From NCBI RefSeq assembly GCF_021431925.1, contig NZ_CP090371.1:124001-188000 (forward strand): a DNA stretch of 64,000 nucleotides. Direction: 5' to 3'. The stretch comes from Halobaculum sp. CBA1158 (GTDB lineage Archaea > Halobacteriota > Halobacteria > Halobacteriales > Haloferacaceae). A program made the translations under genes and the position numbers. The stretch's first letter is position 1. The number at the start of each line of letters is the position of its first letter. The notes under the pieces were generated by a model. The model made no database searches. It worked only from the letters and a program-made list of their open reading frames with translations, and was not told the DNA's origin. Shown piece by piece: positions 1 through 64,000 of the stretch.

Positions 1-77
1 CTGGCTACCACCTTCTTCGGCGAGAGCTTACGACCTTCTCGACCACTGGGTCTTCCCGGGTGCGCAGGCAGTATCAA
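1..77 (-). CDS. Possible partial ORF downstream of the winged-helix gene
   Basis: A reading frame on the minus strand opens with TTG at 77-75, overlapping the TGA of the upstream gene in a TTGA arrangement, and stays open to the window edge for about 25 codons. The peptide is basic (RPSGREGRKLSPKK) and matches no family I recognise. The overlap suggests translational coupling. The alternative ATG at 81 hits a stop after 17 codons. It is too short to be sure it is a gene. Confidence 0.25.
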   Translation of the reverse strand, partial: MILPAHPGRPSGREGRKLSPKKVVA

Positions 78-631
78 CCATTGAGGGCTGATGGCCCACC
101 GTGGTCGCCTGAGTCGGTGTAGGCCTCGACGGCCTCTGTTGCGTCTGCGAGCGCGAGTGCGGCCCGTGCAAGCTTCAGGTTCCGATGCGTCGTCTGCCAC
201 TCTGTCACTGCCGCCGCATCCAGTTCTGTGTCATCGATGGCCGCGGCGCGTGGGGATTCTGCGCCGGTCTGTTCCTCGAATTCCCGGACAGTCTCGCGAA
301 GCTCTGTGACGCGAGCCGAAAGCGTCTCAACATCGACCGAATGGAGGATCTGCCCCGCGCGTTCGAGGACAACCGAGCGGGGAGCGCGTTTGTACCGCGT
401 CCCGTTCTCATCCGGCGGGGAGGCTGTCTTGACGAAGCCCTCCTCGGCGAGGATATCCAGATGCTTGCGTGCAGTCGTCTCCGAGATTAGCGCCCGTTTG
501 GCGATGGTGACGACCGACTGGGGGTCGTACGTCCGTTTCATCACGGTGCGAACGCGCTCGCCGGGGTTGGTGTCCGCCGCCCACTCCTTGGTAACACGCT
601 TGTTCACGTTGGTGGGACGGTCGTCGGCCAT
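74..631 (-). CDS. Winged helix-turn-helix regulator, haloarchaeal type
   Basis: This 185-residue protein probably binds DNA as a transcription regulator. Residues 25-75 read as a winged helix: TIAKRALISETTARKHLDIL is a recognition-helix pattern, followed by a wing (EEGFVKTA). The C-terminal half is helical, with a heptad-like stretch near residues 95-125 that could dimerise. An A/T-rich TATA-like element at about 650-661 lies 27 bases before the ATG at 631, which fits a leaderless transcript. It resembles the small HTH proteins often found on haloarchaeal plasmids and islands (DUF7342-like, from memory). The target is unknown. Confidence 0.7.
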   Translation of the reverse strand: MADDRPTNVNKRVTKEWAADTNPGERVRTVMKRTYDPQSVVTIAKRALISETTARKHLDILAEEGFVKTASPPDENGTRYKRAPRSVVLERAGQILHSVDVETLSARVTELRETVREFEEQTGAESPRAAAIDDTELDAAAVTEWQTTHRNLKLARAALALADATEAVEAYTDSGDHGGPSALNG

Positions 632-773
632 ACGTCATCTCGTGGACGCGGATTAATTTATTTTGGGAGCAGCATACCTGTTCCCTGTCAGCCGCGATAT
701 CCATACAGAACACCAATGGTTCACGCTTTTGCTGTAGCCGGCTCTTTTCTCCTTTGGGGTGTAATATCCGAAT

Positions 774-959
774 ATGGACGTGATCGAGGCTCTGGATAAG
801 TTGCGTGAGGGCGAGATTGAGGCCGACGAAGTCCGTGAAATGCATTCGGATATAGACGGGATAGAACGATCGATCTCGGTCGCTATCGTACAGCGCGAGC
901 AGACAATGGACGAGGATGAATTTAAGCAGTCATTTGAAGCGGATTTCGAGTTGGAGTGA
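774..959 (+). CDS. Small acidic hypothetical protein
   Basis: A 61-residue, strongly acidic, probably helical protein (MDVIEALDKLREGEIEADEV). It has the amino acid bias of a haloarchaeal coding region and lies just ahead of another small gene on the same strand, separated by 44 bases. I recognise no domain. Its size and setting would suit a small regulator or antitoxin-like protein, but nothing in the sequence proves this. Confidence 0.5.
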   Translation: MDVIEALDKLREGEIEADEVREMHSDIDGIERSISVAIVQREQTMDEDEFKQSFEADFELE

Positions 960-1003
960 ATCCGACGCCGGCAACTAAGTTACCACACGGAGGATCCGGA
1001 GTC

Positions 1004-1354
1004 ATGACCGATGACCTCCCCGACTCCATCCGAGACGCGCTCAACGATGCCAAGGAGGCATTCGAGCCACCTGCCGATCCCGACGAACTGGAGCCCGACT
1101 ATCCCGCCGATATGACCCCGGAAGAGCGGGTCGATCACGTCCTCACGAACGAGTACCCGCGGTGGCGGGGGATGGAGTGGATCGCCGCTGCCGCCGACAC
1201 TGATATCGAGCAGGCGCAAAGCGTTGTCCGAGAACGCCTCTCCGAGGGGGAAATTGAGGCCTCCGGTGAGGGAGTGAGGCGGAACCGGTATCACGTCTAC
1301 TTCGAGGAGGTCGAGGAGCTGACTGAGAAGCTGGACGATCGGGGCCAGATCTGA
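1004..1354 (+). CDS. Small protein with a probable winged-helix domain
   Basis: A 116-residue acidic protein. I chose ATG 1004 over the upstream GTG 956 because GGAGGA lies about 10 bases ahead and the protein then starts in a normal acidic style (MTDDLPDSIRD). Residues 40-95 (TPEERVDHVL, then WIAAAADTDIEQAQSVVRER and a GEIEASGEG turn) look like a winged helix-turn-helix. It may be co-transcribed with the small gene at 774. Probable DNA-binding protein with unknown target. Confidence 0.6.
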   Translation: MTDDLPDSIRDALNDAKEAFEPPADPDELEPDYPADMTPEERVDHVLTNEYPRWRGMEWIAAAADTDIEQAQSVVRERLSEGEIEASGEGVRRNRYHVYFEEVEELTEKLDDRGQI

Positions 1355-1424
1355 TAGTCTGGTCGGGAATGGGCTGTCACCCAGTCGACCGACCAGTCGG
1401 GAAATATGCTCGAGTGACCGTGAC

Positions 1425-1808
1425 CTACTTGCTGCTAAATGTCTCCTGCATAATAGCACCGCTGAGTCGCATCATATCTCGGTGACGGGAGGCGACCCGA
1501 CCCACCATCATTTTCGTGTTCGCCTCTGCGCACTCGTCCATCTCGGTGACGATCCGCTCCACATCTTCGTCTCCATCCCACACTCCCTGATCCGTCATCC
1601 ACGCGATGTCCTCGCAGCAGGCGATCTTCAGGTACTCCCTCACAACATCGATGTCGACCTCTTCTTCAACACCGTACTCTTCGAGGAGTTTGGGAGCGAC
1701 CTCGTCGGTTTTATCGAACAGTTTGTCGATCGACGCACGACTGATTCCATGAACTGTGGCCAGCGCGTCTTTGCCGTCCTCGCTGGAGTCGAACTTGGGC
1801 CCTCGCAT
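1425..1808 (-). CDS. Hypothetical protein, helical, with vicinal cysteines
   Basis: A 127-residue acidic protein that I do not recognise. It contains a helix-hairpin-helix-like stretch near the N-terminus (ALATVHGISRASIDKL), a CC pair near residue 72 and another Cys near 97, and it ends in a Met-rich tail (MMVGRVASRHRDMMRL). The promoter is probably the TTTATC element near 1832-1838, 27 bases before the ATG. It is divergent from the ATPase gene at 1957, with the large palindrome at 1865-1918 between them, so the two may share regulation. Confidence 0.55.
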   Translation of the reverse strand: MRGPKFDSSEDGKDALATVHGISRASIDKLFDKTDEVAPKLLEEYGVEEEVDIDVVREYLKIACCEDIAWMTDQGVWDGDEDVERIVTEMDECAEANTKMMVGRVASRHRDMMRLSGAIMQETFSSK

Positions 1809-1864
1809 ATGGCGCCGACGTCACTGGATTCGGATAAATGCCGGCCCGATCACTGGGAGTTCAA

Positions 1865-1918
1865 ATAAGGTAATTCAGAATTAGGTATTCTAAAATACCC
1901 TATTTTAATCTACCTTAT
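1865..1918. promoter_or_regulatory. 54-bp palindrome with four GGTA half-sites (probable operator)
   Basis: The stretch is symmetric about base 1891.5, with 21 of 27 base pairs matching. The outer arms are ATAAGGTA (1865-1872) and TACCTTAT (1911-1918). The inner arms are GGTAT (1884-1888) and ATACC (1895-1899). The GGTA cores of each half are 15 bases apart. The TATTTTAATC part (about 1901-1910) is the probable TATA box of the ATPase gene. A repressor bound here would block that promoter and possibly the divergent one. Confidence 0.65.
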
Positions 1919-1956
1919 CCGACGCTGTTATTGCGGTGGCCCCAGACTGTGAGCAT

Positions 1957-3339
1957 ATGGACGCGTTCGTTGACCGTGATGCGGACATTGCGGCCCTCCA
2001 AGAGCGGTACGATACCGACAAGCCCTCGCTAATCACCGTCTGGGGCCGCCGGCGTGTCGGGAAGACGGAACTGGTCGAACACTCCATCCGCGACAGGGAC
2101 GACGTCGTCTACTACCAAGCCACGGAGACGACGAAGCAGGTGCAACTCGACGATTTCGTGGCAGAAGCTGCACGAACCTTTCCGGGTATCGAGCGCATTC
2201 GCCGCGAGTGGGAGGATGTCCTCGGCTACCTGATCGAGCAAGACGCGCTGATCGTCCTCGACGAGTTTCCGTTCCTGATCGAGAGCGACGAGAGCCTTCC
2301 CTCGGTCATCCAGCGACTGTGGGATCACGAGGTCGAGGGCACGAGTGCCACGCTAGTGCTCGTCGGCTCGTCGATCAGCATGATGAAAGAGAAGGTGATG
2401 AGCGGCGGAAGCCCGCTTCACGGCCGGTTCGATATGCGCCTCCAGCTTGAGGAGCTGTCGTTCGACGCTGCCACAGAGTTCTTCCCCGACTACGATCCCG
2501 AGGAGACAGTACTGGCGTGGGGTGTCTTCGGCGGGACGCCGCACTACCTGCAGGCCATTGACGACGATCAACCATTACGGGAGAACATCCGGGATGCCGT
2601 GCTTTCGAAGCGTGGATTCCTCCACGACGAACCCGAGTACGTGCTGCGTACCGAGCTGGAGAACCCGAACCGTTACTTCTCGATCCTGAAGACGATCGCC
2701 GCCGGGAACGAGAGCCCGAACGAGATCGCACAAGCAGCTGGCATCGACTCCGATCAGATCAGCCACTACCTGAAGAACTTGCAGGACTTGGAGATCGTCG
2801 ACCGAGAGGTGCCGGTGACCGAAAACCCCGCGCAATCGCGACGCGGGCAGTACGTCTTGAAGGATGCGCTGTTCCGGTTTTGGTTCCGATTCGTCTACGG
2901 GCAGGGTGACAAGTACGACCGGGCAGGCACCGATGCCTACGAGGAGTTGATCGAACCACACCTCGCGGACGCGGTCAGTCCGAAGTTCGAAGAACTGTGT
3001 CGAACCGCCGTGTACAATCTCTACGACGAGTACACGTTCGATCGCGTCGGTCGCTGGTGGTATCAGGAGCAGGAGGTCGACGTGGTCGGACTGACATCCG
3101 GCGAGACGATGGTCGCCGGCGAGTGCAAGTTCACTAGCCAGCCGATGGGGTACGACGTGCTGCACGACCTCGAACGCGACGTGGAGGACATCCGTTGGAC
3201 GCCGCAGGGCGGGGGAGACGTCACTCACGAGTTCTGCTTGTTCTCTCGGAGTGGCTTCAACCAGAGCCTGATTGAGGCCGAAGAGGAACGTGACGACCTC
3301 CGCCTGTTCTCCGTCGCGGACGTCGTCACTGTGTTCTGA
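1957..3339 (+). CDS. Archaeal P-loop ATPase with C-terminal DUF234 nuclease-like domain
   Basis: 460 residues from ATG 1957; a GTG at 1936 would add seven residues, but the family usually begins with a short lead into FVDRD as here. Walker A is GRRRVGKT (residues 30-37) and Walker B is ALIVLDEFPF. The middle has a winged-helix stretch (SPNEIAQAAGIDSDQISHYL). The C-terminal DUF234 region contains EVDVVGL followed by VAGECKF, the Asp...Glu-X-Lys pattern of PD-(D/E)xK nuclease folds. The family (archaeal ATPase, Pfam ATPase_2 plus DUF234) is common on archaeal plasmids; roles in defence or toxin-like activity have been suggested but are not established. The operator upstream implies tight control. 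Confidence 0.9.
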   Translation: MDAFVDRDADIAALQERYDTDKPSLITVWGRRRVGKTELVEHSIRDRDDVVYYQATETTKQVQLDDFVAEAARTFPGIERIRREWEDVLGYLIEQDALIVLDEFPFLIESDESLPSVIQRLWDHEVEGTSATLVLVGSSISMMKEKVMSGGSPLHGRFDMRLQLEELSFDAATEFFPDYDPEETVLAWGVFGGTPHYLQAIDDDQPLRENIRDAVLSKRGFLHDEPEYVLRTELENPNRYFSILKTIAAGNESPNEIAQAAGIDSDQISHYLKNLQDLEIVDREVPVTENPAQSRRGQYVLKDALFRFWFRFVYGQGDKYDRAGTDAYEELIEPHLADAVSPKFEELCRTAVYNLYDEYTFDRVGRWWYQEQEVDVVGLTSGETMVAGECKFTSQPMGYDVLHDLERDVEDIRWTPQGGGDVTHEFCLFSRSGFNQSLIEAEEERDDLRLFSVADVVTVF

Positions 3340-3463
3340 TTCCGCGACTCAGGTGGCCAACACTCGTTCCTTCCAGAAAGTGACGGCGGACGATTGTTTG
3401 ACGTCAGATGTTTCCTGAGCAAGCACGAAGAAGAACCGATCACATACCAACTGGTTTGAACGA

Positions 3464-3483
3464 GAGCGACGGGAGAGTCGCTC
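3464..3483. terminator. Small hairpin between convergent genes
   Basis: GAGCGAC and GTCGCTC form a 7-bp stem with a 6-base loop (3464-3483). The hairpin touches the stop codon of the minus-strand reductase and lies 125 bases past the ATPase stop. It may help end either transcript, but it lacks a clean T-tract on either side, so this is tentative. Confidence 0.3.
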
Positions 3484-4126
3484 AGTCACAGGGGTGGATG
3501 GCTTGCTCGATTGGAGTGTCCCCACCGAAGAGCCGGATCGTTTCTCCGACCGTCGCCTCGTCGTCGAGACAGGCGACGACCGTCTGCGCGACATCAGCTC
3601 GCGGGATGTCGGGCCCGTCGTCGTCGTGGTACTCGAAGGCTGCTGACACCCGCCCTGTTCCCTCCTCGTCGGTGAGCGTCGTCGGCCGCAGAATCGTGGC
3701 ACCCAGTGCTGACTGTTCCAGATAGTCGTCGGCACAGCGTTTGACCACGCGATACGGGGCAAGTGCTTCTGGCTCGGCCAGCGGCTCGCTCGCGTTGTAC
3801 GCGCTGATCATCACGTATCGATCGATGTCGCCGTCGACACAGGCGTCGATGCTCCGGCGGGCTCCCCACAGATCGATCAGCAGCGTCTTGTCCCAGCCGG
3901 TACCTCCACCGGAGCCAGCGGTGAATACGACCGCGTCGACACCCTCGAGCGCCGGCGCAAGCTCGCCCTCGAGGTCACCGTATCGCGGCTCCCCACCTCG
4001 CTCGCGGACGGCGTCGAATTGGGATTCGTCACGCACGACGCCGATCGGATCGTATCCGGCGTCCGCGAGGCGAGGCACTAACTCGCGGCCGATGCCGCCG
4101 TTCGCACCGATAACTGCGACTTGCAT
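3482..4126 (-). CDS. NAD(P)-binding atypical short-chain reductase (YwnB/NmrA-like)
   Basis: 214 residues with an N-terminal Rossmann motif GANGGIGREL (residues 7-16) after a beta strand (MQVAVI), an acidic patch in the second strand region, and MISAYNAS where the active-site serine strand of extended SDRs lies. YxxxK is replaced by YRVVKR, so a Tyr/Lys pair exists. The size fits the short NAD(P)H-binding proteins of the atypical SDR group, which act as oxidoreductases or redox sensors. The substrate is unknown. It is the first of three redox genes between 3.4 and 6.8 kb. Confidence 0.8.
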   Translation of the reverse strand: MQVAVIGANGGIGRELVPRLADAGYDPIGVVRDESQFDAVRERGGEPRYGDLEGELAPALEGVDAVVFTAGSGGGTGWDKTLLIDLWGARRSIDACVDGDIDRYVMISAYNASEPLAEPEALAPYRVVKRCADDYLEQSALGATILRPTTLTDEEGTGRVSAAFEYHDDDGPDIPRADVAQTVVACLDDEATVGETIRLFGGDTPIEQAIHPCD

Positions 4127-4429
4127 CGTGTATCGTATCGATGTGGACTCGGCTCAATAGACGCTGTGGTCGTCGAACACCGTCCTGATGGAACGACTGG
4201 GTTCAGAAATGCGATTGAGACATGACGACGCAGAACGATCAGAAAGAGTCGTACTGATACAGACAGAGGCAGACACGCGCCGATAGTCGAGTCCCGTATT
4301 CACCGGGTTCGTGTGCCGACAACGTTGCTCCATCCGTTAAGCATAATCCCAATGCCTGACATATAAGAGATAGCTGTACAGGGAAGTAGTGGTAACCAAT
4401 CCTGACAATATATTTTAATAGTGGCAACC
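4127..4429. other. Intergenic region with divergent promoters
   Basis: This 303-base A/T-rich stretch separates the divergent reductase and flavoprotein genes. ATATAAGAGA at 4361-4370 is a convincing TATA box for the flavoprotein, implying a short leader of about 40 bases. A second A/T-rich run (TATATTTTAATA, 4409-4420) lies inside that leader. No gene, tRNA or repeat was seen. Confidence 0.5.
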
Positions 4430-5866
4430 ATGGCATCGTACAAACACCCGCTCGGTATCGTCGCATCGCTCCCGGAAGAAGACGTGAAAGAGCTGGACGA
4501 GGGAATCCGCGGCGATCTCGTCCTCCCTGATTCTGAGGACTACGAGGACACCCGCAACGTCTGGAACGGGCTCGTCAACAAGTATCCCGCACTCGTCGTC
4601 CGGGCGAAAGGGGCGTCCGACGTGGCCAATGCCGTCGGCTTCGCCACCGACCACGACCTCGACCTCGCCATTCGTGGCGGGGCACACAATCAGGCAGGCA
4701 CCGCCCTCGCGGAGGGCGGGCTCGTCGTCGACCTCTCGGAAATGGACAGCGTCAGCGTCGATCCCGACGAACAGGTCGCGCGTGTCGAGCCCGGGACGCG
4801 AGCCGAGGATGTTCTCGCCGAGACCCAACCCCACGGCCTTGCGCCGCCGACTGGAAGCGCCGGTGATGTCGGCATCCCGGGCAGCACGCTGGGCGGCGGT
4901 ATCGGCTGGATGCGCTGCAAGAACGGCCTCGGCATCGATGCCCTCCGGAGCGTCGAACTCGTCACCGCCGAGGGCGAGCTGGTGAAGGCCTCGCCCGAGC
5001 ACAACGAGGATCTGTTCTGGGCGGTGCGCGGTGGCGGCGGCAACTTCGGCGTCGTCACCAACTTCGAGTTCGACCTGTACGAGGTCGGCCCGATGGTGCA
5101 GGGCCTCGGCATCTTCTACCCCGCCGACGCCGCGGAGGACGTGCTGGAAACCTACCGTGAGGTGATGGTGGATGCCCCCGAGGAGCTGACCACCATCCTC
5201 CTGCGGGGCGAGGTGCCGGGACTCCCGCCGATGCCCGACGAGTTGGCTGGCACGCCCGCGGTCGGCATCCTCGGCTGCTACACGGGCAACCCCGAGGAGG
5301 GCGAGGAGGTCATTGAGCCGCTTCGCAGCGTCGCCGAACCGTTGATCGACATGAGCGACGTGATGCCCTACGAGATGCTGCACGACCTCGGCACGCAGAT
5401 GTACCCGTGGGGCCGCAAGTACACCCATCGCTCGGTCTTCCTCGATGAGCTGACCGACGAGGCTCACGACATCATCTTGGAGCAGATGGACGAGGCCCCG
5501 ACGCCGATGGATGCGATCGGTATCTGGTCGATGGGCGGGAATATCGGTCACGGCCCGGACGCGGCCTACGCGTGGGCCGACAAGCAGTATATGATCACCA
5601 TCGAGGGCAACTGGGAGGAGACCGCGAACTCCCCCAACCTCGAATGGGCTCGTGAGACCGAGCAGTTGCTCCGCGACCTCGATGATGCCGGAGCAGAAGG
5701 TGCGTACGCGGGCTTCACCGGTGTCGAAGAACAGGAGTGGGAAGACTGGAGCGAACAGGTCTACGGCGACAACTACGACCGGCTGGCCGAGGTGAAGGCT
5801 GAGTACGACCCCGACAACGTGTTCAGCCTGAACGTCAACATCGACCCTGCTGATCGCGGCGACTAG
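4430..5866 (+). CDS. FAD-linked oxidoreductase, berberine-bridge (BBE) type
   Basis: 478 residues. The N-terminal half is an FAD-binding PCMH domain: IRGGAHNQAG (residues 81-90) includes His86, the usual covalent FAD attachment site, followed by PGTRAEDVL and GSTLGGGIGW. The C-terminal BBE motif is YGDNYDRLAEVKAEYDPDNV. At the place where bicovalent members carry Cys the sequence reads NGLGID, so FAD is probably held by His alone. Family members oxidise sugars, alcohols or amines, often with oxygen as acceptor. The start is ATG 4430 rather than GTG 4421, since MASYKHPLG is a normal lead. Its flanks are two NAD(P)-binding proteins. Confidence 0.88.
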   Translation: MASYKHPLGIVASLPEEDVKELDEGIRGDLVLPDSEDYEDTRNVWNGLVNKYPALVVRAKGASDVANAVGFATDHDLDLAIRGGAHNQAGTALAEGGLVVDLSEMDSVSVDPDEQVARVEPGTRAEDVLAETQPHGLAPPTGSAGDVGIPGSTLGGGIGWMRCKNGLGIDALRSVELVTAEGELVKASPEHNEDLFWAVRGGGGNFGVVTNFEFDLYEVGPMVQGLGIFYPADAAEDVLETYREVMVDAPEELTTILLRGEVPGLPPMPDELAGTPAVGILGCYTGNPEEGEEVIEPLRSVAEPLIDMSDVMPYEMLHDLGTQMYPWGRKYTHRSVFLDELTDEAHDIILEQMDEAPTPMDAIGIWSMGGNIGHGPDAAYAWADKQYMITIEGNWEETANSPNLEWARETEQLLRDLDDAGAEGAYAGFTGVEEQEWEDWSEQVYGDNYDRLAEVKAEYDPDNVFSLNVNIDPADRGD

Positions 5867-5901
5867 ACCGTCGTACTATGGGAGTGAACGAGCACCGATC
5901 A

Positions 5902-6810
5902 CTACATCGCCTTGACCCAGCCGGGGACGCTGGCCATCCCGTCTTTGTCCTCCCAGCCGTTCTCGAAGAGGTACTCGGGTAGGCGCGTGAACTCGAACCC
6001 GAACCGTTCTTCGAGTGCCGGGATATCAGCTGAGTAGCCGACCTCGTTGAACCACTCGCACATCACGGTGAATTCCTCGCCGAAGTCCTCGACGGCCTCG
6101 TCGGTCGGCACGTGGACGGGGTCGACGTCGACGCCGGTCACCCGCGAGAAGATCTCCGCTGTCTCCCTGAGCGTCAACTCGTCACCGGCGAGTTCGATGC
6201 GCTCGCCGATGAACTCGTCGGGGCGCTCGAAGGTAACAGCTGCAGCGTGTCCGAGGTCGTCGACGTCGATCATCTGCAGTTCGACGCCCTCCTCGAGCGG
6301 GAACGCGAGCGTGCCGTCGAGGATATCCTCGGCGAAGGCCTCGAAGTTCTGGAAGAAGAACACCGGCTGGAGGACGGTCATCGGGAGGTCGAGATCCTGT
6401 GCATGCTGTTCGATCTCCCACGCCGAGTCGAAGTGGGGGATACCGGTGTCCTTCTCGTGGCTGCCGACGCCGCTGAACACGAAGTGGTCGACGCCCGCCT
6501 CGGCGGCCACGTCGGCGATGTTCTTGCCCTGCTGCACCTGCGTCTCGTACCCCTGTGTCCAGAAGTTCGTCACCGCGAACACGGCGTCCACGTCGTCGAC
6601 GTGTTCACGGAGGGTGTCCGGTTCGTTGAGGTCACCCTCGACCATCGTCACGCCACGGTCTTCGAGTCCTTGTGCGGTGTCACTCCCCGCGTCGCGAGTC
6701 AATCCACGGATGTCGAAGTCCGTGTCAGCGGCGAGCAGGTGATCGATGACTGCGCCACCTTGATTGCCCGTTGCGCCTGTCACGAGAACGCTGGTCTGGT
6801 TGTCACTCAT
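5902..6810 (-). CDS. NmrA-family NAD(P)-binding protein
   Basis: 302 residues. It starts with the Rossmann motif VLVTGATGNQGGAVIDHLL (residues 8-26), the NmrA signature GATGNQG. HFVFSGVGS occupies the SDR serine strand. The C-terminal part (VEDFGEEFTVMCEWFNEVGY) matches NmrA/HSCARG-type proteins that sense NADP(H) or reduce quinones. The catalytic Tyr of classical SDRs is not evident, so it may be a sensor and not an enzyme. It converges on the flavoprotein gene, with 35 bases between the stops. Confidence 0.88.
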   Translation of the reverse strand: MSDNQTSVLVTGATGNQGGAVIDHLLAADTDFDIRGLTRDAGSDTAQGLEDRGVTMVEGDLNEPDTLREHVDDVDAVFAVTNFWTQGYETQVQQGKNIADVAAEAGVDHFVFSGVGSHEKDTGIPHFDSAWEIEQHAQDLDLPMTVLQPVFFFQNFEAFAEDILDGTLAFPLEEGVELQMIDVDDLGHAAAVTFERPDEFIGERIELAGDELTLRETAEIFSRVTGVDVDPVHVPTDEAVEDFGEEFTVMCEWFNEVGYSADIPALEERFGFEFTRLPEYLFENGWEDKDGMASVPGWVKAM

Positions 6811-6928
6811 AATTGAATTATCTACGCGTTGATTCGAGTGAAGCTAGTTGGCTTCCGATACACAGCCGCGATACGCAGTCGTACTGTTACAGCGGAAGGT
6901 AAAAATGACTTCTGTGGACGCCGGAATC

Positions 6929-6956
6929 ACCACGTGACACCGATGTCACCTTGTGG
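6929..6956. promoter_or_regulatory. Imperfect inverted repeat, possible operator
   Basis: GTGACA (6935-6940) and TGTCAC (6945-6950) form a perfect 6-bp inverted repeat with a 4-base spacer. The outer bases CAC...GTG (6929-6931 and 6954-6956) extend the symmetry. It lies between the divergent NmrA and ADP-ribosylglycohydrolase genes. It looks like a dimeric regulator site, but no regulator is encoded beside it. Confidence 0.3.
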
Positions 6957-7080
6957 AACCCAGATTGACGATTCGTTCGGCAGATTAGCGATCTCTAGCT
7001 ACTACCGTTGGCCGCTTGTCGTTCGATCCTCTCTGATCGGCGGGCACAACGAATGAGACGCTGCCATCCCAACGGCCGGT

Positions 7081-7986
7081 ATGGTCACTTACGACGGTGG
7101 TGAAGGCGTTTTGCTCGGGCTGGCGTGTGGTGACGCGCTCGGCGAACCGGTCGAAGGCTGGTCGGCCGACCGCATCGCCGCAGAGTATGGGACACTCACG
7201 GAGTTCGTTGACGGTCGCGTCCCGCCGGGCGGTCTCACCGACGACACTGAGCAGGCACTTCGGTTGGCGCGAAGCCTCGTCGAGTGTGGCGGCTTCGACC
7301 CCGACGACGCCAGCCGGCGATTCATCGAGTGGTTCGAGGGCGGCGCCGTCGGCATCGGCGGCCTGACCCGTCGCGTCCTGCGCCGGATCGTGGACGGTGA
7401 CGACTGGGAACGAGCGAGCCGCGAAAGTTGGGAAAACAGCTCGGAGGGCCGCAACGCTGGCAATGGGAGCGTGATGCGGTGTGCCCCTATTGCTGTCGCG
7501 TACGCCCACGATTTCGACGAACTGACGACCGCCAGTCGCACCTCCTCGAAGCTCACCCACTACGACCCCCGCTGTGTCTACGGCTGTGAACTCCTTAATC
7601 GGGCGATCGCAGGCTACCTCCGTGACGAACCACGGCCGCTGGAGGACGCACTCTCCGCACTTCCCGAGGAGGCCCCGGACGAACTGATCGCGGCAGTCGA
7701 ACCTGTTCCCGACGAGATCGATCCCGAGACGCTCTCGCCGACGGGATACGTCGTCGATACGCTGCAGGTGGCGACGTATCACGCGCTCACGGCCGACGAC
7801 GCCGAGTCGGCCGTCGTGAACGCCGTGAATGGGGGCGGTGACGCCGATACTATCGGCGCCGTAGCGGGTGCGATAGCAGGCGCTCGCTTCGGTGCCAGCG
7901 CTCTCCCCGACAGATGGGTGGATGAACTCGATCGCGGCGACGACCTTCGGCGACTCGGTCGCGAGCTGGCCGACCTCGATACGTGA
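7081..7986 (+). CDS. ADP-ribosylglycohydrolase family protein
   Basis: 301 residues of the ADP-ribosyl-glycohydrolase (DraG/ARH) fold. The N-terminal motif GLACGDALGEPVEGW and TDDTEQAL (residues 53-60) supply metal-binding Thr and Asp residues. The C-terminal motif GGDADTIGAVAGAIAGARFG supplies the second Asp pair that holds the two Mg ions. The family removes ADP-ribose from arginine or other acceptors, or hydrolyses related ADP-ribose compounds. The NUDIX gene 164 bases downstream could then split free ADP-ribose, suggesting a paired role in ADP-ribose turnover. Confidence 0.92.
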   Translation: MVTYDGGEGVLLGLACGDALGEPVEGWSADRIAAEYGTLTEFVDGRVPPGGLTDDTEQALRLARSLVECGGFDPDDASRRFIEWFEGGAVGIGGLTRRVLRRIVDGDDWERASRESWENSSEGRNAGNGSVMRCAPIAVAYAHDFDELTTASRTSSKLTHYDPRCVYGCELLNRAIAGYLRDEPRPLEDALSALPEEAPDELIAAVEPVPDEIDPETLSPTGYVVDTLQVATYHALTADDAESAVVNAVNGGGDADTIGAVAGAIAGARFGASALPDRWVDELDRGDDLRRLGRELADLDT

Positions 7987-8150
7987 CCATCACGCCCACT
8001 AGACGGTAACAGGGACTGAACTCGTCGTTGAGCGCGTCGCTTCCGACAAGAGAGAGTGAACAAGGAGCAGGCGGTACGGTTCGATGAGAGACACGACGAA
8101 GCCAACCCCGTCGACAGCGCACCCGACCGCTCTTGTGGTCGGTGACCTGA

Positions 8151-8552
8151 ATGTCTCGTATGGTCGAGGTTCGAGCACTCGCGACCGACGCGGTGATCGT
8201 ACTCGAAGGGGAGGTGGTGCTCCTTGAACGGGCACACTCGCCCTTCGAGGGAAGCTGGGTTCTTCCGGGTGGCCTTGTTGAACCCGACGAAACCGCACGA
8301 GAGGCCTGTGTCCGCGAGGTGAGTGAGGAGGTTGGTCTCGATGTCTCGGTTGAGGAGTTCGTCGGGCTCTACGACGATCCGGATCGGGACGAGCGGGGAA
8401 ACGTCAGCGCGGCGTACCGATGTACGCCTGTCTCCGACGACACACCGACACCGCGTAAGGAAGCACGGCAGGTGGAGACCTTCGACCCGGCTGATCTACC
8501 GGAGATGGGCTTCGACCACGAGCAGATCGTCACCGACACGCTCCTCGACTGA
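8151..8552 (+). CDS. NUDIX hydrolase
   Basis: 133 residues with a full Nudix box: GGLVEPDETAREACVREVSE followed by EVGL (residues 42-65), matching GX5EX7REUXEEXGU. The strand before it (LLERAHSPFEGSWVLPGG) is typical of ADP-ribose or nucleotide-sugar hydrolases. The protein cleaves a nucleoside diphosphate linked to another moiety; the substrate cannot be read from sequence. ATG 8151 is used; a second ATG three codons later is also possible. It lies on the same strand as the ADP-ribosylglycohydrolase. Confidence 0.9.
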   Translation: MSRMVEVRALATDAVIVLEGEVVLLERAHSPFEGSWVLPGGLVEPDETAREACVREVSEEVGLDVSVEEFVGLYDDPDRDERGNVSAAYRCTPVSDDTPTPRKEARQVETFDPADLPEMGFDHEQIVTDTLLD

Positions 8553-8652
8553 CAGGCGTATCGGCGAGTCAAATGGCTCGGTACATAGTCACCGGTCTGT
8601 CGGCTGCCCGAGTTTGTGTTTAGAGCCGGCTCTGGACACGGCGTATGACTTA

Positions 8653-8674
8653 TATTACAGTAGTATATGTAATA
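8653..8674. promoter_or_regulatory. Inverted repeat over the VapB promoter
   Basis: TATTACA (8653-8659) and TGTAATA (8668-8674) are perfect 7-bp arms with an 8-base spacer, immediately upstream of the VapB start at 8679. The spacer is A/T-rich (TATA-like). The position fits autorepression by the VapBC complex, as is usual for such modules. Confidence 0.5.
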
Positions 8675-8678
8675 CACT

Positions 8679-8930
8679 ATGGGAAGTGTGAGTTTCCGTG
8701 TCCCCGACGAGGTGAAAGCACGGATGGAAGAACACGATGAAGTAAACTGGAGTGCAGTGCTCCGTGACCACATCGAGGAGGAACTCCAGCGTCTGGAATC
8801 GAAGAATATCGCCCACGCAGTTGCGACCAGCGAGCGATTGAGCGGTGCTATCGACGCCGACGAGGTGGCGACGACGAACACGGCAGAACGGATTCGTGAG
8901 TTCCGTGATGCGCGGTACAGCGAGGAGTGA
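8679..8930 (+). CDS. vapB: VapB-type antitoxin
   Basis: 83 residues. The N-terminus (GSVSFRVPDEVKARMEEH) has the beta strand and helices of a ribbon-helix-helix DNA-binding domain. The acidic C-terminal tail would wrap and inhibit the toxin. It ends eight bases into the region just ahead of the PIN toxin start, the standard antitoxin-first order. Its symmetric promoter element suggests autoregulation. Confidence 0.85.
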   Translation: MGSVSFRVPDEVKARMEEHDEVNWSAVLRDHIEEELQRLESKNIAHAVATSERLSGAIDADEVATTNTAERIREFRDARYSEE

Positions 8931-8935
8931 CCCTG

Positions 8936-9355
8936 ATGGCCGACGTCGTCGTCGATACCAGCACTGTTGTCAAGTGGTACATTCCCGAGCAGCATCACGA
9001 ACAGGCCCGAGCACTTCGTGACGATTTCCTCAACGGCAAACACGACCTGTGCGCACCGGCACTCATGCCCTTCGAGGCCGTCAATGCACTCAAGTACAGC
9101 GGCCACTACGATGGCGAGCGCCTTCGCGAGGCTGCACACTCGCTCGATAACTACGGTATCGAACTCGTCTCGTTCGGGTCAGTCGGCCCCATCGCGGAGA
9201 TTACGAACACCGTCGATATCACAGCCTACGACGCTGCCTACGTCGCACTCGCCGTCGAACGGGATGGGACAGCCTACACCGCCGATGGGAATCTCTTGCA
9301 GGATTTAGACGGGAGTGAGTACGAGGGCACCGTTGCCCACATCAAGACCTACTGA
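8936..9355 (+). CDS. vapC: VapC-type PIN-domain toxin (RNase)
   Basis: 139 residues of a PIN domain. The conserved acids are visible: Asp7 in VVVDTS, Glu in MPFEAVNAL, Asp in AYDAAYVALA, and Asp in YTADGNLL. PIN toxins are Mg-dependent endoribonucleases acting on tRNA or rRNA, silenced by VapB. I prefer ATG 8936 to GTG 8927 because MADVVVDTS is the usual start. All catalytic residues are present, so the toxin should be active. Confidence 0.9.
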   Translation: MADVVVDTSTVVKWYIPEQHHEQARALRDDFLNGKHDLCAPALMPFEAVNALKYSGHYDGERLREAAHSLDNYGIELVSFGSVGPIAEITNTVDITAYDAAYVALAVERDGTAYTADGNLLQDLDGSEYEGTVAHIKTY

Positions 9356-9450
9356 GCGATAAGTTGTGTTTCCTACTGCATACAGCCACTCTATTCAGCA
9401 TCCCGCTCCAATCAGTTCCAGATGGTTTCAACAGAACCCGCGGTTCGTAA

Positions 9451-9600
9451 TCACTGTGGCCGAACAGGTTCCTCACACTCGTAGCATTCCGCGAAGACCT
9501 GTGTCTCGTCCTCAGCCTCGTACTCGATGAGCACAGCTTCCGCTGGGATAGCCGACCCGCAGAACGGGCACGTGCCAAGTTCCGACGCTGTGTTCGCCAT
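9451..9600 (-). CDS. Small CPxCG zinc-finger protein
   Basis: 49 residues from ATG 9600. CPFCGSAIP and, 26 residues on, CYECEEPV form a four-cysteine zinc-binding knuckle pair, separated by the conserved segment VLIEYEAEDETQVFAEC. Very similar small zinc-finger proteins are widespread in haloarchaea (DUF7837-like, from memory); some affect cell physiology but the mechanism is unknown. It follows the Bax1-like gene on the same strand at 120 bases. Confidence 0.8.
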   Translation of the reverse strand: MANTASELGTCPFCGSAIPAEAVLIEYEAEDETQVFAECYECEEPVRPQ

Positions 9601-9720
9601 GGGAGTTGGGAAAGGGGGAACTTGGAGCGTGTGACAAGGTTCCAAGTTCCACGTGGATATTGAACCTCCATATGTAAATCACTCGGGGAAGCACGGTGAA
9701 AGTGATAAACGAGGCCGAGA

Positions 9721-11067
9721 TCACTGAGCCGCCGAAGTCTCGACGGCGTGTTCCTCAACCAACTCAACGACATCGTAGACGTGAATCCCGGATTTGAACC
9801 ACAGCACGCAGTCGGCGGTGTCGCCGAAGTCCTCCTCGGCGCAATCCAATCGCTCCGAGACGGCCACCACCAGATTGTCGACATCCGCGTCGCGGATCTT
9901 CGACAGCTTCTCGTCGAGATACTCGGGCGTCCAGAATCCCACGATTTCGAGGAGAGCCCGGCGACCGTCGGGATGTTCGACCGCAAAGTCCGGTAGCATC
10001 ACCTCCTCGCCAAGATCCAGCACGTCATCCTCGCGCACCAACTCCCAGTCAGTGTTCGCCCGCTCCCATTTGGAAGCGAGCGTCCGCTCGACATCGCTGT
10101 CGAACTCGTCGCCGGAGCTGTAGGGCGATGACAGCGAATCTGTGTGGTCGAGTGCGAGTGTACGCGTCCGACTCACTGCGTCATCGTCTGCAATTGCTGC
10201 CTCCATCTCCCAGCGGTCACACAGCGGGAGCGCCGGCAGGAAATTCGCTAACCGGATGCCGTACTTGCGCGTTTGAGAGAACAGCGACGCCGGCCCGTCC
10301 AGCACGGCCTCGTATCCATCGGCCCGACCCGTGTTGGCCACGCGCTCGCCCTCTGCGTCGATGGGATAGATACGATGCATCAGCCCGAACAGCTTGACGT
10401 AGCTGAACACTGTTGCAAAGCGATCCCACACGCGGATGCGCATCTCCGTGGCGTCGTACAGCACGGCCTGCGCGAGTGCGAGATTGTAGCGGGCAAGCAG
10501 CCAATCGACCGTGATGTCGTCCTCGCGGTAGCGGTCGTCGGACTGGCCCGTGAGTTGGGTGGTTGATGAGCCGCTCTCGTCGTCGGCGTGATCCTCATGG
10601 ATGCGATTTCCGAACCGAACGAGGCGCTTGTTGCGCTCCAAGTCCGCGTACATCCCCGTGTAGCACTCCTCCAGCGAGATGCCCAGCTCGTCGGCCACGG
10701 TGCTGTACACCTCCAGCTTCTGGGTGTCCTCACCGAGTGTGGGCTGGCGCACGATCGGATACCGCTCGTTGGCCTTCTCGAAGAGTCGCTGGCGAATCTC
10801 GCGTGGCTCGACAGGCGCCACTGTCTCGAACTCGGACTCGTCTCGCAACAGCTTCGCCAGTCCTTGGATGATCTTGTAGTCCGTGTCGGCGACGGTCAGC
10901 TCATCGATCTCGTCCTCGAGGTCGCCCTTCGGTTCGCCCAGATGTGCATCGAACAGGTCGATCAGCTCGCGGGCTGTCTGCCGGTATCGCTTCTCGTGGG
11001 GATCGATGAACTGGGGTTTGACCTCATCGTCGGTCGTGCGCGAGCGGGCGAGATCAGCTGTCAGCAC
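9721..11067 (-). CDS. Bax1-like nuclease (DUF790 family), XPB partner
   Basis: 448 residues starting at GTG 11067. The family (DUF790/Bax1) is the archaeal structure-specific nuclease that binds XPB helicase and cuts DNA in the nucleotide-excision-repair style reaction. The nuclease core is C-terminal: MLPDFAVEHPDGRRALLEIV followed by GFWTPEYLDEKL, giving the Asp...Glu-X-Val pattern of Bax1. An N-terminal helical region (MLTADLARSR) is also typical. It overlaps the XPB gene by 14 bases, so the two are translationally coupled. A repair or island-defence role is possible; no direct proof. Confidence 0.88.
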   Translation of the reverse strand: MLTADLARSRTTDDEVKPQFIDPHEKRYRQTARELIDLFDAHLGEPKGDLEDEIDELTVADTDYKIIQGLAKLLRDESEFETVAPVEPREIRQRLFEKANERYPIVRQPTLGEDTQKLEVYSTVADELGISLEECYTGMYADLERNKRLVRFGNRIHEDHADDESGSSTTQLTGQSDDRYREDDITVDWLLARYNLALAQAVLYDATEMRIRVWDRFATVFSYVKLFGLMHRIYPIDAEGERVANTGRADGYEAVLDGPASLFSQTRKYGIRLANFLPALPLCDRWEMEAAIADDDAVSRTRTLALDHTDSLSSPYSSGDEFDSDVERTLASKWERANTDWELVREDDVLDLGEEVMLPDFAVEHPDGRRALLEIVGFWTPEYLDEKLSKIRDADVDNLVVAVSERLDCAEEDFGDTADCVLWFKSGIHVYDVVELVEEHAVETSAAQ

Positions 11068-12481
11068 TGCCGGTCACCCCCTGTCGTCGCTGTTGGGAGA
11101 CGTAGTTTTCCTTGGTGTCGGCGGCGATGATCTCATACAGGCGGGCGGGTTCGCGTTCCTCTGTTGGGCGAAGAATCCGGCCAAGCCGCTGGGCGTACTG
11201 CCGCTTGGAGGCGCTTCCCGAGAGGATGATGCCGACGTTTGCGGCGGGCACGTCGATGCCCTCGTCCAGCACCTGCGACGTCGCCAGCATCGAGTACTCG
11301 CCGGTCTTGAACCGCTCCAGTATCTCGGTGCGCTCGTCGGTCTTGGTCTGGTGGGTGATGCAGGGGACGACGAACTCCTTGGAGATGTCGTAGGCGAACT
11401 CGTTGTTGGCGGTGAAGATGATGACGCGGTCGTCGTGATGGCGCTTGATCAGGTTGTCCAGCGTGTCAAGTTTCTTTGCGGCGGTGCGGGCGATCTTCTC
11501 GGCACGCTGCTTGGCGATCAGTGCCCGTCGTCCCTGCGGGTCGTAGGAGGTGCGCTGGAGGAACTCTTGATAGCCCGTCTCTTTCCAGAGGTCGAAGTCG
11601 TGGCTGTCGACGTAGTCGCGATAGATCTGGTACTCCTCGTCGTATCGCTCGCGCTCCTCGGACGTGAGATCGACAGAGAGATGGATCGTCTCGTACTCGC
11701 TGAGGTACTCGCCGGCGAGATTGTCCACCTGCTCCTCGTAGACGACCGGGCCGATCAGGTCTTCGAGCACCTCGTGCTTGTCGTCGGCCCGCTCGTAGGT
11801 AGCGGTCAGCCCCAACCGGTAGGGCGCGATCGTCATTTCGGGAATCTGCTGGTAGGTGGGGGCTGGCAGGTGATGCACCTCGTCTACGACGAGCAGGCCG
11901 AACCGGTCACCGTACTCGTCGATGTAGCGATAGGCGCTGTCGTAGGTGGTGACCGTGATGGGCGTCACGTCGTGGGAGCCGCCACCGAGGACACCGATGT
12001 CTTGTGAGAGCTGGTCGCCGAAGGCGTTGGTGAGAGTGGCGTGCCATTGGTTCATTAGGTCGATCGTCGGCACGACGACCAGCGTCGCGACACCGGCGTC
12101 AGCGATGGCTTGGATGCCGAGAAACGTCTTCCCGCTGCCAGTCGGGAGCACGACGCTGCCTCGACGGCCGTGGTCGCGCCACGCATTGAGCGCGGCCTGT
12201 TGATAATCCCGGGATTCGATCTGGACGGCTGGCATGAGCGCGATGTCGGGATAGGCCCGCGCGTCGTCCGTGAGATCGACGTCTTGTCCTGCACTCTGGT
12301 GGAGTTCTAATTGCCCATTCTCGGCCGTTGGATCGTCCCACTCACCGGCCCAGTCTCGAATCGACCGATAGTGGCGGGCCTGAGCGCGATACTCGTCGAC
12401 GCGGTCGTCCCACTCCGCGTGAGGCACACCATCGGGGGCGTCCCGGAGCAAGAGCGTTCCATCGTCGAACTCGATACGCAT
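11054..12481 (-). CDS. XPB/Rad25-type DNA helicase
   Basis: 475 residues with all core SF2 helicase motifs: VVLPTGSGKT (Walker A), LLVVDEVHHL (DEVH box), GLTATYER (motif III), TSQVLDEGIDVP (motif V) and QRLGRILRP (motif VI). The N-terminal damage-recognition-like region precedes the Q-like segment ESRDYQQAALNAW. Archaeal XPB opens DNA at damage and works with Bax1, encoded next in the same operon. Haloarchaea often carry more than one copy, so this may be an accessory paralogue rather than the housekeeping one. Confidence 0.9.
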   Translation of the reverse strand: MRIEFDDGTLLLRDAPDGVPHAEWDDRVDEYRAQARHYRSIRDWAGEWDDPTAENGQLELHQSAGQDVDLTDDARAYPDIALMPAVQIESRDYQQAALNAWRDHGRRGSVVLPTGSGKTFLGIQAIADAGVATLVVVPTIDLMNQWHATLTNAFGDQLSQDIGVLGGGSHDVTPITVTTYDSAYRYIDEYGDRFGLLVVDEVHHLPAPTYQQIPEMTIAPYRLGLTATYERADDKHEVLEDLIGPVVYEEQVDNLAGEYLSEYETIHLSVDLTSEERERYDEEYQIYRDYVDSHDFDLWKETGYQEFLQRTSYDPQGRRALIAKQRAEKIARTAAKKLDTLDNLIKRHHDDRVIIFTANNEFAYDISKEFVVPCITHQTKTDERTEILERFKTGEYSMLATSQVLDEGIDVPAANVGIILSGSASKRQYAQRLGRILRPTEEREPARLYEIIAADTKENYVSQQRRQGVTGSADS

Positions 12482-12596
12482 TTCGGGTGGAGTGAGACTT
12501 TGCGACTGAGGCGGTTATCAGTACCGGAGATAAGGGTGTTATTCAACGGTTCAAAACACCAGTTCTCTGCTTCCTTGGTTAGTACAGAGGAGGTGA

Positions 12597-12637
12597 GTGG
12601 CGGCAATCACCGAAAGCTTATCAGCGTGATTCGCCAC
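12597..12637. promoter_or_regulatory. hicBA operator: Inverted repeat flanking the HicBA TATA box
   Basis: The left arm GTGGCGGCAATCAC (12597-12610) pairs with the right arm GTGATTCGCCAC (12626-12637) apart from a two-base insertion. The 15-base spacer contains GCTTATC, the likely TATA box, about 28 bases before the HicB ATG at 12647. A HicB dimer bound to both arms would block the promoter, which is how HicBA modules are commonly autoregulated. Confidence 0.6.
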
Positions 12638-12646
12638 TAAACAGAT

Positions 12647-12916
12647 ATGGCGAGCACGTCACGCGACAAGAAGCGGGATGGGGTGGAATTCATCCGTGAA
12701 GATGACGGGAGCGTGACCGCTCATGATATCGAGACCGGTCTCGCGAGGGGTGGAGACACTCGTGCCGACGCCCTCGCACAACTGGCCGAAGTCCTCCGAC
12801 TCGAAGACGGGGGCGGAGAGCCTATCGACGATCCGGACGACTTCCTCCGGACAGAGATGAACATCGATCCTGACGACCTCGACGAGCACGACGAACTGCC
12901 AGAATTTTTGCAGTGA
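12647..12916 (+). CDS. hicB: HicB-like antitoxin
   Basis: 89 residues. The partial RNase H-like HicB fold is seen in VEFIREDDGSVTAHDIETGL followed by GDTRADALAQLAEVL, the pattern in which a strand pair leads to the GxT-A helix. The C-terminus is acidic and may serve as the toxin- or DNA-binding tail. Its stop abuts the HicA start without a gap. Order antitoxin-toxin is the reverse of the textbook hicA-hicB order but is common in archaea. Confidence 0.8.
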   Translation: MASTSRDKKRDGVEFIREDDGSVTAHDIETGLARGGDTRADALAQLAEVLRLEDGGGEPIDDPDDFLRTEMNIDPDDLDEHDELPEFLQ

Positions 12917-13162
12917 ATGGTTCGGAAAACGTTTTCCGGACGAGAGATAGCGAAAGTCCTCCGGAGTTTTGGATACGTTCCCGTCTCCCGCGAGGGAAGT
13001 CACGTCCGACTCCGATACGAACATCCCGAGACCGGTGAAGTTCGGAATGTCGACGTCCCTCAACACAAGGAAGTACGAATTGGAACACTGCGGTCAATTG
13101 CAGACCAGTGTGGTGCAGACGACTTCGAAGCGTGGTGTGAGTGGATCGACGACCACGCCTGA
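12917..13162 (+). CDS. hicA: HicA toxin, double-stranded-RNA-binding fold mRNA interferase
   Basis: 81 residues. FSGREIAKVLRSFGYVPVSR then EGSHVRLRY gives the HicA signature with the catalytic His in GSHV, followed by VDVPQHKEVRIGTLRSI. HicA cleaves mRNA and tmRNA independent of the ribosome and is blocked by HicB. Full family length with the key His intact, so probably functional. Confidence 0.9.
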   Translation: MVRKTFSGREIAKVLRSFGYVPVSREGSHVRLRYEHPETGEVRNVDVPQHKEVRIGTLRSIADQCGADDFEAWCEWIDDHA

Positions 13163-13315
13163 GCTTGGTTCGAATAGCCCTGAAGTCAACGCCAGTGCGA
13201 ACTGCTATGTGATATCCGGGCACCAGAGTCCCGAATACCGTGTTGTCTCACGCGTCGCCGTGGTGGAACTCATCACGTCCGCACAATTGTAGGTCTTGAG
13301 CACGAATCGACGCGT

Positions 13316-14314
13316 ATGGGCCGGAATATGCTCGTCGACGGCGAGTGGAAGACAGACCTCGAACCGTATACCGACGAGGGCGGCGCGTTCGACCGGGCCG
13401 AAACCTCGTTCCGCGACTGGATTCGGGGCACCCACCGAAACGCAGAAGATGTCGTCACGGACGGGCCGGAACCCGAGGCCGGTCGCTATCATCTCTACAT
13501 CGCGCGGAACTGTCCGTGGGCACACGGGGCCGCGCTCACGCGCCAGTTGGCTGGACTCACCGACGCCGTCACGATGGACATCGTCGACCCCGTCCGCGAG
13601 GACGAGGGCTGGGAGTTCACGCCCAAAAAGGACGGCTGCACGCCCGAAACCGTCAACGGCGCCGATTACCTTCGCGAGGTGTACGTCGCCGCCGACCCCG
13701 AGTACACGGGCCGCGTGACCGTCCCCGTGCTGTGGGATAAACGGGAGGATACCATCGTCAACAACGAGTCGATCGAGATCATGCGGATGTTCGCCACCGC
13801 GTTCGACGATGTCGGTAACGACGGGATTGACCTGTATCCCGAGGCCTACCGCGAGGAGATCGACCGCATCATCGACGCGATCTACGACCCCATCAACAAC
13901 GGTGTCTACCGCGCCGGCTTCGCGGAGTCGCAGGAAGCCTACGACGAGGCCGTCACCGATGTCTTCGACGCGCTCGACCACTGGGACGAGGTGCTGGCCG
14001 ACCAGCGGTACCTCGCCGGCAACCGGCTGACTCTCGCAGACGTGCGGATGTTCCCGACGCTCGTCCGCTTCGACCACTGCTACCACACGGCCTTCAACTG
14101 CGACCGGCAGTACCTCCACCAGTACGAGAATCTCTGGCCGTACCTGCGCGACCTCTACCAGACGCCCGGATTCGCAGAGACGGTGCGAATGGAGCACATC
14201 AAGGATCAGGGCTACTATCAGGGCGAAATCACGCCCATCGGCCCGGATATTGACTTCGACGCACCACACGACCGCGACCAGCTGTCAAGTGAAGAGCCAG
14301 CAGTACAGACATAG
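13316..14314 (+). CDS. Glutathionyl-hydroquinone-reductase-like transferase (Xi-class GST family)
   Basis: 332 residues. The N-terminal thioredoxin fold carries the catalytic motif NCPWAH (Cys near residue 62), diagnostic of Xi-class glutathione transferases (YqjG/PcpF type). The C-terminal helical domain includes LAGNRLTLADVRMFPTLVRF. These enzymes reduce glutathionylated hydroquinones; haloarchaea use gamma-glutamylcysteine instead of glutathione, so the thiol partner is probably that. The gene is 31 bases ahead of the SWIM protein on the same strand, possibly co-transcribed. Confidence 0.9.
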   Translation: MGRNMLVDGEWKTDLEPYTDEGGAFDRAETSFRDWIRGTHRNAEDVVTDGPEPEAGRYHLYIARNCPWAHGAALTRQLAGLTDAVTMDIVDPVREDEGWEFTPKKDGCTPETVNGADYLREVYVAADPEYTGRVTVPVLWDKREDTIVNNESIEIMRMFATAFDDVGNDGIDLYPEAYREEIDRIIDAIYDPINNGVYRAGFAESQEAYDEAVTDVFDALDHWDEVLADQRYLAGNRLTLADVRMFPTLVRFDHCYHTAFNCDRQYLHQYENLWPYLRDLYQTPGFAETVRMEHIKDQGYYQGEITPIGPDIDFDAPHDRDQLSSEEPAVQT

Positions 14315-14345
14315 GACGTGGGAAAGGCCAGCTGCGCCATCGAAG

Positions 14346-16049
14346 ATGAACCTCTCCACCGAACAGATCCGCGATCTCGGCACGAGTGAAGTGTTCGATC
14401 GCGCCCGCAACTACCGCGACGAGGAGCGCATAGAGCGCATCGACCGCTTCGACGAGACCGTAAGCGCCGCCGTGCAGGGCTCCCAACCTGAACCCTACGA
14501 GGTCGAGATCCAGTTCGTGGATGGCGCTGTCGAGCCCGAAACCGTCGACGCCACCTGCACGTGTCCGTACGACTGGGGCGGGTACTGCAAGCATATCATT
14601 GCGGTGCTGCTGGAATTCGCAGAGGGCGATGTTGACCTAGAAGACGAGCGCGAGGCCGTCGAACGTGTCCTCTCTAACGCCCATCCCGAGGAACTCCAGA
14701 AGTTCTTGCTCGAGGAGTCCGAGCGCGACGCCGATCTGCGACGGCGACTGCTGACACGCTTCGAGGAGCAGGACACGCAGAGCCTCTACGATTACAAGAA
14801 GGAGATGAGCCAGCAGTACCGCGGCCCCTACACATACCAGTACGAGGGCCCCGACTTCTCGGAGTTTCACGACCTCGCGGAGACCCACCGTGAGCAGGAC
14901 AATCCGCTGGAGGCGGCCATCATCTACCGCGCGATGACCGAGGTTCGGATCGAGAATATGGACATGGTGCAGGATTACTACGGCGAGGACTTCGAGACAG
15001 AACTCGACGCGTTCGTCGAGTGCATCCGCGAGGCCGACCTCGGCCACGAGGAGAAACGCGAGTACATCGACTACCTCTTCGAACGGTGGGGAAGCGACGA
15101 TTCAGCCGTCGGCACGTTCTCGGGCCAGTACGAGGACGCACTCTGGGATCTTTGCACCCACGACGCGGATCTACAGTACTGGCGCGACCTCCTCGAAGAC
15201 GACCTCCCGGCCGAGATTCCCGAGACGAACGAGCCCGACGACGGGATCGGATCGTTCGATACGCGCCGCTACGAGGCCGAACGACGCATCGAAATGTACG
15301 CGGACGTGCTGGATGCGCTCGGCGACACCGAGACACTCCGGGAGGTGTACGAGCAATACTATCCCAACATCCGGGAGTTCTGTGTGCGGTATGCCCGTCT
15401 ACTCGCAGCTGAAGGCGAGAGCGACCGGGCAATCGAGGTTGCTGAAGAAGGGCTGGACGCGCTCTCGAATGTCGGAGAGCTTCGATGCTTTCTGATCGAC
15501 GCGTACGCCGACCGCGACCCGGAGCGACGCAAGGAACTCCTCCGGGAGCAGTTCCTCCAGTCGGGGGACTGGGAGTACTACGAGCAGTTGCGGTCACGCT
15601 GCTCGGACGACGAGTGGAAGGAGATGGTCGCGGACTTCGAAGCGCGGTTCAAGGACTCGAACGTGCATCGCTTGATCGACCTCTATCTGCGCGAGGAGCA
15701 CACGGCAGACGCGTTCGAGACGGTCATCGAGGCGGCTCGCGAGGAATCTGACGATACCTTCCGGCGAGCGGTCGGTGACAACGGCCTCACGATTTTGAGC
15801 GAATACCGTGATGATGTCGCGGACTACGATCCGGTGACCTACTACGAGGTCTACGAAGAACGTCTCGAACCGTTCCTCGCGGACACGACAGGCCGCGATC
15901 ACTATCAGATGGTCGTGGAGTACCTCGAAGAGATGCGAGATTTGGGTTTCGACGAGGAATTTGAGGCGTTCGTCGCGCACCTGAAAGAGAAGCACTCGAA
16001 CCGACCCGCCTTTCTCGACGAAATGGAGGCGCTCGATAATGATGTTTGA
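14346..16049 (+). CDS. SWIM zinc-finger protein with long helical repeat region
   Basis: 567 residues from ATG 14346. The SWIM motif is CTCPYDWGGYCKH (Cys71, Cys73, Cys81, His83), a zinc-binding DNA/protein interaction element. The remaining 450 residues are helical, acidic and TPR-like (repeating ...YADVLDALGDTETLREVYEQ, ...ARLLAAEGESDRAIEVAEEG). SWIM proteins of this type act in recombination or as scaffold subunits; the exact role is unknown. An upstream in-frame extension to 14250 is unlikely, as it lies inside the preceding gene. Confidence 0.8.
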   Translation: MNLSTEQIRDLGTSEVFDRARNYRDEERIERIDRFDETVSAAVQGSQPEPYEVEIQFVDGAVEPETVDATCTCPYDWGGYCKHIIAVLLEFAEGDVDLEDEREAVERVLSNAHPEELQKFLLEESERDADLRRRLLTRFEEQDTQSLYDYKKEMSQQYRGPYTYQYEGPDFSEFHDLAETHREQDNPLEAAIIYRAMTEVRIENMDMVQDYYGEDFETELDAFVECIREADLGHEEKREYIDYLFERWGSDDSAVGTFSGQYEDALWDLCTHDADLQYWRDLLEDDLPAEIPETNEPDDGIGSFDTRRYEAERRIEMYADVLDALGDTETLREVYEQYYPNIREFCVRYARLLAAEGESDRAIEVAEEGLDALSNVGELRCFLIDAYADRDPERRKELLREQFLQSGDWEYYEQLRSRCSDDEWKEMVADFEARFKDSNVHRLIDLYLREEHTADAFETVIEAAREESDDTFRRAVGDNGLTILSEYRDDVADYDPVTYYEVYEERLEPFLADTTGRDHYQMVVEYLEEMRDLGFDEEFEAFVAHLKEKHSNRPAFLDEMEALDNDV

Positions 16050-16111
16050 GCCACCGATCCCGCTCAAAACCAGCCCAAATTTTTGCCGCCACGGTGAGTA
16101 CGTTCTTCCGT

Positions 16112-16522
16112 ATGCCCTCCACCAGTATATCGTCAAATGTGCCCGATTGGATGAAGACACAGCGGAACCTCACAATCCTTGTAGCGATCCTCGTAGCCGT
16201 TCCGATAGCGTACGGCTTTCGGGTGATGGTCAGCGGTGCGGACTTCGGAGGCAGCTTTCTGCTGCTGATGACCCTTGCGGTCGGCGTTCCTTCGGCCTAC
16301 GACGAGTACTGGCCGAAACACGACCGAATATGGAACGCGGTCATCTGGATGGTTTTGGCCTGCATAGTCGCCACCACGGAGTTCATCGGTCTCTATCTCC
16401 TCGGAACTGAGCTTGGCAATCTCTCTCCATTCCCTGCGTCAATCGGTGCGTTCCTCATTACTGACCTCGGGAACCTCGCGTGGCTCTCAGTTCGGAAACG
16501 TCAGCGCAATTCTGGCAGGTAG
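16112..16522 (+). CDS. Small four-helix membrane protein
   Basis: 136 residues from ATG 16112. Four hydrophobic segments are visible: LTILVAILVAVPIAYGF, FLLLMTLAVGVPSAYDEYW, VIWMVLACIVATTEFIGLYL and ASIGAFLITDLGNLAWL. The tail is basic (RKRQR), placing it on the cytoplasmic side. I do not recognise the family. A frame starting at 16046 overlaps the SWIM stop but its first 22 residues look non-native for a haloarchaeon (SHRSRSKPAQ). Confidence 0.6.
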   Translation: MPSTSISSNVPDWMKTQRNLTILVAILVAVPIAYGFRVMVSGADFGGSFLLLMTLAVGVPSAYDEYWPKHDRIWNAVIWMVLACIVATTEFIGLYLLGTELGNLSPFPASIGAFLITDLGNLAWLSVRKRQRNSGR

Positions 16523-16552
16523 CATCTGTCCTAAGCTGTTCTCAGGGAAATC

Positions 16553-16568
16553 AGCGTGTCATAGAAAC
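16553..16568 (+). repeat. Left copy of a 16-bp inverted repeat flanking the sensor kinase
   Basis: AGCGTGTCATAGAAAC. Its exact reverse complement occurs at 18185-18200. The pair encloses the sensor-kinase gene at a span of about 1.65 kb, like the ends of a mobile unit, although no transposase lies between them. Confidence 0.6.
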
Positions 16569-16589
16569 TTCCGCACGCTCTGCTTATCC

Positions 16590-16606
16590 AAGTCTTGTCA
16601 AGACTT
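16590..16606. repeat. 17-bp palindrome downstream of the sensor kinase
   Basis: AAGTCTTG-T-CAAGACTT is a perfect 8-bp inverted repeat with a one-base centre, 28 bases beyond the kinase stop. It is too A/T-rich for a strong hairpin terminator. It could be part of a mobile-element end, or a protein site. Confidence 0.35.
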
Positions 16607-16633
16607 CCGTGCAAGAGACAACGCGCGTATCGC

Positions 16634-18028
16634 TCACTGATCAAGATCGATATCGGTGAACTCAAACCGGGCTCCACCGTCAGTCCCATCGACGACCGCA
16701 ACCTGCCAGCCGTGGGCCTCGGCGATCCGTTTGACGATCGTCAGCCCAAACCCCGTCCCGCCGCTTGCCGAGGTGTGCCCGGGGTCAAACACGTCCTCAC
16801 GGGCCTCTTCAGGAATCCCCGGGCCGGTGTCTTCGACGTAAAATCCGCTGTCGTCAATTTGGCCGACGCGGACGGTCACGGCTGGCCCGCCGTGTTCAAG
16901 TGCGTTCCGAAAGAGGTTCTCGAAGACATGCTGGAGCCGGCCCCGGTCACCAGTAATCGTGACCTCGTCCGCGATCTCGATGGTTGCCTCGTCTGTTCGG
17001 ACGTTTTTCCAGCACTTACCGAGTATATTGATTAACTCTATGCGTTCGGGGTCGGAGACGACTTGGCCCTGTCTGGCGAGTGTGAGCGTATCGGAGATGA
17101 TTTCTTCCATACGATCAAGCGACTCGGCTATCGGGACAAGATGCTCGCTATCGCAGTCGTCGGCGAGCAGTTCTGCCCGGGCCTGTGCGACGTTGAGGGG
17201 ATTGCGCAAATCGTGGGACACCACGCTTGCGAACTCGTCGAGTTGCTCCTTCTGGCTCCGGAGTTGTCGTTCCTGTTTGACCCGCTCGGTGATGTTCCGT
17301 GTGATACCGATGATCTGGGTCACCTCTCCGTTCGTCATAACTGGCGTAAGAACCGTTTGCCAAAACCGTGCGCCCGTCTCGACGGGGAGTTCCTCCTCGT
17401 ACGAAATCGGTTCACGGGCTTGGACACACCGGCGGTAGTTAGCCTGAAGATCCGCTCCGATGTCCTCACCGAACACGTCTGTCGGGGTCTTCCCCTGAAC
17501 CTCAGCGGTTGTAATCCCGGTCTGTTCCTCGTAGGCCCGGTTCAGGCGCTCGAAGCGAAACACGTACTCCGTGTCCTCTGACTCGACGGTCAGGAAGAAA
17601 ATACTATCCTCGACATTCGCAAGGAGTGTTCTGTACTCTTCGGCGAGCCCCCGAAACTGTTGTTCCTGTCGTTTTCGCTGGGAGATGTCACGGCTATTCA
17701 CGAGGATTCCGCTGATGTCCGGATCGTCGAACCGATTTTGCAGCGTTGCCTCGATCCAACACCACGAGCCGTCGGCACGACGAAACCGCGTCTCGATCAC
17801 TTGGACATCATCAGGGTTCGTCTGAATGGTCTCGATAGCATCGGCAACGGCATCACGGTCATCGGGATGTTGATACTCATAGCCGACTTCTCCGACCAAC
17901 TCCCCGGGCTCGTATCCGAGCGTCCGAGTGACCGAGGGGCTCACGTACGTAATCGTCCCATCCGAATCGATGATAGTCGCAATGTCCGAAGATTCTTCGA
18001 CGAGCTTCCGATGCAAGTCCCCGTCCAT
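16634..18028 (-). CDS. PAS-PAS sensor histidine kinase
   Basis: 464 residues from ATG 18028 (MDGDLHRKLVEES). Two PAS domains, about residues 5-115 and 130-245, each followed by a PAC motif (VNSRDISQRKRQE and GITRNITERVKQ). HisKA box: FASVVSHDLRNPLNVAQ, with the phospho-accepting His. HATPase boxes: NLFRNALEHGG (N), VEDTGPGIP (G1), GGTGFGLTIVKRI (G2). There are no transmembrane helices, so it senses a cytoplasmic signal such as redox or a ligand. No response regulator is adjacent, so it is an orphan. An upstream ATG at 18115 adds 29 unrelated residues and is less likely. Confidence 0.92.
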   Translation of the reverse strand: MDGDLHRKLVEESSDIATIIDSDGTITYVSPSVTRTLGYEPGELVGEVGYEYQHPDDRDAVADAIETIQTNPDDVQVIETRFRRADGSWCWIEATLQNRFDDPDISGILVNSRDISQRKRQEQQFRGLAEEYRTLLANVEDSIFFLTVESEDTEYVFRFERLNRAYEEQTGITTAEVQGKTPTDVFGEDIGADLQANYRRCVQAREPISYEEELPVETGARFWQTVLTPVMTNGEVTQIIGITRNITERVKQERQLRSQKEQLDEFASVVSHDLRNPLNVAQARAELLADDCDSEHLVPIAESLDRMEEIISDTLTLARQGQVVSDPERIELINILGKCWKNVRTDEATIEIADEVTITGDRGRLQHVFENLFRNALEHGGPAVTVRVGQIDDSGFYVEDTGPGIPEEAREDVFDPGHTSASGGTGFGLTIVKRIAEAHGWQVAVVDGTDGGARFEFTDIDLDQ

Positions 18029-18184
18029 AGAGGTGCTATGATGGGTCAGTACATAACTAACAGCACCGAACACAGAAAGCTGGCCCCCAATGAATTCACG
18101 CTCTATATCTTGCACTGCCTTCTGTAACTAGATCTACCCCAATATTTTCACGCCCGGTGGCACCGCAGTAAATCGGGTGGGACT

Positions 18185-18200
18185 GTTTCTATGACACGCT
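18185..18200 (-). repeat. Right copy of the 16-bp inverted repeat
   Basis: GTTTCTATGACACGCT, the exact reverse complement of 16553-16568. It lies 157 bases upstream of the kinase start and 91 bases past the stop of the next gene. Only the 16-base core is shared; bases on either side differ. Confidence 0.6.
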
Positions 18201-18290
18201 AGAGGAAGTAGTAAGGTAGGCAACTGTTGTATGACTCCCTGTGAGTGACAACACCGACCGCGCGTTGTCCGCTCGACACACCTCGGCCGA

Positions 18291-18650
18291 TCACTGGAGC
18301 GCCCGATCTGTGAATGTCTCGTAAGCTTCGGCGATGGTCTCGATGATTTCGTCTCTGTCTTCGTCTGCGAGGCTGTCGCCTCGGAATTCGATGAGCGAAT
18401 CGAGAACGACTTCAAACTCTGGTGGATCGACCGTCTTCGCCACGACAGTCCAGCCGTCCGCGTCGGTGTACGCGAGCGACGCCACGACGTTCGCAGTGAA
18501 CACGAGGACGTTCCGAATTTCGCCAAGCGTTCCATCGCCTCCGACGAGACTGTCCGGAGTGGCTGGAATCACGAGCAGGTCGTCACGCTCGTGGGACAAT
18601 CTGAGCGTCTCGCTAGCTGCGAGTGGTCGGTCGAGAAGTCCGCTGATCAT
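18291..18650 (-). CDS. Hypothetical protein, partner of the 333-residue gene
   Basis: 119 residues, acidic, with mixed strands (DDLLVIPATPD, NVLVFTANVVASLAYTD) and a helical tail (RDEIIETIAEAYETFTDRAL). It overlaps the preceding 333-residue gene by four bases (ATGA), so the two are translated together. I do not recognise a family. The coupling suggests a two-protein complex. Confidence 0.6.
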   Translation of the reverse strand: MISGLLDRPLAASETLRLSHERDDLLVIPATPDSLVGGDGTLGEIRNVLVFTANVVASLAYTDADGWTVVAKTVDPPEFEVVLDSLIEFRGDSLADEDRDEIIETIAEAYETFTDRALQ

Positions 18651-19648
18651 TCTGCTCTCGACTCCGTATGGTACTCACCACCGGTCTTGAACTCGGTCAG
18701 CTCCTCGATCCGGCTCTCCAGCTCCTTGATCTCCTCGCGAAGTTCCTCGGCTTCAGGGTCGTCGCTCGTAGCGAGCCGGTCTTTCAGCCCCTGCAGTCGC
18801 GTTTCGCGTTGTTCCTCGTCAACCTCGGCCTTCCGGACGTACTCCGTTTCCTCGATATCGTACACGTCCGATTCGGAGAGTTCCGTCACGTCGAGAGCGT
18901 CGTCGACCTTGTCGCGGTCGACGCTCACCACGCGCTCGCGGTCGATGCCCGCGTCCTCCAACGCGGCCAGCACTTCCTCGTCGTCCCGGAGGTCTCGGTT
19001 GCGCCGCGTCGTTCGTTGGACGGAGCCGAACTGGCCGTGAACGGGCTGGTCATGGTGCAGGCGATCCAACAGCACGTCTGTCACGGTCTGGCGCAGGTCG
19101 TTGGCATCGCGCTGGATGTCCGAGAGCAGGGTGTAGAGATTGATGAGGGCGGGCGTGTCCAGCGCCTCCAGCGAGGAGAGGTCGTTCCGCTCCAGCGCGT
19201 CGACGAGAAGGAGTGCATCGCTGTAGACATCCACGTCGGGTTCAGTGCGCTCGGTGGAACCCTCGTCCGAGTCCTCGTCGTCTGTCCCCGTGATGATCTG
19301 GCTCCCGGTCGGTTCGTCGGTTTCGCGGATCACGCCCGCGCTCTCGTCGACCTCGAATCGTGGGTGCAGACTCAACACGGCGGGATACGGATCGGCGTCG
19401 GGCGGGAGCCGCGAAAGGTCGAATCCGTCGACGGTGTTACTGATGCGCTCATGGAGCGTCTCGAACTGGTCGCGCTGGAGCGGTCGGGTCTCGTCCACGT
19501 CGCGGTTGAGAAACTCGACGACGATTCGGTGTTCCTGTGTGTCGGTGATCCGGAAGCGACTTTGAGAGAGTGGTGTGAGCAGGGTCGCATCCTCGGCGAG
19601 ATCCTCGCACTCGTCGAGGAGCGTATGCCACGTGACGCTGAACGGCAT
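18647..19648 (-). CDS. Hypothetical protein with C-terminal coiled coil
   Basis: 333 residues. The N-terminal 110 residues are mixed alpha/beta (FSVTWHTLLDECEDLAEDAT), the centre is acidic low-complexity (TDDEDSDEGSTERTEPD), and residues 265-325 form a clear coiled coil (RLQGLKDRLATSDDPEAEEL, then EEIKELESRIEELTEF). No catalytic motif is visible. It could be a structural or DNA-associated protein. It is the first gene of an ATGA-coupled pair, and a third gene of the same strand lies 48 bases upstream. Confidence 0.65.
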   Translation of the reverse strand: MPFSVTWHTLLDECEDLAEDATLLTPLSQSRFRITDTQEHRIVVEFLNRDVDETRPLQRDQFETLHERISNTVDGFDLSRLPPDADPYPAVLSLHPRFEVDESAGVIRETDEPTGSQIITGTDDEDSDEGSTERTEPDVDVYSDALLLVDALERNDLSSLEALDTPALINLYTLLSDIQRDANDLRQTVTDVLLDRLHHDQPVHGQFGSVQRTTRRNRDLRDDEEVLAALEDAGIDRERVVSVDRDKVDDALDVTELSESDVYDIEETEYVRKAEVDEEQRETRLQGLKDRLATSDDPEAEELREEIKELESRIEELTEFKTGGEYHTESRAE

Positions 19649-19696
19649 TACTGGGGAGTATCGTCGGAAGACAGGTAAAGCGTGAGGGTGGTTCGC

Positions 19697-20692
19697 TCAG
19701 ACGCCGAGATCGCGGAATGTCCAGTCGTTCGGCAGGTTGGCGTCGAATCCGGTCTCTTCGACGAGGTCACGGATGCGCTGTTCGACCGTTTCGTCCAGCT
19801 CGAACGTGTAGTCGAATTCCTCGTGCCAGTCGTAGTACCGCGGCATCCCCGGCCAGTGGTCGTCCGTCTTCAGCCCGTAGACGCAGTCGAGCAGGTAGCG
19901 GCGATACGGCATATTGTCACGGGTGACGCGAGGGAGCGTCCCGTCGATCGACTCGTCTCTCACCAACTCTTCGAGCAGATCGACCGCCGCGTACTGGTCG
20001 GCGTAGAACGCATGTTCGAGCGTCGGATTGACGGAGAAGATGTCCTCCGAGGCGCGGGCACGGAGACGGTCGGCGACCGAGTGATCGGGATGGCCGATTC
20101 CCCATCCGTACGCGGGGACTTCCTCCCGCGCGGTATCGGCTGTATCGGGGGCATTGACTGCGATGTCATCGAGGTATTCGAGCCCCGCAACTGGAATCGC
20201 CGACACACCGTCGGTCAACCGCGTGCGGATCAGATTCCGTCCCACGGCGTTCGCAACCGTGGGTGTCACGAGCGGAATTTCGTCGTCTTCAGTGGGATCG
20301 TGAGCATCAATCACATCCTCGAGGAATGTCCAGTCCGCTGATCGCGCCGCCTTGTCGAGGGCGTCACTGACGCGCTCGTGGTACGGCCAGAACACGTCCC
20401 GGTATGTGTCGCCACTGTTGTCTTCCTCGAGTGCAGCCGAGAGCGCCGACTCGAATTCGACGACTGCGTAGTGAAGGGCGTCTTTGTCACCGTCCGAGAA
20501 TCGATCGAGCAGGGTATCGAGTTCGGCAACGGACGCGTTTCGCTCTTCGGTTGGCGATGAGTAGCCGGAGTCAGAGCGATTTGAATCGGACGAAGTAGAG
20601 GATGTCTCCGATTGGACATCGCCACAGTTGTGGAGTCGAAGACGCGTGAGCGTATCGAACGACTCACCGCAATCGTCGCACTCGTGAGCCAT
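19697..20692 (-). CDS. Protein with N-terminal C2H2-like zinc finger
   Basis: 331 residues. Residues 5-22 form a C2H2-like finger: CDDCGESFDTLTRLRLHNC, with C-X2-C and then H-X-C at the end. A Ser/Asp-rich linker (about residues 28-50) leads to a helical domain of unknown fold that contains FWPYHERVSDALDKAA and PTVANAVGRNLI. Such fingers in archaea usually bind DNA or proteins. The gene is in the same direction as its neighbours and may belong to one operon with 18,291-19,648. Function unknown. Confidence 0.65.
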   Translation of the reverse strand: MAHECDDCGESFDTLTRLRLHNCGDVQSETSSTSSDSNRSDSGYSSPTEERNASVAELDTLLDRFSDGDKDALHYAVVEFESALSAALEEDNSGDTYRDVFWPYHERVSDALDKAARSADWTFLEDVIDAHDPTEDDEIPLVTPTVANAVGRNLIRTRLTDGVSAIPVAGLEYLDDIAVNAPDTADTAREEVPAYGWGIGHPDHSVADRLRARASEDIFSVNPTLEHAFYADQYAAVDLLEELVRDESIDGTLPRVTRDNMPYRRYLLDCVYGLKTDDHWPGMPRYYDWHEEFDYTFELDETVEQRIRDLVEETGFDANLPNDWTFRDLGV

Positions 20693-20739
20693 AGTTCACC
20701 TACAGATGTCTGGCAGAAATGTGTTCCCGCTTTAGGCGG

Positions 20740-21420
20740 TCAGTTGGCTATCTCATCGCGATGACTCGCGTCGATGTCCACGTCGTGCTCGTCGGCGAGC
20801 ATCTCCAACGCCGGTTCGTACGCCGGTCGGGTTTCCACCATCTGGCTGACCGTGGCGTCCAACGGAATCACGGGATTGCCGTCGACCCACTCGACGTCGA
20901 TACTCTCTTCCTGCGGGAACAAGACATAGTGGACGCTCCCGTCAACATCGGCCGCATCCGGGCGCTCACCCACGGTCGTGTCGACCCCGAACTGCTCGAA
21001 GAACTCGATCCACCGATCGACATCGCGCTCGTGAACCTCGATAAACACGGGATAATCGTCGTGACTTCGAGCGATCTGGAATCCGCCGTTCGTCCAGACG
21101 TAGGCGGCATCGATCTCCGTGTAGGCGAACTCCATCCCGGCGAAGTGGGGGATCACGTACGCGTCCTCCTGTGAAACATCGTCGCGGCTGTACAATGTCC
21201 CCATCATCTCCTCGTAGCGCCGTCGCATCTCGTAGTCAAGAACTCGAACTCCGTTATCTGTATTTAAGATGATCTCTGCGTCGTCCAAGCGACCGATCCA
21301 GTCGTAGACCCATGAATACGACGTACCGATCTTATTCGAGATTCGGTTGATAGAATCCCCATGCTGTGCAGCCAATACGATCTTCGCAGCGGTAGGATTC
21401 ATGAAGTCGGTCGTCGCCAT
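20740..21420 (-). CDS. HTH-domain protein, possible regulator of the neighbouring block
   Basis: 226 residues. The N-terminus (NPTAAKIVLAAQHGDSINRI then GTSYSWVYDWIGRL) is a helix-turn-helix. The central and C-terminal part is alpha/beta (EFAYTEIDAAYVWTNGGFQI and VFIEVHERDVDRWIEFFEQF), which resembles the effector half of antitoxin-like regulators, but I cannot assign it. Its promoter region has an inverted repeat at 21434-21447. It is 47 bases upstream of the zinc-finger gene. Confidence 0.65.
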   Translation of the reverse strand: MATTDFMNPTAAKIVLAAQHGDSINRISNKIGTSYSWVYDWIGRLDDAEIILNTDNGVRVLDYEMRRRYEEMMGTLYSRDDVSQEDAYVIPHFAGMEFAYTEIDAAYVWTNGGFQIARSHDDYPVFIEVHERDVDRWIEFFEQFGVDTTVGERPDAADVDGSVHYVLFPQEESIDVEWVDGNPVIPLDATVSQMVETRPAYEPALEMLADEHDVDIDASHRDEIAN

Positions 21421-21433
21421 CGTCTATTTAATT

Positions 21434-21447
21434 ATCTCGAACGAGAT
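21434..21447. promoter_or_regulatory. Inverted repeat before the HTH gene
   Basis: ATCTCG-AA-CGAGAT, 14 bases before the HTH-gene ATG (minus strand) and beside the A/T-rich run ATTTAATTA. The position would suit autorepression by the protein encoded next to it. Confidence 0.4.
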
Positions 21448-21554
21448 GATAACTGATGAATATAGCGGTGCTGTGTTCCATCTGTGGCTCATCACCCATC
21501 TCAAGAATAGAAGTGAGAACAAGGAGTAAATATTCCCACACCATCTTTTCGGAC

Positions 21555-21803
21555 ATGAGTGGAGAAGTGCGAACGGACGAGCGTGGGCGCGTGACGATTC
21601 CGAAGGAGGTACGCGATCGCTACGGCGAGAAGTTCCGCCTCGTCGAGCTGAACAGCGGTATCAAGCTGGTGCCGATTCCCGACGATCCACTAGAGGCGTT
21701 GCGAGCGGCGGCTTCCGACGAGCTTTGCGAGGCGTCTCTCGCTGATCTCGAAGAGGCGGCTCAAGAAGAGGCACGCGAACAGGCTGTCGAGCAGATACGC
21801 TAA
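21555..21803 (+). CDS. AbrB/SpoVT-family antitoxin (orphan)
   Basis: 82 residues from ATG 21555; TAAATATTC near 21527-21536 is a TATA box about 27 bases before it. The swapped-hairpin AbrB motif is seen in RTDERGRVTIPKEVRDRYGE. The acidic C-terminal tail (EALRAAASDELCEASLADLE) would bind a PIN toxin. The partner that normally follows is not intact: only a short decayed reading frame follows (21805-21846). A truncated relative of the C-terminal tail is at 28571-28669. Confidence 0.85.
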   Translation: MSGEVRTDERGRVTIPKEVRDRYGEKFRLVELNSGIKLVPIPDDPLEALRAAASDELCEASLADLEEAAQEEAREQAVEQIR

Positions 21804-21804
21804 T

Positions 21805-21846
21805 CTCAACTTCTGGCTGGCGCTACTGAAAGACGATGACCGGCTG
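21805..21846 (+). pseudogene. Remnant of a PIN-domain toxin N-terminus
   Basis: Directly after the antitoxin stop, a frame reads LNFWLALLKDDDRL, the pattern that normally starts VapC-type PIN proteins paired with this antitoxin type (D-T-N-F-x-L-A-L-x-K-D-D-D). The initiation codon and first acidic residue are missing, and the downstream reading (TVLEVVYLHR) does not continue as a PIN domain. I infer a decayed toxin; a database search would be needed to prove it. Confidence 0.4.
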
Positions 21847-21993
21847 ACCGTCCTTGAGGTGGTGTATCTCCATCGTCCTGATCTCGATTTCCTTGCCCGT
21901 CGGAGGACGCCTCATCTGTCATCCTTCTGTATGCCGATTTACCCACTTTTTTGTGTGCTACCTCTGTTCACTCGCCAGTAAGAGCAATATTGT

Positions 21994-22593
21994 ATGTCAC
22001 TAGCTGATGCGCACAGACCGACGAACACGCGCGAGCGGTACCGCTTGATGACTGACGCGGCCTCCCGACCGTTTGCGGTCGGCGCCGTCGTCGTTCCCTT
22101 AGTACTGCCCGTCTTGGGCTATCTCTCGGGCGATGTCCGAATTATGTTCACTGTCCACCTCTTCCTCGGTGCCTTCTGGTTCGGAACTGCGGTACTCGGC
22201 GCGGTCGTGCTCGGGCCCGTGATGGGGAATCTCTCAGAGGAAGCCAACGTCGAGTTCGCTGAAGGCTTCGTCCCGAAGATGAACCTGCTGATGGAACCGG
22301 TCTCGGTCGGTGTGGTCGGCTCGGGGATTGGGCTCGCCAGCATGATGGGGCTGTGGGCATCTCCGACCCCATCGCTGTGGGCGGCACTCGTTCTCGCGAT
22401 TGCGCTGCTCGTTCTCGGGTTCGGCCCACTCCACAAGTTCACAGCAGGCATGTTCGACGAGATCGCCGCCGACAATACTGACCACGAGCGCCTCGCCTCC
22501 CTGAACAAGAAGTACGGGATGCTGAGTCTGGTCGAACTCGTCCTGATGATCGCCATCGTCGCCACGATGTCCGGCCTCCGCTGGGGCTTCTAA
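21994..22593 (+). CDS. Membrane protein, four to five helices
   Basis: 199 residues. Hydrophobic helices: FAVGAVVVPLVLPVLGYL, MFTVHLFLGAFWFGTAVLGA, EPVSVGVVGSGIGLASMMG, WAALVLAIALLVLGF and LSLVELVLMIAIVATM. A His-containing cytosolic loop (FGPLHKFTAGMF) is present. The layout resembles small copper/DUF2269-like integral membrane proteins, but this is weak. A second Met at 22048 is an alternative start. It precedes an amidohydrolase operon by 114 bases. Confidence 0.7.
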   Translation: MSLADAHRPTNTRERYRLMTDAASRPFAVGAVVVPLVLPVLGYLSGDVRIMFTVHLFLGAFWFGTAVLGAVVLGPVMGNLSEEANVEFAEGFVPKMNLLMEPVSVGVVGSGIGLASMMGLWASPTPSLWAALVLAIALLVLGFGPLHKFTAGMFDEIAADNTDHERLASLNKKYGMLSLVELVLMIAIVATMSGLRWGF

Positions 22594-22707
22594 CACCGAA
22601 TTTCCCGCCGGACAGCACTCGTTTTTCGCTCCATTCTATCCCTCTAACACTGTCTTCTCGGGGTAGTACCGACAACTTTGACGCGGCTGGCGCTTCAGGG
22701 AGGACAT

Positions 22708-24174
22708 ATGGCTGTTGACATCGCTATCTCTGATGCGCTTGTTCTCACGGTCGACGAGCGCAACCGTCTGTACGAGCGTGGGACGGTGCTTGTCGACGAC
22801 GGTCGCATCACGGAGGTTCGAAAGTCCGAGGACGGCGATGGGGAGATCGAAGCCACGCACACGATCGACGGCGACGGAAAACTGGTGATGCCGGGACTGG
22901 TCAACGCCCACACCCACCTCGAACTGACGCCGCTGATCGGTGCGTTCAGCGACCTCGATTTGCTGGAGATGATGGGCAGTATGACGGCCATCTACGGCCG
23001 TCTCGGCGAGGGCGACTTCGACTATCTGGTCGAGGCAGGGTACGAGCTTGCCGCCCTAAACTTCCTCCTCGGGGGCGTCACGACGATCAACTCGATGGAT
23101 ATCCGGCCGAGTGCGGGCGCGGAGACGTTCGGCGAGGCGGGACTCCGGGGCTTCTTCGGATCGACCATCACGGATCTGTTCTGGGATGTTCCCGTCGACG
23201 AGCAGTTCGACCGCGCTCGGTCGTTCATCGACGAGTACCACGACACCTACGGCGGGCGAATCCGGGCGACGATCTGCCCGCACGACGACTGGTCGTGTAC
23301 GCGTGACCTGTGGGAGCGCACCGCGGATCTCGCCGCCGAGTATCCCGACCTGCTCGTCCACACCCACTTGCTGGAACTCGAAGAGAGCAACACGATGGCG
23401 CGAGCATATGGCGGCGAGGATTCGCTCGATCTGCTCGATGACGTCGGATTGCTCGACGACCGGCTGGTTGCGGCGCATTTCCGCGTCGCCGACGAGGCGG
23501 ATATCAAGCGCACTGCCGCGGCAGACGCGTCCGTGGCACACTGCCCGTCGGTGTTCTGCTACTGGAACCCGGACGCCGAGATGCAGTGGACGCCCGTCCC
23601 CGAACTGCGGGATGCAGGTGTCGACGTCGGGCTGGGCATCGACGACCACTACTGGCACGACTCCTACAGTATGTTCGGCGAGGCCCGACAGGCTCGTCTC
23701 GCGGCCAACGTCAAGCGGACGACCGGCCAGTTCTCTTCGATGGAACTGGTGCGGATGCTGACGATCGACGGGGCTCGTGCTCTGGGTGTCGGCGACGAGA
23801 TCGGGAGCATCGAACCGGACAAGCGGGCGGACATCATCCTCCTCGACGTGGACAAGCCGAAGTTCACGCCGCTGACCAACGTGCCTGCCCACGTCGTGAA
23901 CAACGCCGCGCCAGCCGACGTGGAGACGGTCATCGTCGACGGAAAAATCGTGATGCAAGGTGGGACACCGATGACGATGGACGCTGACGCGGTACAGGAG
24001 CGCGTGGAGGGAGCGGTCGAACGCTTCGCCGACGAGACCGGATGGGAACTGGACATTGGAGGCGGTGAACCGCCGGGGTCGGTCGAGACGATTCGAGACC
24101 TTCCTAAGCGTGGGCCCGCCCGCCTGCTCTCTCGGCTCGCCCTCCAATCGGCGCGTGACAAGCTCCCCTTCTGA
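22708..24174 (+). CDS. Amidohydrolase-family metal-dependent deaminase/hydrolase
   Basis: 488 residues from ATG 22708, chosen because GGAGG lies 5-9 bases ahead. Metal ligands of the AtzA/MtaD subtype are visible: HTH at residues 68-70 (NAHTHLEL), His in VHTHLLELEE, His in AAHFRVADEA and Asp in GLGIDDHYWHDS. The C-terminal NAGK-like tail (GEIGSIEPDKRADIILLD) is typical. These enzymes remove amino groups or chlorides from nucleosides, adenosyl compounds or triazines. The substrate is not predictable. An alpha/beta hydrolase follows seven bases later, implying one operon. Confidence 0.9.
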   Translation: MAVDIAISDALVLTVDERNRLYERGTVLVDDGRITEVRKSEDGDGEIEATHTIDGDGKLVMPGLVNAHTHLELTPLIGAFSDLDLLEMMGSMTAIYGRLGEGDFDYLVEAGYELAALNFLLGGVTTINSMDIRPSAGAETFGEAGLRGFFGSTITDLFWDVPVDEQFDRARSFIDEYHDTYGGRIRATICPHDDWSCTRDLWERTADLAAEYPDLLVHTHLLELEESNTMARAYGGEDSLDLLDDVGLLDDRLVAAHFRVADEADIKRTAAADASVAHCPSVFCYWNPDAEMQWTPVPELRDAGVDVGLGIDDHYWHDSYSMFGEARQARLAANVKRTTGQFSSMELVRMLTIDGARALGVGDEIGSIEPDKRADIILLDVDKPKFTPLTNVPAHVVNNAAPADVETVIVDGKIVMQGGTPMTMDADAVQERVEGAVERFADETGWELDIGGGEPPGSVETIRDLPKRGPARLLSRLALQSARDKLPF

Positions 24175-24180
24175 TCGACG

Positions 24181-25098
24181 ATGTCCACGTCACTGTTTCC
24201 TCCCGGCTACGTCCGGTTCGATGACGTCCGAACCTCGATGCCGGAACCACGCCGGGTGCAGGTCTCTGAATCGGTCGCATTAGAAACGATTCATGTGGAA
24301 GGGCCGGATCCAGCAGTCGTGTTCGTCCACGGTGGTCTCGGCTCGCTGTGGAACCCGTATCCGCAACTGGACGCGTTCGAGGGCGAGCAGGAACTGGTGA
24401 CGTATTCGCTGGCCGGAAACGGCAACTCCACGACGCGTCCAGAACAATCGCTCACCGGGCACGTCACCGACCTCCGGAACCTGCTCGATGCGCTCGACAT
24501 CGACCGGCCGATCGTCCACGGCCACAGTTACGGCACCGCCATCGCGCTCGAATACGCCAAACGCCATTCGACGGCTGGCCTCGTGCTCCACGCAGGGGGA
24601 GACCACGACCTCACGCCGGCGTGGGAGAAACCGCTGTTACGGCTGTTCCTCGCGTTGCGGCTGTATCATCTGCCTGCGAACGACGCGCTCATCCGTCAAC
24701 TGGCCTACGGCGTCGGCTTTCACGAGGAGACAGCCGAGGCCGTCGTTGAGGATTTCCTGCAATCAAACCCCTTGCCGCGCCGCCGATCAGCGTGGAACAC
24801 CGTGACCGAGGCGTTCTGGGGCTACGACGGACGCTCAGATACAGAGCGGGTCGACGTGCCCACGCTCGTCATCCACGGCCCTGCCGACGGGATCGTCTCG
24901 GTCGATGCGGCACGCGGGACTGCGCGTCGGCTTCCTGACGGCGTGTTCTGCCGGATGGAGCGAACTGGGCACGTCGCTATGATCGAAAGGCCAGCAGGAT
25001 ACAATTGCCTCCTCCGAGCACTCATCACGACCGTCGAAGAGGAGTATGATCTCGAATCGGAGGTTCGAGACCGGCTTGGTGAGTACAACAGCGGGTAG
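24181..25098 (+). CDS. Alpha/beta-fold hydrolase
   Basis: 305 residues. HGHSYGTA places the nucleophile Ser, VVFVHGGLGS forms the oxyanion loop, Asp in HGPADGIVS and His in ERTGHVAM complete the catalytic triad. Full family length. Possible substrates include esters, lactones or amides. It shares an operon with the amidohydrolase, so the pair may act in sequence on a nitrogen-containing compound. Confidence 0.9.
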   Translation: MSTSLFPPGYVRFDDVRTSMPEPRRVQVSESVALETIHVEGPDPAVVFVHGGLGSLWNPYPQLDAFEGEQELVTYSLAGNGNSTTRPEQSLTGHVTDLRNLLDALDIDRPIVHGHSYGTAIALEYAKRHSTAGLVLHAGGDHDLTPAWEKPLLRLFLALRLYHLPANDALIRQLAYGVGFHEETAEAVVEDFLQSNPLPRRRSAWNTVTEAFWGYDGRSDTERVDVPTLVIHGPADGIVSVDAARGTARRLPDGVFCRMERTGHVAMIERPAGYNCLLRALITTVEEEYDLESEVRDRLGEYNSG

Positions 25099-25189
25099 TT
25101 GACCACCCCCACGAACACGTTGCCTCTCCGCTCACCCGGAACTTCTAACGAGAACGAGGTGACTGGCTTGGCGTAATGATAATCCGCAA

Positions 25190-28100
25190 TCAAGCGTGTT
25201 CGGTTCCAGTAATCTCGAAACGTGTCCCGCCGGCCTCGCTTTCTGTGATCGTGATGTTCCACCCGTGGGCGTCGGCGATCTGCTTGACGATGCTCAGGCC
25301 GAAGCCTGTCCCGTCCTCCGCTGTTGAGTATCCTGCATCGAACACCGACTCGCGCTCGTCCGCCGGAATCCCCGGGCCGTCATCCGCAACGTAGAACCCG
25401 TCTTCGAGGTCTCCAACCGTCACCGTGACGTCGTCATCTCCGTGTTCGACGGCATTGCGAATGAGATTCTCTATTAGCTGCTGGAGACGGCTTCGATCGG
25501 CTCGAATCGTTGTGTCGGTCGTGATCTCGAGAGTCGCCTCGGCCGTTTCGACGTGTTGCCAGCACGCATCGCAGACATCCCCGAGATCGACATCTTCCAT
25601 CTCGCTCACTCTGTCGCCCTCGCGAGCTAACGTCAGGATATCCTCGATCAGCGCATCCATCCGGTCGAGTGCTTGTTCGATGGGCGCTACCTGTTCGGTT
25701 TCACAGTCCTCTTTCAGGAGTTCCAGTCGTCCTTCGGCCACCCGCAGTGGATTCCGCAGATCGTGGGAGACGACGCTGGCGAACTCCTCCAAGCGCTCGT
25801 TTTGACGCGTCAGCTCCGCCTCGCGAGCGCGTATCTCTGCAGTCCGCTCGACCTGTTCGAGTGCCGCTGTAATATTGCTGGCCAAAATCTCCGCGAGAAC
25901 ACGATCCTCATCGTCGAAAGTTGCCGCTGTCGGTGAGCTGGCGATCAAAATCCCTGCCTCGCCGAGTGGAAGGATGAGTTCACTCCGCACCGGGGAGTCC
26001 GGATTGTAGATCTCCGGATTATCGTGGACATCCTCGATTGCACGTCCCTCGCCCTGTTCGTACACGCGCCACGCGATGCTGTCCTCGCCCGTGAACGTCG
26101 GTGGCTCACCGATGAGATCGCGTCCAGCATCGGTCTGCGCGACAGGAACGAGCCCGTCCTGCTCATCGTACAGATGAATCGCACTCGCCTCCAACCCCAG
26201 CACGTCGGCGGCGGCCTCAACGCCAATCTCGGCGACATCCGTTCGCGTCTCCGCGGCCATCAGCTCCGGCGTCGTTTCGTTGAGGGTTGCAAGGCGTGTC
26301 TCGCGCGTCTTTCTCGCGGTGATATCACGGTAGACCCACAGATGCCCGTCACCCTCCGAGAGTTCGATTGGATGGTAGCTCCGTGCATACGTCTGCCCGT
26401 CAGCAAGCTCCAACTCTTCGTTATACACCGGTTCTTGCCCAGCGATCAGGTCGTCAATCCGGTCGACGAATGCCTCAGAGTCAGCGAACGTGTCACTGAT
26501 ATCTGCCGCGAGTTGGGCGCAGTCCGTACCACGAATTTCGTCGGGGGAACCCGGCAGGTCGAACAGCTCGAACATCTGTTCGTTGACGGCGACGACGTTG
26601 CGTTCCTCGTCTTCGGCGAGCACGCCAACCGGGAGTGTATCGAACAACGTCGACAGGAGCGCATTCGTCTGCTCGAGTTCCCGCTCGTACTCCTTTTGCT
26701 CTGTAATCTCGCGGTCGGAGATGATGAGTGAGACGACGTCGCCCTCTTCGTCTCGGACAGGCCTGAAGACACCCTTGACGGTATATTGCTCACCACCGGG
26801 TTGGAGAAGATCAGTCTCAAACTCCACGTATTCGCCGTCTGCCGCCCGCTTGATCCAACCTTTCACGTCTTCTTGAAGCCTCTCTGAATAATTGAACCAC
26901 GGCGTCTCCCAGAACGGTTTGTCCGTCACGTCCTCCCGTGTGGCGTTAACGTAGTCCATCGCGGTCTCATTGATTTCGAGAACCGTCCCGTCCGTGTCGA
27001 TCAGACCGACGAGGATATTCGGATCGTCGAAGATCGCTTGATAGCGACGTTCCTTTTGCTTGAGTTCTTGCTCTCGCTCCTTGTACTCGGTAATCTCGCG
27101 AGCGATACCGATTACTTGGCGTGACTCACCACTGGATTCATTCTGGACAGAGACGGTATCCCGAATCCAGCGTACATCGCCCATCTCGGGTGTTGTTCGG
27201 TACTCTAATTGGCCGCCATCCCTCTCTCCGTCGACCAGTTGTTGGTAGAATTGCTGGAATTGGTCGCGGTCGTCTGGGTGTACCGCCTGCGCGAGATGGT
27301 CTTCCCACGTCGGCACCTCGTCTGCCGACAGCTCGAAAAACTCGTTGTAGGCCCCGTGTCGAACGACTTCGTCTGTGTCGCAGTCGATCTCGAAGATCAC
27401 CGAGTTCGTGTGTTCGAGCGCGAGTTGCATCCGCTCGCGCGTGCGTTCAAGTGCCCGTTCGTGTGTCTTGCGCTCGGTGACATCCGCTGCGATACCGAGG
27501 ACGGCCTGATCGTCGACATCGCCGAACTCGTACGGCTGTAATCGCGGTTCGAAGATGTGTGGCTCACCATCTGGATCGGCAATCTCAACTTCGGGAACTC
27601 GCTGTGTCGTCTCATCTTCGAGAACTTCGTCCAGATGTCGTCGAAATTGGTCAGCAGCCGATGCTTCAAGAACCTCCGCAATATTCGACCCTTCAATATC
27701 TTCAACAGTCGTGTCGTGGAACGTCGCGAGTGCTTCATTCGCCAGCAGATAGTTCCCTTCCTCGTCAACCACATAGAGAAGATGAGGAAGGGCATCGACG
27801 ATCTCGCGCAACCGTTGCTCGCTTCGCTCGACTCGCTCCTGTGCCCGGTGGTGTTCGACAGCGTTCGTGATGCGGTTCGCAAGTACCGTGTACTGGTCGG
27901 TGCCGCCTTCCTTCTGGAGGTAGTCGGTCACACCAGCGGAGATGGCATCGCTCGCAACCTCCTCTGAACCCTTGCCAGTGAAGAGGATGAACGGCAGTTC
28001 GGGATGGTACTCCCGGACGGACTGGAGGAACTCAATCCCGTTCTGTCCGGGCATCTCATAATCCGATACCACACAGTCGAATTCGTTCTGTTCGAGTTCG

Positions 28101-28243
28101 TCTTTTCCATCGCTCGCACTGGTGGCTGTTTCGACAGCGAACCGGTCGTCCTCACGTTTGAGGAAAGTAGCGGTCAGATCAGCGAAATCAGGTTCGTCGT
28201 CAACATGAAGAACCTGAATGGAGTTTGGAGAGCCGTTGCTCAT
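25190..28243 (-). CDS. Receiver-multi-PAS-GAF hybrid histidine kinase
   Basis: 1,017 residues from ATG 28243; an upstream start at 28336 would add 31 unrelated residues. A response-regulator receiver domain lies at residues 9-125, with Asp61 in VVSDYEMPG. PAS domains follow (about 150-250, 290-400, 415-530, 535-640), then a GAF-like segment (ELMAAETRTDVAEIGVEAAA), then HisKA (FASVVSHDLRNPLRVAEG) and HATPase (NLIRNAVEHGD, VADDGPGIP, GTGFGLSIVKQI). It is a soluble sensor that can receive and send phosphate. There is no adjacent separate regulator. The signal is unknown. Confidence 0.92.
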   Translation of the reverse strand: MSNGSPNSIQVLHVDDEPDFADLTATFLKREDDRFAVETATSASDGKDELEQNEFDCVVSDYEMPGQNGIEFLQSVREYHPELPFILFTGKGSEEVASDAISAGVTDYLQKEGGTDQYTVLANRITNAVEHHRAQERVERSEQRLREIVDALPHLLYVVDEEGNYLLANEALATFHDTTVEDIEGSNIAEVLEASAADQFRRHLDEVLEDETTQRVPEVEIADPDGEPHIFEPRLQPYEFGDVDDQAVLGIAADVTERKTHERALERTRERMQLALEHTNSVIFEIDCDTDEVVRHGAYNEFFELSADEVPTWEDHLAQAVHPDDRDQFQQFYQQLVDGERDGGQLEYRTTPEMGDVRWIRDTVSVQNESSGESRQVIGIAREITEYKEREQELKQKERRYQAIFDDPNILVGLIDTDGTVLEINETAMDYVNATREDVTDKPFWETPWFNYSERLQEDVKGWIKRAADGEYVEFETDLLQPGGEQYTVKGVFRPVRDEEGDVVSLIISDREITEQKEYERELEQTNALLSTLFDTLPVGVLAEDEERNVVAVNEQMFELFDLPGSPDEIRGTDCAQLAADISDTFADSEAFVDRIDDLIAGQEPVYNEELELADGQTYARSYHPIELSEGDGHLWVYRDITARKTRETRLATLNETTPELMAAETRTDVAEIGVEAAADVLGLEASAIHLYDEQDGLVPVAQTDAGRDLIGEPPTFTGEDSIAWRVYEQGEGRAIEDVHDNPEIYNPDSPVRSELILPLGEAGILIASSPTAATFDDEDRVLAEILASNITAALEQVERTAEIRAREAELTRQNERLEEFASVVSHDLRNPLRVAEGRLELLKEDCETEQVAPIEQALDRMDALIEDILTLAREGDRVSEMEDVDLGDVCDACWQHVETAEATLEITTDTTIRADRSRLQQLIENLIRNAVEHGDDDVTVTVGDLEDGFYVADDGPGIPADERESVFDAGYSTAEDGTGFGLSIVKQIADAHGWNITITESEAGGTRFEITGTEHA

Positions 28244-28445
28244 TATGTACAGCGTGATTGAGACAACGAATAACGGTTGGGACGTGAATATCGAGACTGA
28301 GTTCGACCATCTACATTTCCCTCCCCGATTGTTCAAATACCGTTGAAGTGGTGAATCAAATGTCTATGACATACTCGCGTATAATGCGAACCGAGCAACT
28401 ATCAGCTCCAGAACTTCTTAGTGATTGCCAGATTCCGAACCTAGT

Positions 28446-28541
28446 ATGGAACCGAAAGACTATGCCGTCCTGTTTGTACTCGACGTGATTGCAACCGTCG
28501 TTGGTATTTTTGTGTATCTTGGAATTGGTGGCTCATTCTAA
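28446..28541 (+). CDS. Tiny membrane-anchored protein
   Basis: 31 residues, one transmembrane helix (YAVLFVLDVIATVVGIFVYL) after MEPKD. A TATA-like element (CTTCTTAGTG, about 28413-28422) precedes the ATG by 27 bases. It lies between the sensor kinase and the antitoxin fragment. Single-helix proteins of this kind can be regulators or subunits; none is recognised here. Confidence 0.5.
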   Translation: MEPKDYAVLFVLDVIATVVGIFVYLGIGGSF

Positions 28542-28570
28542 CCAGCGAGCAGGATAGAGATTAGCTGGGG

Positions 28571-28669
28571 TTGCGAGCGGCGGATTCAGACGAGCTTCGC
28601 GAGGCGTTGCTCGCCGATCTTGAAGAAGCACGCCGCGACGAGGCACGCGGGCAGACGAAAGAGCTGTGA
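28571..28669 (+). pseudogene. Truncated C-terminus of an AbrB-type antitoxin
   Basis: An open stretch of 32 codons and a stop reads LRAADSDELREALLADLEEA, then a similar tail. It closely matches LRAAASDELCEASLADLEEA of the intact antitoxin at 21,555. The first 13 nucleotides (TTGCGAGCGGCGG) are identical to 21699-21711. No AbrB domain or start codon precedes it, so it is a broken copy. It coincides with the change from A/T-richer to GC-rich DNA. Confidence 0.7.
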
Positions 28670-28869
28670 CGTACTCGGGGCGTCCGATACTGCCTCCGAG
28701 TGCTCGGGGGCTAATTAGTAGTCACAACAGGTCGGGCCGAGTAGTTGTAGAAGTCGTCCTTGCCAGACATGGGGATACCCGTTCGTTTCGTGTCGACCCG
28801 GGTAACTCGTTCGTTCGGCGGCCACGCGAACCGAAACGACCACGTCCCTCCCAGCACCCGCCGGATCGT

Positions 28870-29547
28870 ATGCCGCCGTCTCTCGCGTCACCGCCGCCGG
28901 CGACGCTCCAGTCGTCAGCGGCTCTCGGGTCGCCGACGGGCATCGCGTCGACGTACTCCGCGGTCTTCGCGCCCGAGTTGTTCGTGCTCCTGTGCGGGCT
29001 GATCGCCCTCGGCTACGAGTGGCGGCGAGCGAGCCGACGATCGCTGGCGGGCCTCGCCGCCCGGATCGGCGTCCTCGGCGTCGGCTGGGGGGTCGCGTTC
29101 GCGGTGTATCAGGGGCTCCCTCGACTCCTCGCCGCCGCGCCCGCGTGGACGACGGACGCCACCGGAAGCGTGGGGCTCGGCGCCGGGTTGCTCGTCATCC
29201 GGGGATGGTGGCGACGCGCCGGGTGGGGAGCGGTCGTCCCCGAGTACGCGCTCGTGCTCGTCGCCGTGACCGTCCCGCATCTCGTGATCACTCCGGTGTG
29301 GGACGTGTCGAGCCACGTGCTGTACGCGGTGGTTCCGGCGGGCGTTCTCACCCTCGTTGACCGGCGGGCCGCACCGCTCGTGGTCGTCGCACTCGGCATG
29401 GTCGTCGCCCGACCGCTCGCCGGCGCACACACCTGGGGCGAGTCGATCGGCGGGCTGGCCCTCGGGGTCGCGGCGCTCGCGGTGTACGTGTCGGTCGGCG
29501 GGTTCGACGACCCGTCGCGGGCCGACACCTCGTCGCGACGACCGTGA
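28870..29547 (+). CDS. Membrane protein of unknown function
   Basis: 225 residues from ATG 28870. Six or more hydrophobic segments, e.g. ELFVLLCGLIALGYEW, GVGWGVAFAVYQGLPR and EYALVLVAVTVPHLVIT. HLVIT and HVLYAVVPAG are conserved-looking but no family is recognised. An upstream extension to 28666 would read through an Arg/Pro-rich, non-native stretch. The last 15 residues are acidic and polar. Confidence 0.65.
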   Translation: MPPSLASPPPATLQSSAALGSPTGIASTYSAVFAPELFVLLCGLIALGYEWRRASRRSLAGLAARIGVLGVGWGVAFAVYQGLPRLLAAAPAWTTDATGSVGLGAGLLVIRGWWRRAGWGAVVPEYALVLVAVTVPHLVITPVWDVSSHVLYAVVPAGVLTLVDRRAAPLVVVALGMVVARPLAGAHTWGESIGGLALGVAALAVYVSVGGFDDPSRADTSSRRP

Positions 29548-29597
29548 CAGTCGGAGAGCGGGTGACGCCGGAGACGAGCGGGTGGTAGATTAGCGTT

Positions 29598-31304
29598 CTA
29601 CTCGTCCTCGTCGTCGCCCGTCTCGTCGCCGCTCCCCTCTTCGGACGCTTCATCCTCCTCCTCGACCGGCGCGTTCGGCGCGTGACGCTTCACGCGGTTG
29701 ACGGCGTCGAGCGCCTTCGAGCGCGAGGTGTACCCCTCGCCGGAGGTTCCGAGGATCGTCCCGTTGCGGTGGCGAAGCCGCCAGCGGAACTCGCCGCCGG
29801 CGTCCTCGTACACCTCGACGGCCGCCGTGGTCATCGTGAGCCGGTCGGCCTCCGGGGCGTACTCGCGGACGCGGTCGACGGCGTCGGTCAGCGCCGAGCG
29901 GGAACTGTATCCCTCGCCCGAGTCGGCGATCGCCTCCCCGTTCGCGGCGACGAGCCGCCAGCGGTGCTCGGCGGCGGCGTCCTCGTACGTCTCGAAGCGG
30001 ACGCCCGAGTCGGCGTCGACGCCGGCGTCGCCGGCGACCTCCTGGAACCTATCGGCGGCGCGTCGGGCGTTCGAGCGGTTCGCGTACCCCTCGCCGGAGT
30101 CGCTCAGGATGTTCCCGTTGCGGTGGACGAGTCGCCAGCGGAACTCGCCGGCGGCGTCCTCGTACACCTCGATCCCCGCGGGATCGAACTCCAGGTAGTC
30201 CGCGGGTCCGATCGACGACTGCACCGTCGCGACGCCGTCCGTGGCACCCCGCTTCGAGGAGAAGCCGCGGGTTCCGGCCGCGATGGTGTTGCCGTTGTCG
30301 TGGCGGAGCCGCCAGCGGTACTCGTCGTCGCCGTCGCGGTACAGTTGGAACCGCGCGGACGGCTCCTCGGCGACCGGCTCGACGATGGGCTCGGGCTCCT
30401 CCTCGTCGCGCTGCCACACGACCGCCGCGCCCAGCGAGTTTCGCTTGACGCTTCGCATCCCGCGGCGGGCGGTCCGGTCGCTGGAGTAGCTCTCGCCGGA
30501 GGTGGCGATGATGTTCCCGTTGCGATGGACGAGCCGCCAGCGCCACTTGCCGGACTTGTCGCGGTACACGTCGAACGTGGCGGAGCTCTTCGAGAGCGCG
30601 TTGACGTGGGAGGCCGCGGCGTTCAGGTCGTCGCGCACCGACGCCGTCTCCGTCCGGGCGGCCGCGCTCTCCTCGCTCGCCGTCTCGGCCGCGGTTTCGG
30701 CCGCTGCGGTCTCCGCTCGCGACTCCTCCAGGTCCGACTCGAGGGCCGCGATCCGGTCGTCGCGCTCGGCGACCGCCGCCTCCAGTTCCTCGATGCGTCG
30801 GTCGTCGGCCTCGTCGTCGGCGCGGGCGTCGACGAGCTGTTCCTCGACCGCCTGTCGGGCTCGACTCTGCCCCACCGATATCGGTGCGAGCGCGCCCGAA
30901 AGCGTGATGAGCGCCAGTCCGACGGTGTACACGGCGACGACGCCCCGTGCGGTTCCGGAGCCGAGCGCCCACTGCTGGGGGAAGACCGTGAGGAACCACG
31001 CCATCGCGGCCAGACAGACCACGAGGCCGACGTACACCAGTCGCTTCGCATTTCGATGGAACGACTGGCCGACGACGAGCCCCGCGAACGCGGTCGCGAG
31101 GCCGATCCCGGCGAACAGATACGCGATGCCGCGGGTGCCGGTCTGCCCTGCGCCCATCGACGTGAGGAACAGCGCCATTCCCACGATGGCCACGATCGTC
31201 CCGGCGACGAACAGCCAGTACCCGTACACCTCGTCGGTGGTGAACGGCTCCCCGAACCGTTCTCGGTACGTCGACACGAGCCGGCCGGTCTCGGATTCTA
31301 CCAT
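29598..31304 (-). CDS. Membrane-anchored protein with five DUF1508/YegP-type repeats
   Basis: 568 residues from ATG 31304. The N-terminal 160 residues hold about four transmembrane helices ([74 protein letters not shown]). An acidic coiled coil (about 165-235) follows. Then five repeats of a DUF1508-like domain ([20 protein letters not shown] and four variants) span residues 245-545, each with the W(R)WRL and NGxIxxxSGEGY signatures. The tail is acidic low-complexity. DUF1508 proteins are known from haloarchaea (HVO_2922-like); the function of the fold is not established. Confidence 0.85.
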
Positions 31305-31443
31305 GGTATCTGGTAGCAAATTCCTGCCCGTTAGCTTCAACTTACGTGTTGCCGGTCCGCGGTCGACGAGCCCGATCCGACGACACCGGTTCGGGCGTCG
31401 ACGGCCTCGCTCGCGACAGCGCCGAAACCGCGCGGTCGATCGG

Positions 31444-31482
31444 AACGGGAACCGCGGGTACTCGAAACGGGAACCGCGGGTA
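31444..31482 (+). repeat. Direct repeat in the PCNA promoter
   Basis: AACGGGAACCGCGGGTA occurs at 31444-31460 and 31466-31482, 22 bases apart (two helical turns). The second copy abuts the TATA box TATTTTTA (31481-31488), which is about 28 bases before the PCNA ATG. It could be a binding site for a dimeric activator or repressor of sliding-clamp expression. Confidence 0.6.
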
Positions 31483-31513
31483 TTTTTACGGGCACACTCG
31501 TAGCCCGCGATAT

Positions 31514-32257
31514 ATGTTCAAGGCCATCGTGAGTGCGTCTACCCTCCGCGACGCGCTCGATTCGGTGAGCGTGCTGGTCGACGAGTGCAAAATCCGTCTC
31601 AACGAGGACGAACTCGCGATCCGCGCGGTCGACCCGGCCAACGTCGGGATGGTCGACCTCACGCTCGAGGCCGCCGCGTTCGAGTCGTACGAGGCCGACG
31701 GAGGGGTCATCGGGGTCAACCTCAACCGCCTGGAGGACATCGCCGGCATGGCCGACACCGGCGACCTGATCGAACTGGAACTCGACGAGGAGACCCGAAA
31801 GCTCCACATCCATATCGAGGGGCTCAGCTACACGCTCGCGCTCATCGATCCCGACTCCATCCGCCAGGAGCCGGACATCCCGGATCTGGACCTCCCCGCC
31901 GAGATCGTGCTGGAAGGGGCACAGCTCGACCGCGGGATCACCGCCGCCGACATGGTGAGCGACCACATCCGCCTGCGCGTCGACGAGGCCGAGGAGGCGT
32001 TCTTCATCGAGGCGGAGGGCGACACCGACGACGTCGACCTCCGACTCGACCGCGAGGACCTCATCGATCTGCAGGCCGGCCCCGCGGACTCGCTGTTCAG
32101 CCTCGACTACCTCAAGGACATGAACAAGGCCATCCCGAAGGACGCGGAGGTCCGCGTCGAACTCGGCGAGGAGTTCCCTGTCAAGATGCACTACGAGTTC
32201 GGCGAGGGGATGGGTCAGGTAACGTATATGTTGGCTCCGCGTATTCAGAGCGACTGA
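31514..32257 (+). CDS. pcn: DNA sliding clamp PCNA
   Basis: 247 residues, the usual length of archaeal [24 protein letters not shown] opens the N-terminal domain, [16 protein letters not shown] is the conserved region and [20 protein letters not shown] is the C-terminal strand. The trimer encircles DNA and tethers polymerase, RFC, Fen1 and ligase. ATG 31514 is 28 bases from the TATA box, so the mRNA is probably leaderless. Confidence 0.97.
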
Positions 32258-32428
32258 GGTAGGCGTTTATTCTGCTCCCCGACGTTTGTTTAATTCCGAT
32301 AACGCAGCGGTTGCGCTGTGCCGACGGTCCGAATTGTGGCCACTTACAACGGTGAGTAAGCACGCCACCGAACCGGCACTCTCGGTCCGTACCGGACCGC
32401 TTTTGTTGCACACATCCGACACGAAACC

Positions 32429-33091
32429 GTGACCGCCGCCTGGTTCTTCGACTGCGACGGAACGCTCGTCGAGTTCACGGCTCCGTACGACGAGATATTC
32501 GCGGACGCCTGCGTCGCCGTCGGCGTCACCCGCGACGACGCCGCGTCGATGCTCGATCCGTACAACGAGGCGTTCTTCGCCGCCTTCGACGACTTCCACC
32601 CGGAGCCGTACTGCGCCGGAATGGCGGCGGCGCTGGAGGAGACCGGACTCGGCGAGTCGACCGACGCCGACGCGGCGACGCTGGCCGAGTCGCTGTGTGA
32701 GACGGAGACGACGGCGACGACCGTTCGGGACGGGACCGTCGAGACGCTCGACGCGCTGGCCGAGCGCGGCGTCGCCTTGGGGGTGCTGACGAACGGGGTC
32801 GCAACTCAACAGCGCCGGAAGTTGGAACGCCACGGGCTGTTCGACCGATTCGATGCGTACGTCCCGAGCTACGAGGCCGGCGCACACAAGCCCGACCCCG
32901 AGCCGTTCGCGGTCGCCCGCGAGCGACTCCCGGCCGACGAGTACGTCTACGTCGGCGATTCGGCCGACCACGACATCGCGCCGGCCCGGGAGGCCGGCTT
33001 CCACGCCGTCCACGTCGACCACGACGCCGAGCGCGGCGTGGCGACGGTTCGGGACATCGGTGCGCTGGGGGGCTTGATCGTACAGCGCTAG
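32429..33091 (+). CDS. HAD-superfamily phosphatase
   Basis: 220 residues from GTG 32429. Motif I is FFDCDGTLVEF (nucleophile Asp and general acid Asp), motif II is LGVLTNGV, Lys is in HKPDPEPF and motif IV is YVGDSADHDI. The cap region (about residues 15-90) is helical as in phosphoglycolate phosphatase-type members. It probably dephosphorylates a small metabolite. Confidence 0.88.
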   Translation: MTAAWFFDCDGTLVEFTAPYDEIFADACVAVGVTRDDAASMLDPYNEAFFAAFDDFHPEPYCAGMAAALEETGLGESTDADAATLAESLCETETTATTVRDGTVETLDALAERGVALGVLTNGVATQQRRKLERHGLFDRFDAYVPSYEAGAHKPDPEPFAVARERLPADEYVYVGDSADHDIAPAREAGFHAVHVDHDAERGVATVRDIGALGGLIVQR

Positions 33092-33117
33092 CCGGACGGT
33101 CGCTCAGTCGTCGCCCT

Positions 33118-34503
33118 TCACGTCCCCGACCCCCCGCCGAGCGTCCTCCCCCGCGCCAACACGTACACCACCGGGACCAACAGCACAGCGCCGGCGACGA
33201 ACGGCGACCAGTACGCCAGCACGTACGCCGAGGCGGCGACCGGCGGGCCGACGGTTCGACCGAGGCTCCCGGCCCCCTGCGTGACGCCGAAGGCCGCCCC
33301 CTGCGTCTCGTCGCTAGCGCGCTCGGAGACGAGCGTCGACAGCGAGACGTTCAGCGAGCCGTTGCCGAACGACAGCAGCGCGCCCACCGCGAACAGCGCG
33401 ACCGTCGGGCCGGTGAGGACCGCTCCGTCCAACAGGCCGTCGCCGGTCCCGCCCGGCAGCGGGAGCAGCCCTCCGAGTTCGGGCGTGAACGGCAGGAGCG
33501 CGAGCGCCGTCGCCAGCGCTGTGCCGCCGATCACGGCCAGCCGGACCGCGCCGAGCCGGCGCTCCAGCGGCCCGACGAGCGCGCCCTGGTTGACCGTCCC
33601 GAGCACGCCGATGTAGGTGAGGAAGACGGCCGCGGCGGTCGCGTCGTAGCCGTAGAAGTCGGCCGCGAACGGGATGAACATCACCTGGATGCCCGCGAAC
33701 GCGACCGAGGTGACGAAGTACGAGGCGACCAGCGGGCGGAGCGCGTCGTCGGCGAGCGCCGACCGGAACTGGCCGACGATCGAGCGGCCCCCTCCGCCCG
33801 TCCGGGTGCGTTCGGGCTCCGTCAGCACAGCCACCGCCGCGCCGGCGGCGAGGAACGACAGCCCGGCGGCGAGGAAGCTCGGGAGGGTGAACCGCGTCGT
33901 CGGGACGACCGCAGGGAGGAGGTCGTCGGCGGCGGCGACGACCTGATCGCTGGCGGCGACACCCCCCAGCGCGGGGCCGAACACGAACCCGAGCGAGAAG
34001 GCGGCACCGACGAGCCCGAGCGCGCCGGCCCGCTTCTCGCGCGGCGTCACGTCGGCGATGTACGCCTGCGCCGCGGAGATGTTGCCGCCGGCGGCTCCCG
34101 CGAGCGCCCGCGACAGCAGGAGCGTCGCGACGGCGGCACCGGTGCCGGCGACCGCGCCGATCTCGGTGGCGAAGCCGAACACCAGCCACGCGACCCCGGC
34201 CATCGCGACCGAGAAGGTGATGACGGGCCGGCGACCGCGCTCGTCGGAGATCCGGCCGAGCGTCGGCGCAGCGAGGAACTGCGCCAGCGAGTACGCGGCG
34301 GCGATCAGCCCGATGAACACGTCGCTGACGCCGAACGAGCGCACGTAGAAGGGGAGGATCGGGATGACGACCCCGAAGCCGAGCAGGTCGAGGAAGACGA
34401 CGCCGATCACGACCGCGACGGCGCGGCGGGAGCCGCGCGGGCCGTCGCCGTCCGTGGACCCGGACGCGGAGTCGGGCGGGGAGCCGTCGCGGGAAGCGCA
34501 CAC
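33118..34503 (-). CDS. MFS transporter, TetA-like drug exporter family
   Basis: 461 residues starting at GTG 34503; a TATA-like CTAAGTC near 34526-34533 is 27 bases before it, so this start is better than the upstream ATG at 34611. Twelve transmembrane helices. The signature GRISDERGRRP lies after helix 2, the MFS motif A of proton antiporters. The family pumps tetracycline-type or other hydrophobic compounds out. The gene is divergent from the next protein; the 86-base gap holds both promoters. Confidence 0.88.
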   Translation of the reverse strand: MCASRDGSPPDSASGSTDGDGPRGSRRAVAVVIGVVFLDLLGFGVVIPILPFYVRSFGVSDVFIGLIAAAYSLAQFLAAPTLGRISDERGRRPVITFSVAMAGVAWLVFGFATEIGAVAGTGAAVATLLLSRALAGAAGGNISAAQAYIADVTPREKRAGALGLVGAAFSLGFVFGPALGGVAASDQVVAAADDLLPAVVPTTRFTLPSFLAAGLSFLAAGAAVAVLTEPERTRTGGGGRSIVGQFRSALADDALRPLVASYFVTSVAFAGIQVMFIPFAADFYGYDATAAAVFLTYIGVLGTVNQGALVGPLERRLGAVRLAVIGGTALATALALLPFTPELGGLLPLPGGTGDGLLDGAVLTGPTVALFAVGALLSFGNGSLNVSLSTLVSERASDETQGAAFGVTQGAGSLGRTVGPPVAASAYVLAYWSPFVAGAVLLVPVVYVLARGRTLGGGSGT

Positions 34504-34589
34504 GGGGGAATCGTCGGCCGGCGATGACTTAGCGGTCGTGGTGAGTTCCCGGGACAAGACACTTGACGCTCCTGTGTCCACGCCCGACG

Positions 34590-35342
34590 ATGCCCTCCGA
34601 TCGCACAGCACTCGTGATCCTCCTCGTCGGGCTCCTGCTGGTCCCGGGCCCGGCGTACGCGTTCGCGCTCGACGACCTCGGCCAGGAGGAACGGCACCGA
34701 AGCTCGACGGGGTACTCCGCTACTGAAGTCGACGTTTCGAACGACACGGTGCTGGCGGATCGCTACGGGACCGAACTCTCCGTCCGGCCGTCGAGCTTCC
34801 AGTATCGCCACGTCCGCGAGCGCTACCGCGCGCCGAACCGGACGCGCGAGACGCTCGAAGCCGCGATGGCCGACGGTGACGCGGCCGTCGAGTCGGACGC
34901 GGTCGCCGCCGACCTCCGTCGGCTCGACCGGAACCACTCGTTCCTGACGGCCGAGTACGACACCTACTACGCGTTCGATGTCGCCGACGGCGAACTCACG
35001 GCGACGCCCGCGAACGACGCCGAGGTCGCCGGGGTCGTCCGAGACCAGTTGGTCGTGAACTACAGCGCGCTCCCGCCCGACGAGCGGCGCACGTTCCGGA
35101 AGATCCGCAACGCGACCGCCTCCGAAGAGGCGTTCGACTACCGGCCGTGGAGCGACGAGCCGGTCCCCGAACGGCCGATCGTCGAGCGCGACGGACGGTA
35201 CTACGCCGTCGAGGTCACCTCCCACACCGACGACTTCGATTTCCCCGACGGACTGCTGCTCGGGCTGGCCGGCTCCGGCGTCGGCGTCGTCGCTGTGGTG
35301 GGGGGACTCGGCACCCTCGGGTACAATCGCTGGCGAGGCTGA
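34590..35342 (+). CDS. Exported membrane-anchored protein
   Basis: 250 residues from ATG 34590. The N-terminal hydrophobic segment (LVILLVGLLLVPGPAYAFA) resembles a signal peptide with AxA cleavage near AYAFA. A C-terminal helix (GLLLGLAGSGVGVVAVVGGL) ends in YNRWRG, a typical membrane anchor with positive stop. The extracellular part is acidic. No known fold recognised. Confidence 0.7.
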   Translation: MPSDRTALVILLVGLLLVPGPAYAFALDDLGQEERHRSSTGYSATEVDVSNDTVLADRYGTELSVRPSSFQYRHVRERYRAPNRTRETLEAAMADGDAAVESDAVAADLRRLDRNHSFLTAEYDTYYAFDVADGELTATPANDAEVAGVVRDQLVVNYSALPPDERRTFRKIRNATASEEAFDYRPWSDEPVPERPIVERDGRYYAVEVTSHTDDFDFPDGLLLGLAGSGVGVVAVVGGLGTLGYNRWRG

Positions 35343-35378
35343 CGTGAGACGGGAGACCGGCCCCGCGACGGCCCCGAC

Positions 35379-35972
35379 TCAGCCGTGCCGTTCGATCACG
35401 CGCTGTGCGGCCTGCGCTTTCTCCTTCCAGCCGTAGCCGGCCTCGTACACGTGACGCTTGCTGTCGACGAGCTGCTCGGGACTGGACTCCTCGAAGCCGC
35501 CCCGCTCCCAGGTGCCCGACCGGTGGAGCCAGTCGATGACGTTCTCTCGGGTCTCCGCCCACGAGAGACCGACCATCTCGTACCAGGCTATCAGACTGAA
35601 TATCGCGTTGTCGTGACACCCCGGATAGCTCCCCTCGCGGTAGACGGTCGCCATCGGCTCGCGGGTGGGCTCGGACACCTCCTCGCGGTAGCGCTCGGCG
35701 GTGAGCAGCTCCAGCGTGTCGCCGTTCTCTTCGATGCGGCCCTCGCGCCGGAGCAGGTCCAGCGCGGCGCGGTGGAGCCCGGACCACTCCCCGTGGACGG
35801 CGTGCTGGAGCGCCGATTCGGTGACGGACTCGTCGACGAGCACGGTCAGGACGTCCGTGTACGCCTGCTCGATGTGGTGCCACTCGGTCCCCTCGAAGTC
35901 GCAGTCGGCGTCGTGCAGGCTGTTCGTGGTGCGACAGCCCGGACAGGGATACGCGAACCGTGGCACGGTCAC
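35379..35972 (-). CDS. Conserved haloarchaeal zinc-finger protein
   Basis: 197 residues from GTG 35972. The N-terminus has zinc-ribbon motif YPCPGCRTTNSLHDADC. The rest is helical, with CHDNAIFSLIAWYEMVGLSW and SGTWERGGF conserved-looking blocks. Such proteins are haloarchaeal-specific (DUF7474-like, from memory) and their role is unknown. A downstream GTG at 35966 is an alternative start. Confidence 0.65.
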   Translation of the reverse strand: MTVPRFAYPCPGCRTTNSLHDADCDFEGTEWHHIEQAYTDVLTVLVDESVTESALQHAVHGEWSGLHRAALDLLRREGRIEENGDTLELLTAERYREEVSEPTREPMATVYREGSYPGCHDNAIFSLIAWYEMVGLSWAETRENVIDWLHRSGTWERGGFEESSPEQLVDSKRHVYEAGYGWKEKAQAAQRVIERHG

Positions 35973-36073
35973 TCTCCGATGGGTGCGTTCCCGCCTTAGA
36001 TGTCGTGGTTCGCCGATCGGGGGGCGGCACTCGACACCCGATTTCCCGGAGTTCGACCGACGGGCTCCGACGC

Positions 36074-36895
36074 TCAGGGCTCGTGGACGTGCCCGCACTC
36101 GGGACACTTCACCTCCTCGCCGCGCACCTCCGCGCTTGCCTCCCGAACGTCGCGCATCACCGAGGAGATCTTGTCCTCGGCGGCCAGCTCCTCCTCGACG
36201 GCGAGGTCCGCGCCCTCGACCTCCAGCAGGAACTTCGCGACCTCCGTCGACTCGTACATCACGTCGTCGAGGTCCTCGGCGGTGAAAAAGCCCGACATCG
36301 CGCCGTAGAGGAACGTCGCGCCCGCCTTTCGCACCTTCTCCTCGAAGGAGGCGCGCGCCTGGTTCACCGCCTGCGGCGTGTAGGTGTCGGTCATGAACGG
36401 CACGAGTTCCGGGAGGTTCTCGCCGATCTTCGTCATCTCGACGCCCGTCTCCGTCCGGAAGTCCGCACACAGCCGCGCGATCGCCCACTCGCGGGCGGTG
36501 ACGTACGTGCGGTCGCGGAGGAACTCGTTGACGCGGTCGTACTCGGCGCGCTCCATCTTCTGGAAGCGGTCGTACTTCGCCACGTCCTCCGGCACGTCGG
36601 CCCCGACGTCCGGTCCCGGAACCGATCCCTCGCCGGCGCGGTCCGCGTCGTCGGCGTCGCCGGTTCGGTCGGCGTCGCCGCCGTCGTCGTCGCCGTCGCC
36701 GGTGCGGTCATCGGCGGCCTCGCTGGCCCCTCCGTCGTTTCCGGCGGCTCCGTCGACATCGCGCTCCTCACGGGCGTCGGCTCCGGCGGCCGTCTCGCGC
36801 TCGTCCGTCTCGCCGGCGACCTCGCCGCCGTCGGTCGCGCCCGTCCCGGCGGCCTCGGCGGCCGGACTCTGTCTCTCCCCGGAGTCGTCGGTCAT
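36074..36895 (-). CDS. DUF5806-family protein with disordered acidic N-terminus
   Basis: 273 residues. The first 100 are Asp/Gly/Ala-rich low complexity. The core begins PEDVAKYDRFQKMERAEYDR and includes FLRDRTYVTAREWAIARLCA and LYGAMSGFFTAEDLDDVMYE, a strongly conserved haloarchaeal module. A terminal zinc knuckle (CPECGHVHEP) follows. The TATA-like element CTTTTTCT lies at about 36,920-36,928, 27 bases before the ATG. Function unknown; the core looks DNA- or RNA-interacting but this is only guesswork. Confidence 0.8.
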   Translation of the reverse strand: MTDDSGERQSPAAEAAGTGATDGGEVAGETDERETAAGADAREERDVDGAAGNDGGASEAADDRTGDGDDDGGDADRTGDADDADRAGEGSVPGPDVGADVPEDVAKYDRFQKMERAEYDRVNEFLRDRTYVTAREWAIARLCADFRTETGVEMTKIGENLPELVPFMTDTYTPQAVNQARASFEEKVRKAGATFLYGAMSGFFTAEDLDDVMYESTEVAKFLLEVEGADLAVEEELAAEDKISSVMRDVREASAEVRGEEVKCPECGHVHEP

Positions 36896-37196
36896 GACGC
36901 CCCGTAACCGACCGACCGAGAAAAAGCCGTCCCCGCGTCGGTCGGGCGTCCGACGGGTCGCGCACGGCTTCCGTCGCTGTCTTCGGTGCCGTCGCTGTCC
37001 TCGGCGACCGCGTCGCCGTCGCGGTCGATGCCATCGCCACCGCCGCAGTCGCCACCGCCGTCGTCGAGACTGTCGCAGCCATCGTCGAGACTGTCGTCGC
37101 TGTTACCGGGACCGCCAGCGGTCGCGGTCACCGTCACGGCCGGCGATCGTCGTCGCCGGCGGCACGTTTTTGTCCGGCCCAGCCGACCGTCGGCGC
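36896..37196. other. Intergenic region with low-complexity repeats
   Basis: 301 bases hold the promoters of the DUF5806 gene and of the stress protein (ACGTTTTTGT at 37163-37172). The middle is rich in GTCGTCGAGACTGTCG repeats. On the minus strand a weak open frame (Asp/Gly-rich) spans it, but its promoter-overlapping position makes it doubtful. No tRNA or recognised RNA seen. Confidence 0.4.
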
Positions 37197-37565
37197 ATGA
37201 AGGTACTGCTGGGCGTCGGCGGGAGCGAGGACTCCTTCCGGGCGCTCGAGGAGACCGTCGAACGGGCGCGGGCCGCCGGCGACGACCTCACGGTCGCGGT
37301 CGTCGAGAACCCGCAGTCCGACCACACGCCCGACGCCGTCGAGGACCGCGTGCGATCGGTGCTCTCGGAGGTCGACCTCGCGGCCGACGTGCGCCGCGTC
37401 GAGGGCGACGCCGGCAGCCGGATCGTCGCCATCGCCGAGGAGGAGGGGTTCGACCAGATCGCCATCGGCGGGGGCGAGACGAGCCCGATGGGCAAGATCA
37501 ACCTCGGCAGCATCGCCCAGTTCGTCCTGCTGAACTCCCACGTCTCTGTGAAACTGGTCAGATGA
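37197..37565 (+). CDS. Universal stress protein
   Basis: 122 residues. MKVLLGVGGSEDSFRALEE starts the UspA fold, and the ATP-binding loop GGGETSPMGKINLGSIAQFVL matches G-2x-G-9x-G-S patterns. The protein likely binds ATP and responds to stress. It overlaps the next gene by four bases (ATGA), so both are made together. Confidence 0.9.
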   Translation: MKVLLGVGGSEDSFRALEETVERARAAGDDLTVAVVENPQSDHTPDAVEDRVRSVLSEVDLAADVRRVEGDAGSRIVAIAEEEGFDQIAIGGGETSPMGKINLGSIAQFVLLNSHVSVKLVR

Positions 37566-38122
37566 GCGGCGACCGCATCTACCCGGACGAGCCCGCCGGC
37601 CCGTTCGAGCCGCCGCCGACGACCTTCGAGGACCGCGAGGGTCGCGCCATCGAGATCCGACCGTACCCCCCGGACGCCGACGGTGAGTCCGGCGAGGCGG
37701 CCTTCGAGTCGCTCGTCGAGATGTACCTCGCGTTCGACCCCGCCGACCGCGCGCAGGGGATCCCCCCGGGTCGGGAGTCGGACGTGCGGTCGTGGCTGGA
37801 GACGATCCTCGGAGACGGCGGCTACAACGTCATCGCCTGGGAGGGAGACACCGCCGCCGGCCACGCCACGCTGGTCCCCGACGGCGACGCCTACGAACTG
37901 GCGATCTTCGTGCTCCAGGCGTACCAGGGCGCGGGCATCGGCACGCACCTGATGGAGGCGCTGTTGGGCCACGGTGCCGACAACGGCGTCAAGAACGTGT
38001 GGCTCACCGTCGAGCGGTGGAACCGGGCGGCCGTCGGCCTCTACAAGAAGGTCGGCTTCGAGACCAGCGACGCCGAGTCGTTCGAGTTGGAGATGACCGC
38101 CCGGCTCGCGACCCCGGAGTAG
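37562..38122 (+). CDS. GNAT-family N-acetyltransferase
   Basis: 186 residues. The acetyl-CoA site is LQAYQGAGIGTHLMEALLGH (Q/R-x-x-G-x-G/A), followed by VWLTVERWNRAAVGLYKKVG (motif B). Family enzymes acetylate amino groups of small molecules or proteins. It is translationally coupled to the stress protein, suggesting regulation or modification in stress. Confidence 0.88.
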   Translation: MSGDRIYPDEPAGPFEPPPTTFEDREGRAIEIRPYPPDADGESGEAAFESLVEMYLAFDPADRAQGIPPGRESDVRSWLETILGDGGYNVIAWEGDTAAGHATLVPDGDAYELAIFVLQAYQGAGIGTHLMEALLGHGADNGVKNVWLTVERWNRAAVGLYKKVGFETSDAESFELEMTARLATPE

Positions 38123-38165
38123 CGGCCGTCGGCGACGACGCTCCTCGCCGCGCGGGTCGCGGGTG

Positions 38166-38903
38166 TCACAGGTACTCCACGTCCGTCGCCTCGGTCCCCC
38201 AGATCCGCCAGTTCCCCTCGTACTCCCGTAACACGTGGACTCCCTCGGTTCTGTTGTCGCGGAACTCCCCGTCGCCCTCGGCGGTCGTTACCTGTATGAA
38301 CCGGACACGCGCCTCGGGCGGCTCCTCGCAGTCGTCCTCCTGGACTTGTAGCGGGCGCAGCTCCGACTGCTCCTCACAGCCACACCCGTCTTGCACCTGT
38401 AGCGGTCGGAACAGCGACTTGTCCTGGCAGTCGTCCTCCTGGACCTGCAGCGGCCGGATCGCTGAGAACGCCCCGTCGTCGGTTCCGTCGCCGAAGCCGC
38501 CGTCGTCGGTCCCCGGTTCGTCGCCGGACGTCTCGGGTCGCTCGACCACCGTCACCTCCTCGAGTTCGTACTCCAGATCGTACTCACCCCACGCCTCGCG
38601 GGCCTGGTCGATGGCGGCCTCGTACTCCGGCGCGTCGGGGTGAAGGGTTCGCCGGTAGGCATCGAGATCCTCCCGGTTGAGCGCCGCCACGTTCTCGCGC
38701 ACGACCGCCATGTACGGATTCGACGACCCGATCGGTCCACCGGGATCGCCCTCGTCACCACCGTTCGCGCTGTCGGTCGTGTCACCGTCACCGGGGCGTC
38801 GTGTTCGGGTCGGATCGCCGTCCGACCCGTCGCCGGAGAGACACCCCGAAACCGCGACTGCTGCGGCCGTCGCCGTTGCACGAAGCGCGGTGCGTCTATC
38901 CAT
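38166..38903 (-). CDS. Tat-secreted lipoprotein with a three-repeat cysteine insertion
   Basis: 245 residues. The N-terminus MDRRTALRATATAAAVAVSG has twin Arg and then Cys21 of a lipobox (AVSGCLSG), so it is exported folded and lipid-anchored. Residues 63-120 and 198-245 look like the halves of an NTF2/SnoaL-like fold (SNPYMAVVRENVAALNREDL and GVHVLREYEGNWRIWGT). Between them, residues 149-193 contain RPLQVQ three times (150, 166, 183), each followed by acidic and Cys residues. The insert is unusual and probably a repeat expansion or a metal/disulfide site. Confidence 0.75.
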   Translation of the reverse strand: MDRRTALRATATAAAVAVSGCLSGDGSDGDPTRTRRPGDGDTTDSANGGDEGDPGGPIGSSNPYMAVVRENVAALNREDLDAYRRTLHPDAPEYEAAIDQAREAWGEYDLEYELEEVTVVERPETSGDEPGTDDGGFGDGTDDGAFSAIRPLQVQEDDCQDKSLFRPLQVQDGCGCEEQSELRPLQVQEDDCEEPPEARVRFIQVTTAEGDGEFRDNRTEGVHVLREYEGNWRIWGTEATDVEYL

Positions 38904-38969
38904 GCTCCCGGATTCGCCTCACGGGCAAATACTGTTTCGCTGTTACTTGGCCGTGTCCTCAAGGTCGGA

Positions 38970-39416
38970 TTACACCGACAGGACGGGCTGGCTCGCGTAC
39001 AGCAGGACGTACTCGGCGGCCTTCTCCAGCACCTCGCCGGGCTCGCCCGTGAGCGGCTCGCGCGGGATCACAATGAAGTCGGCGTCGAGGTCCTCGGCGG
39101 TGTCGAGGATGACCGACCCGGGGTGGGTGGTCTTGCGCTTCGTCGAGAAGCCGTAGGCGATGGAGGAGGAGACGGGGACGCCCTCGGCCTCGGCGATGGC
39201 CCTGACCGAGTCGGTGAACGCCTCGGTGTCCTCGGCGACCTCCGACTGGTCGACGGCGGATTCCTCGATGGCGCGGACGACCTCCTCGCCGAGCACGTAC
39301 ACCGCGTGCACCTGCGCGCCGTAGCGCTCGGCGACGGCGACGGCGTACTCCACCGCCTCCAGCGACTCGTCGCTCCCGTCGACGGGAACCAACACGCGAT
39401 CGACGGTCAGGCTCAT
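38970..39416 (-). CDS. Universal stress protein
   Basis: 148 residues with N-terminal VDRVLVPVDGSDESLEAVEY and the acidic sequence (EESAVDQSEVAEDTEAFTDS) characteristic of UspA-type proteins. The C-terminal ATP loop is reduced (PREPLTGEPGEVLEKAAEYV), so ATP binding is uncertain. It is one of two stress proteins within 2 kb. Confidence 0.85.
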   Translation of the reverse strand: MSLTVDRVLVPVDGSDESLEAVEYAVAVAERYGAQVHAVYVLGEEVVRAIEESAVDQSEVAEDTEAFTDSVRAIAEAEGVPVSSSIAYGFSTKRKTTHPGSVILDTAEDLDADFIVIPREPLTGEPGEVLEKAAEYVLLYASQPVLSV

Positions 39417-39587
39417 ACGCGTGCCTGCGGCGGAGGGCGTGAAAGGTGTTCCCCTCGTCGCCGTTTCGTGCCGTCGTCGACCGCCCTCGCCGGCCGGTCT
39501 CCCCCGACCGAGGTCGGTATCAACACCCCGACCCGGGCGGCCGGCAGCGACGATCCGGCCCGCGCGGCCGAGCGCCGGCGGCGAAAC

Positions 39588-39605
39588 GTTTACCGAGCGG
39601 TAAGC
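39588..39605. promoter_or_regulatory. TetR-type operator upstream of the CoA-transferase
   Basis: GTTTACCGAGCGGTAAGC, with matching arms on both sides of the centre. It shares TTTAC-N6-GTAA with sites at 41651 and 45891. It lies 123 bases before the CoA-transferase ATG and 34 bases before a possible small leader frame. The TetR gene between the sites is the likely regulator. Confidence 0.65.
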
Positions 39606-39621
39606 GAACTACGCGGTACGA

Positions 39622-39714
39622 ATGACACCGAACCACACGTCGACGCTGGGAGCGCCCCCGCGGACCGCGGTCGAGGAGGACGCGCCCAGCCCGACCGTCG
39701 GAGGCGACGCATGA
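39622..39714 (+). CDS. Possible 30-residue leader peptide
   Basis: ATG 39622 to TGA 39714 encodes MTPNHTSTLGAPPRTAVEED and ten more residues. It overlaps the CoA-transferase ATG by ATGA. The gap between the operator and the CoA-transferase is otherwise long. It may couple translation, or be chance; the sequence is not similar to any known peptide. Confidence 0.3.
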   Translation: MTPNHTSTLGAPPRTAVEEDAPSPTVGGDA

Positions 39715-40934
39715 GCGACGGCGACGACGGGCGGATCCTCGAGGGGGTCACCGTGCTCGACCTCTCGACGTTCGTCACCGGCGGCTTCTGCTCGGCGATG
39801 CTCGCGAACCAGGGCGCGGAGGTCGTCAAGGTCGAACAGCCCGGATACGGCGACGCGGTCCGTCACTCCGGCCCGCCGTTCATCCAGGGGGAGTCCCCGT
39901 ACTACTGGACGCTGAGCTACGGGAAGAAGAGCATCGAACTCGACCTGAAGAACCCCGAAGCGAAAGAGGCGCTGTACGACCTCGTCGAGGAGACGGACGT
40001 GTTCATTCAGAACTACCGACCCGGGACCGCCGAGCGACTCGACGTGGACTACGAGACGCTCTCGGAGTACAACGACGACCTGATCTACCTGGCGATCTCG
40101 GCGTTCGGACAGACCGGCCCCTGGAGCGAGCGCTCGGGGTACGACCTGCTCATCCAGGGAATGAGCGGGATCATGAACGTCACCGGCGAGGAGGGCCGCC
40201 AGCCCGTGAAGGTCGGCCTGCCGATGACGGACCTCATCACGGCGATGTGGGCCGCCTTCGGCGCGACGACGGCGCTGTACCGTCGCGAGCGGACCGGCGA
40301 GGGGGAGTACATCGATCTGGGGATGTTGGAGGCGACCCTCCCGTGGCTCACCAAGCAGGCGGGGATGGTGTTCGCCGGCGAGGAGACCAAGCGGATGGGG
40401 ACGAAAGACCCCGTCCTCGCGCCGTATCAGACGTTCGAGACGAAAGACGGCTTCATCAACATCTGCATCCTCAACGAGAAGCTGTGGGGGGAGCTGTGTG
40501 AAGCGCTCGACCGGCCGGACCTCCCGGCGGACGACCGCTTCGAGCAGAACGCCGACCGCGTCGACCACCTCGAGGAACTGGAGGCCGAGATCGAGGCGAC
40601 GCTCGCCGAGCGGACCACCGACGAGTGGATCGAGATCATCGCGGAGGACGCGGGGGTGCCCGCCGGCCCCGTCTATGACGTGGAGGAGGCGCTGAACAAC
40701 CCCCAGATCGACGCCCGAGGCACCGTCACCGAGATCGACCACCCCGAACTGGGGGAGATCCCCGTGATCGAGCACCCGTTGAAGTTCGGCTCCGCCGAGA
40801 GCGGCTTCGAGCTCCCGCCGCCGCTGCTGGGCGAGCACAACCGCGACGTGTTCCGCGAACACGGCTACTCCGAGGCGGAGATCGACCGCATGGAGGAGGC
40901 GGGCGTGTTCGGCGACCCCGACTCCGAGGAGTAG
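39711..40934 (+). CDS. Family III CoA-transferase (CaiB/BaiF type)
   Basis: 407 residues from ATG 39711; GGAGG at 39700-39704 supports this start. The family moves CoA between carboxylic acids. Catalytic Asp174 is in VGLPMTDL. Other marks are LSTFVTGGFCSAMLANQGAE near the N-terminus, GQTGPWSERSGYDLLIQGM, and GEYIDLGMLEA. It starts the activation of a carboxylic substrate to its CoA thioester. It is divergent to none; a TetR gene follows in the opposite direction. Confidence 0.93.
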   Translation: MSDGDDGRILEGVTVLDLSTFVTGGFCSAMLANQGAEVVKVEQPGYGDAVRHSGPPFIQGESPYYWTLSYGKKSIELDLKNPEAKEALYDLVEETDVFIQNYRPGTAERLDVDYETLSEYNDDLIYLAISAFGQTGPWSERSGYDLLIQGMSGIMNVTGEEGRQPVKVGLPMTDLITAMWAAFGATTALYRRERTGEGEYIDLGMLEATLPWLTKQAGMVFAGEETKRMGTKDPVLAPYQTFETKDGFINICILNEKLWGELCEALDRPDLPADDRFEQNADRVDHLEELEAEIEATLAERTTDEWIEIIAEDAGVPAGPVYDVEEALNNPQIDARGTVTEIDHPELGEIPVIEHPLKFGSAESGFELPPPLLGEHNRDVFREHGYSEAEIDRMEEAGVFGDPDSEE

Positions 40935-40989
40935 CTGACGCGGCGGAGTCGCCGTCGCAGTAACGGTCGCGGTCGCGGTTGCGGATTCC

Positions 40990-41601
40990 CTACGCCTCGT
41001 ACAGCGAGTCGAGCACGAACTCGTCGATGGCGCGGCGGGCCTGTTCGGGGGCGTCCTCGTGCCCCAGCGAGATCCGCCGGCCGCGGGCCGCGTGGATCAC
41101 GTCGGTGACGAGTTGCCCCATCAGCGTCGCGTCCACGTCGCGGAACTCGCCCGACTCGATCCCCTCTTCGACGACCTCGACGATGCTCCCGCGGATCCGG
41201 TCGTAGTGCTCGTCGAATATCTCGCGGTGCGCCTCGTCGTTCTGCGCGTAGGTGTACAGCTCGTGGTACACCTTCATCCGGTCCCAGTGGCCGAACTCCT
41301 CGAACTCCGGTCCGAACAGACACTGGTCGATCCGCGCGTCCAGTTCCGTCCGCGGGTCCGCGTCCGCTTCGACCTCGACGCTCCCCTCGTACTGGTCGAT
41401 GACGTGCTCCAGAAACGACGACAGCAGGTCGTACTTCCCGTCGAAGTGGTAGTGGATCACCTGTCGGGTGAGGTCCATCTCCTCGCCGATGTCCCGCATG
41501 CGGAGGTCCTTGTACCCGTGCTTGCTCAGCGCGCGAAAGGTCGCCTCCATGATCACCTCCCTCGTGTCCTTGGCGGAGACCGTCTCGGAGGAATCGCTCA
41601 T
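40990..41601 (-). CDS. TetR-family transcriptional regulator
   Basis: 203 residues from ATG 41601. The HTH is MRDIGEEMDLTRQVIHYHFD, a standard TetR DNA-binding end (residues 35-55). The rest is the helical ligand domain (VYHELYTYAQNDEAHREIFD). The TATA box TATTATATG (41622-41631, minus strand) is 27 bases before the start. Its operator-like site is 50 bases upstream. It is the best candidate to bind the three shared palindromes; the inducer is unknown. Confidence 0.92.
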   Translation of the reverse strand: MSDSSETVSAKDTREVIMEATFRALSKHGYKDLRMRDIGEEMDLTRQVIHYHFDGKYDLLSSFLEHVIDQYEGSVEVEADADPRTELDARIDQCLFGPEFEEFGHWDRMKVYHELYTYAQNDEAHREIFDEHYDRIRGSIVEVVEEGIESGEFRDVDATLMGQLVTDVIHAARGRRISLGHEDAPEQARRAIDEFVLDSLYEA

Positions 41602-41650
41602 ACGTCCTCTCACACGGAGAGGCATATAATACGATTGCCCCGACCGCCGT

Positions 41651-41668
41651 GTTTACCGTGCGGTAAAC
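41651..41668. promoter_or_regulatory. TetR-type operator between TetR and amidohydrolase
   Basis: GTTTACCGTGCGGTAAAC: 8 of 9 base pairs match around the centre, the best of the three sites. It overlaps the probable promoter of the amidohydrolase at 41702 and lies 50 bases before TetR, so it can control both. Confidence 0.75.
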
Positions 41669-41701
41669 TTTTGTCCTCCTGGTCAAACCCACAGCCCGGA
41701 G

Positions 41702-43057
41702 ATGCCACAAACGATCATTCAGGATGGGACGGTCGTCTCGCTCGACCCCGACATCGGGACGCTCGAGGGGGCCGACGTGCTGATCGAGGACGGCGAGATC
41801 GTCGAGATCGGCGGGGACCTCGCGGACGCGAACGCCGAGCCGATCGACGCGTCGGGCAAGATCGTCTTCCCGGGACTCGTCGACTCGCACATCCACCTCG
41901 CGCAGACCCAGGTACGGGGCATCGCCGGGGACTGGTCGCTCATGAACGAGTACTTCGACCACATGCTCGGCAACATCACCGGGCTCTACCGACCCGAGGA
42001 CATGTACCTCGGCGGCCTCTTCGGGGCGTTCGAGAAGCTTCACACGGGGACGACGACGGCCCTGGACTGGTCGTACCCCAACACGCTCGAACACGGCGAA
42101 CGCGCCGTCGACGCGCTGCAGGACGCCGGGATCCGCGCGGTGTACACCTACGGCCCGCCGGGAGACGACGCGGCAAAGTGGTGGTTCGAGAGCGACGTCG
42201 GACTCCCGGAGGAGAACATCCGCGAGCTTCACGAGGAGGCGATCCGCGACGACGACCTGCTCAGCCTGGCGCTCGGGCTTCGGGGGCCGGACTTCTGTAC
42301 CGACGAGACGGCCCGAGCGGACCTGGAACTGGCGCGCGACCTGGACGCGCTCTCGACCATCCACATGGGCGCGGCGCTGTGGCCGTCGTCGGTGTACGGC
42401 GAGGACTACCAGGGGTTCGGCGCGATCGAGGACATGCTCGGCCCCGACGTGAACGTCGCCCACGGCAACCACTTCGCGCAGGAGGACATCGACCACGCCG
42501 TCGAGCAGGGCGTCTCCTTCTCGTCGACGCCGGAGGTCGAGATGCAGATGGGCCACGGCATCCCCGTCACCGGGAAGGTGCTGGAGGCGGGCGGCCGCCC
42601 GGCGTGGGGCGTCGACGTCTGCTCGAACGTCAGCGGCGACATGGGCTCGCAGATGCGCATCGGCATGCAGCTCCAGCGGATGTTCGACAACCAGGCGGTC
42701 CTGGAGGGCGACGAGGAGGTCACCGAGGTCTCCATCGCCGCCCGCGACACCCTGGAGATGGCGACGATCGAGGGCGCTCGCGCGCTCGGTCTGGACGACG
42801 AGATCGGGACGCTCACCCCCGGCAAGCGCGCCGACGTGGTGGTGCTCGACGCGAGCGACTTCATGACCGCCCCGTCGCACTCGCCGATCGAGACGATCGT
42901 CTTCCAGTCGGACCCCTCCCACATCGACACGGTCCTCGTCGACGGCGAGCCGGTCAAGCGCGACGGCGAACTGACGAACGACCTCGTCGAGTCGGAGTTC
43001 GACCGGTTCGTCGAGTCCGGCCACCGGCTCGTCGACGAGGCCGGGATCGAGCTCTGA
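41702..43057 (+). CDS. Amidohydrolase-family deaminase/hydrolase
   Basis: 451 residues. HIH at residues 63-65 (VDSHIHLAQT), His in STIHMGAALW, His in VAHGNHFA and Asp in WGVDVCSNVSG are the metal and catalytic sites of the AtzA/SsnA/MtaD subgroup. The C-terminal strand DEIGTLTPGKRADVVVLDAS is typical. It probably hydrolyses or deaminates a nitrogen compound. It is 54 bases ahead of the FAH-family gene in the same operon. Confidence 0.92.
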   Translation: MPQTIIQDGTVVSLDPDIGTLEGADVLIEDGEIVEIGGDLADANAEPIDASGKIVFPGLVDSHIHLAQTQVRGIAGDWSLMNEYFDHMLGNITGLYRPEDMYLGGLFGAFEKLHTGTTTALDWSYPNTLEHGERAVDALQDAGIRAVYTYGPPGDDAAKWWFESDVGLPEENIRELHEEAIRDDDLLSLALGLRGPDFCTDETARADLELARDLDALSTIHMGAALWPSSVYGEDYQGFGAIEDMLGPDVNVAHGNHFAQEDIDHAVEQGVSFSSTPEVEMQMGHGIPVTGKVLEAGGRPAWGVDVCSNVSGDMGSQMRIGMQLQRMFDNQAVLEGDEEVTEVSIAARDTLEMATIEGARALGLDDEIGTLTPGKRADVVVLDASDFMTAPSHSPIETIVFQSDPSHIDTVLVDGEPVKRDGELTNDLVESEFDRFVESGHRLVDEAGIEL

Positions 43058-43111
43058 GACGGGCGCGACGACGCGACGCCACTCACGCGTTCTTTCACGA
43101 CACCGATACAC

Positions 43112-43999
43112 ATGCGACTTGGACAATACAGCACACCCGAGGACGACGCCGCGTGGACCGGCGTCGCCCGAGATGACGACGCGATCGTACGCCTCCCAGA
43201 AGCCGGCGCGGCCGCGGGGATCGAGATCCCCGACGCGACCGCCGATCTGCTCGGCGACTGGCGGTGGGAGCGAAAGGCGGAGTTGGCCGTCGAGTACGCC
43301 GAGGCGACCGGCACCGGCGTGTACGACGCCGCCGAGGTGGACAGACACGCGCCCGTCGGCGACCCGGAGAAGGTCGTCTGCGTCGGCTTGAACTACCGCG
43401 ACCACGCCGAGGAGGGGGGAAACGAGATCCCCGAGACGCCGGTGCTGTTCTCGAAGTTCCCGACGACCGTGGCCGGGCCGGACGACGCGATCGGCTGGGA
43501 TCCCGAGTACACGCAGAAGGTCGACTACGAGGCGGAGCTCGTCGTCGTCATCGGTGAGGAGGCCCGCCGCGTCGACGAGAGCGACGCGATGGACCACGTC
43601 GCCGGCTACCTCGTCGGCAACGACGTGTCCGCGCGCGATCTCCAGCACGGTGACGGCCAGTGGGTCCGCGGGAAGAGCCTCGACGGGTTCGCCCCGACCG
43701 GGCCGGAGCTCGTGACGGCCGACGAGGTCGACGACCCCCACGACCTGGACATCTACGCCGAGGTCAACGGCGAGCGCCTGCAGGACTCCTCGACCGACCA
43801 GCTCATCTTCGGGATCGACGAGCTCGTTTCGTTCTGCAGCCAGGCGTTCACGCTGACGCCGGGCGACCTGATCTTCACCGGGACGCCGCCGGGCGTCGGC
43901 GTCTACCGCGAGCCGCCGGTGTTGCTGGAGGAGGGCGACACCGTCACCGTCGGCGTCGAGAGACTGGGCGAGGTGACGAACGACTGCGAGTATCGCTAG
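43112..43999 (+). CDS. Fumarylacetoacetate hydrolase family protein
   Basis: 295 residues. KVVCVGLNYRDHAEE begins the FAH fold; metal ligands are Glu in VDYEAELVVVIG and Asp in VGNDVSARDLQ. LIFTGTPPGVGVYREPP is the conserved end. Family members cleave C-C bonds in oxo-acids or act as hydratases and decarboxylases. Part of the TetR-controlled operon with the amidohydrolase. Confidence 0.93.
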   Translation: MRLGQYSTPEDDAAWTGVARDDDAIVRLPEAGAAAGIEIPDATADLLGDWRWERKAELAVEYAEATGTGVYDAAEVDRHAPVGDPEKVVCVGLNYRDHAEEGGNEIPETPVLFSKFPTTVAGPDDAIGWDPEYTQKVDYEAELVVVIGEEARRVDESDAMDHVAGYLVGNDVSARDLQHGDGQWVRGKSLDGFAPTGPELVTADEVDDPHDLDIYAEVNGERLQDSSTDQLIFGIDELVSFCSQAFTLTPGDLIFTGTPPGVGVYREPPVLLEEGDTVTVGVERLGEVTNDCEYR

Positions 44000-44198
44000 G
44001 CGGGGTCGGTAGCCCCATCCGGTAGCTCCGTTCCGACGGATTCGTTCAACCTCTCGTCGGTGAAACAGCCGTTAGGTAGCTGCTGCATACTAGGCGACCC
44101 TCCTTTGGATGCCTAACCGCTCAGTAGACCTGCCAGTCTGTCAAACGAGTCTTTCATGTTACCTTTTGCTTTTCTTTCCCACCCTCTAAGTGAAAGCA

Positions 44199-44657
44199 AT
44201 GAACCGCCGCCAACTCCTCGGTGTCGCAGGCGGACTGCTACCGGCACTTGCAGGCTGTCTCGACAGTGGTTCTGCGCCATCAACAACACCCGACTCACCG
44301 ACCCCTCCCTCCGTAGAGTTTGAATTGGTTGACCCGGAGTTGAAAATCGAGGCCCCACCGGAAGTGAGTGTAGACGACGACACTGTTACTGTTCGCGGAA
44401 CAGTGCAATACGGTTCAAGCAGTTGCGGAACAGTCAAATTGGCCCATGCTGAGTACGAGGATTCACAAGACCGGCTGGACCTGCTTATTGTCGCTGCGGA
44501 CAATTCAGAGGACATCGAAGTCTGTACGGACGACCTCGTAGTGACCGGGTATCGCGCCGAGATCACCGTTGACGGACGACTTCGACGCATCGCCGCGACT
44601 GAACATCACATCTTCGGCGAAACATACTCAACAACCGTAGATTTGACAGATTACTGA
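44199..44657 (+). CDS. Tat lipoprotein of lower GC content
   Basis: 152 residues. MNRRQLLGVAGGLLPALAGC has the twin Arg and a lipobox Cys at residue 20. A Ser/Thr/Pro linker (SGSAPSTTPDSPTPPS) follows, then a beta-sandwich-like domain (EVSVDDDTVTVRGTVQYGSS) with Cys residues. Codons are more A/T-rich than its neighbours, so it may be a recent insertion between the FAH and TatD-like genes. Function unknown. Confidence 0.75.
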   Translation: MNRRQLLGVAGGLLPALAGCLDSGSAPSTTPDSPTPPSVEFELVDPELKIEAPPEVSVDDDTVTVRGTVQYGSSSCGTVKLAHAEYEDSQDRLDLLIVAADNSEDIEVCTDDLVVTGYRAEITVDGRLRRIAATEHHIFGETYSTTVDLTDY

Positions 44658-44821
44658 ATAATACTGTATGGAGCGGTAGAGATGGCTCCATGATTGCACC
44701 ACCTGTATCTACCAATAGATCCTTTCCCTGTATCTATCGATCAGGCACGCAATTCCACATAGTCTCAGGGACTCCCGACAGCACCACCCTCCCGCGCCGC
44801 TCCGCGAACCGTGGCCCGTTC

Positions 44822-45823
44822 TTACTCCTCGAACCCGAGCACCCGCCTCGGGTTCTCCCACACGACCGTCCGGATGTCCTCGGCGTCGATGCCGTAGCGG
44901 TACAGTTCGAACATCGCCCGCTTGATGGCGTACGGGTCCGTCCGGAGCACGTTGGCGCAGTCGGTGTCGATCATGATCCGCTCGGGGCCGTACTCGTCGA
45001 TGGCGTCGGCGACGGTCGCGGCGTCGACGCCGACGAGCCACGAGTGGCCGATGGTGTAGCTGAGGTGGCAGTCGGTCTCCTCCATCAGGTACGCCGTGTT
45101 GTTCTCGTCGGCGTGGGAGGCGATCACCCGGTCCTCGGGGAGACCGGCGTCGTGGGCCGCCGCCACGTCGATTTTCACCGCCTCCAGCGCGGGATTGTCG
45201 CCGTCGATGACCGGCTCGGTCCCGAGCCCGGGGTTCTTCTCGTACCCCGGAGTTCCGAGTTCGGGGCGGTAGGACCGTTTCGCCGGCGGCGACGTGTTCG
45301 GCGTGTGGAGGATCGCCGGGAGGTCGTGGTCGGCCGCCAGCGCCAACTGCGCCTCGACGACGGCGCGCTGCTCGTCGAAGTCCCACCCCTCCACGTGCTG
45401 GGTCGGCGTGACGCCGGTCTCGCCGACGGCCGCGACCGCGTCCAGGGTACAGTAGTCGGCCATCGCCGCCAGCAGTTCGTCGGGGTCCTCGATCCGGACG
45501 CCCGTGTGGACGCCCAGGCCGAGTTTCGGCTCGAAGAAGTGGTTGCGTTCGATGGCCGCGCGGCGGTTGATCGCGTCGTCCCAGAGGAACCGGACGTCGG
45601 CGGCCCGGACGGGCTTGTACGGCGTCCAGTGATATCCCGAGGCGACCATCACCATCCCGGCACACCCGGAGAGGGCGTACCGCTCGCGGTCCTCCCACGA
45701 CAGCGTCTGGGCGTGGTTGTGGCCGTCGATCCACGGCGTGTTGAGCAGTTCCGTCGGGAGATCAAGGTCGTCATCGAGGTGCGAGGCGTCCGTCGGGCGG
45801 GCGGTGATGTCGTCTGAGGTCAT
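44822..45823 (-). CDS. TatD-like metal-dependent hydrolase
   Basis: 333 residues from ATG 45823. Metal ligands: HNH (WIDGHNHAQTL), Glu in VAAVGETGV, His in ILHTPNTS, His in VIASHADENN and Asp in RIMIDTDCANV. TatD proteins are nucleases or phosphoesterases, but many relatives are lactonases or amidohydrolases. It is divergent from the propeller gene with a TetR-type palindrome between. The frame extends to 45943, but that part reads through the operator. Confidence 0.85.
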   Translation of the reverse strand: MTSDDITARPTDASHLDDDLDLPTELLNTPWIDGHNHAQTLSWEDRERYALSGCAGMVMVASGYHWTPYKPVRAADVRFLWDDAINRRAAIERNHFFEPKLGLGVHTGVRIEDPDELLAAMADYCTLDAVAAVGETGVTPTQHVEGWDFDEQRAVVEAQLALAADHDLPAILHTPNTSPPAKRSYRPELGTPGYEKNPGLGTEPVIDGDNPALEAVKIDVAAAHDAGLPEDRVIASHADENNTAYLMEETDCHLSYTIGHSWLVGVDAATVADAIDEYGPERIMIDTDCANVLRTDPYAIKRAMFELYRYGIDAEDIRTVVWENPRRVLGFEE

Positions 45824-45890
45824 TTGTGGATGTGGTGTGGGGTCGGTTTCGAGCCGCGGATACTCGCGGTTACACCCGCCGACACTTAGC

Positions 45891-45910
45891 GTTTTACGGC
45901 TTGGTAAAAC
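45891..45910. promoter_or_regulatory. TetR-type operator in the TatD/propeller divergent promoter
   Basis: GTTTTACGGCTTGGTAAAAC: 7 of 10 base pairs match around the centre, with TTTAC and GTAAA spaced 6 bases, as at 41651. TTTATTACG (45911-45919) is the TATA box of the propeller gene, 27 bases before ATG 45942. On the minus strand GCTAAGTG (45885-45892) could serve the TatD gene. Confidence 0.65.
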
Positions 45911-45941
45911 TTTATTACGCGATCGACGTACATTCACGACC

Positions 45942-46994
45942 ATGACACTCCTGATCGGGACCGACGACGGGCTCTATCGCGTCGCCGACGTGCCCTTCGA
46001 CCGCGACGAACTCGAGCCCGTCCTCGAGTGTGGAGTCGTGACGGCCGTGAAGTCCTGGGACCACACCGAGGGGGTGTTCGTCGCCTCGACGACCGGCGCG
46101 TACCGCTCGGTCGACGGCGGCGACACGTGGGAGGACCTCGGCGTCCCGCTCGGGGACCGCTTCTGGCACGCCGGCCAAAGCGAGGTGTGGTCGATCCTGG
46201 CGACGCGCGACGGCGCGCTGTACGCCGGGACGAACGACCCGTACGTGTTCCGCTCGGTCGACGGGGGCGAGACGTGGTCGGAGCTGAAGGGGTTCCGTGA
46301 CCTCCCCTCGCGCGGCCATTGGGAGTCGCCGATCGACCCGCACTACGCTCGACTGCGTGCCCTGGAGGCGGTCCCCGGCCGTCCCGACCACCTGATCGCC
46401 GGCGTCGAAGCCGGCGGGATCCACCTCAGCCGCGACGGTGGTCAGACGTGGCTCGACCGACGCGACACCATCGTCGACGACGTCCACCAGGTGCTTCCGA
46501 TCTCCGAGGAGGTGTGGCTCGCGACGACCGGGTACCTGGACCACAATCTGGAGAACCTCGGGCTCGGTCACGCCGTCGGCGAGGGCGGCCTCTGGCGGAC
46601 GACCGACGCCGGCGACTCCTGGCGGCGGATCGACCGCGGCAACGACTTCTCGTACATCCGGCGGGTGTTCGTCCACGACGGGCGCGTCTTCTTCTCCGGC
46701 GGCGAGGAGGCCCCGCCGGCGTGGGTGAACGACGACCACGAGACGGCGCTGTTCGAGTCGACGAACTTCGGCCGCGACCTCGAGCGCGTTCCCTACCCGG
46801 GCGACCCTCACGAGGTCGTCGAGACGTGGGCCGTCCTCGACGGCGACGTGATCTGCGGTTCGGGGCTGTTCGACGTGCCCGACCAGCGCGACGACGTGGC
46901 GGGTCGGATCGCCCGACGGACGGCCGACGGCGAGTACGAGACCGTCGGTCGCGTCGACGCGAACGTCAGCCGGATCGAGGTGGTGGAGTCGTGA
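45942..46994 (+). CDS. Asp-box beta-propeller protein (sialidase-like/BNR)
   Basis: 350 residues. Asp-box (BNR) motifs SVDGGDTW, SVDGGETW, SRDGGQTW and TTDAGDSW mark four blades of a propeller, which in sialidases and photosystem II assembly proteins holds sugar or other ligands. No sialidase Arg triad or catalytic Tyr is clear. No signal peptide is seen. It overlaps the next gene by GTGA. Confidence 0.85.
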   Translation: MTLLIGTDDGLYRVADVPFDRDELEPVLECGVVTAVKSWDHTEGVFVASTTGAYRSVDGGDTWEDLGVPLGDRFWHAGQSEVWSILATRDGALYAGTNDPYVFRSVDGGETWSELKGFRDLPSRGHWESPIDPHYARLRALEAVPGRPDHLIAGVEAGGIHLSRDGGQTWLDRRDTIVDDVHQVLPISEEVWLATTGYLDHNLENLGLGHAVGEGGLWRTTDAGDSWRRIDRGNDFSYIRRVFVHDGRVFFSGGEEAPPAWVNDDHETALFESTNFGRDLERVPYPGDPHEVVETWAVLDGDVICGSGLFDVPDQRDDVAGRIARRTADGEYETVGRVDANVSRIEVVES

Positions 46995-47440
46995 GCGACG
47001 CCGGTTCCCCCGGCGACGCGCCGACGGACGCGACGAACGCGACGGCACCCCCGTCAACCCCGGCGACCACAGCGCCCTCGCGACTCGGGCGGACGCTGTA
47101 CGCCGGCATCCTGGCGTACATGGCGATCGACGGCTTCCGGAGCAACGACAAGCGCGTCGCCGTCGCCGAGGAGAAGGGCGTCCCGATGCCCGACGTGCTC
47201 GTGCCGTTCGTCACCGGCATGCTGTTCGTCGCCAACCTCGGCGTCCTCCTGTGGAAGTTCCCGCGCGCCTCGGCCGGCGCGCTCGTCGTCTTCTTCCTCT
47301 CGACGACGCCCGCTATCCACGACTTCTGGACGATGGAGGGGGAGGAACGCCACGCGAACAAGATCAACTTCTGTAAGAACGTCGCCCTGCTGGGTGGGGC
47401 GATCGTGCTCCTCGACGCGGCCGCCGACGCCGAGGAGTAG
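46991..47440 (+). CDS. DoxX-like small membrane protein
   Basis: 149 residues from GTG 46991. The N-terminal 35 residues are Ala/Thr/Pro-rich. Helices are LYAGILAYMAIDGF, VLVPFVTGMLFVANLGVLLW, ASAGALVVFFLSTTPAIHDF and NVALLGGAIVLLDAA. The HDFWTMEGEERHANKINFCK segment matches DoxX-type proteins, thought to act in thiosulfate/quinone or other redox work. Coupled to the propeller gene. Confidence 0.8.
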   Translation: MSDAGSPGDAPTDATNATAPPSTPATTAPSRLGRTLYAGILAYMAIDGFRSNDKRVAVAEEKGVPMPDVLVPFVTGMLFVANLGVLLWKFPRASAGALVVFFLSTTPAIHDFWTMEGEERHANKINFCKNVALLGGAIVLLDAAADAEE

Positions 47441-47503
47441 CGCCGGCGACGCGCTCGGAGCCGGCGTCGCGCTCGCGGTATCGCCAGGGAAGAACGGTCC
47501 GCG

Positions 47504-49309
47504 TTACCGCAGCGCCGACACCGAGAACTCGAAGGCGGCCACCGGAACCTCCATGTCGCGGTCGACCAGCACCTCGGGGTGGAGTTCGCCCACGACGCCG
47601 ACGGACTCCCCGTCGACGACGACTTCGGCGACGCGGCCGTCGAGGAAGCTCGGGTGCTCCGTCGCCGGCGTCTTCAGGTCGGCGTCGAAGTCGTTGCAGA
47701 CGGCCTGCAGGCGCGCCTTCGCGTCCTCGTAGGTGGCGTCGGTGCGCGCGAGCACGCCGGCGACGCGGCGGTCCTCGGCGACGCGGGTGGTCACGTCGTC
47801 GTCGCGGTGGGCGACGAAGCCGACCTCCGCGAGGTCCTGCGGGTAGCTCCGGTGGGTGTTGTTCTCCAGCACCTGCACCAGCGAGGGGAGCGCCCACGTC
47901 CGCAGTTGGGTGTAGTCCTCGCTGTACGGGCTGGTGATCTCCGCGCGCGGCTCCGCGCCCAGCGGCGCGTCCGACGGGTCCGCGCCGGCGTCGCGCTCGT
48001 CCAGACGCATCCGGTCGTAGTTCTCGGCGGCCGAGGTCATGTGGAAGTTCAGCATGTCCTCGAACCCCAGACCGATGAGGCTCGTGCGCACCGCCCGCTC
48101 CAGCCGCGAACGCTCGTGGCGTCCGCCGATGGTGCCGATGTCCGGATAGCTGGGCTCCAATTCGTTGAAGCCGTACGCCCGGCCCACGTCGTCGACGAGG
48201 TCGAGGGGGTGGAGCACGTCGACGCGGTACGGCGGGACCTCCACGTCGTAGACGGTCTCCTCCTCGCCCAGGCTGTAGGCGGCGTCGAGGCCCGAGCGCT
48301 CGAAGAGGTCGACGACCGCCTCGCGCTCCAGTTCGATCCCGAGCATCGTCTCGATGCGGTCGTGCGTGACGGACTTCTCGTCGGTGTCGAGGTCCGGTCG
48401 GATCAGTTCCGGGCCGTACTCGTCGGGGTACCTCGCGCCGTCGGCGTAGTCGACCTGCACCTCCTCGACGGTGCCGCCGCGCGCGGAGAGGGCATAACAG
48501 AGGATGACGCACATCTTGTCGATGGTCCACTGGTCGGTCCCGGTGAGTTCGATGAACAGGTCGCGCGAGCCCGCGTCGACCTCCGTGCGCTTCCCGTTGA
48601 TCACCGGCGGGAACGAGAACAGCCCCAGCTCGTCGTAGATCGCGGGGTAGCGGTCCAGGTCGGCGACGAGGTCGGCGTACGTCTCGCCGGTGTCGTGCTC
48701 CGCCAGCACGTCCGCGGGCGTCATTTCGCTGTTCGCGTCCAGCGGGACGAACCGGTCGCCCTCGGGCTCGACACCGCGGTAGGTGATCGTCTTCTCGGTC
48801 GCACCCAGGTCCGCGGTGGCGGCGTCGATGGTTCCGGAGGGCTCCGACTCCTCGGTGAGCGCCTGTCCCTTCAGCATCGTGAGGTCGTGGACGCCGATGG
48901 CACCCTTCGCGCGGCCGCGGCCCATCGTCGCGTGCAGCTTCTCCTGCAGTTGGATCAGCGACTCCAGCCCGGACTCGCCGAGCTCGACGCCGCGCACGAC
49001 CGCGCCGGTGACGTACGGGCGCTCCTCGGGCACCGACGGATCGACCTCGATCGTCCAGTCGGCGTCGTTCGTCTCGGGGACGTACACGCCGCGGTCGTTC
49101 CCGTACTGGTAGCGCAGCGAGCGCGCGACGCCCTCGACGGAGAGGCGGTCGAGTCGGTCGGGGCCGAACTCGAACTGGAGCAGGCCGTCGTCGGTGTCGC
49201 CCTCGTACTCCAGTCCGAGCGCGAACAGGTCGGATTTGAACTCCTCGTCGCTCTTGTCCTCGCCGGTCAGTCCTCGAAGCTCGTCCGTGTCGATGTCGAC
49301 GACTGGCAT
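47504..49309 (-). CDS. pheT: Phenylalanyl-tRNA synthetase beta subunit
   Basis: 601 residues, normal for the archaeal beta chain. Opening MPVVDIDTDELRGLTGEDKS and the B5-domain region (YADGARYPDEYGPELIRPDL, EVPPYRVDVLHPLDLVDDVG) are as in archaeal PheT. The catalytic-like domain includes FEDMLNFHMTSAAENYDRM. With PheS it charges tRNA-Phe as an alpha2beta2 enzyme. It starts at the TAG-adjacent base of pheS, one-base overlap. Confidence 0.97.
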   Translation of the reverse strand: MPVVDIDTDELRGLTGEDKSDEEFKSDLFALGLEYEGDTDDGLLQFEFGPDRLDRLSVEGVARSLRYQYGNDRGVYVPETNDADWTIEVDPSVPEERPYVTGAVVRGVELGESGLESLIQLQEKLHATMGRGRAKGAIGVHDLTMLKGQALTEESEPSGTIDAATADLGATEKTITYRGVEPEGDRFVPLDANSEMTPADVLAEHDTGETYADLVADLDRYPAIYDELGLFSFPPVINGKRTEVDAGSRDLFIELTGTDQWTIDKMCVILCYALSARGGTVEEVQVDYADGARYPDEYGPELIRPDLDTDEKSVTHDRIETMLGIELEREAVVDLFERSGLDAAYSLGEEETVYDVEVPPYRVDVLHPLDLVDDVGRAYGFNELEPSYPDIGTIGGRHERSRLERAVRTSLIGLGFEDMLNFHMTSAAENYDRMRLDERDAGADPSDAPLGAEPRAEITSPYSEDYTQLRTWALPSLVQVLENNTHRSYPQDLAEVGFVAHRDDDVTTRVAEDRRVAGVLARTDATYEDAKARLQAVCNDFDADLKTPATEHPSFLDGRVAEVVVDGESVGVVGELHPEVLVDRDMEVPVAAFEFSVSALR

Positions 49310-50811
49310 CAGTAGGTCACCTCCGCGTTCCGCAGGAACTCGAGGTCCGCAAGGGTGCCGTGCAGGTCGCGGATGTCCTCCGCGCCCGTCGTGAGCATCG
49401 CGAGCCGTTCCAGCGCGAGCCCCCACGCCATCACGTCGCAGTCGATCCCCAGGGGTTCGAGCACCTCGTCGCGGAACATCCCCGAGTTGCCGATCTCGAT
49501 CTCCTCGCCCGTCTCGGGGTGCTCGCCGAACAGCTCGAAGCTCGGCTCCGTGTAGGGGTTGTAGTGCGGCTTGAACCGGATCTCCTCGATGCCGAACTGT
49601 CGGTAGAACTCCTCGAAGGTACCCATCAGGTCCCGCACCGAGAGGTCCTCGGCCATCACCCACCCCTCGATCTGGAAGAACTCCAGCAGGTGGGTGGCGT
49701 CGAGCGTGTCGTTGCGGTACGCCTTCTGCACGGAGAAGTACCGCTTTGGCGGCTCCAGGTCGGCGTCGGCGTACCCCGAGAGGTAGCGCATCGACAGCGA
49801 CGTGGTGTGCCCGCGCAGGGCGATCGCCCGCGCGAAGTCCTCCGACCACGGCGAGTGGTAGCCGTCGCCGTCCTCGCCGACGCCGTCGCGGTGGGTCGCC
49901 TCCACGCGGTCGACGAGCCCCTCCGGGAGGTCCGCCACCGGCGGCACGTCCAGCGCGAATCGGTCCCAGTGGGTGCGCGCCGGGTGGTCCTGCGGCATGA
50001 ACAGGCAGTCGTTGATCCAGAAGTCGGCGTCGGCGTGCGGGCCGTCCATCTCCTGGAACCCCATCCCGACGAGCACGTCCTTCACGCGCTCGGACATGCT
50101 CCGGAGGACGTGCTCGCGGCCCCCCTCGACGGCCGGGGCGTCGGCCTCGACGTTGTAGTCGGCGAACTCCACGTCCGCCCACTCGCCGCTGGTCAGCAGT
50201 TCGGGCGTGAGGCGGTCGACCGTCTCGGCGACCTCGACGCCCTCCATCAGCGCGGTGACGCCCTCATCCGTGAGCGTGACCGAGCGAACGGTCCGCTCGT
50301 CGACCTCGACGAGTCCGCGGCTCTCCAGTCGGTCGAGCAGGGCCGCGTCGTCGACCGCCTCGCCGTCGGCGAGCGCGTCGAGCGCGGCGGCCTCCTCGTC
50401 GCCGTCGGGGTCCGCGTCGCCGTCGGCGGTCACCTCGCCGGAGTCGACGACGCCGTAGCCCTTGCGGGCGTAGTTGGCGAGCGCGATGTCGACCTCGGGG
50501 CCCTCGAGCCCGGCCGCGCCGATGGCCTCGCCCATCGCCACCGGGTCGCCGTCGCCGACCTCGCGGGCGGCGCGGTGGAGGCGAACCTCGGGGAGCCCCT
50601 CGCTCCGGTAGGTCTCGCCCTCGTCGGTGAGCGTCGCCGACTCCTCGAGGCGCTCCTCGACGGCGACGAGCCCCTCCTCGCGGAGGTCGAAGGCGGCGCG
50701 AGTCACAGTCTCGGGCTTCAGGTCCGTGTCGCTCGCGAGCTGTTCGACGGTCGTCGCGTCGGTCGCGCTGGCGCGTTCCAGCAGCGCGACCTGCGCCTGT
50801 GGGAGTCGCAT
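49309..50811 (-). CDS. pheS: Phenylalanyl-tRNA synthetase alpha subunit
   Basis: 500 residues. The N-terminal HTH-like regions (TTVEQLASDTDLKPETVTRA) resemble the archaeal/eukaryotic tRNA-binding extension. Class II motifs are MGFQEMDGPHADADFWIND (motif 1 region), TSLSMRYL (motif 2), and GLALERLAMLTTG (motif 3). It aminoacylates tRNA-Phe with PheT, encoded next. Confidence 0.97.
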   Translation of the reverse strand: MRLPQAQVALLERASATDATTVEQLASDTDLKPETVTRAAFDLREEGLVAVEERLEESATLTDEGETYRSEGLPEVRLHRAAREVGDGDPVAMGEAIGAAGLEGPEVDIALANYARKGYGVVDSGEVTADGDADPDGDEEAAALDALADGEAVDDAALLDRLESRGLVEVDERTVRSVTLTDEGVTALMEGVEVAETVDRLTPELLTSGEWADVEFADYNVEADAPAVEGGREHVLRSMSERVKDVLVGMGFQEMDGPHADADFWINDCLFMPQDHPARTHWDRFALDVPPVADLPEGLVDRVEATHRDGVGEDGDGYHSPWSEDFARAIALRGHTTSLSMRYLSGYADADLEPPKRYFSVQKAYRNDTLDATHLLEFFQIEGWVMAEDLSVRDLMGTFEEFYRQFGIEEIRFKPHYNPYTEPSFELFGEHPETGEEIEIGNSGMFRDEVLEPLGIDCDVMAWGLALERLAMLTTGAEDIRDLHGTLADLEFLRNAEVTY

Positions 50812-50988
50812 TCGGTTGTGTGCTTGTCCGTCCGGTCGGTGGTTAGTCGTGTCGTTCCGGGACGACGGTTCACCTCCCGAGTCCGCCGCTCCGCGGCGTC
50901 GACTCGCTCGGACCGGATTCCCCGCGGCGTCGACTCCCCCACCCCGGCCGCCACACCGTTTATATCCCCACGTGGGAATCTCGTCAGC

Positions 50989-51546
50989 ATGTCATCCGCC
51001 TCGGCCGACACGTCGGTGCTGAACGACACGTCCACGTTCAAACACGCGGCCATCGGCGCGGTCATCACGCTCGTGACGTTCTTCCTCCCGTTCTCGCCGG
51101 TCATCGGGGGCGGCGTCGCCGGCTACCTCCACGGCCCCGACGGGCGGGACGGGGCGATCGTCGGCGGGCTCGCGGGGCTGCTCGCTGCGGTCCCCGGCGC
51201 GGTCCTCGCGACGCTGGTCGCCTCGGTGTTCATCATCGCTGGCCCGGGCGCGCGCTCGGGGATCCTCGTCGCGCTCGTGTTCTTCCTGCTCATCCTGCTG
51301 GTTTCGACCCTGTACGGCGGCGTCCTCGGCGCGCTCGGCGGCTTCGCCGGCGCTGTGCTCAACCGCGAGTTCGACGGCCCGACCGAGACCGATCCCGACC
51401 GTCTGCACGACCCGACGACGCTCCGAGACGACAGCCCGGAGGTGGACGACGGCCTCGACTCGGACGACCACCCCGATTCGGACGCCGACGGCGGCCCCCG
51501 CTCGGAGTCGACGGAGTTCGACGCCGACGGCTCCTCGCGGGAGTGA
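50989..51546 (+). CDS. DUF5518-like membrane protein
   Basis: 185 residues. TATA box TTTATATC (50959-50966) is 27 bases before ATG 50989. Helices: AAIGAVITLVTFFLPFSPVI, AIVGGLAGLLAAVPGAVLAT, SGILVALVFFLLILLVSTLY. GGGVAGYLHGPDGRDGAIVG is a Gly-rich loop typical of DUF5518. The last 60 residues are acidic and disordered. Role unknown. Confidence 0.75.
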   Translation: MSSASADTSVLNDTSTFKHAAIGAVITLVTFFLPFSPVIGGGVAGYLHGPDGRDGAIVGGLAGLLAAVPGAVLATLVASVFIIAGPGARSGILVALVFFLLILLVSTLYGGVLGALGGFAGAVLNREFDGPTETDPDRLHDPTTLRDDSPEVDDGLDSDDHPDSDADGGPRSESTEFDADGSSRE

Positions 51547-51603
51547 CGGCTCGGGCCGAGCGACAGCTCGGCCGGACCGACTCCCCCGAGTCGCCCGCGC
51601 GGT

Positions 51604-52761
51604 TCAGGCGACGTTGCGCTCGACGGGCCCGCCGCCGTCGCCCTCGAACCGCTCGCGAGTCAGCCCGGACACGTCCACGGTCGACGCCGCGCCGTCGAGA
51701 ACCAACTCCGCGACGCACGCGGCCGTCGCCGGCGCGTGCTGGAAGCCGTGGCCGGAGAACCCCGCGGCCGTGACGACGCCCGGCAGCGACTCCTCGACGA
51801 TCGCGTGGTGGTCCGGGGTGACGGCGTACAGGCCGGCCCACCCGCCCGCGAGGCGGCTCTCGGGGCCGAAGTAGTCGGCCACCCTCCCGGCGCGCTCGAG
51901 TGCCGACACGGCCCAGTCGGTGTCGGGCGTCTCCGAGAACCGGTCCGGGTCGTCGACGACGGGATCGGCCTCGGCGAAGTGACCGCCGACGAGCGCGCGG
52001 CCGTCGCGCTCGGGCCGGAAGTGCGCGGTCGTGTCGGCGTCGATGACCAGCGGGTCGGTCTCGGGGACGGGGGACTCGGGCTCGACGACGGCGGTCTGCC
52101 GGCGGTGGGCGACGATCGGGAGGTCGTACCCCGCGGTCTCGGCCAGCCGGGGAGCCCACGCGCCCGCGGCGTTGACCGCGGCGTCGGCCACCAGCGGGTC
52201 GGCGTCGTCAGCCAGTTCCACCCGGACGCCCGACTCGCGCGGATCGAGGCTCGAAACCGGGGTGTTCGTCCGTATCTCGACGCCCTCGGCGCGTGCGGCG
52301 CGGGCGTACCCCTGGAGCGCGAGGTGCGGGTCGGCGAAGCTGTCGGTCGGACAGTAGGTGCAGGCGACGAACTCGTCCGGTCGGAGTCCGGGGCACAGGT
52401 CGGCGGCGTCGGCGGGGTCGACGAGGCGGCTCTCGACGCCGTACTCGCCCTGCATGGCGACCTGGTCGGCGAAGGCGTCGGCGACGTCCCCCTCGCGGGT
52501 GCAAAAGAGGTAGCCGGTGGTGCGGCGGTCGACGTCGACGCCGAAGCGCGCCTCGAACTCGTTCCACACCTCGATGGAGGCGACCGAGAGTTCGACGTTG
52601 ACGCGGGTGGAGAACTGCGCGCGGATGCCGCCGAGCGCGCGGTCGGTGCTGCCCGCGCCGAGGCTCCCGCGTTCGAGGAGGGTCACGTCCGCGCCGCGGG
52701 CCGCGAGTTCGTACGCGCTCGCGACGCCGACGATCCCTCCGCCGACGACGGCGACGTGCAT
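51604..52761 (-). CDS. FAD-dependent amino acid/sarcosine oxidase-like oxidoreductase
   Basis: 385 residues. The FAD motif is VAVVGGGIVGVASAYELAAR (GxGxxG), with LERG at the ribose site. The core matches DadA/SoxB-like oxidoreductases that oxidise the C-N bond of amino acids. GFSGHGFQHAPATAACVAEL near the end is the second FAD-binding element. It is divergent from an ornithine cyclodeaminase-like gene, suggesting amino acid turnover. Confidence 0.92.
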   Translation of the reverse strand: MHVAVVGGGIVGVASAYELAARGADVTLLERGSLGAGSTDRALGGIRAQFSTRVNVELSVASIEVWNEFEARFGVDVDRRTTGYLFCTREGDVADAFADQVAMQGEYGVESRLVDPADAADLCPGLRPDEFVACTYCPTDSFADPHLALQGYARAARAEGVEIRTNTPVSSLDPRESGVRVELADDADPLVADAAVNAAGAWAPRLAETAGYDLPIVAHRRQTAVVEPESPVPETDPLVIDADTTAHFRPERDGRALVGGHFAEADPVVDDPDRFSETPDTDWAVSALERAGRVADYFGPESRLAGGWAGLYAVTPDHHAIVEESLPGVVTAAGFSGHGFQHAPATAACVAELVLDGAASTVDVSGLTRERFEGDGGGPVERNVA

Positions 52762-52887
52762 GGTCGCCGCAACGTCGGCGCGTCACAAGAGCGTTGCCGA
52801 CGGGGACCCCGCGGACGAGACGCCGCCGCCCGCCGATGGCGGCCGACGCGAGGAAACACCGAAGTCCCGCCGCGTCGACCACCCTCC

Positions 52888-53871
52888 ATGCACGTTTTCG
52901 ACGACAACGCGGTCGCCTCGCTGCTGTCGCTCGATCCGCTCCTCCCGGTGATCGAGGAGGCGTTCCTGAAGCAGGGCCGCGGCGAGGTGGAGCGCCCCGA
53001 GCGTCCGCACTTCCCGGTCGGCGAGGGCCTCGACGGCCGGAGCGAGCCCGCGGGTACGGCCCTCGCGATGCCGGCGTACCTCCACGGCGATCCCGCCTAC
53101 GCGACGAAGCTCGCGTCGGTCCACCCCGGAAACGCCGACTCCGCCGTCGACCGGCCGACCGTGCAGGCGCAGGTGATGCTCACAGACGCCGGGAACGGCG
53201 CGCCGCTGGCGCTGTTTGCCGGCGAGCGAATCACCAACGCCCGGACCGGCTGCATCGGGGGGCTTGCCGTCCGAGAACTGGCCTCCGGCGACGACCCCGT
53301 CGATCTCGCGGTGCTGGGCGCGGGTGCACAGGCCCGCTGGCAGACCCGCGCGATCCACGCCGCCCGCGGCGTCGCCCGCGCCCGGATCCACTCGCCGACG
53401 CCCGCCTCCCGCGACGGCTGCGCGGCGGACCTCCGCGCGGCGGGGATCGACGCCGCGGCGGTCGACTCCCCGGAGGCGGCCGTGCGCGACGCGGACGTGG
53501 TGGTCACCGCGACGACGAGCGAGACTCCGGTGTTTCCGGGTGAGGCGCTTTCGCCCGGCGCGCTCGTCGTCGCCGTCGGGGCCTACGAGGCGGGAATGTG
53601 CGAGCTCGACGCCGCGACGTTCGCGCGCGCCGACCGCGTCTTCGCCGACGTTCCCGAGGAGGTCGCGGGCATCGGCGACGTGGCCGACAACGACGTCGAC
53701 CCGGCTCGGCTGGTCCCCCTGTCGGCGGTGTTCGAGGGGGAGGCGGGTAGGGGGGCCGCGGACGAGGTGATCGTCGTCGAGAGCGTCGGCTCGGCGGTGT
53801 TGGACGCGGCGACGGCGACGCACCTGTGGGAGGTCGCGAGCGACGGAGACGGAGCGGAGATCGACTTCTGA
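52888..53871 (+). CDS. Ornithine cyclodeaminase/mu-crystallin family protein
   Basis: 327 residues. The NAD-binding motif is LAVLGAGAQARWQTRAIHA (GxGxQA), and TNARTGCIGGLAV is the conserved substrate loop. KLASVHPGN (Lys) and DVADNDVDP are at the expected places. Members convert ornithine to proline, or act as ketimine reductases or alanine dehydrogenases. The exact substrate is uncertain. Confidence 0.92.
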   Translation: MHVFDDNAVASLLSLDPLLPVIEEAFLKQGRGEVERPERPHFPVGEGLDGRSEPAGTALAMPAYLHGDPAYATKLASVHPGNADSAVDRPTVQAQVMLTDAGNGAPLALFAGERITNARTGCIGGLAVRELASGDDPVDLAVLGAGAQARWQTRAIHAARGVARARIHSPTPASRDGCAADLRAAGIDAAAVDSPEAAVRDADVVVTATTSETPVFPGEALSPGALVVAVGAYEAGMCELDAATFARADRVFADVPEEVAGIGDVADNDVDPARLVPLSAVFEGEAGRGAADEVIVVESVGSAVLDAATATHLWEVASDGDGAEIDF

Positions 53872-53910
53872 AACCGTACCGCAGACGTGAGAGACGCGCG
53901 GGCGGTAGCC

Positions 53911-54057
53911 TCAGTTCTCGCCCTGCAGGGTCGTGATGGTGAGCCCGTAGGTGGACCCGCACTCCTCGCAGACGGCGACGGTGTTGACCTCCACGTCGTC
54001 CCCGCGCGTGAAGTCCGCAACCTCCGCCCCGCAGGAGCACTCGAACGCGTATTCCAT
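53911..54057 (-). CDS. Small zinc-ribbon protein
   Basis: 48 residues. CSCGAEV and, about 21 residues later, CEECGSTY supply four Cys for zinc (C-X-C...C-X2-C). It starts MEYAFECSCGAEVADFTRGD. A small single-domain zinc protein of haloarchaeal type; partner unknown. It lies between the cyclodeaminase and trpS genes. Confidence 0.7.
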   Translation of the reverse strand: MEYAFECSCGAEVADFTRGDDVEVNTVAVCEECGSTYGLTITTLQGEN

Positions 54058-54213
54058 TTGATCTGCAACTCTTGCGTGGCGGTAATACCTTTTTCGGTCC
54101 CGAACTCCTTCGAATCGATCCTCCCGGCGGCTCCCGGGCGGAGCGACACAGGCCCCCGCCGCCGGTGTGCCGGGGCGCTCGCTCGGTCCGTCCGGGCACT
54201 CCCTCGAGTCCCG

Positions 54214-55818
54214 CTACTCCTCGTCGCCGGGGATCCCCCGCCGCGACCCGTCCACGTCGAGGTCGATGTCGAGGTCGTCGAGCAGCTCCTCGGCCTCCGC
54301 GCGCTTCTCCTGGTGGTCGGCGAGGAACTCCTCCATCAGCGTCGCCGCCTGCTCCTTGCAGCCGCCGCAGAGGCGCTCGCCGTTCACGCACTCCTCGTAC
54401 ACCTCTTCGGCGAGCCCGTCGTCGTCGCCCGCGAGCAGGTACGCGTACAGTTCGTACACCGGACACTCGTCGGCCTTCCCGCCGAGTTCGCGCTGCTTCT
54501 CGGCCGTCTCGCGGCCGCCGGTCGTCGCGGATTTCACCTTGTCGTACCCCTCCTCCGGGTCGTCGAGCAGCGAGATGTGACTCGCCTCGATGGATGAGGA
54601 CATCTTCCCGCCCGTCAGGCCGGTCATGAAGCGGTGGTAGATGGACGAGGGCGTGTAGAAGCCGAAGCCGCCGTTGTCGACTTCCACCTCGCGCGCGAGT
54701 TCCTCGGCGGCCTCGCGGTCCAGTTCGAAGGAGTCGACGTGCGCGTCGAACACGCGTTTCTCGCCGGGCACCGCCTCGATGAGCGCCTCGAACGCCGCCG
54801 CGCTCGCGTTGCGGTCGAGGAAGCGCGTCCGGGGGCGAAGCGGCTCCATCCCGGCGTTCTCCAGCTTTTCGACGGCGCTCGCGCGGGCCGCCTCGAACTC
54901 CGCGTCGACCTCGGCCCCGCGCAGGTACTCGGCTGCGTTCTCACACCGCGGCGTCTCCGGGTCGTCGGCCCACGCCTCGCGCTCGTCGTACGCCTCCCGG
55001 ACCAGGGTTCGCTCGGGGGCGTCGAACTCGGGGCTGGCGAACGCCTCGGTCACCCTGAAGTACCGGGACTTGCGCGCGATGTCCCGCGAGAAGCGGACGT
55101 GCGGGTCCTGGTCGGGGCCGACCGGGATGACCGTCGGCTTCGGCTCGTCCAGTTGTGGGTAGAGGATGTCGGCCATCTGGGTGACGACCGACTGCATGTG
55201 CGAGACGGAGGTCTCCCCGCCGAAGCCGTAGATCGACTCGAACTCCGCGAACCGGGCGTTCGACCCCAGCTCGAAGGCGAGGTCCTGCAGCCGGCGGTTG
55301 GTGGACTGTCGGTACAGCGTCCCCTCCTCGGCGTCGAACCCGAGCGCGAGCAGCGACAGCAGGTAGTCGCGGGCGTGCTCGTCGATCTCCGCCCAGGTCA
55401 TCCCGCGGGCGGAGTGCGCCTCCAGATCCGCGATGAGGCCGTAGGTGTCTGCACCCTGCTCCTGGTGGTAGATCAGCTCGTCGAACACGAGCTTGTGGCC
55501 GATGTGGGGGTCGCCGGTGGGCATGAACCCCGAGAGCGCCGCCGCGGGCTCGTCGTTCGCGAGCGCTCGGGCGACGGCGTCGTAGCCGCGGTGACCGAAG
55601 ATGACCCCCCGTCGCATCAGGTAGTGCGGCGCGGGCACCTCGTCGATGATCTCCTCGAAGGCCTCGATCCCGAACTCCTCGAACAGCCCGCGGTAGTCGT
55701 CGACGGTCGCCGAGCCCCACGGGTCGAGCGCGACGCCAGCGCCGTCTGTTCGCGCGCGCTCCGCCTCGGTGTCGGCTCCGTCGTGACCCCGTCCGGGGCC
55801 GGTGTCGTCGTCGCTCAT
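54214..55818 (-). CDS. trpS: Tryptophanyl-tRNA synthetase
   Basis: 534 residues. PTGDPHIGHK is the HIGH motif and TGGKMSSS the KMSKS motif of class I enzymes. PVGPDQDPHVRFSRDIARK is typical of archaeal TrpS. An acidic N-terminal tail (about 30 residues) precedes the catalytic domain. The start ATG overlaps the stop of endA by ATGA, so the two are one operon. Confidence 0.96.
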   Translation of the reverse strand: MSDDDTGPGRGHDGADTEAERARTDGAGVALDPWGSATVDDYRGLFEEFGIEAFEEIIDEVPAPHYLMRRGVIFGHRGYDAVARALANDEPAAALSGFMPTGDPHIGHKLVFDELIYHQEQGADTYGLIADLEAHSARGMTWAEIDEHARDYLLSLLALGFDAEEGTLYRQSTNRRLQDLAFELGSNARFAEFESIYGFGGETSVSHMQSVVTQMADILYPQLDEPKPTVIPVGPDQDPHVRFSRDIARKSRYFRVTEAFASPEFDAPERTLVREAYDEREAWADDPETPRCENAAEYLRGAEVDAEFEAARASAVEKLENAGMEPLRPRTRFLDRNASAAAFEALIEAVPGEKRVFDAHVDSFELDREAAEELAREVEVDNGGFGFYTPSSIYHRFMTGLTGGKMSSSIEASHISLLDDPEEGYDKVKSATTGGRETAEKQRELGGKADECPVYELYAYLLAGDDDGLAEEVYEECVNGERLCGGCKEQAATLMEEFLADHQEKRAEAEELLDDLDIDLDVDGSRRGIPGDEE

Positions 55819-56906
55819 GGGGTGAGTCGCTCGACCGTCAGGTAGCTGTTCGAGTCGTCGCCGGCGAGCGCAAAAACCATTCGCTTCCGCACGCCGCCGG
55901 CCAGCCGCACGTCGAGCGCGAGCTCGCGCGGATGAAAGCGGTGGTCCGACGGCACCACGCGAACCAGCGCCTCCGAGTGGGGAAGGTCCTCGACGGAGTC
56001 GACTGCGTCGTAGGTGCGGAAGTCCGCCCCGAACTTGTAGCCGGTCTTCGGGACGACCCCGCGATCGCGAAGCGCCCGGTAGACGGACAGCCGGCGGTCG
56101 AACCGGTTGCCCTCGACGCTCCGACCGCGTTCGATCACCGCGTCTGCGCCGAGGTCGACCGCGCCGCGGGCGGCGAGGTCCGCGGCCTCGACCAGCGACA
56201 GCTGAAGCGCGTCCACGTCGGCGTCGTCGCGTCCGGAGACGGGCTGACCGTAGAACGCGGAGGCGTACAGTCGCTTCGGGGGCGACCAGCAGACGACGCG
56301 GTCGTCGAACAGGTCGGCCTCCAGCCCGGTCGGGAGGTCGTACTCGCTCGCGCCCGCGAAGCCGCCGCCGGCCGAACACGCGAAGTACGACACCTCGCTC
56401 TCCTCGTCGACGACCGCGAGCGTCGTCCCGCGGAGGTCGCCCGCGGGCAGCTCCTCGCGCTCGCCGGCGACGCGCACCCGGTGGGCGACCGGCCCGCCGG
56501 GCTTCTCGCCGCGCTCGAACACGAGGATGTCCGCGTCGCCGTCGCGCTCCTCGGCGTCGCGGTCGCCGGCGCTCCCGTCGTCGTCGCTCCCCGCTCGGGA
56601 GCCGCCCCCGGTCCCCGGCCATCCCTCGCGTGCGGGGACGAGATAGAACCCCCGCTCGCGCAGGTCGGCGTAGACGAGAAACCGGGCGGCGAAGCGGTCG
56701 CCGGCGGCGACGCTGTCGCCGAAGAACGCTCGAAAGTCCATCCCCGACACCGTCTCGATGTCGCCGCGATACAGCAGGTGGGCCGCCTCCACGCGCGCGA
56801 GGGTCACCTCCGGGCCGTCGGCCCGTCCGTACCCCCGGGCGTCGTGGAAGCGCTGGCGGGCGTCGCCCCCGGCGCGGACGACGTCGCCGTCGAGTGTCGC
56901 ATTCAT
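55815..56906 (-). CDS. endA: tRNA-splicing endonuclease (fused two-repeat form)
   Basis: 363 residues from ATG 56906. Length fits the archaeal alpha2 form with two fused repeats. The C-terminal catalytic repeat contains KTGYKFGADFRTYD (Tyr), LPHSEALVRVVP (His) and VRKRMVFALA (Lys), the cleavage triad. It cuts introns from pre-tRNA at bulge-helix-bulge sites. It lies directly upstream of trpS; haloarchaeal tRNA-Trp has an intron, giving functional sense to this pairing. Confidence 0.93.
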   Translation of the reverse strand: MNATLDGDVVRAGGDARQRFHDARGYGRADGPEVTLARVEAAHLLYRGDIETVSGMDFRAFFGDSVAAGDRFAARFLVYADLRERGFYLVPAREGWPGTGGGSRAGSDDDGSAGDRDAEERDGDADILVFERGEKPGGPVAHRVRVAGEREELPAGDLRGTTLAVVDEESEVSYFACSAGGGFAGASEYDLPTGLEADLFDDRVVCWSPPKRLYASAFYGQPVSGRDDADVDALQLSLVEAADLAARGAVDLGADAVIERGRSVEGNRFDRRLSVYRALRDRGVVPKTGYKFGADFRTYDAVDSVEDLPHSEALVRVVPSDHRFHPRELALDVRLAGGVRKRMVFALAGDDSNSYLTVERLTP

Positions 56907-57021
56907 CGTGTGTGAACGGGCGAGTGGTTCGGGTATAGTGGCTGTGGTCGCTCGACACGACGTGTCACGCCGCGATCTGGTCGGGCGTCGACTCAGCCCC
57001 ACCGGTCGGCGGACGGACCGA

Positions 57022-57129
57022 GCGTCGTCGGGGGCGACTGCGTCGTCGGGGGCGACTGCGTCGTCGGGGGCGACTGCGTCGTCGGGGGCGACTGCGTCGT
57101 CGGGGGCGACTGCGTCGTCGGGGGCGACT
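57022..57129 (+). repeat. Six perfect copies of an 18-bp tandem repeat
   Basis: GCGTCGTCGGGGGCGACT is repeated six times without change, then degenerates (GCGCCGCCACC). It sits between the zinc-finger gene and endA. The repeat length is a multiple of three but is outside both genes. It could vary in number between strains and could influence transcription of endA. Confidence 0.9.
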
Positions 57130-57149
57130 GCGCCGCCACCGCGCCGGGA

Positions 57150-57929
57150 TCAGGGGCCGACGTTCGGCTCGGCGGGTCGGTCGCGCTCGCAGGTACCGTC
57201 GAGACAGCGCACGCCCGTCGCCGTCTCGAAGCGCGGCAGGCCGCAGGCGCACTCGCCGGCGAACGTGCCCGACGGCACGGAGAAGGCCGTCTCGCAGTCC
57301 GGATAGCCGTCGCACCCGAGGAACGCCCGGCCGCGGTGCTCCCGGACGCGCAGGTCGCGCCCGCAGTCGGGGCAGTCGAACCGCCGGTCGAGCACCCCTC
57401 GAACCGCCTCGGTCAGCGACTCACACGCGTAGTCGACGCACAGCCGGAGCTTCTCACCGCGCGCGACGGTCATCGTCGGAAGCCCGCAGTCGTCGCAGGT
57501 GTCGTCGTCGTGGACCGTCGCGCCCGGCGGGAGGCCGTACGCGTCGCCACAGCCCAGACAGACCACGTCGCCGCCGGCCCGCACCAGCGCCGCCCGGCAG
57601 TCGGGGTCGGGGCACTCGCCGACCGGGACGCCGGCGGCGGATATCGGTCGCTCGACGACCTCGCCGGCGTCGTGTGAGCGCACTGAGAGCCGTTGGTCGC
57701 CGTCGCGGGCGGTGACCGCGAAGCCGTCGTCGTCGGCCTCGACGGTGAGCGAGTCGGGTCTGGTGAGCCACGCGACGGGCTGGTAGCCGGCGCGGTCGTG
57801 GACGAGGACCGTGCGGTCGGGCTTGGCGAGGACGACGACCCGCCCGCGATGGATGCGCTCGTCGCTGGTCGTCGCCGTCTCGAACCGGGTCGTGCAGTCG
57901 CCCGCGAGGATCGTCGTGGTCTGCGACAT
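57150..57929 (-). CDS. NucS-N-terminal-like domain with topoisomerase-type zinc ribbons
   Basis: 259 residues. The first 95 (GRVVVLAKPDRTVLVHDRAG, YQPVAWLTRPDSLTVEADDD) resemble the DNA-binding N-terminal domain of NucS/EndoMS. Four-cysteine ribbons follow: CPDPDC...CLGC, CDDC...C, and CPDCGRDLRVREHRGRAFLG then CDGYPDC (topoisomerase I-type). The nuclease domain of NucS is absent. It probably binds damaged or single-stranded DNA. Function unknown. Confidence 0.75.
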   Translation of the reverse strand: MSQTTTILAGDCTTRFETATTSDERIHRGRVVVLAKPDRTVLVHDRAGYQPVAWLTRPDSLTVEADDDGFAVTARDGDQRLSVRSHDAGEVVERPISAAGVPVGECPDPDCRAALVRAGGDVVCLGCGDAYGLPPGATVHDDDTCDDCGLPTMTVARGEKLRLCVDYACESLTEAVRGVLDRRFDCPDCGRDLRVREHRGRAFLGCDGYPDCETAFSVPSGTFAGECACGLPRFETATGVRCLDGTCERDRPAEPNVGP

Positions 57930-58078
57930 GGGGGCGGTGGTCCCGTCTCCCTACTTGGACCCTCGCAGGCGATCGACGATCCGCGGTCCCGATCGCCGAC
58001 CGGTGCCGTCAGACCTCCGTCGGGGCGACCCCACTCGCGGGCCGGAACGCCCATGCCGCCGGGCGGGAACCGTTCGGT

Positions 58079-58930
58079 GTGAGCGACTCATCCGGCGGCG
58101 ACGCGGGCGACGCCCGGAGCGGCACCGACTCCCCCGACGCCACCGACGCGGCGGACACGACCGACTCGGCGCGGGTCGATAGCTCGGACTCCGCGCCCGG
58201 GACCGAACAGGCGGTCGCGACCGACGGCCCGCCGGTCGTCGTCTGCCTCGATATGGACGGCGTCCTCGTCGACTCCGAGGACTACTGGCACGCCGCCGAA
58301 CGCGAGGAGATCCTGCCGCGCGTGCTCGCGGACGGCACCCCCGTGCCCGACCTCGACGAGATCACGGGGATGTACTACGGCGAGATCTACGACTACCTCG
58401 CGGAGCGCTACGAGCCGACCGTCGACAAGGCGGCGTTCATGCGACTGTACGACGAGGCGGCCGAGTCGATCTACGGCGACCGAGTGGCCCTCCTGGCGGG
58501 GGCCGGCGACTTCGTCGCCGACCTCCGGGAGCGCGGCGTTCCGGTCGCGCTCGTCTCCTCGTCGCCGCGCGACTGGATCGAGACGGTGGTCGATCGGTTC
58601 GACCTCGCGTTCGACGGGATCTGCCCGGCCGAGGAGTTCGACGGGCCCGGCAAGCCTGAACCGGGGCTGTACGAGGCGGCGATCCGCGACCTGGGCGGGG
58701 TGCCGGACCGCGCGGTCGCCGTCGAGGACTCCGAGAACGGGGTGGCCGCGGCCGCCCGGTCGGGCGCGTACACGATCGCCGTCCGCGACGACCACAACGC
58801 GGACACCGACCTCTCGGCGGCCGACGAGGTGGTCGACCGCGACGACCCGGCGGCCGTGTTCGCCGCGGTTCGTCACTCGATGCGGACGATCCGCGAGTCC
58901 GTCTCGGGCAACAGCGGCAGTTCCGGATAG
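58079..58930 (+). CDS. HAD-superfamily phosphatase/phosphoglucomutase-like
   Basis: 283 residues from GTG 58079. About 50 acidic low-complexity residues precede motif I CLDMDGVLVDSE. Motif II is VALVSSSPRDW, Lys is in GPGKPEPGLYE and motif IV is VEDSENGVAAA, the ENG form of beta-phosphoglucomutase-like HADs. Its end overlaps the convergent helicase by 58 bases. Confidence 0.88.
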   Translation: MSDSSGGDAGDARSGTDSPDATDAADTTDSARVDSSDSAPGTEQAVATDGPPVVVCLDMDGVLVDSEDYWHAAEREEILPRVLADGTPVPDLDEITGMYYGEIYDYLAERYEPTVDKAAFMRLYDEAAESIYGDRVALLAGAGDFVADLRERGVPVALVSSSPRDWIETVVDRFDLAFDGICPAEEFDGPGKPEPGLYEAAIRDLGGVPDRAVAVEDSENGVAAAARSGAYTIAVRDDHNADTDLSAADEVVDRDDPAAVFAAVRHSMRTIRESVSGNSGSSG

Positions 58931-61215
58931 ACCACCTCCACCTCGTAGCGCATCTCCTCCTCGTCGGGAGCGCCGAACACGCCGACCGGGACGGTCGTCT
59001 CGTCCGAGAGATACAGCGTTTTCTGGGTCATCTCGACTCCGTTGGCGGTGACGCGGACCCCGGCGCGGGCGCTCCCGCCGACGTTGCGGACGGTCACCTC
59101 CAGCATCTCGTTTTCGCCGACGCCGATCGCGTCCGGGAACGCGCCCCACTCGACGACGGCGTTCGGGAGGTCCTCCGCCTGCCGGATCACGCGCTCGGCG
59201 ACCCCCTCGGACAGGCCCGCGCGCGCGAGTCGCTCCGCGCCCGCCGCGATCACGTCCGCGGGGGTGGTGAGCCCGCCCGCAGACAGCGACTCCGCGCGCC
59301 CCTCGCCGACGCCCTCGATGGCGGTGAGGCCGACGGCCTCGCGCTTGACGCCGTGCTCGACGCGGGCCTCGACCCGGCGGACCAGGTTCGCCGCCCGCGG
59401 ACCGGCGACGGCGTCGGCGAACTCCCGCAGCGCCGCGAGCAGCCGCAGCGCGTTCTGCCGGATGATCCACGCGTCCGAGCGCAGGTCGGAGGGCATCGAC
59501 CCGCGGACGGCGGCGTGGAGGATCGCGAGCACCTTTCGGTTGCCGCCCTCCAGGTCGGTCTCCACGTCCGAGAGCACGCGGTCGACGGCGTCGGCCTCCG
59601 ATGAGCGCGCGGAGGCGGAGTCGAACTCGGCGGCCGAGGCGACGGCGCGGAGGACGGCGCTCTCGTCGACCGTCTCCCGGTCGGCGAGGCCGGCGAAGCG
59701 CTCGGCCGTCTCCATGCGGAGATAGTACTTCGAGGCGAGTCGCCCCAACGTGGTGGCCTCGATCCCGAGTCGCTCGTCGGTCTCGACGAACCCGCGGTCG
59801 ACGAGTGAGTTCAGCGTGTCGCGCACGCGGTCGCGGACGCCCTCGAAGTCGTACGCCTCCGGTTCGGTGCCGGCACGGACGTAGTAGAAGGTGGTCTCCA
59901 GCCAGTCCATCACGTCGTCGAGTCCCGAGATCGTGCCGAGCGCGATCTCGGCGTTCAGGTGGGAGTCGAGGTCCTCCGCGAGTCGCGATTCGATCTCCTT
60001 GCCCTCCCGGAGGAGGCTCCGGTACTTGTCCGCGTCCGACCGGTCGCAGACGACCCAGCCGTACCCCACGTCGTCGTAGCCGGGTCGCCCCGCCCGGCCG
60101 AGCATCTGGAGCACGTCCAGCGGGCTGATGTCGACTTCGCCCTCCAGCGGATCGTGGTACTTCGTGTCTCGGATGACGACGCACCGGGCGGGGAGGTTCA
60201 CCCCCCACGCGAGCGTCGAGGTCGAAAAGAGGAGCTGGATCTTTCCCTCTTTGAACCACTTCTCCACCCTGTCTTTGTCGTTCTTCGAGAGTCCGGCGTG
60301 GTGGAAGGCGACGCCGTCGACGACGGAGTGGCGCAGCGTGTCGTTGTCGAGTTCCTTCGCGGCGGTGTGGAAGTCGTAGTCGCCGCGCGCGCCCATCTCC
60401 AGGTCGCGCTCGCCCACCTCGTCGCGGGCCTTCTTCGCCGCCATCACGGTGTCCTGGCGCGAGGAGACGAACACGAGCGCCTGCCCCTCCTCGCGGATGT
60501 GCGGCTCCGCGAGGTCCAAGGCGCGATAGAGGCGGCGGTACTTGTCGGCGAAGGAGTTGTCGCCGTGGGTGTACGTCTTCACGCCCGTCTCCAGGTCGAC
60601 GGGGCGGTACTCGTCGCCGAACTGGAAGGTGGTCTCCGGCGGGGCGTCGAGCCACTCGGCCACGTCGTCGACGTTGGGCATCGTCGCCGACAGCGCGACG
60701 ACCCGGGGGTCACAGAGGCGGCGCAGGCGGGAGACGGTGACCTCCAGCACCGCGCCGCGCTTGTCGGAGTCGAGCAGGTGAACCTCGTCGATGACGCAGC
60801 AGTCGACGTCGTTGATGAAGTCGTAGCGCGCGGACTCGTGTTTCCGCGTGGCCGAGTCGGTCTTCTCGGGCGTCATCACGAGGATGTCAGCGCGCTCGGC
60901 GCGACGGGGGTTGAGGTCGCGCTCGCCGGTGACGACGTACACGGAGTAGCCGAGTTCCTCGAAGCGGTCCCACTCGGCCTCCTTCTCGTTCGTCAGGGCG
61001 CGCAGGGGGGCGATGAAGAGGGCTGTGCCGTCGTCCTTAAGCGTCTCACAGATCGCGAGTTCCGCGAGCGCGGTCTTGCCGGAGGCCGTGGGCGCGGCCG
61101 CGACGACGTTGTCGTCGCGCTCGAGGATGGCCGGCAGCGCCTCCCGCTGCATCCGGTTGAACTCCTCGAACCCGAACGCGTCGGCGAACTCCGGGACGGC
61201 GTCTGCGACTTTCAT
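58873..61215 (-). CDS. Hel308/Ski2-type DNA helicase
   Basis: 780 residues. Walker A is AAPTASGKTALAELA, DEVH box is VIDEVHLLDSDKR, motif III SATMPN, motif IV-VI FHHAGLSKNDKDRVE and QMLGRAGRPGYDD. A winged-helix and ratchet domain follow, then a helix-hairpin-helix region (AIEGVGEGRAESLSAGGLTT). The last 110 residues form a beta domain (VEVTVRNVGGSARAGVRVT-like) which is not usual in classical Hel308. It unwinds forked DNA at stalled replication; Haloarchaea have more than one such helicase. Confidence 0.9.
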   Translation of the reverse strand: MKVADAVPEFADAFGFEEFNRMQREALPAILERDDNVVAAAPTASGKTALAELAICETLKDDGTALFIAPLRALTNEKEAEWDRFEELGYSVYVVTGERDLNPRRAERADILVMTPEKTDSATRKHESARYDFINDVDCCVIDEVHLLDSDKRGAVLEVTVSRLRRLCDPRVVALSATMPNVDDVAEWLDAPPETTFQFGDEYRPVDLETGVKTYTHGDNSFADKYRRLYRALDLAEPHIREEGQALVFVSSRQDTVMAAKKARDEVGERDLEMGARGDYDFHTAAKELDNDTLRHSVVDGVAFHHAGLSKNDKDRVEKWFKEGKIQLLFSTSTLAWGVNLPARCVVIRDTKYHDPLEGEVDISPLDVLQMLGRAGRPGYDDVGYGWVVCDRSDADKYRSLLREGKEIESRLAEDLDSHLNAEIALGTISGLDDVMDWLETTFYYVRAGTEPEAYDFEGVRDRVRDTLNSLVDRGFVETDERLGIEATTLGRLASKYYLRMETAERFAGLADRETVDESAVLRAVASAAEFDSASARSSEADAVDRVLSDVETDLEGGNRKVLAILHAAVRGSMPSDLRSDAWIIRQNALRLLAALREFADAVAGPRAANLVRRVEARVEHGVKREAVGLTAIEGVGEGRAESLSAGGLTTPADVIAAGAERLARAGLSEGVAERVIRQAEDLPNAVVEWGAFPDAIGVGENEMLEVTVRNVGGSARAGVRVTANGVEMTQKTLYLSDETTVPVGVFGAPDEEEMRYEVEVVYPELPLLPETDSRIVRIE

Positions 61216-61427
61216 TCGTTGAGTGTCGTCATGGGCGGTTGACTCTGGGGGTGGCGCGGTCCGCGATCGGTCGGGACTGGTGGATCGGATCGAGTCGGAT
61301 CGCGTCGGCGGACCGCGCCGGCAACTACGAGTAGGTCGGGGCGCTTCGGCGGATGAACCTTTCCCTCTGCGTCGATCATCGGTTGTCGGGTTCGTGTACG
61401 TATCCTCCGTGTCCGAGTTGGAGCGGT

Positions 61428-61700
61428 GGATCGCGAAAGCCCCCGCGCACTCGCGGCCCTTTTCAGTCCCACCACGATCGCACTACCACACCCTACCCGG
61501 CCGACTCACTCGCGCGCGTCCGACGGGAACAGAGGCCCGTCGGCGCGCGCCCCTGCGGTGTCACTAGCAGTTGTACCGCGAGCGAGGCCGAAGGCCGAGC
61601 GAGCGGCTGCTTTTGGCATGAACGGGTTTTCAACGGGGGGTTCCCGCAGGGAGCGAGCGAAGCGAGCGACCGAGGAAACCCCCCGTCAGAAAAGAGGTTC
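61428..61700. repeat. Candidate dispersed haloarchaeal intergenic repeat with terminal hairpin
   Basis: The 486-base gap between the helicase and the reductase has no credible gene. Its right half reads CGAAAGCCCCCGCGCACTCG, CCCTTTTCAGTCCCACCACG, GCGAGGCCGAAGGCCGAGCG and AGCGAGCGAAGCGAGCGAC, a mosaic I recall from intergenic regions of Halorubrum/Haloferax-type genomes. It ends in an inverted repeat: ACGGGGGGTT (61633-61642) and AACCCCCCGT (61677-61686), 16 bases past the reductase stop, which could act as its terminator. Confidence 0.5.
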
Positions 61701-61701
61701 G

Positions 61702-62403
61702 TTAGAAGTCCTCGACGTGCGGCCGCAGGTCCAGTTCGAGCGTCCACGCGCTGCGGTCCTGCTGGACGAGGTGCCAGTAGCTGTCGGCGATCGCGTCCGG
61801 ATCGAGGTACTCCTCGGGGGCCTCCGGCTCCGTTCCAGGCGGTCGGATCCCGCCGTCGATCACGACGTGGGCGACGTGGATCCCCTCCGGGCCGAGCTCC
61901 CGCGCCATCGACTCCGCGAGGCCGCGGGAGCCGAACTTCCCCATCGAGAAGCCGACCGCGCCCTCGCGCCCGCGCACGGACGTGGTCGCGCCCGTGAAGA
62001 TGATCGTCCCCGCCGTGTCGTCGCCGCCCGCGCCGGCGCGCATGTCCCTGACCGCCTCCTGCGAGCAGAGGAAGTCCGCGCGCGGACCCACCTTGTACGC
62101 CCGGTCGAACGCGTCGAGGTCGGTGTCCGTGAGGCCGGTCCACCCGGCGGCGCTGGCGTGGTTCACGAGCACGTCTACGGGGCCCAACGCCGCCCGAACG
62201 CGGTCGAACGCCGTCGAGATGTCCTCCGGGTCGGCCAGGTTCGTCGGGGCCGCGACCGCCTCGGTCGGGAGGTCGGCCGCCAACTCCTCGATGTACCCCT
62301 CGCTTCGCGCGAGCAGCCCCAGGTCACAGCCCTCGGCGGCGAACCGCCGCGCGATCGACTCGCCCAGTCCGGGTCCGACGCCCGCGATCACCGCTGTCGT
62401 CAT
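61702..62403 (-). CDS. Short-chain dehydrogenase-like protein lacking catalytic Tyr
   Basis: 233 residues from ATG 62403. The Rossmann motif is VIAGVGPGLGESIARRF (GxxxGxG) and NHASA takes the NAG place. At the active site FTGATTSVRGREGAVGFSMG gives FxxxK (Phe-Ser-Met-Gly-Lys) in place of YxxxK, so the proton-donating Tyr is absent while Lys is kept. It may bind NAD(P) without normal dehydrogenase action, or use a different residue. Confidence 0.85.
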   Translation of the reverse strand: MTTAVIAGVGPGLGESIARRFAAEGCDLGLLARSEGYIEELAADLPTEAVAAPTNLADPEDISTAFDRVRAALGPVDVLVNHASAAGWTGLTDTDLDAFDRAYKVGPRADFLCSQEAVRDMRAGAGGDDTAGTIIFTGATTSVRGREGAVGFSMGKFGSRGLAESMARELGPEGIHVAHVVIDGGIRPPGTEPEAPEEYLDPDAIADSYWHLVQQDRSAWTLELDLRPHVEDF

Positions 62404-62543
62404 GCGCGGTGGATCGGACGCGCGACGCATAACCGTTGGCGCGAGGACGCCGGCACCCGGCGGAGGCGACGGCGCTCCCGCCGTGTGACCGCCCCTCTCA
62501 CAACCGAGGCGCTTAACAGTCGTTCGGGGGAAGTACGGGTGAA

Positions 62544-64000
62544 ATGCCCAGTGGGGACTACGACCCGGAGACCACAGAGCCCGAGTGGCAGCGGCGCTGG
62601 GTCGACCAGGAGACGTACGCGTACGACGAGGAGGCCGCGACCGACCCGAACACCGTCTTCTCCATCGACTCCCCGCCGCCGACGGTATCCGGCGACCTCC
62701 ACATGGGCCACCTGTACGGCTTCACCCTGCAGGACTTCGTCGCCCGTTTCGAGCGCATGAACGGGGAGACGACGTTCTTCCCGTTCGGCTACGACGACAA
62801 CGGCATCGCCTCCGAGCGGCTCACCGAGGACGAACTCGACATCCGCCATCAGGACTTCGAGCGCCGGGAGTTCCAGCGAAAGTGCCGCGAGGTGTGTGCC
62901 AACTACGAGGAGCAGTTCACCGAGAACATCCAGGGGCTGGGCGTCTCGGTCGACTGGAACCACACGTACCAGACGATCGAGCCGCGCGTCCAGCGGATCT
63001 CCCAGCTCTCCTTCGTCGACCTGTACGAGCAGGGCCGCGAGTACCGCGAGAAGGCCCCGGCCATCTGGTGTCCCGAGTGCGAGACGGCGATCTCGCAGGT
63101 CGAGACCGAGGACGACGAGCAGGACAGCCACTTCCACGACATCGAGTTCCCGGTCGGGAGCAGCGACGACGACGAGACGTTCACCATCTCGACGACGCGC
63201 CCCGAACTCCTGCCCGCGTGCGTCGCCGTCTTCGTCCACCCCGACGACGACGAGAACCAGCACCTCGTCGGCGAGTCGGCGGAGATCCCGCTGTTCGGCC
63301 ACGAGGTCCCGATCCTCGCCGACGATGGCGTCGACATGGAGACCGGGTCGGGGATCGTCATGTGCTGTACGTTCGGCGACCAGAACGACATCGAGTGGTA
63401 CCAGATCCACGACCTGGATCTGCGCGTCGCCATCGACGAGTCCGGTCACATGACCGAGGTCGCCGGCGAGTACGAGGGGATGCACTCGGAGGAGGCCGGG
63501 GAGGCCATCGTCGAAGACCTCGACGACGCGGGGGCGCTCCTGGACCGGCGCGCCATCACGCACACCGTCAACGTCCACGAGCGCTGCGGCACGAGCGTCG
63601 AGTTCCTCGTCACCGAACAGTGGTACATCGAGATGCTCGACAGGGCCGACGAGTACCTCGAGGCCGGCCGGGAGATGGAGTGGTTTCCCGAGAAGATGTT
63701 CACCCGGTACGAACACTGGATCGAGGGGCTGCAGTGGGACTGGCTCATCTCCCGCCAGCGTTCATCGGGGATTCCGTTCCCGGTGTGGTACTGCGCCGAC
63801 TGCGACGAGGAGGTCATCGCCGACAAGGCCGACCTCCCGGTCGACCCCCTCTCGGACGACCCGCCCGTCGACGCCTGTCCCGCGTGCGGGCACGACGAGT
63901 TCGTTCCCGAGGACGACGTGCTCGACACGTGGGCCACCTCCAGCCTGACGCCGCTGATCAACGCCGGCTGGGACTGGGACGACGAGGCCGGAGAGTTCAC
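62544..64000 (+). CDS. valS: Valyl-tRNA synthetase, N-terminal part (runs off the window)
   Basis: At least 485 residues, open at base 64000. It begins MPSGDYDPETTEPEWQRRWV. HMGHLYGFTLQDFV is the HIGH motif, and FPFGYDDNGIASERLTEDEL follows. The editing (CP1) domain is present with TTRPELLPACVAVFVHPDDD. WPE-region homologues (YEHWIEGLQWDWLISRQRSS) and DTWATSSLTPL follow. It charges tRNA-Val. The KMSKS motif must be beyond the window. Confidence 0.96.
   Translation, partial: MPSGDYDPETTEPEWQRRWVDQETYAYDEEAATDPNTVFSIDSPPPTVSGDLHMGHLYGFTLQDFVARFERMNGETTFFPFGYDDNGIASERLTEDELDIRHQDFERREFQRKCREVCANYEEQFTENIQGLGVSVDWNHTYQTIEPRVQRISQLSFVDLYEQGREYREKAPAIWCPECETAISQVETEDDEQDSHFHDIEFPVGSSDDDETFTISTTRPELLPACVAVFVHPDDDENQHLVGESAEIPLFGHEVPILADDGVDMETGSGIVMCCTFGDQNDIEWYQIHDLDLRVAIDESGHMTEVAGEYEGMHSEEAGEAIVEDLDDAGALLDRRAITHTVNVHERCGTSVEFLVTEQWYIEMLDRADEYLEAGREMEWFPEKMFTRYEHWIEGLQWDWLISRQRSSGIPFPVWYCADCDEEVIADKADLPVDPLSDDPPVDACPACGHDEFVPEDDVLDTWATSSLTPLINAGWDWDDEAGEF

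Follow-up and report, generated by a model that had tools for sequence, protein, structure and literature searches.

A 259-aa protein that combines a NucS_N domain with four zinc ribbons, here labelled NZR, was found in a 64,000-nucleotide stretch of the Halobaculum sp. CBA1158 genome (contig NZ_CP090371.1, positions 124,001 to 188,000; hereafter the window), and with moderate confidence, on comparisons of sequence and gene order, we favour the reading that NZR is an accessory subunit of a haloarchaeal single-cassette helicase of the Brr2/ASCC3 type. The NZR open reading frame fills window positions 57150-57929 exactly on the minus strand, with the ATG at 57929 and the stop codon ending at 57150. 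The parts of NZR and the neighbouring genes are given in Table 1.

Table 1. Parts of NZR and neighbouring genes, in window coordinates
Feature	Coordinates	Strand	Basis
Tryptophanyl-tRNA synthetase (TrpS), after EndA	54214..55818	-	Neighbourhood comparison
tRNA-splicing endonuclease EndA, downstream of NZR, conserved neighbour	55815..56906	-	Neighbourhood comparison
NZR gene, 259 aa, NucS_N and four zinc ribbons	57150..57929	-	ORF, Pfam, structure model
NucS_N (PH-like) domain, NZR residues 1-99	57633..57929	-	Pfam and structure
Zinc ribbon 1, NZR residues 104-130	57540..57620	-	Cys106/111/124/127
Zinc ribbon 2, NZR residues 143-171	57417..57503	-	Cys145/148/164/169
Zinc ribbon 3, topoisomerase C4 type, NZR residues 184-218	57276..57380	-	Cys186/189/206/212; Pfam Zn_ribbon_Top1
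Zinc ribbon 4, NZR residues 225-249	57183..57257	-	Cys227/229/242/247
HAD-family hydrolase between helicase and NZR	58079..58930	+	ORF list, conserved-neighbour comparison
Single-cassette Ski2-like helicase of the Brr2/ASCC3/Slh1 type, 780 aa, proposed partner of NZR	58873..61215	-	Sequence, model, tree

Pfam searches placed NucS_N (PF21003) on NZR residues 7-87 (E 2.9e-7, 30.8 bits against a cut-off of 23.9) and Zn_ribbon_Top1 on residues 185-218 (E 3.4e-10, 40 bits against a cut-off of 32); the four ribbons were called from the cysteine pattern and only the third scored above a Pfam cut-off. No match to NucS_C was obtained for NZR up to E 10, and the strict NucS_C core motif occurred in 0 of 106 NZR sequences while the genome's own NucS, a canonical protein with both domains encoded separately from NZR, has a matching core. 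The proposal of the initial annotation that the nuclease half of a NucS-like protein had been replaced by several zinc ribbons was thus borne out. The mean net charge of NZR is -3.6 for the N-terminal domain and -14 for the acidic tail, and haloarchaeal proteins are usually acidic.

The AlphaFold2 model of NZR, built on a 34-sequence alignment (mean pLDDT 91.4), indicated that the predicted structure of residues 1-99 superposes on P. abyssi NucS 2vld_B with a Z of 11.3 and an rmsd of 2.3 Å over 91 aligned residues, and on EndoMS with a Z of 10.7, while the best other fold reached a Z of 6.1. The first five Foldseek ranks were all NucS/EndoMS (E 1.1e-4 to 2.3e-4). Structure prediction against NucS, which had been set beforehand as the refuting test, gave no other fold for residues 1-95, and together with the Pfam score it confirms a NucS-like N-terminal domain.

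A simulation paper on EndoMS (PMC6829318) describes a flipped base that is stacked on by Tyr41 and Trp77 and bonded by Asn76 and Trp77, with further DNA contacts that include Arg44, Arg72 and Arg98. Comparison of these sites in 100 NZR rows, which are redundant and in part come from the same organisms as the named loci below, showed that Trp77 was retained in all 100 while Asn76, Arg72 and Arg98 were retained in none, being replaced by Ala in 86 rows, by Tyr in 100 and by Ala in 100, respectively; the Tyr41 position was Tyr in 3 rows and Phe in 56, and the Arg44 position was a gap in 94. NZR therefore resembles NucS/EndoMS in its PH-like N-terminal domain, its Pfam NucS_N match and the kept tryptophan, and differs from it by lacking NucS_C and the three lost residues and by carrying four zinc ribbons. 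Since most of the base-reading residues of EndoMS are gone, the NucS_N domain would act as a grip on nucleic acid, and NZR is unlikely to read mismatches as EndoMS does. From the earlier interpretation, namely a DNA-end or mismatch recognition factor that recruits others, the fold, the ribbon swap and a probable nucleic-acid-binding factor with a partner have held, while mismatch recognition of the EndoMS type has not. A stand-alone sensor of DNA ends or mismatches that recruits other repair factors would agree with the NucS_N fold, the tryptophan present in every row and the topoisomerase-type ribbon, but the changed flipped-base and arginine contacts, and two kinds of fusion that point to a definite partner (described below), make such a sensor improbable.

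NZR was detected at E 1e-12 in 382 of the 391 genomes of the haloarchaeal class, representing 79 of 84 genera, and the closest named sequences among the relatives listed, from which the window's own record was possibly left out, were those of Halobaculum species (83%). When 295 genomes sampled from the phylum were searched at the same threshold, 72 matched the NZR profile, 70 of them belonging to the same order; the remaining two matches covered the ribbons only (G400) and the N-domain only (G428), the latter in a 279-aa frame which we take to be an ordinary NucS. This threshold missed two genomes with a weaker NucS_N (G415 and G422), and further weak relatives may have been missed as well. 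No match was found at E 1e-5 among 72,556 plasmid records and 50,697 phage records, which argues against NZR as a plasmid or phage gene. The NZR profile match was split in two pieces in six genomes (G060, G082, G154, G191, G230 and G272), possibly frameshifts or decaying copies. Among the papers listed in the literature searches, none described the NZR architecture, the gene for which may sit unnamed in large data sets, and six search terms were all absent from 'The core and unique proteins of haloarchaea' (PMC3287961).

Alignment of 106 different NZR sequences showed Cys12 and each of the 12 cysteines in ribbons 2-4 to be invariant (106 of 106), and this invariance together with the distribution in the class argues that the architecture is not due to chance. 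Ribbon 1, counted by the columns of Cys106, Cys124 and Cys127, was retained in 84 sequences and lost in 22, mainly in Haloferax, Halobellus and Halogeometricum; the Cys111 column holds Cys in only 51 of 106 owing to a two-residue alignment insertion. The loci in which ribbon 1 has no cysteines left are L018, L022, L063, L064, L065, L069, L071, L072, L076, L079, L085, L093, L096, L098, L101, L105-L107, L109, L114, L116 and L119. These sequences keep the segment itself, which in Haloferax and its relatives may now be a plain beta module.

The distribution of NucS bears on a further reading, in which NZR restrains or guides NucS, either by binding its substrates or through N-domain pairing with it. 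NucS_C was matched in 368 of the 391 class genomes, in 367 of them above the cut-off, so NZR and NucS occur together in most genomes, and the shared N-domain fold is that of the NucS dimerisation domain as described in PMC8228993. NZR nevertheless persists in 17 of the 20 genomes named as lacking NucS (the exceptions being G026, G031 and G033; 3 more NucS-less genomes stand outside that list), and NucS is therefore ruled out as a required partner. Regulation of NucS by NZR is made very improbable, the least probable of the readings weighed here, by this retention, by the lack of conservation of the flipped-base pocket, by the identity of only 17-19% between the window NZR N-domain and NucS, and by the association of the ribbons with a helicase in a class whose seven genomes gave no NucS_N match. 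No loose PCNA-binding motif was found in the last 25 residues of 106 NZR sequences, the pattern used also missing the genome's own NucS.

Ribbon 3 of NZR resembles the corresponding part of TopA, being of the Zn_ribbon_Top1 type and sharing 58% identity across 36 residues with the genome's own TopA. No type IA topoisomerase catalytic domain was found in NZR with Pfam or NCBIfam up to E 10, the matches being limited to residues 170-223. In another class of the phylum, represented by one genus (G400 and G623-G628), all seven genomes have a stretch that matches the ribbon part of the NZR profile (E 1.4e-36 to 1.1e-38), and in six of them the ribbons are found at the C-terminus of a helicase, in one frame of 972-1046 aa and without NucS_N. 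The six helicase-ribbon loci contain 16 cysteines with identical spacing, and in G628, where the contig ends inside the gene, one frame spans the last ~320 aa of the helicase together with the ribbons. This helicase-fused tail is much closer to NZR than to TopA: the tail of G400 was 36% identical to NZR over 143 aa (E 6e-18), while against TopA of the window's genome it gave only E 0.1. NucS_N was matched in none of the seven genomes of this class, which are 61-90% complete. Ribbons 1-2 of the G400 fusion matched NZR ribbons 3-4 weakly (33% over 67 aa, E 0.001), and by its sequence the NZR array looks like a doubled two-ribbon unit.

In a third class, two of four genomes (G415 and G422) encode a single protein of ~1000 aa, without ribbons, in which NucS_N and HRDC come after the helicase. 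The fused NucS_N domains scored 29.4 and 31.2 bits against the Pfam cut-off of 23.9, the HRDC domain was also above its cut-off, and identity between the NucS_N of NZR and those of the fused proteins was 24-27% on average; in the latter, Tyr41 and Asn76 are retained while Trp77 is replaced by Tyr. It follows from both kinds of fusion that each half of NZR is, elsewhere, separately tethered to the same helicase and at the same end. Zinc ribbons are promiscuous domains, and for this reason the ribbon fusion can mislead.

In the window the same kind of helicase is the next same-strand gene upstream of NZR, with an opposite-strand HAD gene, probably outside the NZR-helicase system, intervening. 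Among the named loci, which are the best 80 of 242 and hence lean to close relatives, 62 have the helicase upstream of NZR in the same orientation, at a distance of 150 bases or less in 13, and none has it on the other strand; it was unseen in 18, of which 4 have less than 5 kb upstream. Downstream of NZR, EndA was found in 41 and TrpS in 37 of these 80. Of 17 further NZR loci, all but one from other families, 8 have the helicase on the same strand and 1 has it on the opposite strand, and in 8 it was unseen; EndA was downstream in 16. EndA may be co-transcribed with NZR. Beside the helicase-ribbon fusion of the other class, a divergently transcribed EndA was identified at 5 of the 6 loci and TrpS at 3. 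The NZR-EndA spacer of the possible operon contains an 18-base tandem repeat with six perfect copies (copy number 6.2) at window positions 57022-57132.

The helicase was found at E 1e-150 in 389 of the 391 class genomes, and since the two genomes without it (G031 and G033) are also without NZR, all 382 NZR-bearing genomes have the helicase. Seven genomes carry the helicase without an NZR match (G026, G032, G196, G199, G303, G312 and G376), and in G376 a contig end is located inside the helicase gene. Co-occurrence is a weak test because both genes are near-universal, and the data represent few independent events because the genomes are related. At locus L162 (G312; positions 4321-5045) NZR is missing between the HAD gene and EndA, its place being taken by an unrelated 185-aa frame, presumably a helix-turn-helix protein; at L160 (G199; positions 7331-9004) an opposite-strand frame of 558 aa, which we take to be a right-handed beta-helix protein, is found at NZR's place between the helicase and EndA.

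Analysis of the window helicase revealed DEAD, Helicase_C, SNRNP200 winged helix, Sec63 and HHH parts and a C-terminal beta-sandwich, with SNRNP200_wHTH, Sec63 and HHH_5 above the Pfam cut-off. The protein is one cassette, not two in tandem. It is of the Brr2/ASCC3/Slh1 type and distinct from the Hel308 of the same genome. On PRK02362 it scored 400 bits against a cut-off of 887, while the genome's own Hel308 scored 1162; the NCBIfam Hel308 equivalog (cut-off 1200) proves nothing because the genome's own Hel308, with 546 bits, falls below it as does the window helicase with 271. A tree of 20 rows separated the five fused helicases and the window helicase from nine Hel308-type paralogues at 100/100. 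Scores of PDB sequences do not by themselves sharply part Hel308 from ASCC3/Brr2, since per cassette phmmer gave ~271 bits for ASCC3 and Brr2 and 234 for Hel308 2p6r (the E of ~1e-158 for ASCC3/Brr2 sums two cassettes).

The model of the window helicase (pLDDT 79, weaker in the RecA part) places the beta-sandwich at residues 685-778. The best Z values were 31.5 for Brr2, 28.8 for Slh1 and 28.6 for ASCC3, with rmsd of 6.7, 5.5 and 6.4 Å, respectively, and the cassettes of all three align to the model up to residue 777-779, while the alignment of solved Hel308 chains (Z 27.1-30.0) stops at residue 645-684, short of the beta-sandwich. As the Z values are close, the Brr2/ASCC3 typing rests on the full-length cover and not on Z. 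The window helicase shares with Hel308/HELQ, the partners of which are RPA, Hjc and PINA, a Ski2-like core with winged helix, ratchet and HHH, and differs by its PRK02362 score below the cut-off, its separate position in the tree and its extra C-terminal beta-sandwich, and an earlier identification of the proposed partner as Hel308 was therefore dropped. According to PMC9938168, the Sec63 unit of Slh1 is composed of ratchet, HhH and FN3. None of the papers listed in the literature searches described this helicase as a Brr2/ASCC3 type in archaea.

The genome of the window encodes two more Ski2-like helicases (G000:C1:2849194-2850759 and G000:C1:2390142-2391719), one of which passes PRK02362 with 1162 bits while the other is under the cut-off (751 vs 887); haloarchaea may thus have a second, divergent Hel308. 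HVO_0011 to HVO_0014 were considered as H. volcanii locus tags and dropped; HVO_0014 is Hel308 and HVO_0013 is cgi121.

In the favoured reading, the ribbons and/or NucS_N would attach to the helicase at or close to its C-terminal Sec63 end and keep nucleic acid in place there, which would aid loading and unwinding; in haloarchaea the ribbons and NucS_N would act in trans, while in the fused forms one covalently attached half would suffice. The initial annotation had also supposed a factor working with something else, and this agrees with our reading, in that NZR probably binds nucleic acid and its likely partner is the Brr2/ASCC3-type helicase next door. A parallel may be drawn with TRIP4, for which PMC10076317 describes a zinc finger docked on ASCC3, an ASCH domain placed for the substrate and stimulation of unwinding. 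As proposed here, NZR would resemble TRIP4 (ASC-1) with ASCC3, and Rqt4 with Slh1, in being a zinc module and a nucleic-acid-binding domain that serve a Brr2/ASCC3-type cassette. It differs in giving no Pfam match to the C2HC5-type zinc finger or to ASCH up to E 10, and the archaeal helicase differs from ASCC3 and Slh1 in having one cassette, not two; NZR may thus work like TRIP4 without being a homologue of it. More tentatively, and with less confidence than we place in the accessory role, the system could be the equivalent, in haloarchaea and their relatives, of the motor module formed by ASCC3 and TRIP4, with its grips assembled in three ways: in trans, by ribbon fusion and by NucS_N-HRDC fusion.

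A rival reading is a role on RNA, either with NZR and the helicase as an archaeal counterpart of the Slh1/ASCC3 ribosome-rescue machinery or in the processing of tRNA together with EndA. In its favour, Brr2, Slh1 and ASCC3 all match the helicase cassette from end to end, and EndA and TrpS are the conserved neighbours of NZR in the counts given above, EndA also lying beside the helicase-ribbon fusion. The closeness of EndA and TrpS may, however, reflect only the intron of tRNA-Trp, which is a possible sole cause of their proximity, and the zinc finger of TRIP4/Rqt4 was not among the Pfam matches of NZR. HRDC, present in the NucS_N fusion, is typical of RecQ DNA helicases and also occurs in RNase D. 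Rqt4, a subunit of the yeast RQT complex, contains a zinc finger (PMC9938168), but NucS_N is known as a DNA-binding domain (PMC8228993) and E. coli topoisomerase I has C-terminal domains that bind ssDNA (PMC4678816). DNA is the likelier substrate because NucS_N, the topoisomerase-type ribbon and HRDC all point to it, and we weakly suggest branched or single-stranded DNA in repair or recombination as the substrate of NZR. On account of the EndA-TrpS neighbourhood and the likeness to Slh1 and Brr2, an RNA or ribosome role, while rather unlikely, has an appreciable chance and is the strongest competitor of the accessory-subunit reading.

If NZR is a helicase accessory subunit, NucS_N would be a helicase accessory domain besides being a mismatch-nuclease domain, and its use without a nuclease bears on the share of that domain in mismatch repair. 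A protein that is present in 382 of 391 genomes, and for which no described function turned up in the searches made, gains a specific and testable partner. The question is tractable at the bench, since the two genes are adjacent in Haloferax species, a genus whose member H. volcanii is genetically amenable. As a single-cassette relative of human ASCC3 and Brr2, the helicase could show the role of such helicases before the eukaryotic cassette doubling, and on the more tentative reading the pair would constitute a core haloarchaeal repair or RNA-surveillance machine that has so far gone unnoticed.
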